Assembly: GCA_902762785.1 (NCBI GenBank)
Contig: CACWPL010000025.1
Location: 1 to 44,508, forward strand
DNA length: 44,508 nt
Direction of reading: 5' to 3'
Origin: an uncultured Ruminococcus sp.
GTDB lineage: Bacteria > Bacillota > Clostridia > Oscillospirales > Ruminococcaceae
The notes beneath the pieces were generated by a model. That model was not told where the DNA came from. It saw only the letters and a program-made list of their open reading frames with translations, and made no database searches. Positions 1-44,508 of the stretch are shown piece by piece; position 1 is the first letter of the stretch; each line of letters begins with the position of its first letter. The position numbers were made by a program, and so were the translations under genes.

Positions 1-396
1 GAACATTAAACCTGAAAGCGGTCTTAGTTCTCCGTCACTGCAACGCTTGCCCCTGCTTACCGATCGTTCGACCTCACGCACCTTATCCCACAACTCCTGC
101 GAAATAATCGGCTCATGATTATTTTCTACTATTATCCAGTCGTCCTCGGGTTTATGAATCGTTTTATGGTTTTTGTACGAGACCGTAGTTCTCCGCATCA
201 TCGCCATATGACCGATATAAATGGGGTTTCGCAAAATAGGCAATACGGTACTCTGACTCCACAAATGCCGTGTATTCCTCGGATTCACTTTCCCGATTTT
301 TGCGTAGTAATAGTCGGACGGAATCGGCACTCTCTCACCATTCAGCACATCGGAGATCTTGCGAGGTGACATACCCTGCGACCTCATGGTGAAGAT
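1..396 (-). CDS. Large serine recombinase, internal fragment (both ends missing)
   Basis: Reading the minus strand from 396 down to base 1 gives 132 codons without a stop. The protein carries the Recombinase-domain signature of large serine integrases: a segment like GMSPRKISDVLN, then ILRNPIYIGHM, then HEPIISQELWDKV, and at the window edge PLSGLMF, which normally begins the zinc-ribbon part. Such enzymes insert and excise phages and integrative elements. The N-terminal catalytic resolvase domain is absent: similarity stops near 392-396, where a different gene begins on the other strand. The fragment is visibly richer in A+T than the rest of the window. It is a remnant of a mobile element, or one side of a chimeric assembly join. 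Family call is firm; intactness beyond the left edge cannot be judged. Confidence 0.85.
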   Translation of the reverse strand, partial: MFTMRSQGMSPRKISDVLNGERVPIPSDYYYAKIGKVNPRNTRHLWSQSTVLPILRNPIYIGHMAMMRRTTVSYKNHKTIHKPEDDWIIVENNHEPIISQELWDKVREVERSVSRGKRCSDGELRPLSGLMF

Positions 397-958
397 CGGC
401 AATGGCATCGCCGACACGCTGGGCACGCTCGAGAGCTGGTCGGCCGACAAGGATCTCCGCATCACCGTGGAGGACGGCATCGTGAAGTACCGCTACGGCA
501 CGACCGGCGACTATCAGGTCTTCCAGGAGCAGCCGGTGGTCTATGTGATCTACAAGGACCTCAACTCCCTGACGATCCAGAAGAACATCACGAGCATCGA
601 CCCCATGCGCGGCGCGCCCACGTTCCAGTTCCGTGTCACCCAGCTCACCGATGCGGCGGGCAACGAGGTCCCGGCGGCATCCTATGTCGTGTCCATGACC
701 TTCCCGGCGCCCGGCACCCGCTCGGCCACGCTCGACGATCTGCCCATCGGCGACTACCGGATCGAGGAGCTCGGGAACATCGACTACCAACTGGACGAAG
801 CGACCGTCACCCGCAAGGGAGCCCAGCCTGAGCCGTTCATCGGCACCGTCCGCATCGGCAACGGCAGCATCATCACGGTGCGCTTCAAGAACAAAAATAA
901 GCCGGATGATCGGCGCGCCTACCAGACCTTCGTGGACAACCGCGTCACCTATGAGTAA
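386..958 (+). CDS. Surface protein C-terminal fragment with prealbumin-like fold, 5' end missing
   Basis: About 190 codons, open leftwards into the recombinase fragment, ending in TAA at 956-958. The sequence is rich in beta-strand-like alternation. The part FQFRVTQLTDAAGNEV through LPIGDYRIEELG resembles the collagen-binding, SpaA-like prealbumin fold seen in Gram-positive surface proteins, and the tail ends in a short charged stretch (KNKNKPDD). There is no ribosome site before the first ATG (386) and the reading frame runs unbroken into the junction, so the true N-terminus, with its signal peptide, is lost. The next gene follows after 18 bases and is probably co-transcribed; in related genomes such proteins accompany camelysin/TasA-like proteins and a SipW-type signal peptidase, none of which is seen here apart from the next gene. 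Function in a surface or matrix layer is inference. Confidence 0.6.
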   Translation: MVKIGNGIADTLGTLESWSADKDLRITVEDGIVKYRYGTTGDYQVFQEQPVVYVIYKDLNSLTIQKNITSIDPMRGAPTFQFRVTQLTDAAGNEVPAASYVVSMTFPAPGTRSATLDDLPIGDYRIEELGNIDYQLDEATVTRKGAQPEPFIGTVRIGNGSIITVRFKNKNKPDDRRAYQTFVDNRVTYE

Positions 959-976
959 CGAAAGGAGGAGAGCACT

Positions 977-1546
977 GTGAACAAACGACGCAAAAAAGCC
1001 CTTTGGCTCACCGCGGCGGTGGTGCTCCTGCTCCTTCTCGTGAGCCAGATCGTCGCGTTCTTTACGAGCGAGGACATGACCACGAACCGCTACAGCGCCA
1101 AAACGATCCCCGACCCTGTCGTGCGCATCGCGATCACGGAGATCTTCGAGCCGCCCACGACGCCCTCGGATGAGCCCTACAAGAAGGACGTCAAGATCAC
1201 GAATACCGGCACGGAGAGCTGCTATCCGCGCGTGCGCCTGGAATTCTCCGACGCCCAGATCGCGGCGATCTCCTCGCTCTCTGCGGACGGCACGCAGTTC
1301 GTCCCGGTGGCGGAGTACCCCACCGCCGTCCTTCCGGCAGGGTGGGTCTATGCGGACGGATACTACTATTATACCGAGGCGCTCCCGCCCGGTGAGGCCA
1401 CGAACAGTCTGTTCCAGTGGGTCAAGACCGTGTTCCCGGAGGACACGCCCAAGGACTTCGACATCTTCGTCTATGCAGAGGCCGTGCAGGCCGTGGATGT
1501 CGACGACAACGAACTAGACTATGCTGCCGCATGGCGGCTCTCCTAG
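977..1546 (+). CDS. Membrane-anchored camelysin/TasA-like secreted protein
   Basis: 189 residues, starting at GTG 977 because AAAGGAGG lies 8 bases upstream. After a basic start (NKRRKK) comes one hydrophobic stretch at about residues 9-29, followed by FFTSEDMTTNRYSA. That arrangement, a hydrophobic segment then a short aromatic/acidic and T/N-rich motif, is typical of SipW-processed matrix proteins such as TasA and CalY. The rest is a predicted beta-rich extracellular domain with YKKDVKITNTGTESCYPRV, which resembles the conserved strand of those proteins. It sits directly behind the truncated surface gene and in front of a terminator, so the two form the end of an operon. A role in a biofilm or cell-surface layer is inferred from the motif and neighbour; similarity is distant and not certain. 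Confidence 0.55.
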   Translation: MNKRRKKALWLTAAVVLLLLLVSQIVAFFTSEDMTTNRYSAKTIPDPVVRIAITEIFEPPTTPSDEPYKKDVKITNTGTESCYPRVRLEFSDAQIAAISSLSADGTQFVPVAEYPTAVLPAGWVYADGYYYYTEALPPGEATNSLFQWVKTVFPEDTPKDFDIFVYAEAVQAVDVDDNELDYAAAWRLS

Positions 1547-1564
1547 ATCAAAGTATGCTCCCAG

Positions 1565-1600
1565 CGCGTCCCTCGCTCCCCGCGGGGGACGCGATCTTTA
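1565..1600 (+). terminator. Terminator-like hairpin after the surface-protein operon
   Basis: An 8-bp stem, CGCGTCCC (1565-1572) with GGGACGCG (1586-1593), is followed by ATCTTTA. The T run is short, so termination may be partial. A second hairpin, CACAGATC/GATCTGTG, lies at about 1619-1648. Confidence 0.5.
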
Positions 1601-1693
1601 GGGGGGAGACCATCAGGATGCACAGATCTTGCTGCATGATCTGTGTATTGTGACGAAAAGTAGAGGGAATGCCAAAAAACTTGAAAACTTCTA

Positions 1694-1722
1694 TTGACTT
1701 TTCACAAGAGATGTGCTATACT
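1694..1722 (+). promoter_or_regulatory. Strong sigma-A promoter of the candidate noncoding RNA
   Basis: TTGACT (1694-1699), a 17-bp spacer and TATACT (1717-1722) with an extended TGC just before the -10. The start point would be near 1729. No protein gene with a convincing frame follows for about 920 bases. Confidence 0.75.
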
Positions 1723-1728
1723 ATAGAC

Positions 1729-2518
1729 AAGATAAAGGTACTGCAGGACTTATATCTGGAAGCTCCCCGGAAGCGGGAGCAAGCTGTACATCCCGCGATG
1801 CGGCGGCAGCGTTGGGCATCTCCCATCAGCACCGCTGACGAAAGCGTGGGGTCTGCAGAGGTCAAGTATCATTCAGAAAGGGGGCGGGACCCATGGAGAG
1901 TTATTCCTTCATCCTCGCAGATCAGCAGGTATCGGCAGTCTCGCCGGTCGCAGTTAAGTGATGTTTCGGTCTTGACGCTGTGCGCGTCCCGATGGGCTTA
2001 TGAGCCGCTTTTCAATTCTGCGAAACTGGAGATGTCGTGCCGCAGTTGGGCAGGTCTACAGCTTGAACTGTTTCGTGCCGCCTGCCGCAGCTTGAACATC
2101 TGCTCCTGACATCTGCACTGTGTTTTCCCTAAGGCAGCGAAACTTTTTAATAGCAGGCAGTCCGTCCGTTTCGATCATCCGCTCGCTGAGCGCCCTGATA
2201 TTCGGAGGTACAGTCCCATGAGAACGTCTTGAGACCGGGTCGTCCCGGAGCTTGTGAGAACGTTTTGAAGCTGTTAAATTTTTCAAGAAAGCTGTGATCC
2301 ATCGTGAAAATGCATACGTTCTACTCAAAGAGGATAATGCTGAAACGACCCTAGTGGAAAGGCGAGTGTGACCCATGTACTGATCACTGACCGCTCACCG
2401 CATCTGCGGCGGGCAAAAGAATGCCGAGGCTCGTGCGTCCCGTGAGCTAGGCGGCCGGTCTTCCGGCTCTACAATTGAATAGCTGCAGCGCTCGGGCCTC
2501 GTGTCCGGGCGCTTTTTT
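1729..2518 (+). ncRNA. Candidate large structured noncoding RNA (about 790 nt)
   Basis: The stretch between promoter 1694-1722 and terminator 2488-2518 has frequent stops in all frames. It holds many helices: GCTCCC/GGGAGC (1763-1781), CAGCG/CGCTG (1807-1838), GACGC/GCGTC (1974-1988), AGATGTC (2030-2036) with GACATCT (2108-2114), GGCAGG/CCTGCC nested inside it (2049-2086), CGCTC/GAGCG (2180-2192), CCGGG/CCCGG (2235-2248), CCGC/GCGG (2398-2409) and GCCGG/CCGGC (2454-2467). A 5' domain may be closed by CTGCAG (1741-1746) with CTGCAG (1852-1857). One 22-codon frame (1893-1961, MESYSFILADQQ...) has a G-rich site before its ATG and could be a peptide. I could not match the RNA to a known riboswitch; large ornate RNAs such as ROOL, OLE or GOLLD are possible but I cannot confirm any. 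It could also be decayed gene sequence. Confidence 0.45.
2488..2518 (+). terminator. Intrinsic terminator of the candidate RNA
   Basis: A 10-bp stem (2488-2497 with 2503-2512, two G-T pairs), a 5-nt loop CTCGT and six T residues at 2513-2518. It ends just upstream of the glyA promoter. Confidence 0.85.
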
Positions 2519-2557
2519 GCATGTTTGCAGAAAACTACAGTTTTATCGTGAAAATAC

Positions 2558-2586
2558 TTGCAATTTGTCAAAGAATATTGTATAAT
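2558..2586 (+). promoter_or_regulatory. Promoter of glyA
   Basis: TTGCAA (2558-2563), a 17-bp spacer and a perfect TATAAT (2581-2586). Predicted start near 2593, giving a leader of about 59 nt in which I see no riboswitch. Confidence 0.75.
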
Positions 2587-2651
2587 AAGAGATGTATGGT
2601 CCCTGTCCATGCGGGGACGATGAAAAACCAGTGCAAAAGGAGAGATCACCC

Positions 2652-3908
2652 ATGTACAAGGATATTATGGACACCATCGGCTATGTGGCACAGAACGACC
2701 CGGAGGTCGGCGAGGCCATGCAGAAGGAGCTGGCTCGTCAGCGCCGCAACCTCGAGCTCATCGCCTCTGAGAACATCGTTTCCCCGGCCGTGATGGCTGC
2801 GATGGGCAGCGTGCTCACCAACAAGTATGCCGAGGGCTACCCGGGCAAGCGCTACTACGGCGGCTGCGAGTGTGTCGACATCGTCGAGCAGATCGCCATC
2901 GACCGCGCCTGCAAGCTCTTCGGTGCCAAGTTCGCGAACGTGCAGCCCCATTCCGGCGCACAGGCGAACACGGCCGTTTACGTTGCAGTCCTCCAGCCCG
3001 GCGACACCGTGCTCGGCATGAGCCTTGCAGACGGCGGCCACCTGACCCATGGTTCTCCCGCCAACCTGTCCGGTAAGTATTTCAACTTCGTTTCCTACGG
3101 CCTCAACGACGAGACCGAGACCATCAACTATGACGACCTCTACAAGCTCGCCAACAAGGCCAAGCCGCGTCTGATCGTGGCCGGTGCTTCGGCGTATCCG
3201 CGCGCCATCGACTTCAAGCGTCTCTCCGAGATCGCCCGTGCAGTCGGCGCGCTCCTCATGGTGGACATGGCGCACATCGCCGGTCTGGTCGCTGCCGGCC
3301 AGCACGAGTCCCCGGTACCGTATGCCGACATCGTGACCACCACGACCCACAAGACCCTCCGCGGCCCGCGCGGCGGCCTGATTCTGACCAACAACGAGTT
3401 CCTGGCCAAGAAGATCAATTCCGCGATCTTCCCCGGCACCCAGGGCGGCCCGCTCATGCACGTCATCGCGGCGAAGGCCGTTTGCTTCGGCGAGGCACTG
3501 ACCCCCGAGTTCCGCGACTACCAGCGCCGCATCGTCGAGAACGCCAAGGCGCTCGCTGACGGCCTCCTCAAGCGCGGCTTCAACTTGGTATCCGGCGGCA
3601 CCGATAACCACCTGATGCTCGTGGATCTGCGTCCCTTCGGCATCACCGGCAAGGAGCTCGAGCACCGTCTGGACGAGGTCTACATCACCGTCAACAAGAA
3701 CGCCATCCACAACGATCCCGAGAAGCCCTTCGTGACCAGCGGCATCCGCATCGGTACGCCCGCCGTCACCACCCGCGGCCTCGGCGTCGAGGAGATGGAC
3801 AAGATCGCGGAGTACATCTATCTCTGCGCGACCGACTTCGAGGCACAGGCCGACGCCATCCGTGCCGGCGTGACCGAGATCTGCAAGAAGTTCCCGCTCT
3901 ACGAGTGA
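2652..3908 (+). CDS. glyA: Serine hydroxymethyltransferase
   Basis: 418 residues, the usual size. The enzyme interconverts serine plus tetrahydrofolate with glycine plus methylene-tetrahydrofolate, using pyridoxal phosphate, in the cytosol. Clear family marks are [11 protein letters not shown] near the start, [18 protein letters not shown], the HSGAQAN stretch, and the cofactor-lysine motif [14 protein letters not shown] at about residue 230; the C-terminal [14 protein letters not shown] is also present. The ATG at 2652 is chosen because GGAG lies about 8 bases upstream; an upstream in-frame ATG (2592) coincides with the transcription start and has no ribosome site. It has its own promoter (2558-2586) and stands before small genes in the same direction. 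It supplies one-carbon units, as does folD further right in the window. Confidence 0.97.
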
Positions 3909-3970
3909 GCTGACACGCGCGACCGATCTTTGCCATCCTGCACGGCAGGATCCATGAACGAGGGAAGGGC

Positions 3971-4426
3971 ATGAACATCACGATCCATTCCCGCCGGAGT
4001 ATCGAAAAGCTCCTGCGGACCGGGCTCCCCCGGGATGTGGCTGTCATCAGCTTTTGCGACGATCCGTCCACTGCCGTCCACTACGGGCGGCAGGCGGCGC
4101 GGCTCTATCAGACGGTCGTCCCGGACATCCAATACGAGGATATGAGCACCTGCGGCCTGAATTATGCGACCTATTTCCCGGATGCCGAGGCCGTGGCGGC
4201 CTTTGTATACGAGGCGGTCGAGGCAGATATGGACATCATCTGTCAAAGTGAGCACGGCATCAGCCGTGCCGCGGGGTGTGCTGCCGCGCTGGAGCAGTAT
4301 TTCCGGCAGGACGGCATCTTCATCTTTGCGGATCATCGCTATCTGCCGAACAAGATGGTCTTCCACAAGCTCTACGACGCCCTCTGGTTCCACGAGCACG
4401 GGCAGATCGGCACGACGACCAAATGA
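3971..4426 (+). CDS. PTP-like (tyrosine phosphatase-fold) protein lacking the expected catalytic cysteine
   Basis: 151 residues. The core DIICQSEHGISRAAGCAAAL has the shape of a cysteine-phosphatase P-loop, where a Cys sits five residues before an invariant Arg. Here the position five residues before Arg (of GISR) is Ser, not Cys; a Cys is present two residues earlier, giving C-x7-R. From memory, related clostridial proteins read CQCEYGQSRSA, with both cysteines, so this copy seems to have lost the nucleophile. It may bind phosphate or phosphoprotein without catalysis, or use another residue. No signal peptide. It starts 62 bases after glyA at an ATG preceded by GAGGGAAGGG. Fold assignment is moderate; activity is unknown. 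Confidence 0.55.
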   Translation: MNITIHSRRSIEKLLRTGLPRDVAVISFCDDPSTAVHYGRQAARLYQTVVPDIQYEDMSTCGLNYATYFPDAEAVAAFVYEAVEADMDIICQSEHGISRAAGCAAALEQYFRQDGIFIFADHRYLPNKMVFHKLYDALWFHEHGQIGTTTK

Positions 4427-4495
4427 CATGACCACGTTCCCCTGTCTCTGGCAGGGGAACGGCGGTATATCGCCAAAAAGAGAGGAGGGAGCCGG

Positions 4496-4948
4496 ATGCC
4501 CGAGCGTTTCACCGTCCGAACGGACCCCCGCGCGATCGGCCGCTATGCAGCAGCGGGACTGTCCTTCAGCGCCGTCTGGGGCGCCGGGACGGCCTTCCTG
4601 ATCTGGAGGGCGGGGCATCTGCCGCCGTTCTTCTATCTCCTCTGCTGGTTCCCGCTGGTGAACGTCCTCTGGACGATCCTGTGCTGGCGATTCTGGGGAC
4701 TTTCGGTCGACACGGGCACAGGACGCTTCATCTACCGCCGCTTCCTGCAGCCGACCGTGACGTTCAGCCGCCGCGAGATCGTCTCGGCGCAGCGTGTCCC
4801 GTCCGCGAGCGCGGGGGAGGAGTTCATCAACATCCGCACCAAGACCGGCAGCTACAACTTCTGCTCGGCGGCCATGGGCGTCGGCTTCCTACAGGGCGGC
4901 GGCGTCTGCCTGCATGTGCAGGATCTGGCCGAATATCTTGGGATATAG
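4496..4948 (+). CDS. Small membrane protein with PH-like domain
   Basis: 150 residues, not a named family to me. Two hydrophobic segments occupy about residues 18-36 and 43-65, followed by a soluble part beginning WGLSVDTGTGRFIYRR that looks like a bacterial pleckstrin-homology-like beta domain. The ATG follows GAGAGGAGGGAGCCGG. The next gene begins 12 bases later and has the same plan (two membrane spans, then a strand pattern around FDGATGFFVYRTLRGG), so the pair look like diverged duplicates working together in the membrane. No role can be assigned; a cell-envelope or stress function would be a guess. Confidence 0.6.
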   Translation: MPERFTVRTDPRAIGRYAAAGLSFSAVWGAGTAFLIWRAGHLPPFFYLLCWFPLVNVLWTILCWRFWGLSVDTGTGRFIYRRFLQPTVTFSRREIVSAQRVPSASAGEEFINIRTKTGSYNFCSAAMGVGFLQGGGVCLHVQDLAEYLGI

Positions 4949-4960
4949 GGGGTATGACAA

Positions 4961-5827
4961 ATGGATCTTACTGACATTCTTGGTGACTTCCAGCTGAGCC
5001 CGGAGGCAGAGCTCAAATTCGCAGAAAAAGTCGTGCGCGACCTCAAGGGGTCGGTGCGCTATGGCTTTCTTCTGCGGCTCCTGGCGGTCCTCGTTGCTGT
5101 CGCGACCTGCGGGTGCATCATCAGCATCAACTATATCGGCGAGGCCGTGGGAATCGTCATCGGCATTGACGGCGGGGCCACGTCCTTTCTATACATGCTG
5201 CTGCTGATCGCGGCGCTGGTAGGGTGCGCGGTCTGGATCTGGTCGATCTTCCGCTGGGAGCTGACTTTTGACGGCGCGACGGGCTTTTTTGTGTATCGGA
5301 CACTGCGCGGCGGTGAGTTCCGTTTCCATGTCACGGAGATCGAGCGGACCTATATGCAGTCGTATCGGTTCCGGCGCAGCGCGTTCGTCCGTCGGCTCGA
5401 GTCACTGGTGCTCGTCGTGGGGGACCGGGAGGTCGCCGTCCCCATCCGGCGCATGTTCTTCTCGAAGAAGGACACGTCCCGCCTCTTCAACAGCGGCTTT
5501 ACCGATGTGGAAAAGCTGAGCCGCTACATCGAGATGTACGAGGGCACCATCGCCCCGGCCGTGCGTCTCTATGAGGAGGATACGCCGAACGATGGGCTCT
5601 CCTCCGCTGTCCGTGCCGCCATCAAGGAGGCACAGGCCGAGAAGGAGGAGGAGATGCAGGAGATCCCGGATATGCAGACGGCGGATACTGCTGCACCGTC
5701 CGAGAGCGCCGCGGAAACGCCGACGCCCTCCGTCCCCAAGGCAGAGAAGACGCCCGCCAGGTCGGCCGCTGATGTCGATGCCCTGTTCGACCAGGTGCTC
5801 CGGCAGTATGGGAAAAACAAACGATAA
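4961..5827 (+). CDS. Membrane protein with PH-like domain and long acidic/Ala-Pro tail
   Basis: 288 residues. An N-terminal soluble part of about 30 residues precedes two membrane spans (about 34-60 and 70-95), then a beta-rich region (RWELTFDGATGFFVYRT onward) resembling the PH-like part of the preceding gene. After about residue 195 the protein turns into a low-complexity Glu/Ala/Pro-rich tail (EAQAEKEEEMQEI, then repeated P/S/A) and ends with an amphipathic piece (DVDALFDQVLRQYG) that could be a partner-binding tag. It lies 12 bases after its paralogue and 14 bases before rarA, in one apparent operon. Function unknown. Confidence 0.6.
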   Translation: MDLTDILGDFQLSPEAELKFAEKVVRDLKGSVRYGFLLRLLAVLVAVATCGCIISINYIGEAVGIVIGIDGGATSFLYMLLLIAALVGCAVWIWSIFRWELTFDGATGFFVYRTLRGGEFRFHVTEIERTYMQSYRFRRSAFVRRLESLVLVVGDREVAVPIRRMFFSKKDTSRLFNSGFTDVEKLSRYIEMYEGTIAPAVRLYEEDTPNDGLSSAVRAAIKEAQAEKEEEMQEIPDMQTADTAAPSESAAETPTPSVPKAEKTPARSAADVDALFDQVLRQYGKNKR

Positions 5828-5841
5828 GGAGTGATCGGAAG

Positions 5842-7113
5842 ATGGCAGCGCCCCTCGCGGATCGGATCCGGCCGCAGACGCTCGATGATGTGGTCGGACA
5901 GCAGCACCTGCTCGCGCCCGGCAAGCCCCTGCGGCGCATCATCGAGAGCGGCACCATCCCGAACATGATCTTCTACGGCCCCTCCGGCGTCGGGAAGACG
6001 ACCGTGGCGAGCATCATCGCCGCCCGCACGAACATGACCCTCCACATCCTCAATGGCACACAGGCCGGCGTCTCGGACATCAAGTCCGTCATCGCGGACG
6101 TGGGGACGTTCGCGGGGATGAACGGCATTTTGCTCTACCTCGACGAGATCCAGTATCTCAACAAAAAGCAGCAGCAGTCCCTCCTTGCCTACATCGAGAA
6201 GGGCGACATCACACTGATCGCCTCCACGACGGAAAATCCCTATTTTGCGGTCTATAACGCGGTCATCAGCCGGAGCACGGTCTTTGAGTTCAAGCCCGTG
6301 GACGCCGCGGAGATGGAGCGTGCGGTGATCCGGGCGTTCGAGAAGCTCGGTGAAGCCCAGGGCGCGCCGCTCCTGCTCGATGACGGGGTGACGGCGCACA
6401 TCGCGCTCGGGAGCGGCGGCGATGTCCGCAAGGCGATGAACGCCGCGGAGCTCTGCGCGCTCTCCGCCGTGCCGACGGCGGACGGGATGCGCGTGACCAT
6501 GGAGGTCGCCCAGTCGCTCACGCAGCGCAGCAACATGCGCTATGACCGTGACGGCGATGCCCATTACGACATCCTCTCGGCGCTGCAAAAGTCCATCCGC
6601 GGCAGCGATGAGAACGCCGCCCTGCACTATGCCGCGCGGCTCCTCGAGGCGGGCGACCTGATCTCCCTGACGCGCCGTCTGCTGGTGATCGCGTCCGAGG
6701 ACGTGGGCCTCGCGTACCCGATGGCGCCGGTGATCGTGAAGGCGTGTGTGGACAACGCGCTCGCCCTCGGGATGCCGGAGGCGCGGATCCCGATCGCGGA
6801 GGCCATCGTGCTGATGGCGACCGCGCCGAAGTCCAATTCCGCCTATATGGCGATGGCGGCCGCACAGGCCGACCTGCAAAAGTACGGCCCTCTTGATTTC
6901 CCGCGCCACCTGCAAAACAAGCACTTCGACGGCGAGGGCGCGGCCGTGCGCGGGCAGCACTACCTCTACCCGCACGACTTCAAGAACCATTACGTCCGCC
7001 AGCAGTACCTCCCGGACGAGATCGCCGACCATGTGTACTACCAGTTCGGCGAGAACAAGACCGAGCAGGCCGCGGCCCTCTACCGCAAGAAGCTCCTCGA
7101 CGAGGCCGAATGA
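5842..7113 (+). CDS. rarA: Replication-associated recombination protein A (AAA+ ATPase, clamp-loader family)
   Basis: 423 residues, typical of RarA/MgsA. It acts at stalled replication forks and single-strand gaps with SSB. It begins with the family stretch LADRIRPQTLDDVVGQQHLL; Walker A is GPSGVGKTT at about residue 49, Walker B LYLDEIQ at about 95, sensor 1 ASTTENPYF, and the C-terminal tetramerisation region includes ASEDVGLAYP, ATAPKSNSAYMAM and FPRHLQNKHFDGEG. The ATG is 14 bases after the preceding gene with GGAG upstream. A strong hairpin follows immediately (7117-7143) and ends the operon. Confidence 0.95.
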   Translation: MAAPLADRIRPQTLDDVVGQQHLLAPGKPLRRIIESGTIPNMIFYGPSGVGKTTVASIIAARTNMTLHILNGTQAGVSDIKSVIADVGTFAGMNGILLYLDEIQYLNKKQQQSLLAYIEKGDITLIASTTENPYFAVYNAVISRSTVFEFKPVDAAEMERAVIRAFEKLGEAQGAPLLLDDGVTAHIALGSGGDVRKAMNAAELCALSAVPTADGMRVTMEVAQSLTQRSNMRYDRDGDAHYDILSALQKSIRGSDENAALHYAARLLEAGDLISLTRRLLVIASEDVGLAYPMAPVIVKACVDNALALGMPEARIPIAEAIVLMATAPKSNSAYMAMAAAQADLQKYGPLDFPRHLQNKHFDGEGAAVRGQHYLYPHDFKNHYVRQQYLPDEIADHVYYQFGENKTEQAAALYRKKLLDEAE

Positions 7114-7116
7114 AGG

Positions 7117-7143
7117 ACGCCCCCGGTGCCGTACCGGGGGCGT
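7117..7143. terminator. Shared hairpin between rarA and the convergent CotH gene
   Basis: A perfect 11-bp stem ACGCCCCCGGT/ACCGGGGGCGT with loop GCCGT. T residues are sparse on both sides, but the stem lies between two convergent stop codons and can serve both. Confidence 0.6.
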
Positions 7144-7148
7144 TCGCG

Positions 7149-9743
7149 TCATTTCTTGGTGACGATGCGCTTGAGCATCGCAAGGTCGAAGGTATCGGTC
7201 ACGCCGTCGGCGACCACATCGGTCTTGGCGAGGGTGACCTTCTCGCCGTGGATCCAGCGGGTCAGCAGGACGACGTCCCGCACGTCCACGACGCCATTGG
7301 CGTCATAGTCGCCGACGAGCGCATCTCCGTAGACCGGCGTGATCTTGGCGTCTCCATCGAGATGGACGGAGATCGTGGGGTCGGTCAGGGAGCCGGCGGT
7401 CAGTGTGGCGCCCTCGATCTCCCAATGCGAGAACGAGGCACCGTCCTTGGCCTGCGCGGTGAGGTCGAGGTCGTAGTCAGTGTGGTAGCGGCCGGTGAAG
7501 GACGCGTCCTCGTCGCCGAGCGTGAGCGTGTTGAGCTTGACGGTGCCCTTTGCGGTATCGTGGGTCACGGACACGTTCAGGAGCCGGTCGGAGACGTTCA
7601 GCGCATTGCGCATCACGCGGCAGATGACGTCGCCGCGGCCCTTGTAGAAGTCGCTGATCGTGCGGTACTCCTCACTGAACCGCTGCTCGCCCAGACCGCC
7701 GCTGAGGCTCTTGGAGTAGAAGCGGGTGAACGTGTCGAGGATCTGCTGCTTGTAGCTGTCACGGTAGTACGCGATGACGTCCTCGGTCTTGTCGGTCGTG
7801 AAGTTGTAGTTGGCCAGGTCCATCATCGTGCGGGCGAAGTCCTTGCGGAAGGTCTCGTCGCGGCAGAGCGTGGTGAACATGCGGCTAAAGTCGTCAGTAT
7901 TGCGCGAGATCCGCGAGAACGGGTCGGACTGGACAGACGTGGTCTCGCTCCCATAGAGCCCGGTGCCGTACTCCGTGTCGAAGAGGAACATCCGCCACTT
8001 GCCGTCCGCATAGGGGTTCGAGGCATCGACCGCGTTCGAGCGCCAAACGGCGGTATTGTTCTGCGGCCAATCCCAGTTCGACCAGTAGATCTGTGCGGCG
8101 AAATAGTCCAAAAAGCTCTGCTTATCGACCTTTTCACAGAAGTCCGCATAGCTCATCGCCCCGCTGCCGACCTGCGTCATGAGATCCTCCCAATCGGCGA
8201 GGTCCTGGTCGGTGCCCTCCTCGAGCTCACTGTTCTTGATCATGGCGACATCGTCCTTGGCGACGTCGTAGTGATCCTTGATGTAGTCCTTGCCGACCTT
8301 CTCGGTGATCTGGTAGATGCCCCAGAACTCGCCGTCCAGGAAGGCGACGCACTCGTCCATGGCCTGCCAAGCGAACGCGCGGTCCTCCACGAGGGCCTGG
8401 TCGATGGAGTCACGGAAGACGGCATAGCCGTTGTCATTGCCGCCGTTGCGGATGACGATGCTGTCGAACTTGTCGATGACCTTGCCGTTCTTGGCCTTGG
8501 TCGCCTCGCCGCCGAAGAAGTCGTATTCGAGGGAATCCTTGCCATAGTCCGCGCGGGCATAGACATTGAAGCTCTTCTGCACGGACGAACGCGAGGCCGC
8601 GCCCTTGATGCGGATGCCGACATCCTGCGAGAGCACCGGCGTACCGTTGTCAAAGAGCGTGAACACGGCAGGACGCTCCCATTCGCGGCCCTTTTGGGTG
8701 TAGTTCGCGGCCATCTCCCAGGGGTTCTTGCCGCCAAAGCCGGGCCAGCCGCCCCATCCGCCCCATCCGGGGGAGGTGCCGCCGCCCTCCTCCTCGTCAT
8801 AGACCTTGCCGAGGCAGTAGATGCCGGTCTCGTAGTTGAAGAGGTTCTCCGGGTCAGTGACGAGGGAGATGACCTTCATGGACTTGTAGTAGCCGCTGTT
8901 GGTCTTGCCGAGAAAGTAGGTGTTCGTGACGATGTCGCTGCGGGTACCGTCCGGGGCAAATGCCGCCGCGCGGATGACGGCCGCCTTATCGACATTGCCG
9001 TTCGGCGCCTCGACATTGCTGGGCGCGATGTCGGTGCGGGCGCTCAGACGGTTGGGCGTCTGGGACATGTCCTGCACGGAGATGGCGCCGGTATAGCGCT
9101 CGCTCTGCGTGGTCGGGTCGCTGCCGTCGGTGGTGTAGTAGACCTCCGTCCCATCGGGGACGGTGAGCGTGAGCTGGAACGCCGCATCGTAAAAGCCGCT
9201 CTCATGGGAGAAGGTCGGCGCATGGACGGCATCCGAGCCCTGGGGCGCCGCATTGGCCGCGCCGGGCGTGCAGGACAGGACGAACCAGTCGCCGCTCCCG
9301 TCCGGGTACTGTCCATAGGCCGTGTCGGCCGCGAGCGCGCCGACGGTCAGAGTGTCGGCGGTCGCCCCATCGGGGGAGGTGAGCGTCAGGGTCTCGCCGC
9401 TCGTGGAGAGACCGAAGGGCGCCGTGCCGGTGCCGTTCTTGTCGCACCAGATGACCAGGCGTGCGCCCGGCGCGAGGCTCGTCCCTGCGGGGATCGTGTA
9501 GCGAAACGGCTCCTCGGCCTTGTCCGTGAGGCCGTAGCCGCCCAGATCCACGGCCGCGCTCCCGGCATTGTACAGCTCGACATAGTCATAGAGCCCGCCG
9601 TCCGGGGCAGGGGACTGGGTGTTCTTGGTGCAGACCTCGTTGATGACGATGCCGCCAGCCGCGCGCGCCGGGAGCGCCGCTGCGTTCCCCAGCACCACGC
9701 CCAGCGCCAGGATCCCGGCGGCAGCGCGATGAAACTGCTTCAT
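7149..9743 (-). CDS. Secreted CotH-kinase protein with lamin-tail, chitobiase-like and dockerin domains
   Basis: 864 residues. A signal peptide (about 1-28, ending ALPARAA) is followed by a lamin-tail domain (about 30-155, IVINEVCTKN ... GGYGLTDKA), a chitobiase C-terminal-like domain (about 170-250, VYYTTDGSDPT), and the CotH kinase-like region (about 370-680: IRIKGAASRSSVQKSF, DSIVIRNGGND, FRDSIDQ, GEFWGIYQITEKV, FLFDTEYGTG). A beta domain precedes a C-terminal type I dockerin (about 805-864) with two calcium-loop halves, DYDANGVVDVRDV and a weaker DVVADGVTDTFDL. CotH proteins are protein kinases of spore coats in Bacillus; dockerin-bearing CotH proteins occur in Ruminococcus cellulosomes. 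The start has GGAGGAGG upstream and a promoter at 9824-9853. Attachment to a cohesin scaffold is inferred; its substrate is unknown. Confidence 0.88.
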   Translation of the reverse strand: MKQFHRAAAGILALGVVLGNAAALPARAAGGIVINEVCTKNTQSPAPDGGLYDYVELYNAGSAAVDLGGYGLTDKAEEPFRYTIPAGTSLAPGARLVIWCDKNGTGTAPFGLSTSGETLTLTSPDGATADTLTVGALAADTAYGQYPDGSGDWFVLSCTPGAANAAPQGSDAVHAPTFSHESGFYDAAFQLTLTVPDGTEVYYTTDGSDPTTQSERYTGAISVQDMSQTPNRLSARTDIAPSNVEAPNGNVDKAAVIRAAAFAPDGTRSDIVTNTYFLGKTNSGYYKSMKVISLVTDPENLFNYETGIYCLGKVYDEEEGGGTSPGWGGWGGWPGFGGKNPWEMAANYTQKGREWERPAVFTLFDNGTPVLSQDVGIRIKGAASRSSVQKSFNVYARADYGKDSLEYDFFGGEATKAKNGKVIDKFDSIVIRNGGNDNGYAVFRDSIDQALVEDRAFAWQAMDECVAFLDGEFWGIYQITEKVGKDYIKDHYDVAKDDVAMIKNSELEEGTDQDLADWEDLMTQVGSGAMSYADFCEKVDKQSFLDYFAAQIYWSNWDWPQNNTAVWRSNAVDASNPYADGKWRMFLFDTEYGTGLYGSETTSVQSDPFSRISRNTDDFSRMFTTLCRDETFRKDFARTMMDLANYNFTTDKTEDVIAYYRDSYKQQILDTFTRFYSKSLSGGLGEQRFSEEYRTISDFYKGRGDVICRVMRNALNVSDRLLNVSVTHDTAKGTVKLNTLTLGDEDASFTGRYHTDYDLDLTAQAKDGASFSHWEIEGATLTAGSLTDPTISVHLDGDAKITPVYGDALVGDYDANGVVDVRDVVLLTRWIHGEKVTLAKTDVVADGVTDTFDLAMLKRIVTKK

Positions 9744-9823
9744 GATGATACCTCCTCCTTAAGACAGACGCCCGCCGCGCCCTCTCATGGCGGCGAGGCG
9801 TTTCCACAAACTCTCATATCTTT

Positions 9824-9853
9824 AGTATAACATGGACGAATGTCTGTTGTCAA
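9824..9853 (-). promoter_or_regulatory. Promoter of the CotH gene
   Basis: On the minus strand, TTGACA (9853-9848), an 18-bp spacer, TATACT (9829-9824). It lies back to back with the sdpR promoter; operator site 1 (9882-9903) is only about 30 bp upstream of this -35 box. Confidence 0.65.
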
Positions 9854-9881
9854 GCGGTTTTTCGCGTGTCATGCACATCTG

Positions 9882-9903
9882 TATTTAGATAAGTTTCTAA
9901 ATA
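9882..9903. promoter_or_regulatory. Operator site 1 for the SdpR-type repressor
   Basis: Inverted repeat with 8-bp arms TATTTAGA and TCTAAATA and a 6-bp centre, ending five bases upstream of the -35 box of sdpR. The same sequence class recurs at 9938-9959. Confidence 0.7.
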
Positions 9904-9907
9904 CCTC

Positions 9908-9936
9908 TTGACAAATGGGACGGCGTGTGGTATACT
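9908..9936 (+). promoter_or_regulatory. Promoter of sdpR-sdpI
   Basis: TTGACA (9908-9913), 17-bp spacer, TATACT (9931-9936). It is bracketed by two similar operators, so repressor bound at both sites would block the polymerase: an autoregulated unit. Confidence 0.8.
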
Positions 9937-9937
9937 G

Positions 9938-9959
9938 TATTTAGACGAACGTCGAAATA
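9938..9959. promoter_or_regulatory. Operator site 2 for the SdpR-type repressor
   Basis: Imperfect inverted repeat of 22 bp with outer arms TATTT/AAATA and inner arms GACG/CGTC around a central AA, starting one base after the -10 box and covering the start point. Same outer arms as site 1. Confidence 0.7.
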
Positions 9960-9976
9960 CAAGAGGAGGTGCGCCG

Positions 9977-10267
9977 ATGAAGGACATCTGGAACGCGATG
10001 GCCGACCCGACCCGCCGCGAGATCCTGACCATGCTCCAGTCGCGGGACATGACCGCCGGGGAGATCGCCGAGCGCTTTTCCGTGACGGGCGCGACCGTGT
10101 CCCACCATCTCAAGGTCCTGCGGGAGGCCGGGCTCGTCCTGACCGAGAAGCAGAAGCAAACGATCACCTACAGCCTGAATACGACCGTATTCCAGGAATT
10201 CCTCAAGAGCATCGCCGCGATGCTCGGACAAGGAGGTCATCATGAAAACGAAGATCCTGACGCATAA
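9977..10267 (+). CDS. sdpR: ArsR-family autorepressor of the SdpR type
   Basis: 96 residues of winged-helix ArsR type: WNAMADPTRREILTML, then MTAGEIAERF, the recognition helix region VTGATVSHHLKVLREAGL and the wing TEKQKQTITYSL. There are no metal-binding cysteines, as in the SdpR branch. ATG 9977 follows AAGAGGAGG; an upstream frame start at 9908 lies inside the -35 box and is excluded. The gene overlaps the SdpI-like gene by 26 bases, the classic sdpRI arrangement, in which SdpR represses its own operon and a membrane immunity protein SdpI relieves repression by sequestering it. No sdpC toxin gene is in the window, so the sensed signal is unknown. Confidence 0.88.
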   Translation: MKDIWNAMADPTRREILTMLQSRDMTAGEIAERFSVTGATVSHHLKVLREAGLVLTEKQKQTITYSLNTTVFQEFLKSIAAMLGQGGHHENEDPDA

Positions 10268-10922
10268 GCTGCTCGCCGCCGCCGCGCTCCTCGAGGTGCT
10301 CGACGTGGTCGGGACGCTGGTCTGCGCTGCGCGGCTCCCGGCGACGGTGCCGACGCATTTCGACCTCCACTGGGTCTGTGACGGGGTCGGGAGCCCCATG
10401 ACGGCGCTCTGGAGCGCCTTCGTCCCGGTGGTCTATCTGGTGCTGGGCGCCGTACTGACGCGCGGACAGAGCGCACAGAACAGGCACATCATCGAGCTGG
10501 TCATGTTCCTGATGACGGGCATGTGCGTGATGGGGCAGGCGTTCCTGCTGGCGGGGATGGCCAGCGGCGTACAGATCGGGGAGACGCATGAGTCCCCGCT
10601 GGTGTGGCCGCTCCTGATGGGCCTGGCCATCCTGTTCACGGCGATCGGGAACGAGCTCCCGCGCGTGCGCCAGAACGCGATGCTCGGCATCCGCATCCGC
10701 GCGACTCTCACGGACGAGGCGTGCTGGCGTGCCGTCCATCGCTTCGCCGGGACGCTCTGGGTCATCGGCGGGCTCATCCTGCTGGCGGCGGACCTGGTGA
10801 TGTGGCTCGTGGGATGCCCGCCGGCCGTGGGGTTCACAGTGCTGATCGTCGGGACGACGCTCCTGCTCACGGTGCCGGTGGTCTATGCCGTCCGTTTCCC
10901 CAAAACGTCACAGAAAAGCTGA
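10242..10922 (+). CDS. sdpI: SdpI/DUF1648 family membrane protein
   Basis: 226 residues, about six membrane spans. The first part has the DUF1648 hallmark (LPATVPTHFDLHWVCDGVGS), the second the SdpI pattern RQNAMLGIRIRATLTDEACW followed by FAGTLWVIGGLIL. In Bacillus subtilis SdpI gives immunity to the SdpC killing peptide and acts as the signal transducer for SdpR. Its frame starts inside the end of the repressor gene with AAGGAGGTC upstream, so the two are translationally coupled. Whether this protein gives immunity to a peptide toxin or has a general envelope-stress role cannot be told from sequence. Confidence 0.85.
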   Translation: MKTKILTHKLLAAAALLEVLDVVGTLVCAARLPATVPTHFDLHWVCDGVGSPMTALWSAFVPVVYLVLGAVLTRGQSAQNRHIIELVMFLMTGMCVMGQAFLLAGMASGVQIGETHESPLVWPLLMGLAILFTAIGNELPRVRQNAMLGIRIRATLTDEACWRAVHRFAGTLWVIGGLILLAADLVMWLVGCPPAVGFTVLIVGTTLLLTVPVVYAVRFPKTSQKS

Positions 10923-10930
10923 GACTCGAA

Positions 10931-10960
10931 CGGTGCAGGGGGCGCTCCTGCACCGTTTTT
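10931..10960 (+). terminator. Terminator of the sdpR-sdpI operon
   Basis: Nine-bp stem CGGTGCAGG/CCTGCACCG (10931-10939 with 10947-10955) and five T residues. Confidence 0.9.
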
Positions 10961-10973
10961 GCGCGTATCCGCC

Positions 10974-11002
10974 TTGACATCCCCCAAACAGTGTGCTATA
11001 CT
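10974..11002 (+). promoter_or_regulatory. Promoter of the YfhO-type gene
   Basis: TTGACA (10974-10979), 17-bp spacer, TATACT (10997-11002). The leader of about 85 nt is GC-rich; no clear switch structure was recognised. Confidence 0.75.
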
Positions 11003-11094
11003 GGTATGTGGCGGCGTCAAGACGATGCCGCCCACACGAACGGCACGTCTCATGGCCGGCCGATCTCGCCGACCTATATAAAGGAGTAGAAACG

Positions 11095-13749
11095 ATGAAG
11101 AACAGATCGCGCGCCCTGCACGTCCTTGGGGCGATCGTCCCCTATCTTTGCGCCTTCCTGCTGTCGCTCGGCGCGGGATGTCTGGTGTTCCATGCGCTCC
11201 ACATCGCCCCCTTCGGCAAGCAGAGCATCCTGGCGCTGGACATGTACTGGCAGTATTTCCCCATGTACACCATGGACCGCACCGATACCCACCTCGCCAA
11301 CGCCTTCTATAGCTGGTGCGGCGGCTTCGGCTTCAACAACTGGGTGCAGGACGCTTACTACTGCAACAGCATCTTCTTCCTGCTCTTCCGCTTCGTCCCC
11401 AAGGCGAAGATGGTCGACACGCTCAGCATCATCGCGCTCATCAAGATCGCCTCGAGCGCCGTCACCTGCACGGCCTTCCTCCGTCAGCGCTTCGGGCGCA
11501 TGTCGCCGCTGCTGGTCAGCGGAGGCGTGGCGTATAGCCTTTGCACCTATATGCTGGCATTTTTGGCACAGCAGATGTGGATCGACTGTGTGATCTATGC
11601 CCCCCTCATCGTCCTGGGCCTCGAGCGCCTCATCCGGCAGGGGAAGCCGCTGGTCTACGTCATCGCGCTCGCCGCGACCATCATGTCCAGCTTCTATATC
11701 GGCTTCTCGTGCTGCATCTTCGCCGTGATCTGGACGGCGTTCCTCATGGCGCAGCAGCTCACCTTCACGAAGGGTGAGGACCACATGCACGTCGGCGGAT
11801 GGCGCACGGTGGGGATGAGCGCCCTGCGGTTCGCGCTCTATTCGCTGCTCGGCGGCGCATTGTCCGCCGTGGTGATCCTGCCGGTCGGCAGTGGTATCGG
11901 CCAGACCATCGCCTCGGAGATGGCCTCGCCGGAGGGTATCAAATTCTATCATAACCTGTTTGAATATCTCCAGCAGTTCCTCCCGGAGATGCCGCTCGTC
12001 TATGGCTACGACTATGCGAACGTCGCCATCGGCGTGCTGGTGTTCTTCTCCGTGCCGCTCTACTTCTGCAACAAGGCCATCCGCGTGCAGGAGCGCGTGA
12101 GCGCGGGCGTGGTGCTGGCGTTCCTTTTCCTCTCCCTGAACTGCAATGTGCTCGACTACATGTGGCACGGCTTCCACTTTCCGAACCAGCTCCCCGGCCG
12201 CTGGACGTTCCTCCTCGCGCTCTTCCTCGTCGCGATCGGGACGGAGGGACTGCTGCGCCGTGAGGGGCGCGGCCTCCTGCGGACGTCCATCGGTCTGGCC
12301 GTCGGCGCGTTCCTGCTCCTGCTGACGTCCATCGCACCCGGCGGGGAGCGGCAGGTCACGATGCCAGGCTTGTACTGGGGCATCGTGGTCGCGGGCGCGC
12401 TCCTGCTCCTGACGCCCGGTCTCCTGGACACGATCATGCCGGTCTCCGAGGAGAAGACGGCGAAGTCGCTGCGCATCGTGAGCCTCGTCTGCGCCGTCCT
12501 GTTCGCCGCGCTCCAGGTGACGGACAGCACGCTCACCTTTTATAAGGTGACTCAGCGTGACGACAAGGCCGGTGTCCGCACGGCGAACGGCGAGACCTAT
12601 ACGGGCAAGCTCCTCTCCCTGACGGACGACATGGCGCCCTACGTCCCCCCGAAGGGCGAGTTCTGGCGCGTGACGTCCACGCCCTATTTCACGTTCAATT
12701 CACCCATGATCGGCGTCTACTCCGGCATGGACCGCTATTCCTCGACCATGCAGGGGTCGGTCTACACCTTCCTGCGCTGGATGGGCGATTGGGACTATGC
12801 CAAGAACGTCGCGAGCATCTACAATGAGGGATCGCCGGTGCAGAACATGCTCTTCGGTGTGCGCACGATCGTCGACCGCAACGGGGAGACGCCGGTCGTC
12901 ACGGAGAACGACAAGGCGCTCCCGCTGGTCTATGCCGTGGATGATGCCGTCCTGGACATCGTCCCGGACGACAACATCTGCCCCATGCAGGACCAGACCG
13001 CGTTCCTCGATGCCGCCGTCGGCAGCGAGACGGGCGTGCTCGTGCCGGTCGCGCTCGAGTCCCTCCAGACGGAGAACTGCACGGCCGAGGAGAACGAGCG
13101 CTGGATCGAGCAGTTCTTCCGCATGGACAAGAACGCTGTCATGGCCGAGTTCCACTACACCTTCACGGCCGACGAGGACGGCGTCTACATCCTCGACAAC
13201 AACCACCGCGCCGGTGACTGCACGATCACGGTCGAGGGACGCGACCCCATCGAGATCCGCACCCAGCGCGTGCGCTTCACGAGCCTTGGCGAGGTCGAGG
13301 CCGGCACGAAGATCACGGTCGATGTCAAGACGGAGAACGTCAAGCGCGGCCTGTGGGGGATCGCGCTGCACCGTGTCGATGAGAAGGCGCTCACGGCGGC
13401 CTATGACACGCTCGCCGCGCAGTCCCTGACGCTCACGCAGTTCGACACCACGCGCTTTTCCGGCACCATCGACCTCCCGGAGGAGCGCACCGTCATGGCG
13501 ACGATCCCGCAGGACGGGGGATGGCGCGTTGACTGTGACGGCAAGCCCCTGGAGACGTCCCTCGCCGCCGACTGCCTGCTGGCCGTCCGCGTCCCCGCCG
13601 GGCAGCACACGCTGACCTATCGCTATCGCGTGCCGGGCATCCTGCCGGGTGCGGTGATCTCCGGGTGCAGTCTGGCCGTCCTCATCGGCCTGACCATCTG
13701 GCGCCTCCGCCGCCGCAAGGACGTCCCGCAAACGGACGCCGCCGCCTGA
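11095..13749 (+). CDS. YfhO family integral membrane protein
   Basis: 884 residues; start ATG 11095 with AAGGAG 8 bases upstream, rather than an upstream frame start that overlaps the promoter. About a dozen membrane spans fill residues 10-490, with family features GKQSILALDMYWQYFPMY, YSWCGGFGFNNW and FLAQQMWIDCVIYAP; a large extracytoplasmic region (about 500-850) and a last span (about 855-875) complete it. YfhO proteins are GT-C-fold relatives that modify wall polymers: in Firmicutes members glycosylate lipoteichoic acid or related polymers using lipid-linked sugars. The Asp in the LALDMYWQ loop fits the acidic residue expected in GT-C enzymes. It is monocistronic, between a promoter and a GC-rich hairpin. 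Which sugar or polymer it uses is unknown. Confidence 0.85.
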   Translation: MKNRSRALHVLGAIVPYLCAFLLSLGAGCLVFHALHIAPFGKQSILALDMYWQYFPMYTMDRTDTHLANAFYSWCGGFGFNNWVQDAYYCNSIFFLLFRFVPKAKMVDTLSIIALIKIASSAVTCTAFLRQRFGRMSPLLVSGGVAYSLCTYMLAFLAQQMWIDCVIYAPLIVLGLERLIRQGKPLVYVIALAATIMSSFYIGFSCCIFAVIWTAFLMAQQLTFTKGEDHMHVGGWRTVGMSALRFALYSLLGGALSAVVILPVGSGIGQTIASEMASPEGIKFYHNLFEYLQQFLPEMPLVYGYDYANVAIGVLVFFSVPLYFCNKAIRVQERVSAGVVLAFLFLSLNCNVLDYMWHGFHFPNQLPGRWTFLLALFLVAIGTEGLLRREGRGLLRTSIGLAVGAFLLLLTSIAPGGERQVTMPGLYWGIVVAGALLLLTPGLLDTIMPVSEEKTAKSLRIVSLVCAVLFAALQVTDSTLTFYKVTQRDDKAGVRTANGETYTGKLLSLTDDMAPYVPPKGEFWRVTSTPYFTFNSPMIGVYSGMDRYSSTMQGSVYTFLRWMGDWDYAKNVASIYNEGSPVQNMLFGVRTIVDRNGETPVVTENDKALPLVYAVDDAVLDIVPDDNICPMQDQTAFLDAAVGSETGVLVPVALESLQTENCTAEENERWIEQFFRMDKNAVMAEFHYTFTADEDGVYILDNNHRAGDCTITVEGRDPIEIRTQRVRFTSLGEVEAGTKITVDVKTENVKRGLWGIALHRVDEKALTAAYDTLAAQSLTLTQFDTTRFSGTIDLPEERTVMATIPQDGGWRVDCDGKPLETSLAADCLLAVRVPAGQHTLTYRYRVPGILPGAVISGCSLAVLIGLTIWRLRRRKDVPQTDAAA

Positions 13750-13755
13750 CCCCAA

Positions 13756-13781
13756 GCCCCCTCTCCGCCGCGAGAGGGGGC
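13756..13781 (+). terminator. Hairpin after the YfhO gene
   Basis: Ten-bp stem GCCCCCTCTC/GAGAGGGGGC with a 6-nt loop, followed by ATCTTGT. Stable, but with few T residues. Confidence 0.55.
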
Positions 13782-13881
13782 ATCTTGTGAGACAGGGCAA
13801 CATCCGGGAGCCACAGTATGCAGCGTTTTTGCCAAAGATGACGCCCAGCATCGACTTCTGAGAAAAATTTGAAAAAACCCC

Positions 13882-13910
13882 TTGCAAAAAAAGGGGAAGT
13901 ATAGTATAAT
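13882..13910 (+). promoter_or_regulatory. Promoter of the oadG-oadB pair
   Basis: TTGCAA (13882-13887), 17-bp spacer, TATAAT (13905-13910). Predicted start near 13917, which rules out the frame start at 13919 as the real one. Confidence 0.75.
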
Positions 13911-13951
13911 AGAACTGTATGCTGAAAAATTCACGAATGGAGTGTGATCCT

Positions 13952-14434
13952 ATGGATACCATGTTGAAGGCGCACAGTCTGCTGCTGATGGCGGGCGGAT
14001 CGATCTCCGGCGACCAAAAGCCCCTGACGAACGACCAGCGTTGGGGCGTGACGCTCGCCGGTCTGGGCATCGTGATCGCCGCGCTCGCGCTGCTGGTGCT
14101 CGTGATCTTCTGCTTCGGCAAGATCTTCGACAGCATCAACGCAGCAGAGAAGGCCAAGGCCGACCGCAAGGCCGCCGAGAAGGCACCCAAGCCTGCGGCA
14201 GTCAAGGCAGTGGCCCCTGCACCTGCGCCTGCCCCTGCGGCACCGGCTGCCTCCCCTGCTCCACCGGCAGAGGATGAGGACGAGGTCATCGCGGTGATCT
14301 CGGCAGTCGTCGCCATGATGAGCGAAGCGGACGGCACGACCTACCGCGTCAAGTCCGTCAGACCGGCATCCGGCTTCTCCGGGCGCAGCGCCTGGGCGAT
14401 GGACGGCCGCCGCAACAACGTCTCGCCATTCTAA
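13952..14434 (+). CDS. oadG: Sodium-pump decarboxylase gamma-type subunit
   Basis: 160 residues from ATG 13952 (GGAG 10 bases upstream). One membrane span (about 31-53, WGVTLAGLGIVIAALALLVL) is followed by a charged helix (SINAAEKAKADRKAAEK), an Ala/Pro-rich hinge of about 30 residues and a short C-terminal domain (DEVIAVISAVVAMMSEADG) typical of OadG/MmdD proteins, ending in a basic tail. The gamma subunit holds the membrane complex together and links the carboxyltransferase to OadB. The Ala/Pro hinge resembles that of biotin carriers but no biotin-lysine motif (MKM) is present. It is followed 18 bases later by the beta subunit. No alpha subunit or carrier gene is in the window. Confidence 0.8.
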   Translation: MDTMLKAHSLLLMAGGSISGDQKPLTNDQRWGVTLAGLGIVIAALALLVLVIFCFGKIFDSINAAEKAKADRKAAEKAPKPAAVKAVAPAPAPAPAAPAASPAPPAEDEDEVIAVISAVVAMMSEADGTTYRVKSVRPASGFSGRSAWAMDGRRNNVSPF

Positions 14435-14452
14435 GAAAGGGGTCTGTCACAT

Positions 14453-15676
14453 ATGCTGAATATCTTGTTGGACATCCTGCGCGGCCTTTGGGAGACCAGC
14501 GGCCTCTACGGATTGATCGTGACCGACGGCGGGTGGAAGCAGCTCGTCATGATCGGTGTCGCGTTCTTCTTCATGTATCTGGCGATCGTTTGGGAGTTCG
14601 AGCCGCTGCTCCTCCTGCCGATCTCCTTCGGTATGTTCCTCTCGAACCTGCCCGTCGTCAACATCGAGGACATGATCTTCCACGCCTCCTACTGGAACGA
14701 GCCGCAGAGCGTCGAATGGCTCTGGAAGGTGCTGCACGACGGCGGATTGCTCGATAAGCTATACCTCGGCGTCAAGCTCCAGATCTATCCCTGCCTGATC
14801 TTCCTCGGCATCGGCACGATGACAGACTTCGGCCCGCTGATCGCCAACCCGAAGAGCTTCCTGCTCGGCGCTGCCGCACAGGGCGGTATCTTCTTCACCT
14901 TCCTGATGGCCTCCGTCCTCGGCATGAGCGCCGCAGAGTGCGGCTCCATCGCCATCATCGGCGGTGCGGACGGCCCGACCTCCATCTACGTCTCGTCCAA
15001 GCTGCTCGACGGTGCCAATTCCACGCTGAATACCGGTACCATCGCGCTGGCCGCCTATACTTACATGGCGCTCGTCCCCGTCATCCAGCCGCCGCTGATG
15101 CGCCTGATGACGACCAAGAAGGAGCGTGCCATCAAGATGCCGCAGCTCCGCACCCCGTCCAAGACCGAGAAGATCATCTTCCCGATCATCGTGACGCTGG
15201 TCGTTGCGCTGCTGGTACCGTCGGCCGGTTCTCTGGTCGGCATGCTGATGTTCGGCAACCTGCTCAAGGAGAGCGGCGTGTGCGCCCGTCTGGTCGATAC
15301 CGCGCAGAACGCCCTCATGAACATCGTCACCATCTTCCTGGGCATCTCCGTTGGTGCCACCACCACGGCTGACAACGTGCTGAACCTCGAGTTCGGCAAG
15401 GTCATGCTGCTGGGCGTCATCGCCTTCGCACTGGGCACCATGTGCGGTCTGTTCCTCGCCAAGATTATGAACTGGATCTCCGGCGGCAAGATCAACCCGC
15501 TGATCGGCTCTGCCGGTGTCTCCGCCGTGCCGATGGCCGCGCGTATCTCCCAGAAGGAGGGCGCCAAGGCCGACCCGACCAACTTCCTGCTCATGCATGC
15601 CATGGGCCCGAACGTGGCGGGCGTTATCGGCTCCGCGGTCGCTGCCGGCGTCCTGCTGAGCGTCATCGCCTATTGA
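14453..15676 (+). CDS. oadB: Sodium ion-translocating decarboxylase, beta subunit
   Basis: 407 residues with about eleven hydrophobic segments. It couples decarboxylation of a carboxybiotin to export of sodium across the membrane. Family marks are the LGIGTMTDFGPLIANP stretch, IIGGADGPTSIYVSS with the essential Asp, and the late GNLLKESGV and NPLIGSAGVSAVPMAAR segments. The partner acid (oxaloacetate, methylmalonyl-CoA or glutaconyl-CoA) is set by an alpha subunit that is not in this window. In succinate- and propionate-forming clostridia the methylmalonyl-CoA type is common, but that is only a suggestion. A strong terminator follows. Confidence 0.93.
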   Translation: MLNILLDILRGLWETSGLYGLIVTDGGWKQLVMIGVAFFFMYLAIVWEFEPLLLLPISFGMFLSNLPVVNIEDMIFHASYWNEPQSVEWLWKVLHDGGLLDKLYLGVKLQIYPCLIFLGIGTMTDFGPLIANPKSFLLGAAAQGGIFFTFLMASVLGMSAAECGSIAIIGGADGPTSIYVSSKLLDGANSTLNTGTIALAAYTYMALVPVIQPPLMRLMTTKKERAIKMPQLRTPSKTEKIIFPIIVTLVVALLVPSAGSLVGMLMFGNLLKESGVCARLVDTAQNALMNIVTIFLGISVGATTTADNVLNLEFGKVMLLGVIAFALGTMCGLFLAKIMNWISGGKINPLIGSAGVSAVPMAARISQKEGAKADPTNFLLMHAMGPNVAGVIGSAVAAGVLLSVIAY

Positions 15677-15685
15677 TGCAGACAA

Positions 15686-15718
15686 GTCCCCTTCCTGGAT
15701 GCAGGAGGGGGACTTTTT
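15686..15718 (+). terminator. Terminator after oadB
   Basis: Stem GTCCCCTTCCTG with CAGGAGGGGGAC (one mismatch), a 4-nt loop and five T residues. A second GC-rich hairpin at about 15733-15760 lies between it and the convergent folD stop. Confidence 0.85.
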
Positions 15719-15772
15719 CAGTGATATGGGACACGCCCCCTCCGCAGGGAAGGGGGCGCTTTGTGTCGAGTG

Positions 15773-16633
15773 TCAGTCGGTGATGCCGTGCTGTGCCTTG
15801 GCGGCGGTCAGGGTGTTGCGCATGAGCATCGCGATGGTCATGGGGCCGACACCGCCGGGGACGGGCGTGATGGCGCAGGCCTTCGGCTCGACGGCCGCGA
15901 AGTCCACGTCGCCGCAGAGCTTGCCGTTCTCGAGGCGGTTGATGCCCACGTCGATGACGACGGCGCCCTCCTTGACCATGTCCGCGGTCACGAAGTTCGC
16001 GCGGCCGACGGCGGCCACGAGGATGTCCGCCTCACGGGTGACGGACGCGAGGTCCTGCGTGCGGCTGTGGCAGATGGTCACGGTGCCGCTGCGGTGCAGG
16101 AGCAGCATGGCCATAGGCTTGCCGACGATGTTGCTGCGGCCGATGACCACGCAGCGCTTCCCAGCGACCTCGATGCCGGTCGAGTCGATGAGCTCCATCG
16201 CACCGGCGGGGGTGCAGGGCAGGAAGCTGTAGTCGCCGATCATGATGCGGCCGACGTTCTCCGGGTGGAACGCGTCCACGTCCTTGGCAGGGGAGATGGC
16301 GTTGATGATGGCCTTGTCGTCGATCTGCTTCGGGACGGGGAGCTGGACGAGGATGCCGTTGACGTTCGGGTCGGCATTGAGCGTCTCCACGAGTTCGAGC
16401 AGCTCCTCCTGGGTGGTCTCCTCGGGGAGGGCGTACTCAAAGGACTTGAAGCCCACGGCCTCGCAGGCCTTCTTCTTATTGTTGACATAGACGCGGGACG
16501 CCGGGTCGTTCCCGACGATCACGACCGCGAGCCCGGGCGTGATGCCGTGCTTTTCGATGAGCGCCTGCGTCTCGAGACGCACCTGCTCCTTGACCTTGGC
16601 GGAGACCGCCTTGCCGTCGATCAGTTGTGCCAT
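15773..16633 (-). CDS. folD: Bifunctional methylene-tetrahydrofolate dehydrogenase/cyclohydrolase
   Basis: 286 residues, the normal size. It oxidises methylene-tetrahydrofolate with NADP and hydrolyses the product to formyl-tetrahydrofolate. Motifs: [21 protein letters not shown] (read as the PASxxYVxxKxKAC signature with the catalytic Lys), [13 protein letters not shown], the cofactor loop [17 protein letters not shown], and [14 protein letters not shown] near the end. ATG 16633 follows AAGGAGGAACC; the frame continues upstream as a long spurious extension through the promoter, which is ignored. It is divergent from dusB and convergent with oadB. Confidence 0.97.
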
Positions 16634-16679
16634 TGTTGGTTCCTCCTTGTGTTCCCGCGGGGCGGGTGGTGTTATGTAT

Positions 16680-16708
16680 AGTATACCACAAAAAGCGCCG
16701 CATGGCAA
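16680..16708 (-). promoter_or_regulatory. Promoter of folD
   Basis: Minus strand: TTGCCA (16708-16703), 17-bp spacer, TATACT (16685-16680). The leader is about 40 nt. Confidence 0.65.
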
Positions 16709-16734
16709 GGGGTATTTTTCATCGCCCGTCCCCC

Positions 16735-16763
16735 TTGACAAAAGCGCGTTTCTGTGGCAAAAT
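16735..16763 (+). promoter_or_regulatory. Promoter of dusB
   Basis: TTGACA (16735-16740), 17-bp spacer and a weak -10, CAAAAT (16758-16763). The start near 16770 supports the downstream ATG (16799) as the start codon. Confidence 0.6.
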
Positions 16764-16798
16764 AAGAGAGTATGAAAAAACGACCCAGGAGGTACCAC

Positions 16799-17776
16799 AT
16801 GCACCAGATCGAGATTGCCGGGATCCGCGTGCCGCAGACGGCAGCGCTCGCGCCCATGGCCGGGGTGGCCGACACGTCCTATCGGCAGCTCTGCTGCGAG
16901 CAGGGGGCGGTGATGTGCGTCAGCGAGATGGTCTCTGCGAAGGGACTTTGCTACGACAGCCGCGGCACCGAGGCGCTCTGCCGCATCACCGAGATCGAGC
17001 GCCCCATGGGGCTCCAGCTCTTCGGGAGCGAGCCGGAGTTCATCGCGCGCGCAGTGGCCATGCTCGGGCGCTTCGAGCCGGACTGGATCGACCTCAACAT
17101 GGGATGCCCCGTGCCGAAGGTCGTGAACACGGGCGCGGGCTCGGCGCTGATGAAGACCCCCGACCTCGCGGCGGCGTGCGTGCGCGCGGCGGTGGGGGAG
17201 AGCAGCGTGCCGGTGACGGTGAAGATGCGGATCGGGTGGGATGCGGACACGGTGAACGCCGTCCCGTTCGCACAGCAGATGGAGGCCGCCGGTGCCGCCG
17301 CCCTGACCGTCCACGGCCGCACCAAGAGCCAGCTCTATTCCGGGAATGCGGACTGGTGCGTCATCCGGGACGTGAAAGCCGCCGTCTCCATCCCGGTCAT
17401 CGGCAATGGCGACGTGACGGACGGGCCGAGCTGCGCGGCGATGTATGCCGAGACGGGCGTGGACCTCGTCGCGGTGGGACGTGCCAGCTATGGGGCACCG
17501 TGGATCTTCCGCGAGATCGCGTGCTATCTGGACGGCACGCCCTACACGCCCCCGACCCCCGCAGAGCGCATGGAGACGATGCTCCGCCACATCCGCATGA
17601 TCCTCGAGACGAGCGAGAAGCCCCCGCAGCTCGCCGTCCGGGAGGCGAGAAAGTATGCGTCCTGGTACATGGCGGGCAGCCGGAACGCCGCGGCCTATCG
17701 CGACCGCTGCTATCATCTGTCCGACTACGCCGAGGCCGAGGCGCTCGCAGCGCAGTTCATCCGGGACAATGCGTGA
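16799..17776 (+). CDS. dusB: tRNA-dihydrouridine synthase (DusB type)
   Basis: 325 residues. FMN-dependent enzyme that reduces uridines in tRNA with NADPH. Motifs: [15 protein letters not shown] for FMN binding, [20 protein letters not shown] with the catalytic Cys, [22 protein letters not shown] and [13 protein letters not shown] 16799 is preceded by AGGAGG at 6 bases; an upstream in-frame ATG at 16772 falls on the transcription start. It ends 15 bases before the que promoter region begins, with no terminator seen between, so some readthrough into the que leader is possible. Confidence 0.93.
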
Positions 17777-17791
17777 GCCGGGAAAACACGC

Positions 17792-17820
17792 TTGACATCC
17801 GGCCTATCATCTGGTATAAT
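17792..17820 (+). promoter_or_regulatory. Promoter of the preQ1 operon
   Basis: TTGACA (17792-17797), 17-bp spacer, TATAAT (17815-17820), both perfect. Start near 17827, so the leader to queD is about 150 nt. Confidence 0.85.
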
Positions 17821-17836
17821 AATAGTAAGTACGATA

Positions 17837-17945
17837 GGGCCCTGCGCCCTGACAGTTCGTTTGCGCCATCCTGTCATAAAACAAAACCAGGGCAGACCAC
17901 AAGGCATCCGTATGCCCTCCCGTCTGCATGGGAGGGCTTTTTTGT
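17837..17945 (+). promoter_or_regulatory. Probable preQ1-sensing riboswitch with attenuator, leader of queD
   Basis: The leader can form P1 from GCCCTG (17839-17844, or 17846-17851) with CAGGGC (17888-17893). Inside lies GACAG/CTGTC (17851-17855 with 17871-17875), followed by an A-rich stretch ATAAAACAAAACC, the kind of segment that makes the pseudoknot of preQ1 aptamers. Downstream is a terminator, GCCCTCCC/GGGAGGGC (17914-17921 with 17930-17937) plus a T run to 17943. CAGGGC can instead pair with GCCCT of the terminator (an antiterminator), so ligand-closed P1 would free the terminator: an OFF switch. The first genes downstream make preQ1. The sequence does not fit the short class I consensus as I know it; class III, reported from Ruminococcaceae, is possible. 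Class assignment is open. Confidence 0.6.
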
Positions 17946-17976
17946 CGGGATAGGGCGCGGAAAGGATGTATCATTC

Positions 17977-18396
17977 ATGTACACCATCAAGACCACCGCT
18001 GCCTTCGACAGCGCCCATTTTCTTGCCGGGTACAACGGAAAATGTGCCAATCTCCACGGCCATCATTGGGTGATCGAGGTCGAGGCCGGGCAGGAGACCT
18101 TGCAGGCGGAGGGCGAGAAGCGCGGCATGGTGCTCGACTTCGGCGACCTCAAGAAGGCCGTCCGCGCCCTCGCCGACCGCTTCGACCATGCGACCATCTA
18201 TGAGGAGGGGACGCTCCGTCCGGCCACGCTCGCGGCCTTCGCGGAGGAGGGCTTCCGCGTGATCGCTGTGCCGTATCGGCCGACGGCGGAGCATTTCGCC
18301 CGTGCCTTCTTCGAGACGCTCACCGCCGAGGGATTGCCCGTGCGCCGTGTGACCGTCTACGAGACGCCCGAGAACGGAGCGAGCTATGCGGTCTGA
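17977..18396 (+). CDS. queD: 6-carboxytetrahydropterin synthase
   Basis: 139 residues. Converts dihydroneopterin triphosphate to 6-carboxy-tetrahydropterin, step two of queuosine-precursor synthesis. The zinc histidines are in FDSAHFL and in NLHGHHW, with the active-site Cys in GKCANLHGH; the C-terminal TVYETPENGASY carries the conserved Glu near the pterin site. ATG 17977 is preceded by GGAAAGGA about 9 bases upstream and follows the attenuator by 33 bases. It overlaps queE by 11 bases, so the operon is translationally coupled. Confidence 0.95.
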   Translation: MYTIKTTAAFDSAHFLAGYNGKCANLHGHHWVIEVEAGQETLQAEGEKRGMVLDFGDLKKAVRALADRFDHATIYEEGTLRPATLAAFAEEGFRVIAVPYRPTAEHFARAFFETLTAEGLPVRRVTVYETPENGASYAV

Positions 18397-19060
18397 CCGT
18401 CTGCGGCTCGTCGAGCAGTTCGTCAGCATCAACGGCGAGGGGCAGCGTGCGGGCGAGCTGGCGCTGTTCCTGCGGTTCGCCGGGTGTGACCTGCGCTGCT
18501 CGTACTGCGACACGATGTGGGCGAACGAGCCCGGCGTCCCCGTCACCGAGATGACGCCGGACGACCTCGCCGCGGCCGCCGCTGCCCAGGGCATCACGAA
18601 CGTCACCCTCACCGGCGGCGAGCCCCTCCTGCAAAAGGCGCTCCCCGCGCTCATCGACCGGCTCCACGAGAACGGCCATCGTGTCGAGATCGAGACGAAC
18701 GGCGCCGTCCCCATCGCGCCCGTCATCGCGGCCTGTGGGCGCCGCCCCGTGTTCACGATGGACTACAAGCTCCCCTCGAGCGGTATGGAACAGAGGATGT
18801 GCCTCGAGAACATGGCGCATCTCGATGAGGCGGACACCGTGAAATTCGTCTGCGGGAGCCGGGAGGACCTCGCACGCGCCGCCGCCGTGATGCGCACCTA
18901 TGACCTGATCGGGCGCACGCATGTCTACCTGAGCCCGGTCTTCGGCCAGATCGACCCGCAGGAGATGGTGGCGTTCATGATGAAAGAGAAGCTGAACGAT
19001 GTGCGGCTCCAATTGCAGCTCCACAAGTTCATCTGGGACCCGAACGAGAGAGGAGTGTGA
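18386..19060 (+). CDS. queE: 7-carboxy-7-deazaguanine synthase, radical SAM
   Basis: 224 residues. Radical-SAM enzyme that rearranges 6-carboxytetrahydropterin into 7-carboxy-7-deazaguanine. The FeS cluster motif is CDLRCSYC (C-x3-C-x2-C) at about residues 34-41, preceded by SINGEGQRAGELALFLRF, and the SAM-binding TLTGGEPLLQ follows. The start ATG overlaps the end of queD and the stop is 3 bases before folE. The family call is clear. Confidence 0.95.
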   Translation: MRSDRLRLVEQFVSINGEGQRAGELALFLRFAGCDLRCSYCDTMWANEPGVPVTEMTPDDLAAAAAAQGITNVTLTGGEPLLQKALPALIDRLHENGHRVEIETNGAVPIAPVIAACGRRPVFTMDYKLPSSGMEQRMCLENMAHLDEADTVKFVCGSREDLARAAAVMRTYDLIGRTHVYLSPVFGQIDPQEMVAFMMKEKLNDVRLQLQLHKFIWDPNERGV

Positions 19061-19063
19061 CCC

Positions 19064-19633
19064 ATGATCGACAAGGCAGCCATCGAAGAACACATCCGCG
19101 GCATCCTGGTCGCGCTCGGGGAGGACCCCGACCGTGAGGGACTGCGCGAGACGCCCGACCGTGTGGCGCGGATGTATGAGGAGGTGTTCGCCGGGATCGG
19201 CCTGACGAACCACCAGATCGCCGAGATGTTCGGCAAGACCTTCACCGCCCCCGAGGACAGCAGCGCCGTCGTCGTGCGGGACATTGGGGTGTTCAGCTAC
19301 TGCGAGCACCACATGGCGCTGATGTATGATATGCATGTGAACGTGGCCTACCTGCCGCATGGGCGGGTCATCGGCCTGAGCAAGATCGCGCGCATCTGCG
19401 ACATGGCCGCGCGCCGTCTCCAGATCCAGGAGCGCCTCGGTGCGGACATCGCCGAGATCCTGATGGAGGCCGCCGGGACGCCGGACGTGGGCGTGGTCAT
19501 CTCCGGCGTGCATAGCTGTATGACCGCGCGCGGCATCAAGAACGCCACCGCGCGGACCGTCACCCAGACCCTGCGCGGCGCCTTCCGGGAGGACAGAGCG
19601 CTGCAGGAGCTCATCCGGGAGGATCGTCTATGA
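19064..19633 (+). CDS. folE: GTP cyclohydrolase I
   Basis: 189 residues, type IA size. Opens GTP to dihydroneopterin triphosphate, the entry step for both folate and queuosine precursors. Its place inside the que operon shows it is dedicated here to preQ1. Zinc and catalytic residues lie in [11 protein letters not shown] (Cys and His) and [10 protein letters not shown] (Cys, then the catalytic region); [15 protein letters not shown] is the family's N-terminal mark. ATG 19064 follows GAGAGGAGTGTGACCC. Its TGA overlaps the ATG of queC (ATGA). Confidence 0.95.
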
Positions 19634-20310
19634 GAGCATTGGTACTTTGCAGCGGCGGCATCGACAGCACCACCTGTCTTGCCCTCGCGATCGAACGCTA
19701 CGGCGCCGCCGAGGTCACGGCGCTGTGCATCTCCTATGGCCAGAAGCACACGCGGGAGCTGGATTCCGCGCGTGCCGTGGCGGCGTATTACGGCGTGCCG
19801 CTGCGGGTGCTGGACCTCGCGGCACTGTTCGAGGGGTCAAATTGCACGCTCCTCCAGGGCAGCGACGGCGACATCCCCAAGGAGAGCTACGCCGACCAGC
19901 TCGCCAAGACCGACGGCGCGCCCGTCTCGACCTATGTGCCGTTCCGCAACGGCCTCTTCCTCGCGAGCGCCGCGAGCATCGCGCTCTCGCAGGGATGCAG
20001 CGTCATCTATTACGGCGCCCATGCCGACGATGCCGCCGGGAACGCCTATCCCGACTGCTCCGAGGCGTTCAATGACGCCATGGGACGCGCCATCTACCTT
20101 GGCAGCGGCGAACAGCTCCGCATCGAGGCGCCCTTCGTGGACAAGGACAAGGCCGCTGTCGTCGCGGAGGGACTGCGCCTCGGTGCGCCCTATCATCTGA
20201 CCTGGAGCTGCTACGAGGGAGGCGAGCGTCCCTGCGGACTCTGCGGCACATGCCGCGACCGCGCCGCCGCCTTTGCGGCCAATGGCGTGGCCGACCCCGC
20301 GCTCGCGTGA
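19630..20310 (+). CDS. queC: 7-cyano-7-deazaguanine synthase
   Basis: 226 residues. ATP-dependent conversion of 7-carboxy-7-deazaguanine and ammonia to preQ0. The PP-loop [11 protein letters not shown] lies at residues 7-17; [10 protein letters not shown] and [17 protein letters not shown] are family stretches, and the C-terminal zinc cysteines are in [16 protein letters not shown]. Overlaps folE by 4 bases. Confidence 0.96.
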
Positions 20311-20340
20311 GCGTGTATCGAAGAAAGGAGACGACCCATC

Positions 20341-20835
20341 ATGTCTGAACGTGACAAAGCACAGGAGGGCCTCACGCTGCTGGGCAGTCAGGGGACGCAG
20401 TACCCCAAGGACTACGACCCCTCTGTCCTCGAGACCTTCGACAACAAGCACCCCGGGCGGGACTATTTCGTGAAGTTCAATTGTCCCGAGTTCACGAGCC
20501 TCTGCCCCATCACCGGCCAGCCGGACTTCGCGACCATCTACATCTCCTACGTCCCGCGGACGAAGATGGTGGAGTCGAAGTCGCTCAAGCTCTATCTGTT
20601 CAGCTTCCGGAATCACGGGGATTTCCATGAGGACTGCGTCAACATCATCATGAACGACCTCATCGCGCTCATGGAGCCGGCCTACATCGAGGTATGGGGC
20701 AAGTTCCTGCCGCGCGGGGGCATCTCCATCGATCCCTACTGCAACTACGGCCGTCCGGGGACGAAGTGGGAGCAGGTCGCCTGGGAGCGCCTGACCCACC
20801 ACGACCTCTACCCCGAGCCGGTCGATAATCGCTAA
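20341..20835 (+). CDS. queF: NADPH-dependent preQ0 reductase
   Basis: 164 residues, the short (unimodular) type of QueF. Reduces the nitrile of preQ0 to the aminomethyl of preQ1. The active-site Cys lies in [15 protein letters not shown], the NADPH/substrate part in [16 protein letters not shown] followed by FHEDC. Start has GAAAGGAGACG upstream. With it, the operon holds all enzymes from GTP to preQ1; tRNA insertion (tgt, queA, queG) must be elsewhere. Confidence 0.96.
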
Positions 20836-20877
20836 CGCAAGAAATTGCCGATATATCCCATAAAGGAGGGGAACACC

Positions 20878-21609
20878 ATGACTGATGAACAGCGTGACAT
20901 GCTCCAGCGCATCCTGAACGGCGCCCGCAAGGCGGTCTTCTTCGGCGGTGCCGGCGTCTCGACCGAGAGCGGCATCCCGGATTTCCGCAGCGTCGACGGG
21001 CTCTATCACCAGAAGTTCGACTACCCGCCGGAGACCATGCTCTCTGCGACCTTTTTCCACACGCACACGGCGGAGTTCTACCGCTTTTACCGTGAGAAGA
21101 TGCTCGCGCTGGACGCGAAGCCGAACGCTGCCCACCGCAAGCTCGCGGAGCTCGAGCAGGCGGGGCATCTCGCCGCCGTCGTGACCCAGAACATCGACGG
21201 CCTGCACCAGATGGCTGGGAGCCGCACGGTCTACGAGCTGCATGGGAGCGTCCATCGGAACCGCTGCCTGCGCTGCGGTGCGATGTACGACGCGGCATGG
21301 GTCGCTGCCACGGAGGGCATCCCGCTCTGCGAGAAGTGCGGGAATCTGGTCAAGCCGGAGGTGGTGCTCTATGAGGAGTCGCTGCCCGAGGACGCGGTCG
21401 AGGGCGCGGTCAAGGCCATCGCCGAGGCCGACGTGCTGATCGTGGGCGGCACCTCGCTGGCCGTCTATCCGGCGGCGGGCTTCCTGCGGTACTTCCGCGG
21501 GTCGCACCTGGTCGTGATGAACCGCGACGAGACCTCTGCTGACCGAAACGCCGACCTCATCATCCGTGACCCCATCGGCGCCTCCCTCGACCAGGTCGTC
21601 GTCAAGTGA
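20878..21609 (+). CDS. cobB: NAD-dependent protein deacylase, sirtuin
   Basis: 243 residues. Removes acyl groups from lysines using NAD. Motifs: FGGAGVSTESGIPDFRS, TQNIDGLHQMAG with the catalytic His following at LHGSVHRNRC, two CxxC zinc pairs (RCLRCG and CEKCG), and GGTSLAVYPAAG. ATG 20878 has AAAGGAGGGG upstream, so the shorter of two frame starts is used. It follows queF by 42 bases without a visible terminator and may be read with the que operon, or independently; no promoter was found in the gap. Confidence 0.94.
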   Translation: MTDEQRDMLQRILNGARKAVFFGGAGVSTESGIPDFRSVDGLYHQKFDYPPETMLSATFFHTHTAEFYRFYREKMLALDAKPNAAHRKLAELEQAGHLAAVVTQNIDGLHQMAGSRTVYELHGSVHRNRCLRCGAMYDAAWVAATEGIPLCEKCGNLVKPEVVLYEESLPEDAVEGAVKAIAEADVLIVGGTSLAVYPAAGFLRYFRGSHLVVMNRDETSADRNADLIIRDPIGASLDQVVVK

Positions 21610-21772
21610 GCAACGGACTTTGTTAGGAGACTTTTCGTCACCCGGCGTGTCTCCCTGTCTGCCCGACACCGTCCTGCCGTCCCTCCCGGGATGCTACACA
21701 GCGCCATGCCATGGGACGGCACTGGGGACTGCGAAGCTCAAAAATGGCGAGATACCGTGTGATACACGAGGA

Positions 21773-21856
21773 TGTGCAAATTGTGCAAATTCATATGTGT
21801 TCTTCTCATGAGAATAAAAATATTATCTACCCATATGGAAATGCACAAAATGCACA
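21773..21856. repeat. Imperfect 25-bp inverted repeats around an AT-rich core
   Basis: Left arm 21773-21797 and right arm 21832-21856 match at 20 of 25 positions when one is inverted. Each arm holds two TGTGCA-type units (TGTGCAAATTGTGCAAAT on the left). The 34-base core contains a perfect palindrome TTCTCATGAGAA (21803-21814). It lies between cobB and the thiT terminator. Further left (21675-21715) CGTCCC/GGGACG arms form another long stem. This fills the roughly 300-base gap; no gene is seen in it. Confidence 0.7.
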
Positions 21857-21873
21857 GCAGCACATTCGTCTGC

Positions 21874-21910
21874 AAAAAAAGCCCCGCTCCCGGTCATCCG
21901 GGGGCGGGGC
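21874..21910 (-). terminator. Terminator of the ABC transporter-thiT operon
   Basis: On the minus strand, GCCCCGCCCCCGG and CCGGGAGCGGGGC (one mismatch, 4-nt loop) followed by seven T residues. Confidence 0.9.
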
Positions 21911-21926
21911 ATGTTCTATCCGTTCT

Positions 21927-22505
21927 TCACTTGATGAGCTTGCTGATCGCCGGGACCTTGCTGAGCGCGAAGGCCGCGATGCAGGTCAGGATGAGCTCCG
22001 GGAGCATGAACGCGCCGTTGTACGCGGCGGCGTAGATCCACGGATTCGACCACTCCTCCGGGAGCCAGACGGCGAAGACCGTGCCGCCGGAGATGATGTG
22101 GCAGACGTAGCGCAGCAGCAGCGCGAGCGCCACACCGCCGAGGATGCCCGCCGTGCCCTTCTTGCGGAAGAGCCCCGCGAAGCCCAGCACCGTGAACGCC
22201 AGGATGTAGTCGAACACGAAGCAGGCGACCAGCGCCGGGACGGACAGGCCCCACGTCAGCGCCGAAGAGAAGTCGATGATGAGCTGTACCAGCGCGTAGG
22301 CGAAGGCTGTGCCGAGGCCCCAACCGGTGCCGTAGATGATCGCGATCATGCAGATGGGGAGCATGCTCACGGGCGTCAGACTGCCGCCGAGGGGCATCTT
22401 GACGATCGTCACGAGGCTCAGCACGGTCGCGAGCGCGATCATGATGCCGCTTGCCGTGAGGCGGACGATCTTGTCGTGACTGGAAAGTGTAGTGTTATCG
22501 GACAT
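21927..22505 (-). CDS. thiT: Energy-coupling-factor thiamine transporter, S component
   Basis: 192 residues, six hydrophobic segments. Family marks are the KMPLGGSLTPVSMLPICM stretch, IYGTGWGLGTAFAYALVQ and, near the end, SNPWIYAAAYNGAFMLPEL, with the Trp/Tyr residues that cradle thiamine in ThiT. It would work with a shared ECF module (EcfA, EcfA', EcfT) coded elsewhere. ATG 22505 follows AAGGAGGAACC; the longer frame reaching 22679 lies inside the upstream GNAT gene. It is the last gene of a minus-strand operon, 34 bases behind the acetyltransferase. No TPP switch is seen directly before it, which is unusual for thiT. Confidence 0.9.
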   Translation of the reverse strand: MSDNTTLSSHDKIVRLTASGIMIALATVLSLVTIVKMPLGGSLTPVSMLPICMIAIIYGTGWGLGTAFAYALVQLIIDFSSALTWGLSVPALVACFVFDYILAFTVLGFAGLFRKKGTAGILGGVALALLLRYVCHIISGGTVFAVWLPEEWSNPWIYAAAYNGAFMLPELILTCIAAFALSKVPAISKLIK

Positions 22506-22539
22506 ATTTGGTTCCTCCTTCATTTTGCGGACGCTGTGC

Positions 22540-22962
22540 TCACAGCGTCTTGTCCATGCGGATGTGCGGGCAGAACTCGTCCATGTAGACCTCGCCCTGC
22601 GGCACATAGCCGAGCGAGCCGTAGAAGCCCTGCACCCGGCACTGTGCGGAGACGGTCGTCCGCAGCGCGCCCTTGGCACGGACGGCCTCCTCGGCCGCCT
22701 GCATCACGCGTGCGCCCAGATGCGCCCCGCGGTGTGCCTTGTCGATGACGACGCGTCCGATGTGCCAAAGGTCGGCATCGTCCGCGTCACGGTACATCCG
22801 TGCCGCCCCCACGACGGTGTCCCCCTCGTAGAGCGCCAGATGCAGACAGGCATCGTCTACATCGTCGAACTCCACGGAAAATCCCTGTTCATCAAGGAAA
22901 ACGCCCGCACGCAGCGCCCTTGCGCCCTCTGTCAGCACCTCGCTGACCTCGACCCGGTACAT
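22540..22962 (-). CDS. GNAT-family N-acetyltransferase
   Basis: 140 residues. The acetyl-CoA signature is IGRVVIDKAHRGAHLGARVM (V-x-x-x-x-R-G-x-x-L/G), preceded by TVVGAARMYRD and followed by QCRVQGFYGSLGYVP. Early part ARALRAGVFLDEQGFS resembles the ElaA/YjcF-like branch, whose substrate is not settled. The start ATG shares a base with the stop of the ATPase gene (TGATG), so it is translated by coupling with the transporter; this hints at a substrate brought in by it, which is inference. Confidence 0.8.
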   Translation of the reverse strand: MYRVEVSEVLTEGARALRAGVFLDEQGFSVEFDDVDDACLHLALYEGDTVVGAARMYRDADDADLWHIGRVVIDKAHRGAHLGARVMQAAEEAVRAKGALRTTVSAQCRVQGFYGSLGYVPQGEVYMDEFCPHIRMDKTL

Positions 22963-23687
22963 CACAGCACCTTCGAGAGGAACTCCCGCAGGCGGGCGTC
23001 CTTGGGAGCATTGAAGAAGGCCTGCGGCTCGTTCTCCTCCACGATCCTGCCGCCGTCCATGAACATGACGCGGGAGGCCACCTCACGGGCAAAGCCCATC
23101 TCGTGCGTCACGACGACCATGGTCATGCCCTCCTCGGCGAGCTCGCGCATGAGGCTCAGCACCTCGCCGACCATCTCCGGGTCGAGCGCCGAGGTCGGCT
23201 CGTCGAACAGGATGACGTCCGGGTCCATCGCCAGCGACCGCGCGATCGCGATGCGCTGCTTCTGGCCGCCGGAGAGCTGTCCGGGGTACTGCTCGGCCTT
23301 ATCGGGGAGCCCTACCTTCTTCAGGAGCGCGTCCGCCTTCTGGTCGGCGGCCGCCTGGTCCATCAGGCCGAGCTTGACGGGCGCGAGGGTGATGTTCCGG
23401 CGGATCGTCAGGTGCGGGAACAGGTGGAAATGCTGGAACACCATGCCCATCTTCTCGCGGACGGCGCAGAGCTCCTTGTTGTTCATGGCCGTGAGGTCCC
23501 TGCCCTCGAAGGTGATGGTGCCGGCGGACGGCTCCTCTAGGCGATTCAGGCAGCGCAGGAAGGTGCTCTTGCCGGAGCCGGACGGCCCGATGATGACGAC
23601 GCGCTCGCCCTTCTCGATCGTCGTGGTGATGCCCTTGAGGATGTGCAGGTCGCCGAAGGACTTCTCTAAGTTAGTTACCTCGATCAC
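22962..23687 (-). CDS. Polar amino-acid ABC transporter, ATP-binding protein
   Basis: 241 residues from GTG 23687, chosen because AAAGGAGG stands about 10 bases before it and the protein then begins [12 protein letters not shown] as is usual. Walker A is [10 protein letters not shown]-loop [13 protein letters not shown] signature LSGGQKQR, Walker [15 protein letters not shown] and the switch His in [10 protein letters not shown]. The sequence is of the GlnQ/HisP class. It overlaps the permease gene by 17 bases. Confidence 0.94.
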
Positions 23688-24375
23688 TTTTCGCGAGCCT
23701 CCTTTCGAGCAGTGTGACAAGTCGGCTCAGGATCATGACCATCGCCAGATAGATGAGCGCGACTGCGAACAGGGGCAGGAACGCCTCATAGGTCGCGCTG
23801 CGGATGATGTCGCCGCCCTTGGTCAGGTCGTTGAGGGCGATGTTGCCGGCAACGGACGTCTCCTTGAGCAGCACGATGAACTCATTGGCGAGCGCCGGCA
23901 GGATGTTGCGGAAGGCCTGCGGCAGGATGATGAAGAGCATCGTCTTGGGATAGCTCAGACCAAGGCTCGCGCCGGCCTCGAACTGGCCGTTGTCGATGGA
24001 CATGATGCCCGAGCGGACGATCTCGGCCACATAGGCGGCGGAGTTCAGTCCGAACGCCATCACGGCCACGAAGATCTTCGAGACATTGAAGGACGCGAAG
24101 ATGACGAAGTAGATGATCATGAGCTGCACGAGCACAGGCGTGCCGCGGATCACCGTGAGGTAGACACGCGCGAGGGCATCGAGGATGCGGAGCTTGCCGG
24201 TCTTGTCATGGGTCGAACGGATGATGGCCAGCAGAAAGCCGAGCACGATGCCCAGCAGCGAGGCGAAGAAGGTCACGATCAGCGTGATCTTGAGACCGTT
24301 GGTCAGGTAGGTCCAGCGGTCGCCCTCGATGAAGGTGTCGTGCAGCTTCTGGCCGAAGCCTCCCATCATGTACAT
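23671..24375 (-). CDS. Polar amino-acid ABC transporter, permease
   Basis: 234 residues with five hydrophobic segments. The N-terminal pattern [22 protein letters not shown] and the EAA loop ([20 protein letters not shown]) mark the HisM/GlnP class. A frame start at 24399 lies in the upstream gene; ATG 24375 with GGGTGG upstream is the better start. Works as a homodimer or pair with the ATPase and the permuted binding protein coded upstream. Confidence 0.92.
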
Positions 24376-24388
24376 AGGCGCCACCCGA

Positions 24389-25177
24389 TCAGTCCGCACG
24401 GACGATGATGACCTGCGTGGTCGTGGCGTAGCCCTGGGAGAAGTCGACGTTCTTGAGGCGCTCCTCCGTCACGGACATGCCGGCCACGCCGACGTCCGCC
24501 TTGCCGGAATCCACGGCAGCGATGATGGAATCGAAGGCCATGTCCTCGATGACCAGCTCCATGCCGAGCTTGTCACAGACGGCCTGCATCATGTCGGGGT
24601 CGATGCCGACCACGGCATCGCCGGACTTGCTCTCATAGGGCGGGAACTCGGCGTTCGTCGCCATGATGAGCTTGCCGGTGCGCTCGACATCGGGGTCGGG
24701 CGTGTAGGAGACGCTGTCCGCGGTATCGCCGACCCAGTGGGAGACGATCTCGTCGAGGGTGCCGTCGGCCTTGAGCTCGTCGAGCGCCTTGTCGATCTTG
24801 TCGCCGAGCTCGCTGTTGCCCTTCTTGTAGGCGATCGCGTACTCCTCGACGGCGAACGGGTCGTCCAGGATCTGGAGACCGGCGTTCTTGGAGACGAAGA
24901 CATTGGCCGGCTCGCTGTCGATGATGACGGCGTCGGCCTTGCCCTGGAGCAGCGCCTGCACGGCGTCCGCGCCCTTGTTGTAGCCCTCGACGGTCGCGCC
25001 CTCGATGTCGCCGGCGAAGATGTAGCCGGTGGTGCCGAGCTGGCAGGCGATGGTCTTGCCGGTGAGGTCATCGGCGGTGTGTACGGTGTTGGCCGGGACG
25101 CCGGCGCATCCGGTCATCGCGGCGATCATCAGTCCGGCAGCGGCGAGCGCGGCCTTGCGTCCAAAGTGTTTCATCAT
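24389..25177 (-). CDS. Circularly permuted amino-acid ABC binding lipoprotein (SBP family 3)
   Basis: 262 residues. A lipoprotein signal (hydrophobic core, then AAMTGC, Cys about residue 24) precedes the part DDLTGKTIACQLGTTGYIF ... ALLQGKADAVIIDS ... YAIAYKKGNSEL ... LDELKADGTLDEIVSHWVG, which in ordinary family-3 proteins is the second half. After a 15-residue linker (DTADSVSYTPDPDVE) comes KLIMATNAEFPPYE ... VGIDPDMMQAVCDKLG ... GKADVGVAGMSVTEERLKNV, which is ordinarily the first half, ending QVIIVRAD, exactly where the ordinary protein crosses into lobe 2. So the order is swapped, with new ends at a hinge strand. ATG 25177 has AAAGGGA upstream at 6 bases. Specific amino acid unknown. Confidence 0.88.
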   Translation of the reverse strand: MMKHFGRKAALAAAGLMIAAMTGCAGVPANTVHTADDLTGKTIACQLGTTGYIFAGDIEGATVEGYNKGADAVQALLQGKADAVIIDSEPANVFVSKNAGLQILDDPFAVEEYAIAYKKGNSELGDKIDKALDELKADGTLDEIVSHWVGDTADSVSYTPDPDVERTGKLIMATNAEFPPYESKSGDAVVGIDPDMMQAVCDKLGMELVIEDMAFDSIIAAVDSGKADVGVAGMSVTEERLKNVDFSQGYATTTQVIIVRAD

Positions 25178-25230
25178 GTTCATTCCCTTTCATGTGCGTG
25201 ACCCATGCCGGAGGACAGGGCCCTTGGATG

Positions 25231-25470
25231 TTTGATAGACAGTCTCTCCCTAGAGAGACGCAGTCTGTCAAAAAAGTCGTTTTTCTAGGCGGCTTCTCCC
25301 CACCCCCCCTGCCCCCCGCCCCCAGGGGCGGGGGGGGAAAATGGCGGCGCTGCGCGCCGCCGCCGCTTTTCCGCCGCCTTACGGCGGCGGTATCAACAAG
25401 CGTCAAATAGTAAAAGTGAGGTTTTTCGACAAGCTGAGTCTCTCCCTAGAGAGACGATACATCTATCATT
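25231..25470. repeat. MITE-like element with imperfect inverted ends and GC-rich hairpins
   Basis: About 45-bp ends (left from 25231, right to about 25470) are imperfect inverted copies: each contains the 18-bp palindrome GTCTCTCCCTAGAGAGAC (25242-25259 and 25438-25455) and a nearby CTGTC/GACAA plus A/T run. Between them are a long C/G hairpin (CCCCCGCCCC/GGGGCGGGGG, about 25312-25338), a GGCGGCG/CGCCGCC block and CCGCCGCC/GGCGGCGG (25371-25390). No frame is convincing. It lies between the binding-protein gene and its promoter, so it is transcribed as part of that leader. Confidence 0.6.
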
Positions 25471-25496
25471 ATAGCGGATGGACGCCGAAAATGCAA
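25468..25496 (-). promoter_or_regulatory. Promoter of the ABC transporter operon
   Basis: Minus strand: TTGCAT (25496-25491), 17-bp spacer, TATAAT (25473-25468). Start near 25461; the leader to the binding-protein ATG is about 285 nt and contains the whole hairpin-rich element. Confidence 0.65.
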
Positions 25497-25578
25497 GTAA
25501 GAACGCCGTTTTTGGCATACAGAGGCTCGTTTTTTAGAGGATGTGTCAAAAAATGATGGTCAAACTATCAAAAAACGT

Positions 25579-25617
25579 GTCAAACTGTTTGACATTTCCC
25601 GCTGCACATGTTATAAT
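25579..25617 (+). promoter_or_regulatory. Promoter and overlapping operator of the ADP-ribosylglycohydrolase gene
   Basis: TTGACA (25589-25594), 17-bp spacer, TATAAT (25612-25617). A perfect palindrome GTCAAACTGTTTGAC (25579-25593) covers the -35 box, and further GTCAAA half-sites lie upstream (near 25548 and 25559). A repressor bound here would exclude polymerase. Its identity is not evident; no regulator gene is adjacent. Confidence 0.7.
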
Positions 25618-25727
25618 AAAGGTAGCTGCCCATCTATGCGGACGGGCGCGGCACGGCCTGCCTCAGCGGCCAAGACAGAGAAGAGAGAAAAAGAAACGAG
25701 AACGACAAAGCGAAAGGAAGATCATAC

Positions 25728-26771
25728 ATGAGATTTGTCAAGAAATACGAGGACCGCTGCATCGCCTGCCTGGTCGGCGGCGCGGCGGGGGATGCGCTCG
25801 GCTATGCGGTCGAGTTCATGACGAACAAGCAGATCCAGGAGCAGTATGGCCCCGGCGGCATCCGGCGCTTCGAGCTGAGGGACGGCGTCGCGCGTGTCTC
25901 GGACGACACGCAGATGACCCTCTTCACGGCCGAGGGCATGATCCTCTCCAAGGGCGACTGCATCCAGGACTACATCGACGCCATCCGCCGGGAGTACCTC
26001 TGGTGGTTCATCACCCAGACGGAGAACTGGCCGGTCGGGGACAGCATCACGCAGGCGTCCTTCCTGATGCGCGAGCCGGAGCTCTACGCGAGCCGTGCGC
26101 CCGGGACGACCTGCATGGGCGCCCTCTCCACCGGCGGACGCGGCAGCGTGGCGGAGCCGGTCAACAACAGCAAGGGCTGCGGCGGCGTGATGCGCGTCGC
26201 GCCCATCGGCCTGTTCCTGACCACGGACGTATTCTCCGCGGAGAAGATCGTCCAGCTCGGCGCCGAGGCGGCCGCCCTCACCCATGGGAATCCCCTCGGA
26301 TGGCTCCCGGCCGCCGCTTTGGTCCACATGATCCGCGTGCTCTCGCAGGAGGATGCGGACGTGTTCGAGGCCGTCAAGGACGCCGTCGCGATGCTGCGGA
26401 TCGTCTATCCGAACGTCAAGGAGCGCGAGACGCTCGAGGCACTGCTCGCCAAGGCCATCACGCTCTACCGCAACGGCACCGGCCCCGCACGCGCCATCCC
26501 GCAGCTCGGCGAGGGATGGGTCGGCGACGAGGCACTGGCCATCGCTGTTTACTGCGCACTGCGCTATGAGGCACACTTCGACCGCGCCATCATCGCGGCC
26601 GTCAACCACGACGGCGACAGCGACTCGACCGGCGCCATCGTCGGCAACATCCTCGGCGCTCGCCTCGGCCGCACCGGCATCCCCACGCGCTTTTGCAATA
26701 AGCTCGAGCTGAAGGGCCTGATGGAGACCCTCGGCACCGCCCTCGCCGCCGACCCGCCCACACCACAGTGA
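25728..26771 (+). CDS. ADP-ribosylglycohydrolase family protein
   Basis: 347 residues. Members of the DraG/ARH family remove ADP-ribose from proteins or nucleic acids using two metal ions. Metal ligands fit: LVGGAAGDALGYAVEF, SDDTQMTLFTAEG (the Asp-Asp pair), NNSKGCGGVMRVAPIGL, and NHDGDSDSTGAIVGNILGA near residues 287-305. The long leader (about 100 nt) and the operator over its promoter suggest tight control. No ADP-ribosyltransferase partner gene is seen nearby, so it may act on free or host-type ADP-ribosyl adducts; target unknown. Confidence 0.92.
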   Translation: MRFVKKYEDRCIACLVGGAAGDALGYAVEFMTNKQIQEQYGPGGIRRFELRDGVARVSDDTQMTLFTAEGMILSKGDCIQDYIDAIRREYLWWFITQTENWPVGDSITQASFLMREPELYASRAPGTTCMGALSTGGRGSVAEPVNNSKGCGGVMRVAPIGLFLTTDVFSAEKIVQLGAEAAALTHGNPLGWLPAAALVHMIRVLSQEDADVFEAVKDAVAMLRIVYPNVKERETLEALLAKAITLYRNGTGPARAIPQLGEGWVGDEALAIAVYCALRYEAHFDRAIIAAVNHDGDSDSTGAIVGNILGARLGRTGIPTRFCNKLELKGLMETLGTALAADPPTPQ

Positions 26772-26834
26772 CCGTTGGGACGAGGCGCATGACATCATAT
26801 ACCAGCATTATAATAGTATAGGAGGAACAGCACC

Positions 26835-29603
26835 ATGAAACGAACGCTCGACAGAGACCACTACCTTGCCACGGCTGCGCGTGCCGCCGCCGACGGCATC
26901 GTCATGCTCAAGAACGACAACGACACGCTCCCGCTGCCTCCTGACAAGGAGGTCGCCGTGTTCGGCCGCATCCAGCTCCACTACTACAAGAGCGGCACCG
27001 GCTCCGGCGGCATGGTCAACGTCTCCAAGGTGACGGGTATCCTCGACGGGCTCCTCGAGGCGGGCGTGCGCGTCAATGAGCGCCTGCTGTCCGTGTACCG
27101 CGAATGGGACGAGGCGCATCCCTACGACCTCGGCAGCGGATGGGGCGGCGAGCCCTGGTCCCAGGCCGAGATGCCGCTCGAGGAGGACCTCGTCCGCGAG
27201 ACGGCCGCCGTCTGCGACACGGCCATCGTCATCATCGGCCGCACCGCCGGCGAGGAGCAGGACAACCGCATGACCCCCGGCTCCTACCTCCTCACGGACG
27301 AGGAGCGCGAGATGCTCCGCCTGACGCGGCAGCATTTCTGCCGTGTTGCCGTCCTCCTGAACGTCGGCAACATCATCGACATGCATTTCGTGGACGAGTT
27401 CTCGCCGGACGCCGTGCTCTATGTTTGGCAGGGCGGCATGACCGGCGGCACGGGCGCGGCCATGGTGCTCACCGGCGCGGTCTCTCCGAGCGGCAAGCTC
27501 CCGGACACCATCGCCTACGAGATCGAGGACTATCCCTCTCACCCCTACTTCGGCGGCAAGACGTCCAACTGCTACACCGAGGACATCTACGTCGGCTACC
27601 GCTGGTTCGAGACCTTCGCGAAGGACCGCGTGCGCTATCCCTTCGGCTTCGGCCTGTCGTATACGCAGTTCTCCGTCACCTGCGGCAAGGCGGCGTACAG
27701 CGAGAAGGACGGCCAGATCCTCCTTCCGGTCACGGTCATGAACATCGGTGCCCGTCCCGGCCGCGAGGTCGTGCAGATCTACTGCGAGGCGCCCCAGGGC
27801 AAGCTCGGCAAGCCCGCCCGCGTCCTGACCGCCTTCGACAAGACCGACACGCTCACGCCCGGTCTCGCCCAGACCCTTCACCTCCCGCTCGTGCCGCCCG
27901 TGTCCTATGACGACAGCGGCGTGACGGGGCATCCCGCCTCGAACGTGCTCGAGGCAGGGGAGTACAGGTTCTACGTCGGCACGGACGTGCGCAGCGCGGC
28001 CTATGCCGTCAGCATCGACATCTCCCACACCGTCCCGGGGCCGCAGTTCCGCCATGCGCTCATGCCGGTCGAGGCGTTCGAGCGCGTCCGTCCGCAGGCA
28101 GACGGCGAGAGCTATGTGCCCGTGATGGAGGACGTGCCGCTGATGCAGTACGATGAGGCACAGCGCCGACTCGACGCCCTCCCGGAGGCACTGCCCGACC
28201 CCGGCAAGCCCAGTGTCCTGCGCGACGTCTATGAGGGACGGACGACCCTCGAGGCCTTCGTCGGCCAGCTCCCGGACGAGGCACTGTGTGCGCTCGTGCG
28301 CGGCGAGGGCATGGGCTCTCCGCGCGTCACGGCCGGGACGGCATCGGCGTTCGGCGGTGTGACCGACCAGCTCCAGCAGACCTATGGCATCCCGGCGGCG
28401 TGCTGCTCGGACGGTCCCTCCGGCATGCGGCTCGACTGCGGCACCAAGGCGTTCAGTCTCCCGAACGGCACCATGCTCGCCGCGACCTTCGACCGTGCGC
28501 TCCTCACGGAGCTGTACACGGACGTCGGCCTGGAGATGGCCGCGAACGATGTGGACTGCCTCCTCGGCCCCGGCATGAACATCCACCGTCATCCGCTGAA
28601 CGGACGTAATTTCGAGTATTTCTCCGAGGACCCACTGCTGACAGGCGCGATGGCCGCCGCGGAGCTGCGCGGTCTCCATGCGGTCGGCGTCGAGGGCACG
28701 GTCAAGCATTGCTGCGGCAACGAGCAGGAGACGGGGCGGCATTTCCTGAATTCCGTCATCTCCGAGCGTGCCGTGCGCGAGATCTACCTGCGCCCCTTCG
28801 AGATCGCGGTCAAGGAGGGCGGCGCGAAGTCCATTATGACGACCTACGGCGCCGTCAACGGCGTCTGGACGTGCGGCCACTATGACCTTTGCACCGAGAT
28901 CATCCGCAGGGAATGGGGCTTCGACGGCTTCCTCATGACGGACTGGTGGGCGAATATCAACCTGCGCGGCCAGGCGCCCGACAAGACCCGCCTCTCCGCG
29001 ATGGTGCGCGCGCAGAACGATGTCTACATGGTCTGTGCCGACTGTGCCGATCATGACGACGACCTCGCGGCCTCCCTCGCCGACGGCACCCTCACCCGTG
29101 CCGAGCTCCAGCGCAGCGCCATGAACATCTGCCGCTTCCTCCTGCACACGAACGCCATGCGTCGTCTCTGCGGCGAGGACACCCGCCCGGAGATCCTGCA
29201 CCTCCCGCCTGAGGAGACCACCGGGAGCGCCCCGGTCGACAAGTTCCTGCTCGAGGGGGATGGGGAGGTCGATCTCTCCCAGATCCCCACGGCGCGCGGC
29301 ACGAGCTATCCCTTCATGATGCAGGTGGAGACGCCCGGATGGTACCGCGTGACCCTCACGGCCTCGAGCACCCAGAGCGAGCTCGCGCAGATCCCCGTGA
29401 CGATCTTCTGCATGGGCACGGCCAGCGGCACCTTCACCTGGAACGGCACCGGCGGCGCGCCTGTCTCGTACACGGCCACGATCCCGCTGTTCTCGCGGTT
29501 CTCGACCATGCGGCTCTTCTTCGCGCAGAGCGGCCTCGATATGCAGTCCATCCGCTTCGAGCGTGAGGACCGTCCCATCGACATGTCCGAGCTCAATGAA
29601 TGA
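26835..29603 (+). CDS. Glycoside hydrolase family 3 beta-glucosidase with reversed domain order
   Basis: 922 residues, no signal peptide, so probably cytosolic. The domain normally at the C-terminus comes first (about 1-300: AADGIVMLKNDNDTLPL, VAVFGRIQ, VIIGRTAGEEQDN, GVSPSGKLPDT-type region, YPFGFGLSYTQF), then a fibronectin-like domain (about 300-420), then the catalytic barrel (about 500-760: CSDGPSGMRLD, GPGMNIHRHPLNGRNFEYF, VKHCCGNEQE, IMTTYGAVNG). The nucleophile Asp is in GFLMTDWWAN (about residue 703). A further beta domain of about 130 residues ends the protein. This order is known for Ruminococcus albus and Butyrivibrio beta-glucosidases. Preceded by TATAAT at 26810 and AGGAGG; the -35 is weak. 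Sugar specificity not certain. Confidence 0.93.
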   Translation: MKRTLDRDHYLATAARAAADGIVMLKNDNDTLPLPPDKEVAVFGRIQLHYYKSGTGSGGMVNVSKVTGILDGLLEAGVRVNERLLSVYREWDEAHPYDLGSGWGGEPWSQAEMPLEEDLVRETAAVCDTAIVIIGRTAGEEQDNRMTPGSYLLTDEEREMLRLTRQHFCRVAVLLNVGNIIDMHFVDEFSPDAVLYVWQGGMTGGTGAAMVLTGAVSPSGKLPDTIAYEIEDYPSHPYFGGKTSNCYTEDIYVGYRWFETFAKDRVRYPFGFGLSYTQFSVTCGKAAYSEKDGQILLPVTVMNIGARPGREVVQIYCEAPQGKLGKPARVLTAFDKTDTLTPGLAQTLHLPLVPPVSYDDSGVTGHPASNVLEAGEYRFYVGTDVRSAAYAVSIDISHTVPGPQFRHALMPVEAFERVRPQADGESYVPVMEDVPLMQYDEAQRRLDALPEALPDPGKPSVLRDVYEGRTTLEAFVGQLPDEALCALVRGEGMGSPRVTAGTASAFGGVTDQLQQTYGIPAACCSDGPSGMRLDCGTKAFSLPNGTMLAATFDRALLTELYTDVGLEMAANDVDCLLGPGMNIHRHPLNGRNFEYFSEDPLLTGAMAAAELRGLHAVGVEGTVKHCCGNEQETGRHFLNSVISERAVREIYLRPFEIAVKEGGAKSIMTTYGAVNGVWTCGHYDLCTEIIRREWGFDGFLMTDWWANINLRGQAPDKTRLSAMVRAQNDVYMVCADCADHDDDLAASLADGTLTRAELQRSAMNICRFLLHTNAMRRLCGEDTRPEILHLPPEETTGSAPVDKFLLEGDGEVDLSQIPTARGTSYPFMMQVETPGWYRVTLTASSTQSELAQIPVTIFCMGTASGTFTWNGTGGAPVSYTATIPLFSRFSTMRLFFAQSGLDMQSIRFEREDRPIDMSELNE

Positions 29604-29611
29604 ATGAGACA

Positions 29612-29645
29612 CCGCCCCTGTTCGCGCAGGGGCGGACTTTTAGTT
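29612..29645 (+). terminator. Terminator after the GH3 gene
   Basis: Stem CCGCCCCTG/CAGGGGCGG (29612-29620 with 29627-29635), then ACTTTTAG. Confidence 0.75.
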
Positions 29646-29735
29646 TGCGTTTTGTATACATTTTGTGCACGTAGCTTAATTTGAAGTCTTTCAATTGTCT
29701 AAAAGGCCGAAATATTATTTTTTTTAGCCAAAAGC

Positions 29736-29800
29736 TTGACAAATCGAATGTACTATGGTAAAATAAAGTAAAGCGATTTAAGTTACACTTAAGTTGCACT
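29736..29800 (+). promoter_or_regulatory. Promoter and tandem operator-like repeats of the two-gene unit
   Basis: TTGACA (29736-29741), 17-bp spacer, TAAAAT (29759-29764). Just after the start point are two direct copies of TTAAGTTRCACT at 29778-29789 and 29789-29800, offset by 11 bp (one helical turn), a layout suited to a cooperatively bound regulator. The 100 bases before the promoter are A/T-rich, unlike neighbouring genes. Confidence 0.65.
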
Positions 29801-29822
29801 GAGCATAAAGGAGGAATACACA

Positions 29823-30353
29823 ATGGAAACTAAAAAAGAGATAGCCACGTTCGACTTCAACTTGAAGGTCCACCTCTATCTTACGGAGGCCGGAGAGTAT
29901 CGAGCGGAGCTTGAGGTGCCCAAGGGAGAACTTGCCCTGTCCGGGGCGGAGCTGCAAAAGCCGCTCGCGGGATTCCTGGAGGCGCCGCCTCCACCGACCC
30001 CGATGAGTGGCAGAATCGGAGTGTGCCTGTACATCCTCGGGAAGGTCAAGGAGCTCGCCGGTGATGACCCCGGTCGGCTTGCAGAGAAGCTGGAGACCAA
30101 CGAGCTGTCCTGGAGGACGATGATGCAAACGGCTTTTCACTGTGCTGAAAAGAAGTTCGGGACGACATACTCGTCTTGCCAGGATAAGCTATGTCGACAG
30201 CTTGGGATTCACGTCAATTCATGGGACCAGCTGCTCCAACAGTACTTGGTTGAGAAAGATGGCTCGAGAATCAAGGACCTGCTGATGAAAAACGTCCCCA
30301 ACACCCCTTCGCGTGAAGAGGACATCCGGCAGATCAACGCATTCTTTAATTGA
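29823..30353 (+). CDS. Hypothetical protein of a lower-GC two-gene unit
   Basis: 176 residues, not recognised. The first 60 residues look beta-rich (TKKEIATFDFNLKVHLYL, EYRAELEVPKGELALSG), followed by a Pro stretch (APPPPTP), then a mainly helical part (LAEKLETNELSWRTMMQTAF, DKLCRQLGIHVNSWDQLL) that could be a DNA-binding or protein-binding bundle, and NTPSREEDIRQINAFF at the end. No signal peptide or membrane span. Its base composition is clearly lower in G+C than the genes around it, consistent with transfer. AAAGGAGG lies 6 bases before the ATG. The second gene starts 15 bases after its stop. Confidence 0.6.
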   Translation: METKKEIATFDFNLKVHLYLTEAGEYRAELEVPKGELALSGAELQKPLAGFLEAPPPPTPMSGRIGVCLYILGKVKELAGDDPGRLAEKLETNELSWRTMMQTAFHCAEKKFGTTYSSCQDKLCRQLGIHVNSWDQLLQQYLVEKDGSRIKDLLMKNVPNTPSREEDIRQINAFFN

Positions 30354-30367
30354 AAGGAGATATGATC

Positions 30368-30742
30368 ATGATACATACACTGAACAATCAAGAGGTGGCC
30401 TACGGGTACATCCAAAACACTAACGTTTTCCCTCCAAGCACCTTCCCGTGTGGCAAGGCGTTCGCGGGGGTCACATTTCACTACGCCAGCGGCTCTGTCG
30501 TGTCGTATGCCACGCATAATAAAGGACCGGTACACATGCATAATAGCGTGCCCGGCAGACTGGACGGCTTGACTGCGGGCTTTTCTGACCCTGGTTTTGT
30601 AGCCCGCGGCTCCCGCGTTGTTGATGTCTGGTATGATCCGAAGACCAATGTCGTCCACATCGAGGAGATCGCTCCTAATGGGAATGTAGACCCGGAAATC
30701 TATCGTTCGATCCAGAAGCGTCTGGAAGACGGAACGCTCTGA
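30368..30742 (+). CDS. Hypothetical protein, second gene of the lower-GC unit
   Basis: 124 residues, not recognised. Start: AAAGGAG (30353-30359) lies 8 bases before the ATG at 30368, whereas ATG 30362 is too close and the TTG at 30350 lies upstream of it. The protein is rich in aromatic, Gly and His residues (NTNVFPPSTFPCGKAFAG, ATHNKGPVHMHNSVPG, RGSRVVDVWYDPKTN) and predicted beta, with a helical end (DPEIYRSIQKRLEDG). It reads like a small enzyme-like or toxin-like beta domain, but no catalytic pattern can be named. Co-transcribed with the preceding gene and closed by a strong terminator, so the pair is a self-contained unit. Confidence 0.55.
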   Translation: MIHTLNNQEVAYGYIQNTNVFPPSTFPCGKAFAGVTFHYASGSVVSYATHNKGPVHMHNSVPGRLDGLTAGFSDPGFVARGSRVVDVWYDPKTNVVHIEEIAPNGNVDPEIYRSIQKRLEDGTL

Positions 30743-30753
30743 TCTGGCACAAG

Positions 30754-30789
30754 GACAGATACCTCTTGCGAGGTATCTGTCTTTTCTTT
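30754..30789 (+). terminator. Terminator of the two-gene unit
   Basis: Perfect 12-bp stem GACAGATACCTC/GAGGTATCTGTC, loop TTGC, then TTTTCTTT. To its right (30790-30910) there is only a GATGATAG/CTATCATC inverted repeat (30843-30864) and no gene. Confidence 0.93.
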
Positions 30790-30910
30790 ATGTGACAGTC
30801 TCCTGTGTACCTGTTCCACGCAGGGGCGGCGTTTTTGGAAGAGATGATAGCCATACTATCATCCAGAGATACGCGCAAATTATGAAATAGAAAGAATTTT
30901 GATAAAACAC

Positions 30911-30938
30911 TTGACAAATTCAGAGGAATGTGTATAAT
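30911..30938 (+). promoter_or_regulatory. Promoter of the rhamnogalacturonan lyase gene
   Basis: TTGACA (30911-30916), 16-bp spacer, TATAAT (30933-30938). The leader of about 100 nt holds a palindrome GCATAATTATGC (about 30964-30975); the nearby inverted repeat at 30843-30864 may be an operator. Confidence 0.75.
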
Positions 30939-31045
30939 AGAAAGTAGATAGATATACAGTCCGCATAATTATGCGCGGATATTCCACGACAGTGGGGGAA
31001 CGATCCAAGACAAGTATTTGAAACAGAAATGGAGAGGGTATGCGT

Positions 31046-34000
31046 ATGAAAAAGATCAAGGCCATGCTCGCGGCATGCATGATGCTCGCGGCGCTCGCCG
31101 CCGGCACGGCACTGCCGGCATCTGCGGCTGAGACCAGCGGCTACGAGGGCATCTATGCCATCCGCAACGTCAACAGCGGGAAGTTCCTCAACGTCGCCGG
31201 CGGTGTCGCTGCTGCGGGCACGAACATCCAGCAGTGGAGCTCCGATGCGGCGCATGCCTATGACACCTGGCATGTGGTACGCGACACGGACGGTGCCTAC
31301 CACATCTATTCCATGCTCGGCGACGGCGCCACCTGGGCGCTCGCCAGCGAGACGAACGGCAACATCGCCCTTGCGAAGGCGTCCTCTGCCGACACCCAGC
31401 GCTTCGACCTGGCCGGCAATGCGGACGGCAGCTTCCATCTCGTGGAGGTCGCCAGCGGTAAGACGGTCGAGATCATCAATGCCGAGACCGATTCCGGCGC
31501 GAACGTGCAGCTCTGGGAGATCAACGGCGCCACCTGCCAGAACTGGGAGCTGATCCCGGTGATGTGGGACGCGGACGACAAGGAGACCCCCTGCACCGTC
31601 TCCGGCGACAGCTTCACCCCCGGCGACCTCAATGACGATGGCTCCGTGGACGTCATGGACATGGGCCTTGCCAAGCGTCTGCTCGTCCAGGGCGGCGGCA
31701 CCGACCATGTCAAGCATGCCGCCAATGTGGACGGCAAGACCGGCGTGACCGTCTCGGACTTCATCGCCCTGCACAAGTTCGTCCATACGGGCGAGGGCGG
31801 ATTCATCCGTGAGGACGTGCCGATGGAGCGCGTCTATGCGGCAGTCGACGGCAGCTTCGAGAAGGCCTATGTGGAGACGACCAATGAGGGCTTCACGCAG
31901 TCGGCGTATCTCAATCTGTATAATGAGGTCGGGGCGGACATGTCCTTCAATGTGGACGTGCCCTCTGCGGGCATCTATGCGCTCAAGGTCCGCTTCGCCA
32001 ACGGCGGCGCGGCAGCGCGCGGCGCGAGCATCGAGGTCAACGGCTCGCTCTATCGCTATGCGCTCACCGGCGAGGCGACCGGCGCGTGGACGACCTGGCA
32101 GGAGGAGACCGTCAACATCGCGCTCCATGCCGGTCTGAACAAGATCGTCATCACGTCCCTGACTGCGGACGGTGCGGCCAACCTCGACAGTCTCACCATC
32201 TCGGACACCACCGAGGCCGAGTCTCCGAAGACCGCCATCCCGCCGATCAAGGCGACCCCGTCCGGCGGCGCGAAGAATCAGAAGGGCGTCGGCATGCAGA
32301 TGGAGTACCTCAACAGAGGCGTCTCTGCGGCGTATACCGGCAGCGGCCTGCTCGTGTCGTGGCGTCTGCTCGCGACCGATGATGAGACCACCAATTTCAA
32401 GATCTACAAGAACGGCGAGTTCGTTGCCGATGTTGCAGCGGGCGCGGCGACCAACTACTTCATCTCCGGCGCGGCCCCGACGGACAGCATCACCGTCGAC
32501 ACCTATGTCGGCCGCACGATGACCGAGCAGGCGAACAAGGCGACCATGTTCGGCACGAAGAATTCCGGCGTTTCCGGCGCGTACTTCGACATCAACACCC
32601 AGCGTCCCGCCGACCAGACCATGCCCGACGGCACGACCTGCTCCTACACCGAGAACGACTGCTCCGTCGGTGACATCGACGGCGACGGACAGTACGAGAT
32701 CTTCGTGAAGTGGGATCCGTCCAACTCGAAGGACAATTCCAATGACGGCTACACCGGTACGACCTTCATCGACTGCTATCGTCTCGACGGTACGCTCGTA
32801 TGGCGCATCGACCTGGGCAAGAATATCCGCTCCGGCGCGCATTATACGCAGTACCTCGTCTATGACTTCGACGGCGACGGCAAGTGCGAGCTGATCTGCA
32901 AGACTGCCGACGGCACCAAGGACGGCAAGGGCAGCGTGATCGGCGATGCCTCCAAGGACTATCGCTCGACCTACTACAGAGCCTCCAAGAAGACCTATGT
33001 ACAGGGCAAGATCCTTGAGGGGCCGGAGTATCTGACGCTCTTTGACGGTATGACGGGCGCGGCGCTCGATACGGTCGACTATGATCCGGCAAGAGGCGAC
33101 ATCACCCAGTGGGGCGATGACTACGGCAACCGCGTCGACCGCTTTACCGCGTGCGTGGCTTACCTCGACGGTGAGCATGCGTCCGCCTGCTTCGGCCGCG
33201 GCTATTATACGCGCCTTGCCATGGCGGCATGGGATGTCAAGAATGGCAAGCTGTCCAAGCGCTGGGTATTCGATACCGGGTTCAATGTGAGCGCGGCCGG
33301 CTACGGCGACGGCAACCATCACTGCCTCGGCGCAGATGTCGACGGCGATGGCAAGCAGGAGGTCGTATGCGGCTCCGCCGTCATCGACGACAGCGGCAAG
33401 CTCCTCTATACCACGAGCAACGCGCACGGCGATGCCGTCCACATCGGCGACTTCGACCCGACCCATCCGGGCATCGAGATCTTCCAGTGCCTCGAGGATG
33501 AGAAGCATCCGAACGGCAAGGCGATCAATTTCGGTGTCGAGCTGCGTGACGCCGCGACGGGCGCCCCGCTCTTCCGTGAGACCGCCGGCGGCGATACCGG
33601 CCGCTGCATCGCCGACAACCTCATCGCCGGCAATGCGGGCGCCGAGATGGCAGGCTCCCACAACAGCGTCCTCTATGACTGCGTGACCGGCAAGCAGATG
33701 AAGGATGCGTCCGGCAACGACATGACGTTCGCGAGCATCACCAAGTGGGGCCAGAACTCCGTCGTTTACTGGACGGATGTCCTCGAGCGTGCCGTCCTCG
33801 ACCGCACCATGGCCGACCAGTACGGCAAGGGCCGCGTCTTCACCGGCGACGGCGTGACCTACAACAACTACTCGAAGTCCAACGCGTGCCTGACCTGCGA
33901 CCTCATGGGCGACTGGCGCGAGGAGATGATCTTCCGCAAGTCCGACGGCGGTCTGCGCGTGTTCACCACGACCTACTCGACCGAGTACCCGATCTACACG

Positions 34001-34141
34001 CTGATGCACAACGCCCAGTACCGCGTCCAGGTGGCGGCGCAGAACAACGGCTACAACCAGCCGCCGCACACCGACTACTTCCTCGGCACCGGCTTCCCGC
34101 TGCCGGAGGTACCCACGGTCTATGACTACAAGGCCAACTAA
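31046..34141 (+). CDS. Secreted rhamnogalacturonan lyase (PL11) with ricin-type, dockerin and CBM35-like domains
   Basis: 1031 residues. Signal peptide about 1-28 (ending PASAAE). A ricin-type beta-trefoil (CBM13-like) follows at about 33-170 (YAIRNVNSGKFLNVAGG, then three lobes), a type I dockerin at about 190-250 (GDLNDDGSVDVMDMGLAKRL and a weaker second half), a CBM35-like domain at about 262-390, and a PL11 catalytic domain from about 415 to the end (MEYLNRGVSAAYTGSGLLVS, DIDGDGQYEIFVKWDPSN, YDFDGDGKCELICKTADG, GDGNHHCLGADVDGDGK). The enzyme cleaves the rhamnogalacturonan I backbone of pectin by beta-elimination. The dockerin is internal, not terminal. ATG 31046 fits GGAGAGGG upstream better than the ATG six bases before. 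Cellulosome attachment inferred. Confidence 0.93.
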   Translation: MKKIKAMLAACMMLAALAAGTALPASAAETSGYEGIYAIRNVNSGKFLNVAGGVAAAGTNIQQWSSDAAHAYDTWHVVRDTDGAYHIYSMLGDGATWALASETNGNIALAKASSADTQRFDLAGNADGSFHLVEVASGKTVEIINAETDSGANVQLWEINGATCQNWELIPVMWDADDKETPCTVSGDSFTPGDLNDDGSVDVMDMGLAKRLLVQGGGTDHVKHAANVDGKTGVTVSDFIALHKFVHTGEGGFIREDVPMERVYAAVDGSFEKAYVETTNEGFTQSAYLNLYNEVGADMSFNVDVPSAGIYALKVRFANGGAAARGASIEVNGSLYRYALTGEATGAWTTWQEETVNIALHAGLNKIVITSLTADGAANLDSLTISDTTEAESPKTAIPPIKATPSGGAKNQKGVGMQMEYLNRGVSAAYTGSGLLVSWRLLATDDETTNFKIYKNGEFVADVAAGAATNYFISGAAPTDSITVDTYVGRTMTEQANKATMFGTKNSGVSGAYFDINTQRPADQTMPDGTTCSYTENDCSVGDIDGDGQYEIFVKWDPSNSKDNSNDGYTGTTFIDCYRLDGTLVWRIDLGKNIRSGAHYTQYLVYDFDGDGKCELICKTADGTKDGKGSVIGDASKDYRSTYYRASKKTYVQGKILEGPEYLTLFDGMTGAALDTVDYDPARGDITQWGDDYGNRVDRFTACVAYLDGEHASACFGRGYYTRLAMAAWDVKNGKLSKRWVFDTGFNVSAAGYGDGNHHCLGADVDGDGKQEVVCGSAVIDDSGKLLYTTSNAHGDAVHIGDFDPTHPGIEIFQCLEDEKHPNGKAINFGVELRDAATGAPLFRETAGGDTGRCIADNLIAGNAGAEMAGSHNSVLYDCVTGKQMKDASGNDMTFASITKWGQNSVVYWTDVLERAVLDRTMADQYGKGRVFTGDGVTYNNYSKSNACLTCDLMGDWREEMIFRKSDGGLRVFTTTYSTEYPIYTLMHNAQYRVQVAAQNNGYNQPPHTDYFLGTGFPLPEVPTVYDYKAN

Positions 34142-34151
34142 CTGACGAAAC

Positions 34152-34185
34152 ATCGCCCTCGGCACGCGCCGGGGGCGATTCTTTC
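34152..34185 (+). terminator. Terminator after the lyase gene
   Basis: Stem ATCGCCC...GGGCGAT with inner CGGC/GCCG pairs, followed by TCTTT. Confidence 0.75.
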
Positions 34186-34195
34186 CGCCGTCTGC

Positions 34196-34224
34196 TTGAC
34201 GTTCGTGCGGAAACGTGGTATACT
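34196..34224 (+). promoter_or_regulatory. Promoter of the membrane protein-comM-rodA-vanZ stretch
   Basis: TTGACG (34196-34201), 17-bp spacer, TATACT (34219-34224); start near 34231. No other promoter was seen before the terminator at 38744, so four genes may be one operon. Confidence 0.7.
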
Positions 34225-34284
34225 GTATAGTGGTGCATCATCTGCATCCAAGAATGACGACAATGATACGATAGGGGGATCATC

Positions 34285-35505
34285 ATGGGCAAGCAGGACA
34301 ACAAGGACCGTTTCGCGCATTATGCACACTGCCGCACCCTTATGGCAAAGCATACGAGGAACCACATGCTCCGCTGGAAGATCGCGCTGGTGGTGCTGCT
34401 GACGAACTTTTTCTGCCACGTCATGACCTTCGGCGCCAAGTATGCGGGCCAGTCGATCCAGACGGTCGCGGCCTATATCGAGCCGGAGGAGCGCTTCTCG
34501 CTCGGAAAGGGCATGGGGTCGATCGTCGCCATGGCCGCGATGACGATCACAGTGATCATCGTGGCGTTCTTTGTGAAGAACGCGAAGGCCAAGCTCATCG
34601 CCGTGCTGGCGGGCGTGGCGTTCCTCGGCGGCGTCACGATCGTGAACTACAGCCACCAGCCGGCCGCTGTTGCCAATGGCACGGTCGGGGCATCGTTCAT
34701 GGCCTTCGGTATGGGCGTGCTGGCGCTGCTCTTCTCAGCGGCGGTGATCGCGGTGAGCTTTTTTGGCGAATCGAAGCGGCCGCTGCTCGTGTACGCACTA
34801 TTTGGCATCATCTTTTTGGGATGGGTCACGGACTGCTTCCATCTGGTCACGGCGATCGTGCTGACGATCCTGTTCATCCCGGCCTTCCTGGAGGTCCGAG
34901 AGATGATCTGGCTCAAGGAGCAGCCGGGATACCCGCTGTTCAGCGAGAGCCTGGACGAGAAGCCGCGCCATGCCGTTTACCATGCCGATCATAAGAGAGA
35001 CGATGTGGTCGATACCGAGATGGGCGATGTCTATACGGACCCCGTCAAGGGCTCGCCGGACTACCGCGAGCTGACCGATGAAGAGGCGATCGAGCGCAAG
35101 CTCGAGGCGCACCGGATCCGTAAGGCGCGTGACAAGGCGCTGCTCGAGGAAGAGGCGGCGCGCAGTGCGCTCTACCGCATCGAGGACGATGGCGGCGATG
35201 CCATGCCCGGTGTCGAGATCAAGACCGAGGAGGAGATCGCTGCGGAGCAGGCGGCCAAGGAGGCCAAGCGTCTGGCCGAGAAGCCTGTGACCGCCGACGA
35301 CATCCCCATGCCGACCTGGGACATGCCGGACGCCGCGCCGATCCAGGACGTCAAGGCCGACGACATTCCCATGCCGACCTGGGACGAGCCCGCCTCGCCG
35401 AAGAAGGACCCTGTGACGGATCATTCGCCCATCACCTCCGACTTTCCCGAGATCGCAGGGGACATCCCGGATCTGCCGGACATCCCCGACATCCCCAAGC
35501 TGTAA
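34285..35505 (+). CDS. Membrane protein with charged cytoplasmic tail and a duplicated motif
   Basis: 406 residues, not a recognised family. About five or six hydrophobic segments lie between residues 29 and 210 (for example WKIALVVLLTNFFCHVMTF), then a charged helical region of about 100 residues (ERKLEAHRIRKARDKALLEEE) and a tail in which ADDIPMPTWD occurs twice, 22 residues apart, followed by a Pro/Asp run (IPDLPDIPDIPKL). The repeats look like short linear binding motifs. It opens the operon that ends with rodA and vanZ-like genes, so a role near the cell wall is possible but unproven. Stop is 15 bases before comM. Confidence 0.6.
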   Translation: MGKQDNKDRFAHYAHCRTLMAKHTRNHMLRWKIALVVLLTNFFCHVMTFGAKYAGQSIQTVAAYIEPEERFSLGKGMGSIVAMAAMTITVIIVAFFVKNAKAKLIAVLAGVAFLGGVTIVNYSHQPAAVANGTVGASFMAFGMGVLALLFSAAVIAVSFFGESKRPLLVYALFGIIFLGWVTDCFHLVTAIVLTILFIPAFLEVREMIWLKEQPGYPLFSESLDEKPRHAVYHADHKRDDVVDTEMGDVYTDPVKGSPDYRELTDEEAIERKLEAHRIRKARDKALLEEEAARSALYRIEDDGGDAMPGVEIKTEEEIAAEQAAKEAKRLAEKPVTADDIPMPTWDMPDAAPIQDVKADDIPMPTWDEPASPKKDPVTDHSPITSDFPEIAGDIPDLPDIPDIPKL

Positions 35506-35520
35506 AGGAGCCATCTGCAC

Positions 35521-37047
35521 ATGTTTACAAAGCTACGCTCTTTCGGACTTTTCGGCATGAACGCCTTCCCGGTGACGGTCGAGGCCGAGGTCTCGCAGGG
35601 GCATCCGCAGTTCGACATCAGCGGTCTGCCGGACATCGGCGTCAAGGAGAGCCGCGACCGTGTCCGCAGCGCACTGGCCTCCATCGGGATCCGTTTCCCG
35701 AAGGGACGCGTGCTGATGAACCTCGCGCCCGCCGATGTGAAGAAGTCCGGCACGTCCTATGACCTAGCCATCTTTGCGGCGCTGCTGGCCGCCATGGGCG
35801 TGCTGCCGATCCAAATGCCGAAGAGCATCTTCATCGGCGAGCTGGGACTGAACGGCACGCTCCACGGCATCCGCGGCGCGATGACCATGACCATGCTTGC
35901 CCGCAGCAGCGGCTTCGAGGAGATCTATGTCCCGCGCGAGAACGTGCAGGAGGCCGCCGTGATCGACGGCATCCGTGTCTATGGCATCGAGAGCTGCGCG
36001 GAGCTGGTCGGGCACCTGCTGGGGGAGCACCCGCTCACGCCCGCGCCGTGCATCAGTCCGGAATCGGCCGTCCCGCCGGAGGATATGCTGGATTTCAGCG
36101 ACATCCGCGGGCAGGTCAAGGCGCGTGCCGGTGTGGAGCTCGCGGCAGCGGGCGGGCACAACATCCTGCTCGTGGGGTCGCCCGGCTCCGGCAAGAGCAT
36201 GCTGGCCGACCGCATCCCGTCCATCCTCCCGAAGATGACGCGTGAGGAGATCCTGGAGACGACGAACGTCTACTCTGTGGCCGGGCAGCTCTCCAAGACG
36301 CAGCCGCTCATCACGGCGCGTCCCTTCCGCGCCCCGCACCACACGGTCTCCGCGGCCGGACTGATCGGCGGCGGCAGCATCCCCGCGCCCGGCGAGATCT
36401 CGCTGGCACACAACGGCGTGCTGTTCCTCGATGAGCTGGCTGAGTTCGACCGCTCCACGCTCGAGATCCTCCGCCAGCCCCTCGAGAGCCGGGAGGTCAC
36501 GATCTCCCGTGCGGCCGGGACGGCAGTCTATCCGTGCAATATCATGCTCGTGGCGGCGATGAATCCCTGTCCCTGCGGGTATTACGGCTCGCCGGTGCGG
36601 CAGTGTACCTGCTCGCGCAAGCAGGTGCAGGCGTATCTCGGCAAGATCTCCGGCCCGCTGCTCGACCGCTTCGACCTGCATGTGGATGTCGACCCCGTGC
36701 CGTTCGAGGACCTCGCGTCCCAGGAGACCGGCGAGAGCTCCGCGGCCATCCGCGAGCGCATCGAGGCAGCACGCGACCGCCAGCGGGAGCGGTTCCGCGG
36801 GACGGACATCTACTGCAACGCCATGATCCCCGACCATCTGCTCGGTGAGCTCTGCCAGATGGACGAGAGCACCCAGATGCTCATGCGCACGCTCCACGAC
36901 CGCTACGGCATCAGCGCCCGCACGCACAGCCGTCTCCAGCGCGTGGCGCGTTCCGCTGCCGACCTGCGCGGGAGCGACCGCATCGAGCGGCAGGACCTCG
37001 CCGTCGCCGCACAGTTCCGCGGCTTCGACAGCAAATACCTGAAATGA
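35521..37047 (+). CDS. comM: Magnesium chelatase-like AAA+ ATPase, ComM/YifB family
   Basis: 508 residues. N-terminal ChlI-like domain (LFGMNAFPVTVEAEVSQGHP, DIGVKESRDRVRSAL), Walker A LVGSPGSGKSMLADRI, the conserved RPFRAPHHTVSAAGLIGGG, Walker B GVLFLDELAEFDRST, and AAMNPCPCGYYG with the cysteine cluster; the C-terminal domain reads ARTHSRLQRVARSAADL. In competent bacteria ComM is a branch-migration helicase that extends recombination between incoming and chromosomal DNA. AAGGAGCC lies 9 bases upstream of the ATG. Confidence 0.95.
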   Translation: MFTKLRSFGLFGMNAFPVTVEAEVSQGHPQFDISGLPDIGVKESRDRVRSALASIGIRFPKGRVLMNLAPADVKKSGTSYDLAIFAALLAAMGVLPIQMPKSIFIGELGLNGTLHGIRGAMTMTMLARSSGFEEIYVPRENVQEAAVIDGIRVYGIESCAELVGHLLGEHPLTPAPCISPESAVPPEDMLDFSDIRGQVKARAGVELAAAGGHNILLVGSPGSGKSMLADRIPSILPKMTREEILETTNVYSVAGQLSKTQPLITARPFRAPHHTVSAAGLIGGGSIPAPGEISLAHNGVLFLDELAEFDRSTLEILRQPLESREVTISRAAGTAVYPCNIMLVAAMNPCPCGYYGSPVRQCTCSRKQVQAYLGKISGPLLDRFDLHVDVDPVPFEDLASQETGESSAAIRERIEAARDRQRERFRGTDIYCNAMIPDHLLGELCQMDESTQMLMRTLHDRYGISARTHSRLQRVARSAADLRGSDRIERQDLAVAAQFRGFDSKYLK

Positions 37048-37068
37048 CCGACCATCTAGGAGGGATGT

Positions 37069-38217
37069 ATGAGATCGTTTTTTGAGAACGTCCGTCGGTA
37101 CGTCCGTGCCACGGACAAGAGCCTGCTCGCGGCCGCCATCCTCTGCTCGGTCATCAGCTGCATGATGATCTACAGCATCGCGGCCAACAGTCTGATCGAC
37201 CGCTGCGACATGAGCACCTTCCGCACGCAGGTCATCGCGAGCGCGATGGGGCTCGTCATCTTCACCGTGCTCAGTGTGCTCGACTATAACAAATTCATCA
37301 AGCTATGGGTCGTCTACGCCCCAGTGGCCATCGCACTGGTGCTCCTGACGTTCACCGGCCTCGGCTACAAGCGAAGCGGCGCGGACGACCAGGCGTGGCT
37401 CCAGATCGGACCTTTCTACCTGCAGCCCTCGGAGCTGCTCAAGCTGGCCTTCATCCTGACGTTCGCGTTCCACCTCTCCCGCGTCGAGGAGCGCATGAAC
37501 GAGCTGCCGCAGATGCTCCTGCTCTGCCTGCACGCCGCCGTCCCGGTCGGCCTGATCGGATTGCAGGGCGACTACGGCACCGCGATCGTGTTCGCGGTCA
37601 TCTTCATGGCGATGCTGTTCAGTGCGCGCATCAAGCTGCGGTATCTGCTCGCGGCGGCGGTGCTGATCCCGTCGGCGCTGTTCGTGGCGTGGAACTTCAT
37701 CCTACAGGACACGCATAAGAACCGCATCCTCGTCCTCATCCACCCCGGCATGGACCCGGAGAATCTGGAGTACCAGCAGGATCACGCGCTCGCGGCGCTC
37801 GCCAATGGCGGGGTGTTCGGGCAGGGGCTCGTCGATGGGGACTATGTCACCGTCCCGGAGATGCACAACGACTTCATTTATTCCTATATCGGCCAGGTAT
37901 GGGGCATCGTGGGCTCGCTGGCGGTCATGGTGCTGCTGGTGTTCATCATCCTGAAGGTGCTCACGGACTGCCTGGAATCGAAGAATCTCCAGGGCCGCTT
38001 CATCTGCATCGGCACCTTTGCGATGCTCTTCGCGCACTGCTTCATGAACATCGGCATGGTGCTCAAGGTCATGCCCGTCATCGGCATCCCGCTGCCGTTC
38101 CTCAGCGCGGGCGGCACGGCGGTGGTCTGCATGTACACCGCCATCGGCATCGTCAACAGCACACGCTGCCACAATGTCCGCAAATACCGCATCTTCTACG
38201 AGATCGAGCCGGATTGA
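37069..38217 (+). CDS. rodA: RodA/FtsW family SEDS peptidoglycan glycosyltransferase
   Basis: 382 residues, about ten spans. SEDS proteins polymerise lipid II with a partner class B PBP. Marks: LQIGPFYLQPSELLKLAFIL, LQGDYGTAIVF, ALAALANGGVFGQGL and the C-terminal PLPFLSAGGTAVV. The loop usually containing HTDFIF is EMHNDFIYSYIG here. Closest in size to RodA. The partner PBP is not in this window. AGGAGGG stands before the ATG. Confidence 0.92.
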   Translation: MRSFFENVRRYVRATDKSLLAAAILCSVISCMMIYSIAANSLIDRCDMSTFRTQVIASAMGLVIFTVLSVLDYNKFIKLWVVYAPVAIALVLLTFTGLGYKRSGADDQAWLQIGPFYLQPSELLKLAFILTFAFHLSRVEERMNELPQMLLLCLHAAVPVGLIGLQGDYGTAIVFAVIFMAMLFSARIKLRYLLAAAVLIPSALFVAWNFILQDTHKNRILVLIHPGMDPENLEYQQDHALAALANGGVFGQGLVDGDYVTVPEMHNDFIYSYIGQVWGIVGSLAVMVLLVFIILKVLTDCLESKNLQGRFICIGTFAMLFAHCFMNIGMVLKVMPVIGIPLPFLSAGGTAVVCMYTAIGIVNSTRCHNVRKYRIFYEIEPD

Positions 38218-38248
38218 TCCGGCTCGGATGCTTTGAACGGAGGTCATT

Positions 38249-38737
38249 TTGAAGAAACGTCTCGTCTATCCCGTACTGCTGATCGCTTTGATGATCTTCA
38301 TCTTCTGTATGTCCGCGCAGCCCGCCGACGACAGCACCGTGACCAGCTCGCGCTTCTGCACGCTGGCCGCACGTCTGCTCATCAGCGGCTTCGATGCGTT
38401 CTCCCAGCAGATGCAGATCCAGATCGTGGACGGACTGGCCTTTGTCGTCCGCAAGGCGGCACATTTCAGCGAGTACGGACTGATGGGCTTCCTCTGGTAC
38501 CTTTGGCTCCGTGACCGCCGCGGCGGGATGCCGATCGCGCTCGGCGCCGCGGCGCTCTACGCGGTCACAGACGAGATCCATCAGTATTTCGTCCCCGGCC
38601 GCTCCTGCGAGCTGCGTGACGTGCTCGTGGACACGAGCGGCGCCCTGACCGGCATCCTCGCGGCATTCGTGCTGCTGAGCGTGATCTGGTGCCTCCGTCA
38701 TCAGGACGCGCAGCAGCGCGGCATCTGGCATATGTAA
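38249..38737 (+). CDS. VanZ-like membrane protein
   Basis: 162 residues from a TTG start at 38249, supported by GGAGG 5 bases upstream; no ATG fits. It has four or five spans with the VanZ core VVRKAAHFSEYGLMGFLW, the loop AVTDEIHQYFVPGRSCELRD and VDTSGALTGI. VanZ gives low-level teicoplanin resistance; the wider family is of unsettled function and often a simple envelope gene. It comes directly after rodA and is followed by a strong hairpin. Confidence 0.85.
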   Translation: MKKRLVYPVLLIALMIFIFCMSAQPADDSTVTSSRFCTLAARLLISGFDAFSQQMQIQIVDGLAFVVRKAAHFSEYGLMGFLWYLWLRDRRGGMPIALGAAALYAVTDEIHQYFVPGRSCELRDVLVDTSGALTGILAAFVLLSVIWCLRHQDAQQRGIWHM

Positions 38738-38743
38738 AAGCAT

Positions 38744-38772
38744 CCCCCGCACATCAGCGCGATGTGCGGGGG
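38744..38772. terminator. Strong hairpin between vanZ-like gene and convergent hflX
   Basis: Perfect 12-bp stem CCCCCGCACATC/GATGTGCGGGGG with loop AGCGC. The right side has ACTTTG; the left side on the minus strand has ATGCTTTTAC, so it can serve both genes. Confidence 0.75.
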
Positions 38773-38793
38773 ACTTTGTGCGATATGATCGGT

Positions 38794-40044
38794 TCATGCC
38801 TCGTCCACGAGGAACGCCGCGGCCTGCTTTTGCCGCCTGACATCGACGAGGACGTCCACGAGCGTGCCCTCGGCGGTGTACTCCTCGGAGAAGAGCTTGC
38901 CCTCCTCGCGCAGGGTCTGCAAAAAGCTGCCCTCTGCATAGGGGATGCAGAGCTTCATGCGCTTGGCTGTCTGCGGGAGACGGTGGACGATGGCGGTCAG
39001 CAGGGCATCGAGCCCGTCGCCATGCTTGGCGCTGATCCAGACATCCTCATCGTCGCTCTGCTTGGGGATGTCGACGAGGTCGGCCTTGTTGAGGACGTGG
39101 ATCTGCGGGATCTCGGCGCAGCCGAGGTCATCGAGCAGCGCCTGCGTGATCTGCATCCGGTCGGCGACATCCGGCTCGGAGGCATCGAGGACGTGCAGGA
39201 TCAGGTCGGCACGCGCGGTCTCCTCGAGCGTGGAACGGAACGCCTCGACCAGATGGTGCGGCAGACGCCGGATCAGGCCGACCGTGTCGGAGAGGAGCAC
39301 GCTGCGCCCGTCCGGCAGCTCGAGCGCACGGGCGGTGACGTCGAGCGTGGCGAAGAGCTTGTCCTCCGCGAGGACGCCGGCATCGGTGAGCATGTTGAAG
39401 AGGGTGGACTTCCCGGCGTTCGTGTAGCCGACGATGGCGGCCGTGAGCACGCCGTCCTTGCGGCGGCGGCTGCCGAGGAACTTGCGGTGCTTCTCCATCT
39501 CGCGCAGCTCATGCTCGAGCGAGGCGATGCGGCTGCGGATGTGACGGCGGTCGGTCTCGAGCTTGGTCTCACCGGGGCCGCGCGTACCGATGCCGCCGCC
39601 GAGACGGGAGAGCGCAGTGCCCATGCCCGTCAGGCGCGTGAGTCGGTACTTGTACTGCGCGAGCGCGACCTGCACCTTGCCCTCGGCCGTGCGGGCACGC
39701 CCGGCGAAGATGTCGAGGATCAGCATGGTACGGTCGATGACCTTGCAGTCGGTGGCGTCGGAGATGTTGCGCATCTGCATGCCGGTCAGCTCCGTGTCGA
39801 AGATGAGCATGTCCGCGCCGATGGCGGCCGCCTGCTCCTTGAGCTCCTCGAGCTTGCCGGCACCGATGCAGGTGGCGGCCTCCGGGGCGGGGCGGGACTG
39901 GATGCAGGTCGCGGCGACCTCACAGCCGGCGGTGTCGGCGAGCTCTGCGAGCTCGTCCATGGACTGTGCGGCGTCGTAGTCGCCCGTATCCAGGCCGACG
40001 AGGATGACGAGGGGACGTGCCTCCTCCTGTGCGATGTCGTGCAT
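38794..40044 (-). CDS. hflX: Ribosome-associated GTPase HflX
   Basis: 416 residues. GTPase that splits stalled or stress-frozen 70S ribosomes. The N-terminal domain contains TCIGAGKLEELKEQAAAI and DTELTGMQMRNIS, the HflX signature IGTRGPGETKLETDRR precedes the G domain, and the GTP motifs are GYTNAGKST, DTVGLIRRLP and NKADL. The ATG follows AAGGAGGC. It is the last gene of a minus-strand block whose other members deal with RNA. Confidence 0.95.
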   Translation of the reverse strand: MHDIAQEEARPLVILVGLDTGDYDAAQSMDELAELADTAGCEVAATCIQSRPAPEAATCIGAGKLEELKEQAAAIGADMLIFDTELTGMQMRNISDATDCKVIDRTMLILDIFAGRARTAEGKVQVALAQYKYRLTRLTGMGTALSRLGGGIGTRGPGETKLETDRRHIRSRIASLEHELREMEKHRKFLGSRRRKDGVLTAAIVGYTNAGKSTLFNMLTDAGVLAEDKLFATLDVTARALELPDGRSVLLSDTVGLIRRLPHHLVEAFRSTLEETARADLILHVLDASEPDVADRMQITQALLDDLGCAEIPQIHVLNKADLVDIPKQSDDEDVWISAKHGDGLDALLTAIVHRLPQTAKRMKLCIPYAEGSFLQTLREEGKLFSEEYTAEGTLVDVLVDVRRQKQAAAFLVDEA

Positions 40045-40053
40045 AGAGCCTCC

Positions 40054-40626
40054 TTACTCGTCCATGGCCAGACGCGCGCGGACGGCGGGGTCGGTCATGG
40101 GATAGATGCGTTCGGACGGGAGCGCGGCCTTGTCGAGCCTACCGGCATGGCGCTGCGCGTCCCATTTGTGTACCTGCGGGGTGATGTCGGTGATGCGGAC
40201 GATGCCGTCGAGATAGGCAGAGAGCGCCGCGGCCTTGATGCCCATTTGCAGGGCAGGACGGCCGATGGGCGTCCCGTCCGGCTTGCGGTCGGGGTCCCAC
40301 TGGACGCGCACGGGCGAGGCATCGAGCGCCTGCCGCCAGTCGCCGGGGTCCTTGCCGCAGGGCGAGGTCAGCACGGCCTGCCGCAGCAGCGTCTCGAACG
40401 CGCCGCGGTCGAGGTCGATGGCCAGGATGTGCTCCTGGTCCTTCTTGGCGCCCCATCCGGCGCGGTACATCATCCATAGGAACGACGGCTTGATCCACGT
40501 CATCCGCGTCCGGGAGAACTGCTCCCCGAAGGCCTGGAGCCGCACCGCCTCCTCGGCGATGCCGGCGCGATAGGCCTGGTAGACGCGGATCGCGGCGCCG
40601 TCGTACTGTGCGTATATCTCTTTCAT
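40054..40626 (-). CDS. DUF4291 family protein
   Basis: 190 residues, a family of unknown function, as far as I know, recognisable by YAQYDGAAIRVYQAYRAGIA near the start, then SRTRMTWIKPSFLWMMYRAGWG and QEHILAIDLDRGAFE, followed by VRVQWDPDR and ALQMG. The true start is at 40626, before which a long spurious frame continues. The Shine-Dalgarno is weak (GAGAG). The gene lies 9 bases before hflX and 31 behind a small basic protein, in the RNA block, which makes a role in RNA handling plausible but unproven. Confidence 0.8.
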   Translation of the reverse strand: MKEIYAQYDGAAIRVYQAYRAGIAEEAVRLQAFGEQFSRTRMTWIKPSFLWMMYRAGWGAKKDQEHILAIDLDRGAFETLLRQAVLTSPCGKDPGDWRQALDASPVRVQWDPDRKPDGTPIGRPALQMGIKAAALSAYLDGIVRITDITPQVHKWDAQRHAGRLDKAALPSERIYPMTDPAVRARLAMDE

Positions 40627-40657
40627 CGGTCTCTCTTTCCGGGGCCTGCCCGGAGGA

Positions 40658-40828
40658 TCATTCGTCCGGGAGCTGCCCCTTATGCTTGGGGTGACGCTTG
40701 TAGGCACGCTTGTCGGCCTCGGCCGGGACGGTGGCATGGCGCACGCCCTCCCAGGAGCCGCGCTGCTGGAGGTCCAGCGCACGGCGCGCCTTCTTGTTCA
40801 GCTTCTCGTAGGGGATGAACTTCTTCAT
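40658..40828 (-). CDS. Conserved small basic protein, 56 aa
   Basis: 56 residues, starting at 40828 with AGGAGGGACC before the ATG. Strongly basic: MKKFIPYEKLNKKARRALD, then a basic end (KRAYKRHPKHKGQL). From memory, short proteins with this MKKFIPYEKxxKKARRxLD beginning occur across clostridia, unannotated. The charge suggests binding to RNA or ribosomes. It lies between rnz and the DUF4291 gene with small gaps. Confidence 0.7.
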   Translation of the reverse strand: MKKFIPYEKLNKKARRALDLQQRGSWEGVRHATVPAEADKRAYKRHPKHKGQLPDE

Positions 40829-40851
40829 GGGGTCCCTCCTTTGCGGTCGTG

Positions 40852-41766
40852 TCACTTGATCTGGATGTGGTCGCCGTCCTGCGAGATGTGGACGAACGGG
40901 CAGATCGCCTCGAGCGCCTCCTTCCACGCCATCGGTCCCTTCTCGGCGGGACTGTAATGCGTGAGCCAGAGCCGTTTCGCGCCCGCCTCCATGGCGATGC
41001 GGCAGCTATCCTGCATCAGCATGTGGTGTTTGTCGTCCATGCTCTCACGCTTGGCGAGGTCGCCGTACATGCCCTCGCCGATGAAGAGGTCGGCGTCGCG
41101 GGCGAGGTCGACGATGCGGGGGAGCGGGAGCGTGTCGGTCGTGTACGCGATCACGATGGGCGGTCGTGCCGCGCCTGTGACGTCCGCGGGCACGATGCTG
41201 CGGCCGTCCGGGAGCGTGACCGTCTCACCGGCATGGAGCCGGCTCCAGAAGGGGACGGGCACGTCGAGCGCCTTGGCCTTCTCCGGCGCGAACACGGGCT
41301 TGCGTGCGAGCGTGATCCGGTAGCCCAGGCACGGGACACGATGCTGCATCGGCACGGAGCGCACGGTGAACATCGGGTCGATCGCCGTGAGGACGGTCTC
41401 CGCAGGCGCGTCCTCCGGCAGGATCTTGAGGTCGATGGGGAAGGGGAGCCCGCCCGTCACGCCCACGAGCGCACGCACCGTGGAGACGACGGAGGGGCCG
41501 CAGTGGATGGGGAGCGGGTCGGTGCGGCCGGTGTTCGCGAGCGAGAGCAGCAGACCGGGCAGACCGCCCACATGGTCGACGTGGCGGTGGGTCAGGAACA
41601 TGGCCTCGATGCGGCTCAGCTTGAGCCCGCAGGCAGCGATGGCGACCTGGGTGCCCTCACCGCAGTCGATGAGCATGGCGTGTCCCTCGTGCTCCACATA
41701 GAGGCTGGTCAAAAATCGGTCCTTCAGCGGCATCATGCCGCCGGTACCGAGCAATGTGATCTCCAT
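40852..41766 (-). CDS. rnz: Ribonuclease Z (metallo-beta-lactamase fold)
   Basis: 304 residues. Cuts tRNA precursors at the 3' end. Motifs: LLGTGGMMPL at the start, LIDCGEGTQV, the zinc motif FLTHRHVDHVGG (HxHxDH), and late LFIGEGMYGD and LWLTHYSPAE with metal-binding His. ATG 41766 has AGGAGG upstream. It lies 19 bases behind rtcB and forms an RNA-processing pair with it. Confidence 0.9.
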   Translation of the reverse strand: MEITLLGTGGMMPLKDRFLTSLYVEHEGHAMLIDCGEGTQVAIAACGLKLSRIEAMFLTHRHVDHVGGLPGLLLSLANTGRTDPLPIHCGPSVVSTVRALVGVTGGLPFPIDLKILPEDAPAETVLTAIDPMFTVRSVPMQHRVPCLGYRITLARKPVFAPEKAKALDVPVPFWSRLHAGETVTLPDGRSIVPADVTGAARPPIVIAYTTDTLPLPRIVDLARDADLFIGEGMYGDLAKRESMDDKHHMLMQDSCRIAMEAGAKRLWLTHYSPAEKGPMAWKEALEAICPFVHISQDGDHIQIK

Positions 41767-41785
41767 GAGATCCTCCTTTCTGATC

Positions 41786-43015
41786 TTACCGGCGGCGGGT
41801 CTGTTCGTCCTCGGCGCCGGCCTTGAAGTTGTAGATGGGGCGGATGATCTTAGTGATCTCCACGGTGTCGCCGATATTGCGGACGATCTCGTCCATGGGC
41901 TTGTAGGCCATGGGGGATTCGTCGATGGTGTCGGTGCTGACGCTGGTGGTGTAGATGCCGTCCATCTCCCGGCGGAACTCCGTCATGGAGCAGGTGGCCT
42001 TGGCCTGGGCGCGGGACATGAGTCGGCCGGCACCATGCGGGGCAGAGCAGTTCCAATCGGCGTTGCCCTTGCCGCGGCAGATGAGGCTGCCGTCGCGCAT
42101 ATTCATGGGGATGAGGAGCGTCTCGCCCGCCTTGGCGGAGACGGCGCCCTTGCGCAGGATCATGGCATCGAGGTCGATGTAGTTGTGCGTCGTCACGAAG
42201 CGGTCCTGCACATGCCAGTGCATCCCCTTGACGATGACATCGGCCATGGCGCGGCGGTTGAGGTCGGCGAACTGCTGGACGATGGCCATATCGTGCAGGT
42301 ACTGCTCGAAGAGGTCGCCCTCGCAGTAGGCCAGGTGGCGCGGCACGGGAGGCTTCTTGTCGGCCTTGGCCTTGCGGACAGCGTCCTCGATCTCGCTGTA
42401 GCGGCCCTCCGCACGGAGCTGCTCGATCAGGGCAGGGATGTCGACATTCGAGCAGCTCCGCTCGAGACGGCGTGCGGCGGTGTTCTGGTACCACTTGGCG
42501 ACCTCCACGCCGAGGTGGCGGGAGCCGGAGTGGATGACCAGATAGAGCGTGCCGTCGTCGTCACGGTCGACCTCGATGAAGTGGTTGCCGCCGCCGAGGC
42601 TCCCGAGGCTGTTCTCGGCATAGGTCATGTTGACGCCCTTGTCGCAATAGAGCTCGTAGAGCGCGGTCTGGCCGATGAAGCGGTGGGCCTTCTTGCGGAC
42701 ATTGCAGCCGGAGGGCACCTCGCTGCGGATCAGCTTGTCGAGCTTTTGCGGCTCGATGTGCTTCTCCTTGAGGACGATCGTCTCCATCCCGCAGCCGATA
42801 TCGACCCCGACCAGATTCGGGACGACCTTGTCGGTGATGGTCATGGTGGTGCCGATGGTGCAGCCGGCGCCTGCATGGACGTCCGGCATGATACGGATCT
42901 GGGCGCCCTGCGTGAAGGCCTGGGAGCAGAGCTCATAGATCTGGCTGATGGCAGACTGGTCTGCCATGTCGGTGAAAACTTTGGCGGTATTGTAAGCGCC
43001 TTGGATCTCGAACAT
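41786..43015 (-). CDS. rtcB: RNA-splicing ligase RtcB
   Basis: 409 residues, the shorter RtcB type. It joins RNA ends carrying 2',3'-cyclic or 3'-phosphate to 5'-hydroxyl ends with GTP and manganese. Motifs: MPDVHAGAGCTIGTTM, LVGVDIGCGME with the metal Cys, SLGGGNHFIEV, VIHSGSRHLG, VTTHNYID, and the GMP-accepting His in SAPHGAGRLMSR. ATG 43015 follows AAAGGAGAG. No promoter was seen in the 80 bases before it; it lies behind the small peptide gene and its terminator, so it is likely expressed by readthrough, that is, by attenuation. Confidence 0.95.
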   Translation of the reverse strand: MFEIQGAYNTAKVFTDMADQSAISQIYELCSQAFTQGAQIRIMPDVHAGAGCTIGTTMTITDKVVPNLVGVDIGCGMETIVLKEKHIEPQKLDKLIRSEVPSGCNVRKKAHRFIGQTALYELYCDKGVNMTYAENSLGSLGGGNHFIEVDRDDDGTLYLVIHSGSRHLGVEVAKWYQNTAARRLERSCSNVDIPALIEQLRAEGRYSEIEDAVRKAKADKKPPVPRHLAYCEGDLFEQYLHDMAIVQQFADLNRRAMADVIVKGMHWHVQDRFVTTHNYIDLDAMILRKGAVSAKAGETLLIPMNMRDGSLICRGKGNADWNCSAPHGAGRLMSRAQAKATCSMTEFRREMDGIYTTSVSTDTIDESPMAYKPMDEIVRNIGDTVEITKIIRPIYNFKAGAEDEQTRRR

Positions 43016-43090
43016 AGTATCTCTCCTTTGGTAGATGAAGTGGATGGTCGTGTGACGGATGATGGGTGGTGTGTGCCGCAGTCTGGCAGG

Positions 43091-43130
43091 AAAGACAGAA
43101 AGGGCGCTCCTGTCCATGACAGAAGCGCCC
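43091..43130 (-). terminator. Intrinsic terminator between the peptide gene and rtcB
   Basis: Minus strand: GGGCGCTTCTGTC (43130-43118) and GACAGGAGCGCCC (43114-43102), a 13-bp stem with one mismatch, then TTTCTGTCTTTC. Upstream TCCTGT (about 43145-43139) is complementary to ACAGGA in the 3' arm and could form an antiterminator. Confidence 0.75.
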
Positions 43131-43156
43131 CGAAAGGTACAGGACAGCACGCAAGG

Positions 43157-43261
43157 CTATCCCGCGATCTTCTTCCCGGATGCGGCGACATTCTGACTGA
43201 TGGCAGAAAATGGAATTTCATATGCAGATGTGTGATTCGTAAAACTGGTCCTGAACAGCAT
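43157..43261 (-). CDS. Small peptide, 34 aa, possible leader of rtcB
   Basis: 34 codons from ATG 43261 with AAAGGAG about 8 bases upstream, ending in TAG. The peptide begins MLFRTSFTNHTSAYEI and ends AASGKKIAG; no known family, no membrane span. A sigma-A promoter (43353-43381) gives an 85-nt leader, and a strong terminator begins 27 bases after the stop. So this is an independent short transcription unit directly before rtcB. It could be a peptide of its own, a structured RNA, or an attenuator leader. A longer frame up to 43381 begins in the promoter and is not used. Confidence 0.5.
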   Translation of the reverse strand: MLFRTSFTNHTSAYEIPFSAISQNVAASGKKIAG

Positions 43262-43352
43262 GTCGCTCAACTCCTTTCCGGTCTCATGACGGCGCTGCGC
43301 CGTCTTGGGCTTATCATTCACGATGCTCCGTGCAGATGCTCGGAACGATTTC

Positions 43353-43381
43353 ATTATAGCATGATCTTCCTCCGTTGTCAA
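43353..43381 (-). promoter_or_regulatory. Promoter of the small peptide gene (and probably rtcB)
   Basis: Minus strand: TTGACA (43381-43376), 17-bp spacer, TATAAT (43358-43353), both perfect. Start near 43346. Confidence 0.85.
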
Positions 43382-43403
43382 GAGGGAAATGAAAAAATGT
43401 TCG

Positions 43404-43943
43404 TCACTGTGCCGGAGCCTTGTCGATTCGGGCAGAGGACAGGACGGTCATGAACTCCTCGCGGTGGCTCTCGAAGGTGTCCTGCTGGGACTTGCAGGTG
43501 ATGATGTAGACGCTCTTGCCGTCGGTCAGGTAGCCGGCGATGCAGTGGAGCTTGAGGCCGCCGTCCGCGCCGAGGGTGTAGTCGAATTCCAGGGTCTGCA
43601 CGAGCGTGTCCTGCGCCTGCACGACGCCGTCCTGGGTGTTGCTGACCTCTGTGGCGACCTTCTCGTATTCGAGGAGGGCATTGATGGCGTAGGCATGGAG
43701 ATCGTTGCAGCCGACGACGGGGTCCTCGGTGGCGATGATGCTGGCATCGTCCTTGAGATAATACTCCTCGATCATGTCGGAGGAGGTCTTCTCGTACCCC
43801 TCCGGGATGTTCAGGAACAGGTCCGGTAGCGGGAGCGCCTGGTAGACGTCGATCACGGACGCCGGCTCCTCCTCCTTTTGGAAACTGCATCCGGCGAAAG
43901 GCAGCAGACAGGCCGCTGTCAGCAGACAAAGGAAACGCTTCAT
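43404..43943 (-). CDS. Lipoprotein of unknown function
   Basis: 179 residues. The signal with lipobox LPFAGC (Cys at about residue 19) marks it as a lipoprotein. The mature part has an early LFLNIPEGYEKTSSD and ends EEFMTVLSSARID, resembling the two ends of PsbP/DcrB-like domains often found in clostridial lipoproteins, though the match is only by pattern. ATG 43943 has GGAGGT 7 bases upstream. It stands directly downstream of the rnpB terminator with no promoter of its own that I can see, so readthrough from rnpB is likely. Confidence 0.75.
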   Translation of the reverse strand: MKRFLCLLTAACLLPFAGCSFQKEEEPASVIDVYQALPLPDLFLNIPEGYEKTSSDMIEEYYLKDDASIIATEDPVVGCNDLHAYAINALLEYEKVATEVSNTQDGVVQAQDTLVQTLEFDYTLGADGGLKLHCIAGYLTDGKSVYIITCKSQQDTFESHREEFMTVLSSARIDKAPAQ

Positions 43944-43964
43944 GGCGCATACCTCCGAAGTTTC

Positions 43965-44000
43965 AAAAAGTGCCCGGCAGGCAGCGAGCCGCCCGCCGGG
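43965..44000 (-). terminator. Terminator of rnpB
   Basis: Minus strand: CCCGGCGGGC and TGCCTGCCGGG around GGCTCGC, followed by CACTTTTTG. Imperfect stem, so partial readthrough is plausible. Confidence 0.65.
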
Positions 44001-44002
44001 TC

Positions 44003-44347
44003 GTGACCAGACCGATAAGCCGAGTTCTGTCGTGTGCGATAATTTATCTAGGCCTGCCGTCGCCGACAGGCTCGAGCCGCCATTACCGGGTCCGTCCGCC
44101 GAGCAGACGTTGACGGTCGGTACCAATAGGCGTTGCATCGGATAGGGTTTACACGGCAGTGCAGTCTCCTGCACTCCGGTGAGCTCTTACCTCACCATTC
44201 CACCATCGCCGCAAAAAGCGGCAGTCTCTTTTCTGTTGCACTAGCCCTAAGGTCGCCCTCGGCTGCCGTTAGCAGCTATCCTGCTCTGTGATGCTCGGAC
44301 TTTCCTCGTGAACTAAAGCGTCCACGCTATCGCATAGTCTGCTCACA
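44003..44347 (-). ncRNA. rnpB: RNase P RNA
   Basis: About 345 nt. Conserved RNase P blocks occur in order on the minus strand: GAGGAAAGTCCGAGC near the 5' end, GGTAAGAGCTCACCG in the middle, and ACAGAACTCGGCTTAT near the 3' end, just before the terminator. The flanking helices fit the bacterial type. It removes 5' leaders of tRNA precursors with the RnpA protein. The promoter is perfect (44354-44382). The 3' boundary is set by the end of the CTCGGCTTATCGG element and is approximate. Confidence 0.95.
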
Positions 44348-44353
44348 GCTTTT

Positions 44354-44382
44354 ATTATACCCCATTTTTCGGCGGATGTCAA
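44354..44382 (-). promoter_or_regulatory. Promoter of rnpB
   Basis: Minus strand: TTGACA (44382-44377), 17-bp spacer, TATAAT (44359-44354). Confidence 0.9.
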
Positions 44383-44404
44383 GGGGGAGGCGGGGCCAGG
44401 GAGT

Positions 44405-44491
44405 GTCCAATCGCGCATATTAAAGGAAATCGACGAGGCCAAGAGGATACTTGCGGTCTGGGAACTGTTGCCGGTGCTTGTAAACGGCTAA
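44405..44491 (+). CDS. Possible truncated small ORF at the right edge
   Basis: A frame reading RILKEIDEAKRILAVWELL and ending VNG plus TAA (44489-44491) looks coding and is immediately followed by ATG (44492) opening a next frame (MEFIV). No start codon or ribosome site is present to the left, where sequence runs into the rnpB promoter. Composition changes at about 44395, as at the left end of the window. I do not recognise the protein. It may be the tail of a gene cut at a junction. Confidence 0.3.
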   Translation, partial: VQSRILKEIDEAKRILAVWELLPVLVNG

Positions 44492-44508
44492 ATGGAATTT
44501 ATTGTAGG

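Follow-up and report, generated by a model that had tools for sequence, protein, structure and literature searches.

Can an amino-acid binding protein of an ABC importer carry its two lobes in swapped order along the chain, and what becomes of its hinges, its ligand pocket and its lipid anchor if it does? This question is raised by a gene for a substrate-binding protein (SBP) in a 44,508 bp stretch of genomic DNA from an uncultured Ruminococcus sp., the whole of which was analysed and is hereafter called the window. The answer that we consider highly probable is that the gene encodes a lipid-anchored, circularly permuted amino-acid binder of an ABC importer, and that the chain order of such proteins has switched repeatedly, most likely by tandem duplication.

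Chain order of the window protein

The SBP open reading frame lies on the minus strand, starts with an ATG at 25183 and ends with TGA. In the span 24389-25177 of the original prediction the gene itself was correctly recognized, while position 25177 is a later in-frame ATG than that at 25183. The encoded protein belongs to SBP family 3 by profile score (PF00497, 121.2 bits, cut-off 26.4). Pfam matches it in two stretches, and in the genome these parts stand in swapped order: profile positions 85-131 lie at 24910-24728 and are followed by profile positions 1-95 at 24670-24386, in place of the canonical succession of lobe-1 half, lobe 2 and lobe-1 C-terminal helices. All 13 NCBIfam SBP models among the matches listed (TIGR01096, GlnH, ArtJ, HisJ and others) score below their cut-offs, the best being TIGR01096 with 129.1 against 256.35. 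The family and PDB matches listed for the window protein contain no MglB and are all of family 3 or related type II proteins; the type I fold related to MglB, which characterizes Type Ic / Cluster Bc, is not that of the window protein.

The window protein matches 112 PDB sequences (phmmer), 60 of them among the matches listed, and its halves are in swapped order in all three PDB alignments displayed. Residues 4-96 of E. coli glutamine-binding protein (GlnBP, PDB 1ggg) align with residues 171-263 of the window protein, 93 residues each. In the alignment to a GlnBP reference sequence, the first half of which agrees with the 1ggg coordinates, window residues 32-152 correspond to GlnBP 99-222 and residues 171-264 to GlnBP 4-97, the latter without a gap. 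Among the 60 of 112 PDB matches listed, the tandem GlnPQ SBD1-SBD2 (6h30) is alone in having both halves covered by its best stretch. In it, query residues 37-258 correspond to residues 105-325 of the chain, collinearly from one domain into the next, which is how tandem domains are expected to match a permutant. The two domains of GlnPQ are themselves complete, canonical and unpermuted, and the protein is a model for a tandem intermediate.

We divided the family into three segments, each represented by a small profile: S1, the lobe-1 N-half; S2, lobe 2; and S3, hinge 2 with the lobe-1 C-terminal helices. Canonical family 3 proteins have the order S1-S2-S3 with their ends on lobe 1, whereas the window protein has S2-S3-S1 (and type B proteins, described below, S3-S1-S2) with the ends on lobe 2. 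The swapped Pfam stretches, the swapped PDB alignments and the mapping on GlnBP bear out the circular permutation, and the collinearity with ordinary family 3 proteins that would have spoken against it was not found. We therefore regard the permutation as confirmed at the level of sequence. The window protein is, on the same grounds, a permuted variant of SBP family 3 (PF00497; GlnH/GlnBP, ArtJ, AncQR) and no ordinary member: both halves are of this family, the equivalents of its ligand clamp are present, and the operon partners are alike.

The AlphaFold2 model of the window protein, computed from an alignment of 50 sequences (the window protein and 49 relatives), has a pLDDT of 92.1 and a pTM of 0.82. 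Foldseek keeps the chain order and is hence little informative for the model of a whole permutant; it ranks the GlnPQ tandem first and gives no query-normalised TM-score above 0.45 among the 50 chains listed, so that none of these shares the linear order of the window protein as a whole. As a consequence of these low order-keeping scores, the identity of the whole fold with that of GlnBP rests on sequence and predicted structural elements.

Table 1. Features of the SBP gene and its surroundings (window coordinates; residues are those of the window protein).
Feature	Position	Strand	Basis or remark
SBP family 3 lipoprotein, circularly permuted (type A), 264 aa	24389..25183	-	Pfam, PDB and GlnBP alignments
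Signal peptide and lipobox cysteine, residue 26 (...AAMTGC)	25106..25183	-	sequence
Lobe-2 part, residues 34-110, GlnBP ~101-180, including QLGTTG	24854..25084	-	alignment
Hinge 2, residues 111-115, GlnBP 181-185, within strand 111-120	24839..24853	-	model, alignment
Lobe-1 C-terminal helices 116-152 and new linker 153-170	24674..24838	-	model, alignment
Lobe-1 N-half, residues 171-251, GlnBP 4-84	24431..24673	-	PDB match, alignment
Hinge 1, residues 252-256, GlnBP 85-89	24416..24430	-	PDB match, alignment
Last lobe-2 strand, residues 257-264, QVIIVRAD = GlnBP 90-97, new C-terminus	24392..24415	-	alignment, model
Amino-acid ABC permease	23671..24375	-	PF00528 84.8 bits; TIGR01726 73.4 against cut-off 42.2
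Amino-acid ABC ATPase, GlnQ-like	22962..23720	-	PF00005 141.3 bits
Two copies of palindrome GTCTCTCCCTAGAGAGAC	25242-25259 and 25438-25455 (within 25241..25456)	.	upstream of SBP gene

Cut site, hinges and ligand pocket

GlnBP is described as consisting of a large domain (5-84 and 186-224) and a small domain (90-180), with hinges at 85-89 and from 181 onwards (PMC13229503, in part). Mapped onto this frame, the window chain passes from the lobe-2 part through hinge 2, the lobe-1 C-terminal helices, a linker, the lobe-1 N-half and hinge 1 to the last lobe-2 strand, an order that we call type A. The linker connects the old C terminus to the old N terminus (mean AlphaFold2 pLDDT of 94 in block 151-160 and 97 in block 161-170). 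The cut is located inside lobe 2, eight residues beyond hinge 1, in the loop that connects the strand after hinge 1 with the first lobe-2 helix (GlnBP 97/99). Lobe 2 is now composed of residues 34-110 and 257-264, with lobe 1 (116-251) as the inserted lobe, and both termini are, by this mapping, on lobe 2. The original prediction had put the new ends precisely where the chain crosses from lobe 1 into lobe 2, whereas the chain continues to GlnBP position 97, within lobe 2; its proposal that the lipid anchor has moved to lobe 2 agrees with the mapping of the ends. The lipobox cysteine C26 is invariant in the 50 aligned permuted proteins and stands 11 residues before the first lobe-2 helix (helix 37-40 in the model).

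Because hinge 1 (252-256) and hinge 2 (111-115) are both internal to the chain, both crossings between the lobes are retained. The model likewise has one unbroken strand (246-262) through hinge 1 and another (111-120) at hinge 2, both continuous in its DSSP assignment, so that the two lobes are joined by two hinge strands. A single remaining crossing, as originally supposed, is ruled out by the hinge segments mapped inside the chain and by these modelled strands, and the argument for changed opening dynamics, which had been built on the loss of a crossing, falls with both crossings kept.

Residues F180, F217, A234 and R242, equivalent to F13, F50, A67 and R75 of GlnBP, are invariant in the 50 aligned sequences, and so is D89, the equivalent of D157. 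We take R75 of GlnBP (R242 here) to clamp the alpha-carboxylate of the ligand and D157 (D89 here) its alpha-amino group. By alignment, the window protein possesses the equivalents of all residues considered for an alpha-amino-acid clamp (R75, D157, F13, F50), and the conservation of R242 and D89 suggests that its ligand is an alpha-amino acid.

Operon partners and neighbouring DNA

The SBP gene is adjoined by genes for a HisM/GlnP-type permease and a GlnQ-type ATPase, the partners of a polar amino acid importer, and their Pfam and NCBIfam scores agree with the earlier view that both are ordinary. The permease frame is open from a GTG at 24399, which overlaps the stop of the SBP gene; the ATG at 24375 is the likely start. 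For the ATPase, the best NCBIfam model is GlnQ, with 307 bits under the equivalog cut-off of 379. An acetyltransferase gene is next after the permease and ATPase genes, downstream of the SBP gene.

Upstream of this gene the palindrome GTCTCTCCCTAGAGAGAC occurs in two identical copies; no others were found in the whole assembly at up to two mismatches, and the two possibly represent a pair of operators or hairpins. A scan of the window and 12 relatives for RNA elements that could give a clue to the ligand returned no riboswitch or T-box at gathering score at the SBP gene. One T-box, in locus L074, sits downstream of the operon. The window also contains an RNase P RNA of class A at 44000-44345 on the minus strand.

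Recurrence of the permuted order

Of 37 genomes from the same genus, 21 (counting the window's own) have a full-length collinear match to the window protein, and the matches in the other 20 are 43-81% identical to it. Outside the family the same order was found in one of 24 genomes from other families of the order, and phylum-wide (398 genomes, E <= 1e-38) in three carriers besides the window's genome, one of which (L064) is outside the class. Among the best 80 of at least 485 relatives in named genomes, the order is S2-S3-S1 in 80 of 80 loci. A permease lies at most 3.5 kb downstream or is fused in 78 of these 80 (71 within 700 bases, three at about 2.4 kb, four fused), and an ATPase is present in 76, the remaining loci stopping at contig ends. 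Two of the 80 loci, L108 from Ruminococcus sp. Marseille-P6503 and L144 from Lachnospiraceae bacterium G11, have titles without the words MAG or uncultured. The impression voiced in the original prediction, that similar proteins occur in other Clostridia, was thus well founded, and the search that it proposed recovered the same order next to HisM/GlnQ genes.

Within the genus, permease and ATPase are adjacent in only 10 of the 21 loci, and for 11 of them (L013-L018, L020-L024) the search of about 1.5 kb downstream revealed no permease. Permuted SBPs without a nearby permease may serve a distant importer, act as orphan receptors or have some other role. The window protein itself is a real, conserved and probably functional permuted binder.

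Three cyclic orders

All three cyclic orders of the segments exist: the canonical S1-S2-S3, type A with S2-S3-S1, and type B with S3-S1-S2. The open reading frames in the collected loci, counted with duplicates of one gene, comprise 149 of the order S2-S3-S1, 68 of S1-S2-S3, 36 of S3-S1-S2, four tandem forms and five others. Type A is the order of the window; in its variant A' the cut is one helix later (GlnBP ~108-112; L049, L165, L170), and in type B it is ahead of the hinge-2 strand (GlnBP ~166-172; L146, L163). All cuts mapped on GlnBP, those of A, A' and B, fall in lobe 2. For a type B protein, no PDB chain but 6h30 is collinear by sequence among 60 of 65 matches listed. Locus L168 (G300) has, near the end of the stretch and on the same strand as its A' gene, a second SBP3 frame (S1-S2, 200 aa) that is perhaps partial.

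In a survey of 157 genomes of the order, the core of the window protein written twice served as query and types were assigned from the match starts. The 150 matches listed consist of 104 canonical, 16 type A (including A'), 16 type B, 12 tandem and two partial ones, numbers that are not family-wide rates as the doubled query favours the window's subfamily. The 12 tandem matches were called by query span, with few of them read, and the two partial ones have canonical-like ends. Type A or B occurs in at least 31 of the 157 genomes among the matches listed, and the 32 permuted matches listed all begin at A or B places and none in lobe 1. With a doubled type B query, 26 of 245 genomes gave matches, mostly of type B; four A' (G147, G234, G113, G167), one canonical and one tandem form were also among them. 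Open frames of more than 1000 aa that match the doubled query are present in G038, G130, G175 and G092 and are possible intermediates.

A permease follows 16 of 16 A' frames and 33 of 35 informative type B frames (duplicates of one gene included); of the two type B exceptions one is fused to a permease and the other, L212, is without a permease in the stretch. Eight type A loci (L011, L042, L043, L063, L089, L093, L109, L117) and one of type B (L210) contain in-frame SBP-permease fusions, in which the importer is consequently tied through lobe 2. A single canonical SBP is fused to a permease in L252, and in L055, L060 and L061 two or three consecutive SBP3 domains are joined to one another and to a permease; it is possible that these tandem fusions are intermediates of permutation. 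Different orders also stand side by side: L180 (G025) has a type A gene with two canonical genes behind it, and in L259 (G164) a canonical operon lies beside a type B operon. The single-contig genome G278 contains both a type B gene and a divergent type A gene (L164). The protein of L164 is a highly divergent type A-like form on a long branch and was excluded from two of the three trees described below.

Switching between the orders

For phylogenetic analysis all rows were reordered to one chain order before tree building, and 226 distinct rows unpermuted in this way were thinned to 120 (at 70% identity for type A, 82% otherwise). The careful tree comprises 99 rows, without eight long or odd rows (L164_A, L024_A, L180_can, L248_can, L248_can_2, L244_can, L175_A, L247_can), 10 type B rows and three A' rows. 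It requires 13 order changes among canonical, A, A' and B, a count that is blind to gain versus reversal and comes from a tree with many weak deep branches; its well-supported branches force at least six changes for canonical, four for A, four for B and two for A'. Quick trees of 120 and 119 rows again require 13 changes, the minima of the 119-row tree being five for canonical, two for A, four for B and two for A'.

Several of the changes fall between close relatives. In the 99-row tree the type A protein L041 pairs with the canonical L178 (support 100/99) and the A' protein L049 with the canonical L186 (100/85), and the type B protein L163 is placed within the clade of L001, the window genome's own canonical SBP (100/100). 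The clade of A' and type B contains no canonical member in our set, and some of the permuted clades are deep ones with members in many families.

L254, the operon of L041 (type A), and L253, the operon of L178 (canonical), agree in the order and orientation of their SBP, permease and ATPase genes, with permeases 67% and ATPases 76% identical, and in L255 (type A') and L256 (canonical) the identities are 75% and 82%, the ATPase values covering 162 residues. Genes beyond these three are unmatched in the stretches compared; the matched operons likely descend from one place. Weaker pairs are L259 (type B) and L260 (canonical), with 53% for the permease and 72% for the ATPase, and L261 (type B) and L260, with 56% for the permease. 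For L257 (type B) and L258 the permeases are 77% identical over 108 residues, the canonical SBP of L258 having been missed in gene picking. As similar permeases and ATPases are found beside different SBP orders, similar permeases evidently pair with either order. Permutation appears to have recurred inside a single family, where it separates close relatives whose operons match.

Function and origin of the permuted forms

Order, cut position, conservation, operon and recurrence were computed; ligand class, transport and the duplication route are inferred. After permutation the predicted fold is preserved, as are both hinge strands and, by homology to GlnBP, the R242/D89 clamp for the amino acid. 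An alpha-amino acid would be bound between the lobes and the protein would close; the closed SBP would then dock on the permease of the adjacent gene, with the GlnQ-like ATPase driving transport. Ordinary closure and docking are assumed because neither hinge strand is interrupted. Lobe 2 now bears the anchor and, in some relatives, the permease as well. The permuted forms most likely originated by tandem gene duplication or tandem SBP fusion with subsequent loss of the outer pieces, a route suggested by the existence of tandem forms, by the linker that joins the old ends and by the A' forms with their extra helix.

Whether the switches brought any benefit can be read in different ways. Under neutral topological drift tandem copies would be frequent, cuts that keep the fold would be tolerated, and orders would flip without benefit; we give this reading an even chance. 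It accords with the tandem-type matches (12 of 150 listed, by query span), with the arrays of SBP genes in L180 and L259 and with permeases and ATPases that remain similar where the order differs, but less well with the confinement of the cuts found to one lobe and with the depth of some permuted clades across many families. Alternatively, permutation may have been selected, the anchor or fused permease pulling on the other lobe and thereby altering the orientation of the protein or the delivery to the permease. We consider such selection doubtful, even though the permuted proteins mapped on GlnBP, with three distinct cut sites among them, all have both ends on lobe 2, the 32 permuted survey matches listed start at A or B places and not in lobe 1, nine permuted permease fusions are known (eight of type A, one of type B), and tethering has already been raised for TpMglB-2 (PMC4990184, in part). 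Permease fusions likewise occur with canonical SBPs, both tandem (L055, L060, L061) and single (L252), lipobox-like cysteines also occur in the canonical proteins read, and the similar permeases that accompany both orders show no advantage of either; moreover, only two lobes exist, and the cut sites may simply tolerate breaks.

The permuted proteins might also be chimeras of two paralogues, with the lobe-2 part of one and the lobe-1 part of the next, since deletion within a tandem pair would unite pieces of both copies. The best canonical relatives of the two halves differ in nine of the 13 permuted proteins tested, the window protein among them, and the score ranks of the halves correlate poorly in L064 (0.17), L170 (0.22) and L162 (0.30). 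Against this, both halves share one best canonical relative in the other four (L041, L049, L064 and L163, with half identities of 81/66, 73/78, 40/40 and 66/47%), and the ranks correlate at 0.60-0.81 in 10 of the 13, which leaves a chimeric origin improbable. The differing relatives of the halves, together with the same-genus genes that lack a permease, make our preferred explanation slightly less certain and a chimera slightly more probable. An assembly error, a frameshift or a misread ordinary gene, for which the 62 contigs of the window's assembly could be adduced, has a negligible probability and is ruled out by the repetition of the order in all 80 loci kept from other assemblies, including L108 and L144, and by the single-contig genome G278 with its type B and divergent type A genes; nor did the check for such errors proposed in the original prediction indicate any.

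Relation to known permutations

Circular permutants of SBPs have reportedly been engineered for sensors, to judge by the title of Clifton et al. 2017; there the same scaffold is permuted by design and artificially, whereas the present case is natural. Among natural proteins, OpuAC and ProX are said to be permuted relative to each other. The CPSARST study, as far as its accessible text goes, supports permutation for glycine betaine-binding proteins and reports such relations also among molybdate-binding proteins and CysB, at identities below 24%, with OpuAC and ProX named in its reference list only (PMC2395249). The word 'permut' is absent from the OpuAC paper PMC2861598. The CPSARST cases resemble ours as natural permutations among binding proteins of similar overall structure (PMC2395249, in part), but ours is recurrent and concerns close relatives in matching three-gene operons.

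A further natural case is TpMglB-2 (Tp0684), a type I protein that binds glucose and is permuted, with relatives known from treponemes and Gram-positive bacteria; it was classified as 'Type Ic / Cluster Bc', and its authors suggest tethering as a possible reason for the permutation (PMC4990184, in part). It shares with the window protein the natural permutation and the lipid anchor, and itself still binds its ligand and changes conformation (same source). In contrast, TpMglB-2 is of type I with a sugar ligand, a fourth crossover has been added, and its permuted part is 13% identical to EcMglB (PMC4990184, in part), whereas the proteins described here are of type II and family 3, with unchanged crossings, halves that reach 81% identity to a canonical relative and several cut sites. 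Natural permutation is known in other SBP families; for SBP family 3, none of the titles and abstract starts listed in our searches of the open PMC library reports it.

The annotation of such proteins gives little warning: Pfam calls the window protein SBP_bac_3 well above cut-off, and only the coordinates of the two stretches betray the order. Known natural permutations of binding proteins link distant proteins, as described in the accessible parts of PMC4990184 and PMC2395249, whereas here the operons are 67-82% identical in permease and ATPase. Such natural matched pairs open to study the origin of permutation by duplication and trimming, the effect of the anchored lobe on an ABC importer, and the influence of chain order on opening dynamics. 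It is conceivable, though we hold it only tentatively, that this family of Clostridia is topologically unstable, that three orders arose in it and perhaps reverted many times, with the termini shifting from lobe 1 to lobe 2, and that tethering or fusion through lobe 2 was favoured while the permeases changed little. If true, such a family would be a natural replicate experiment, with ordinary, permuted and tandem forms preserved in living relatives.
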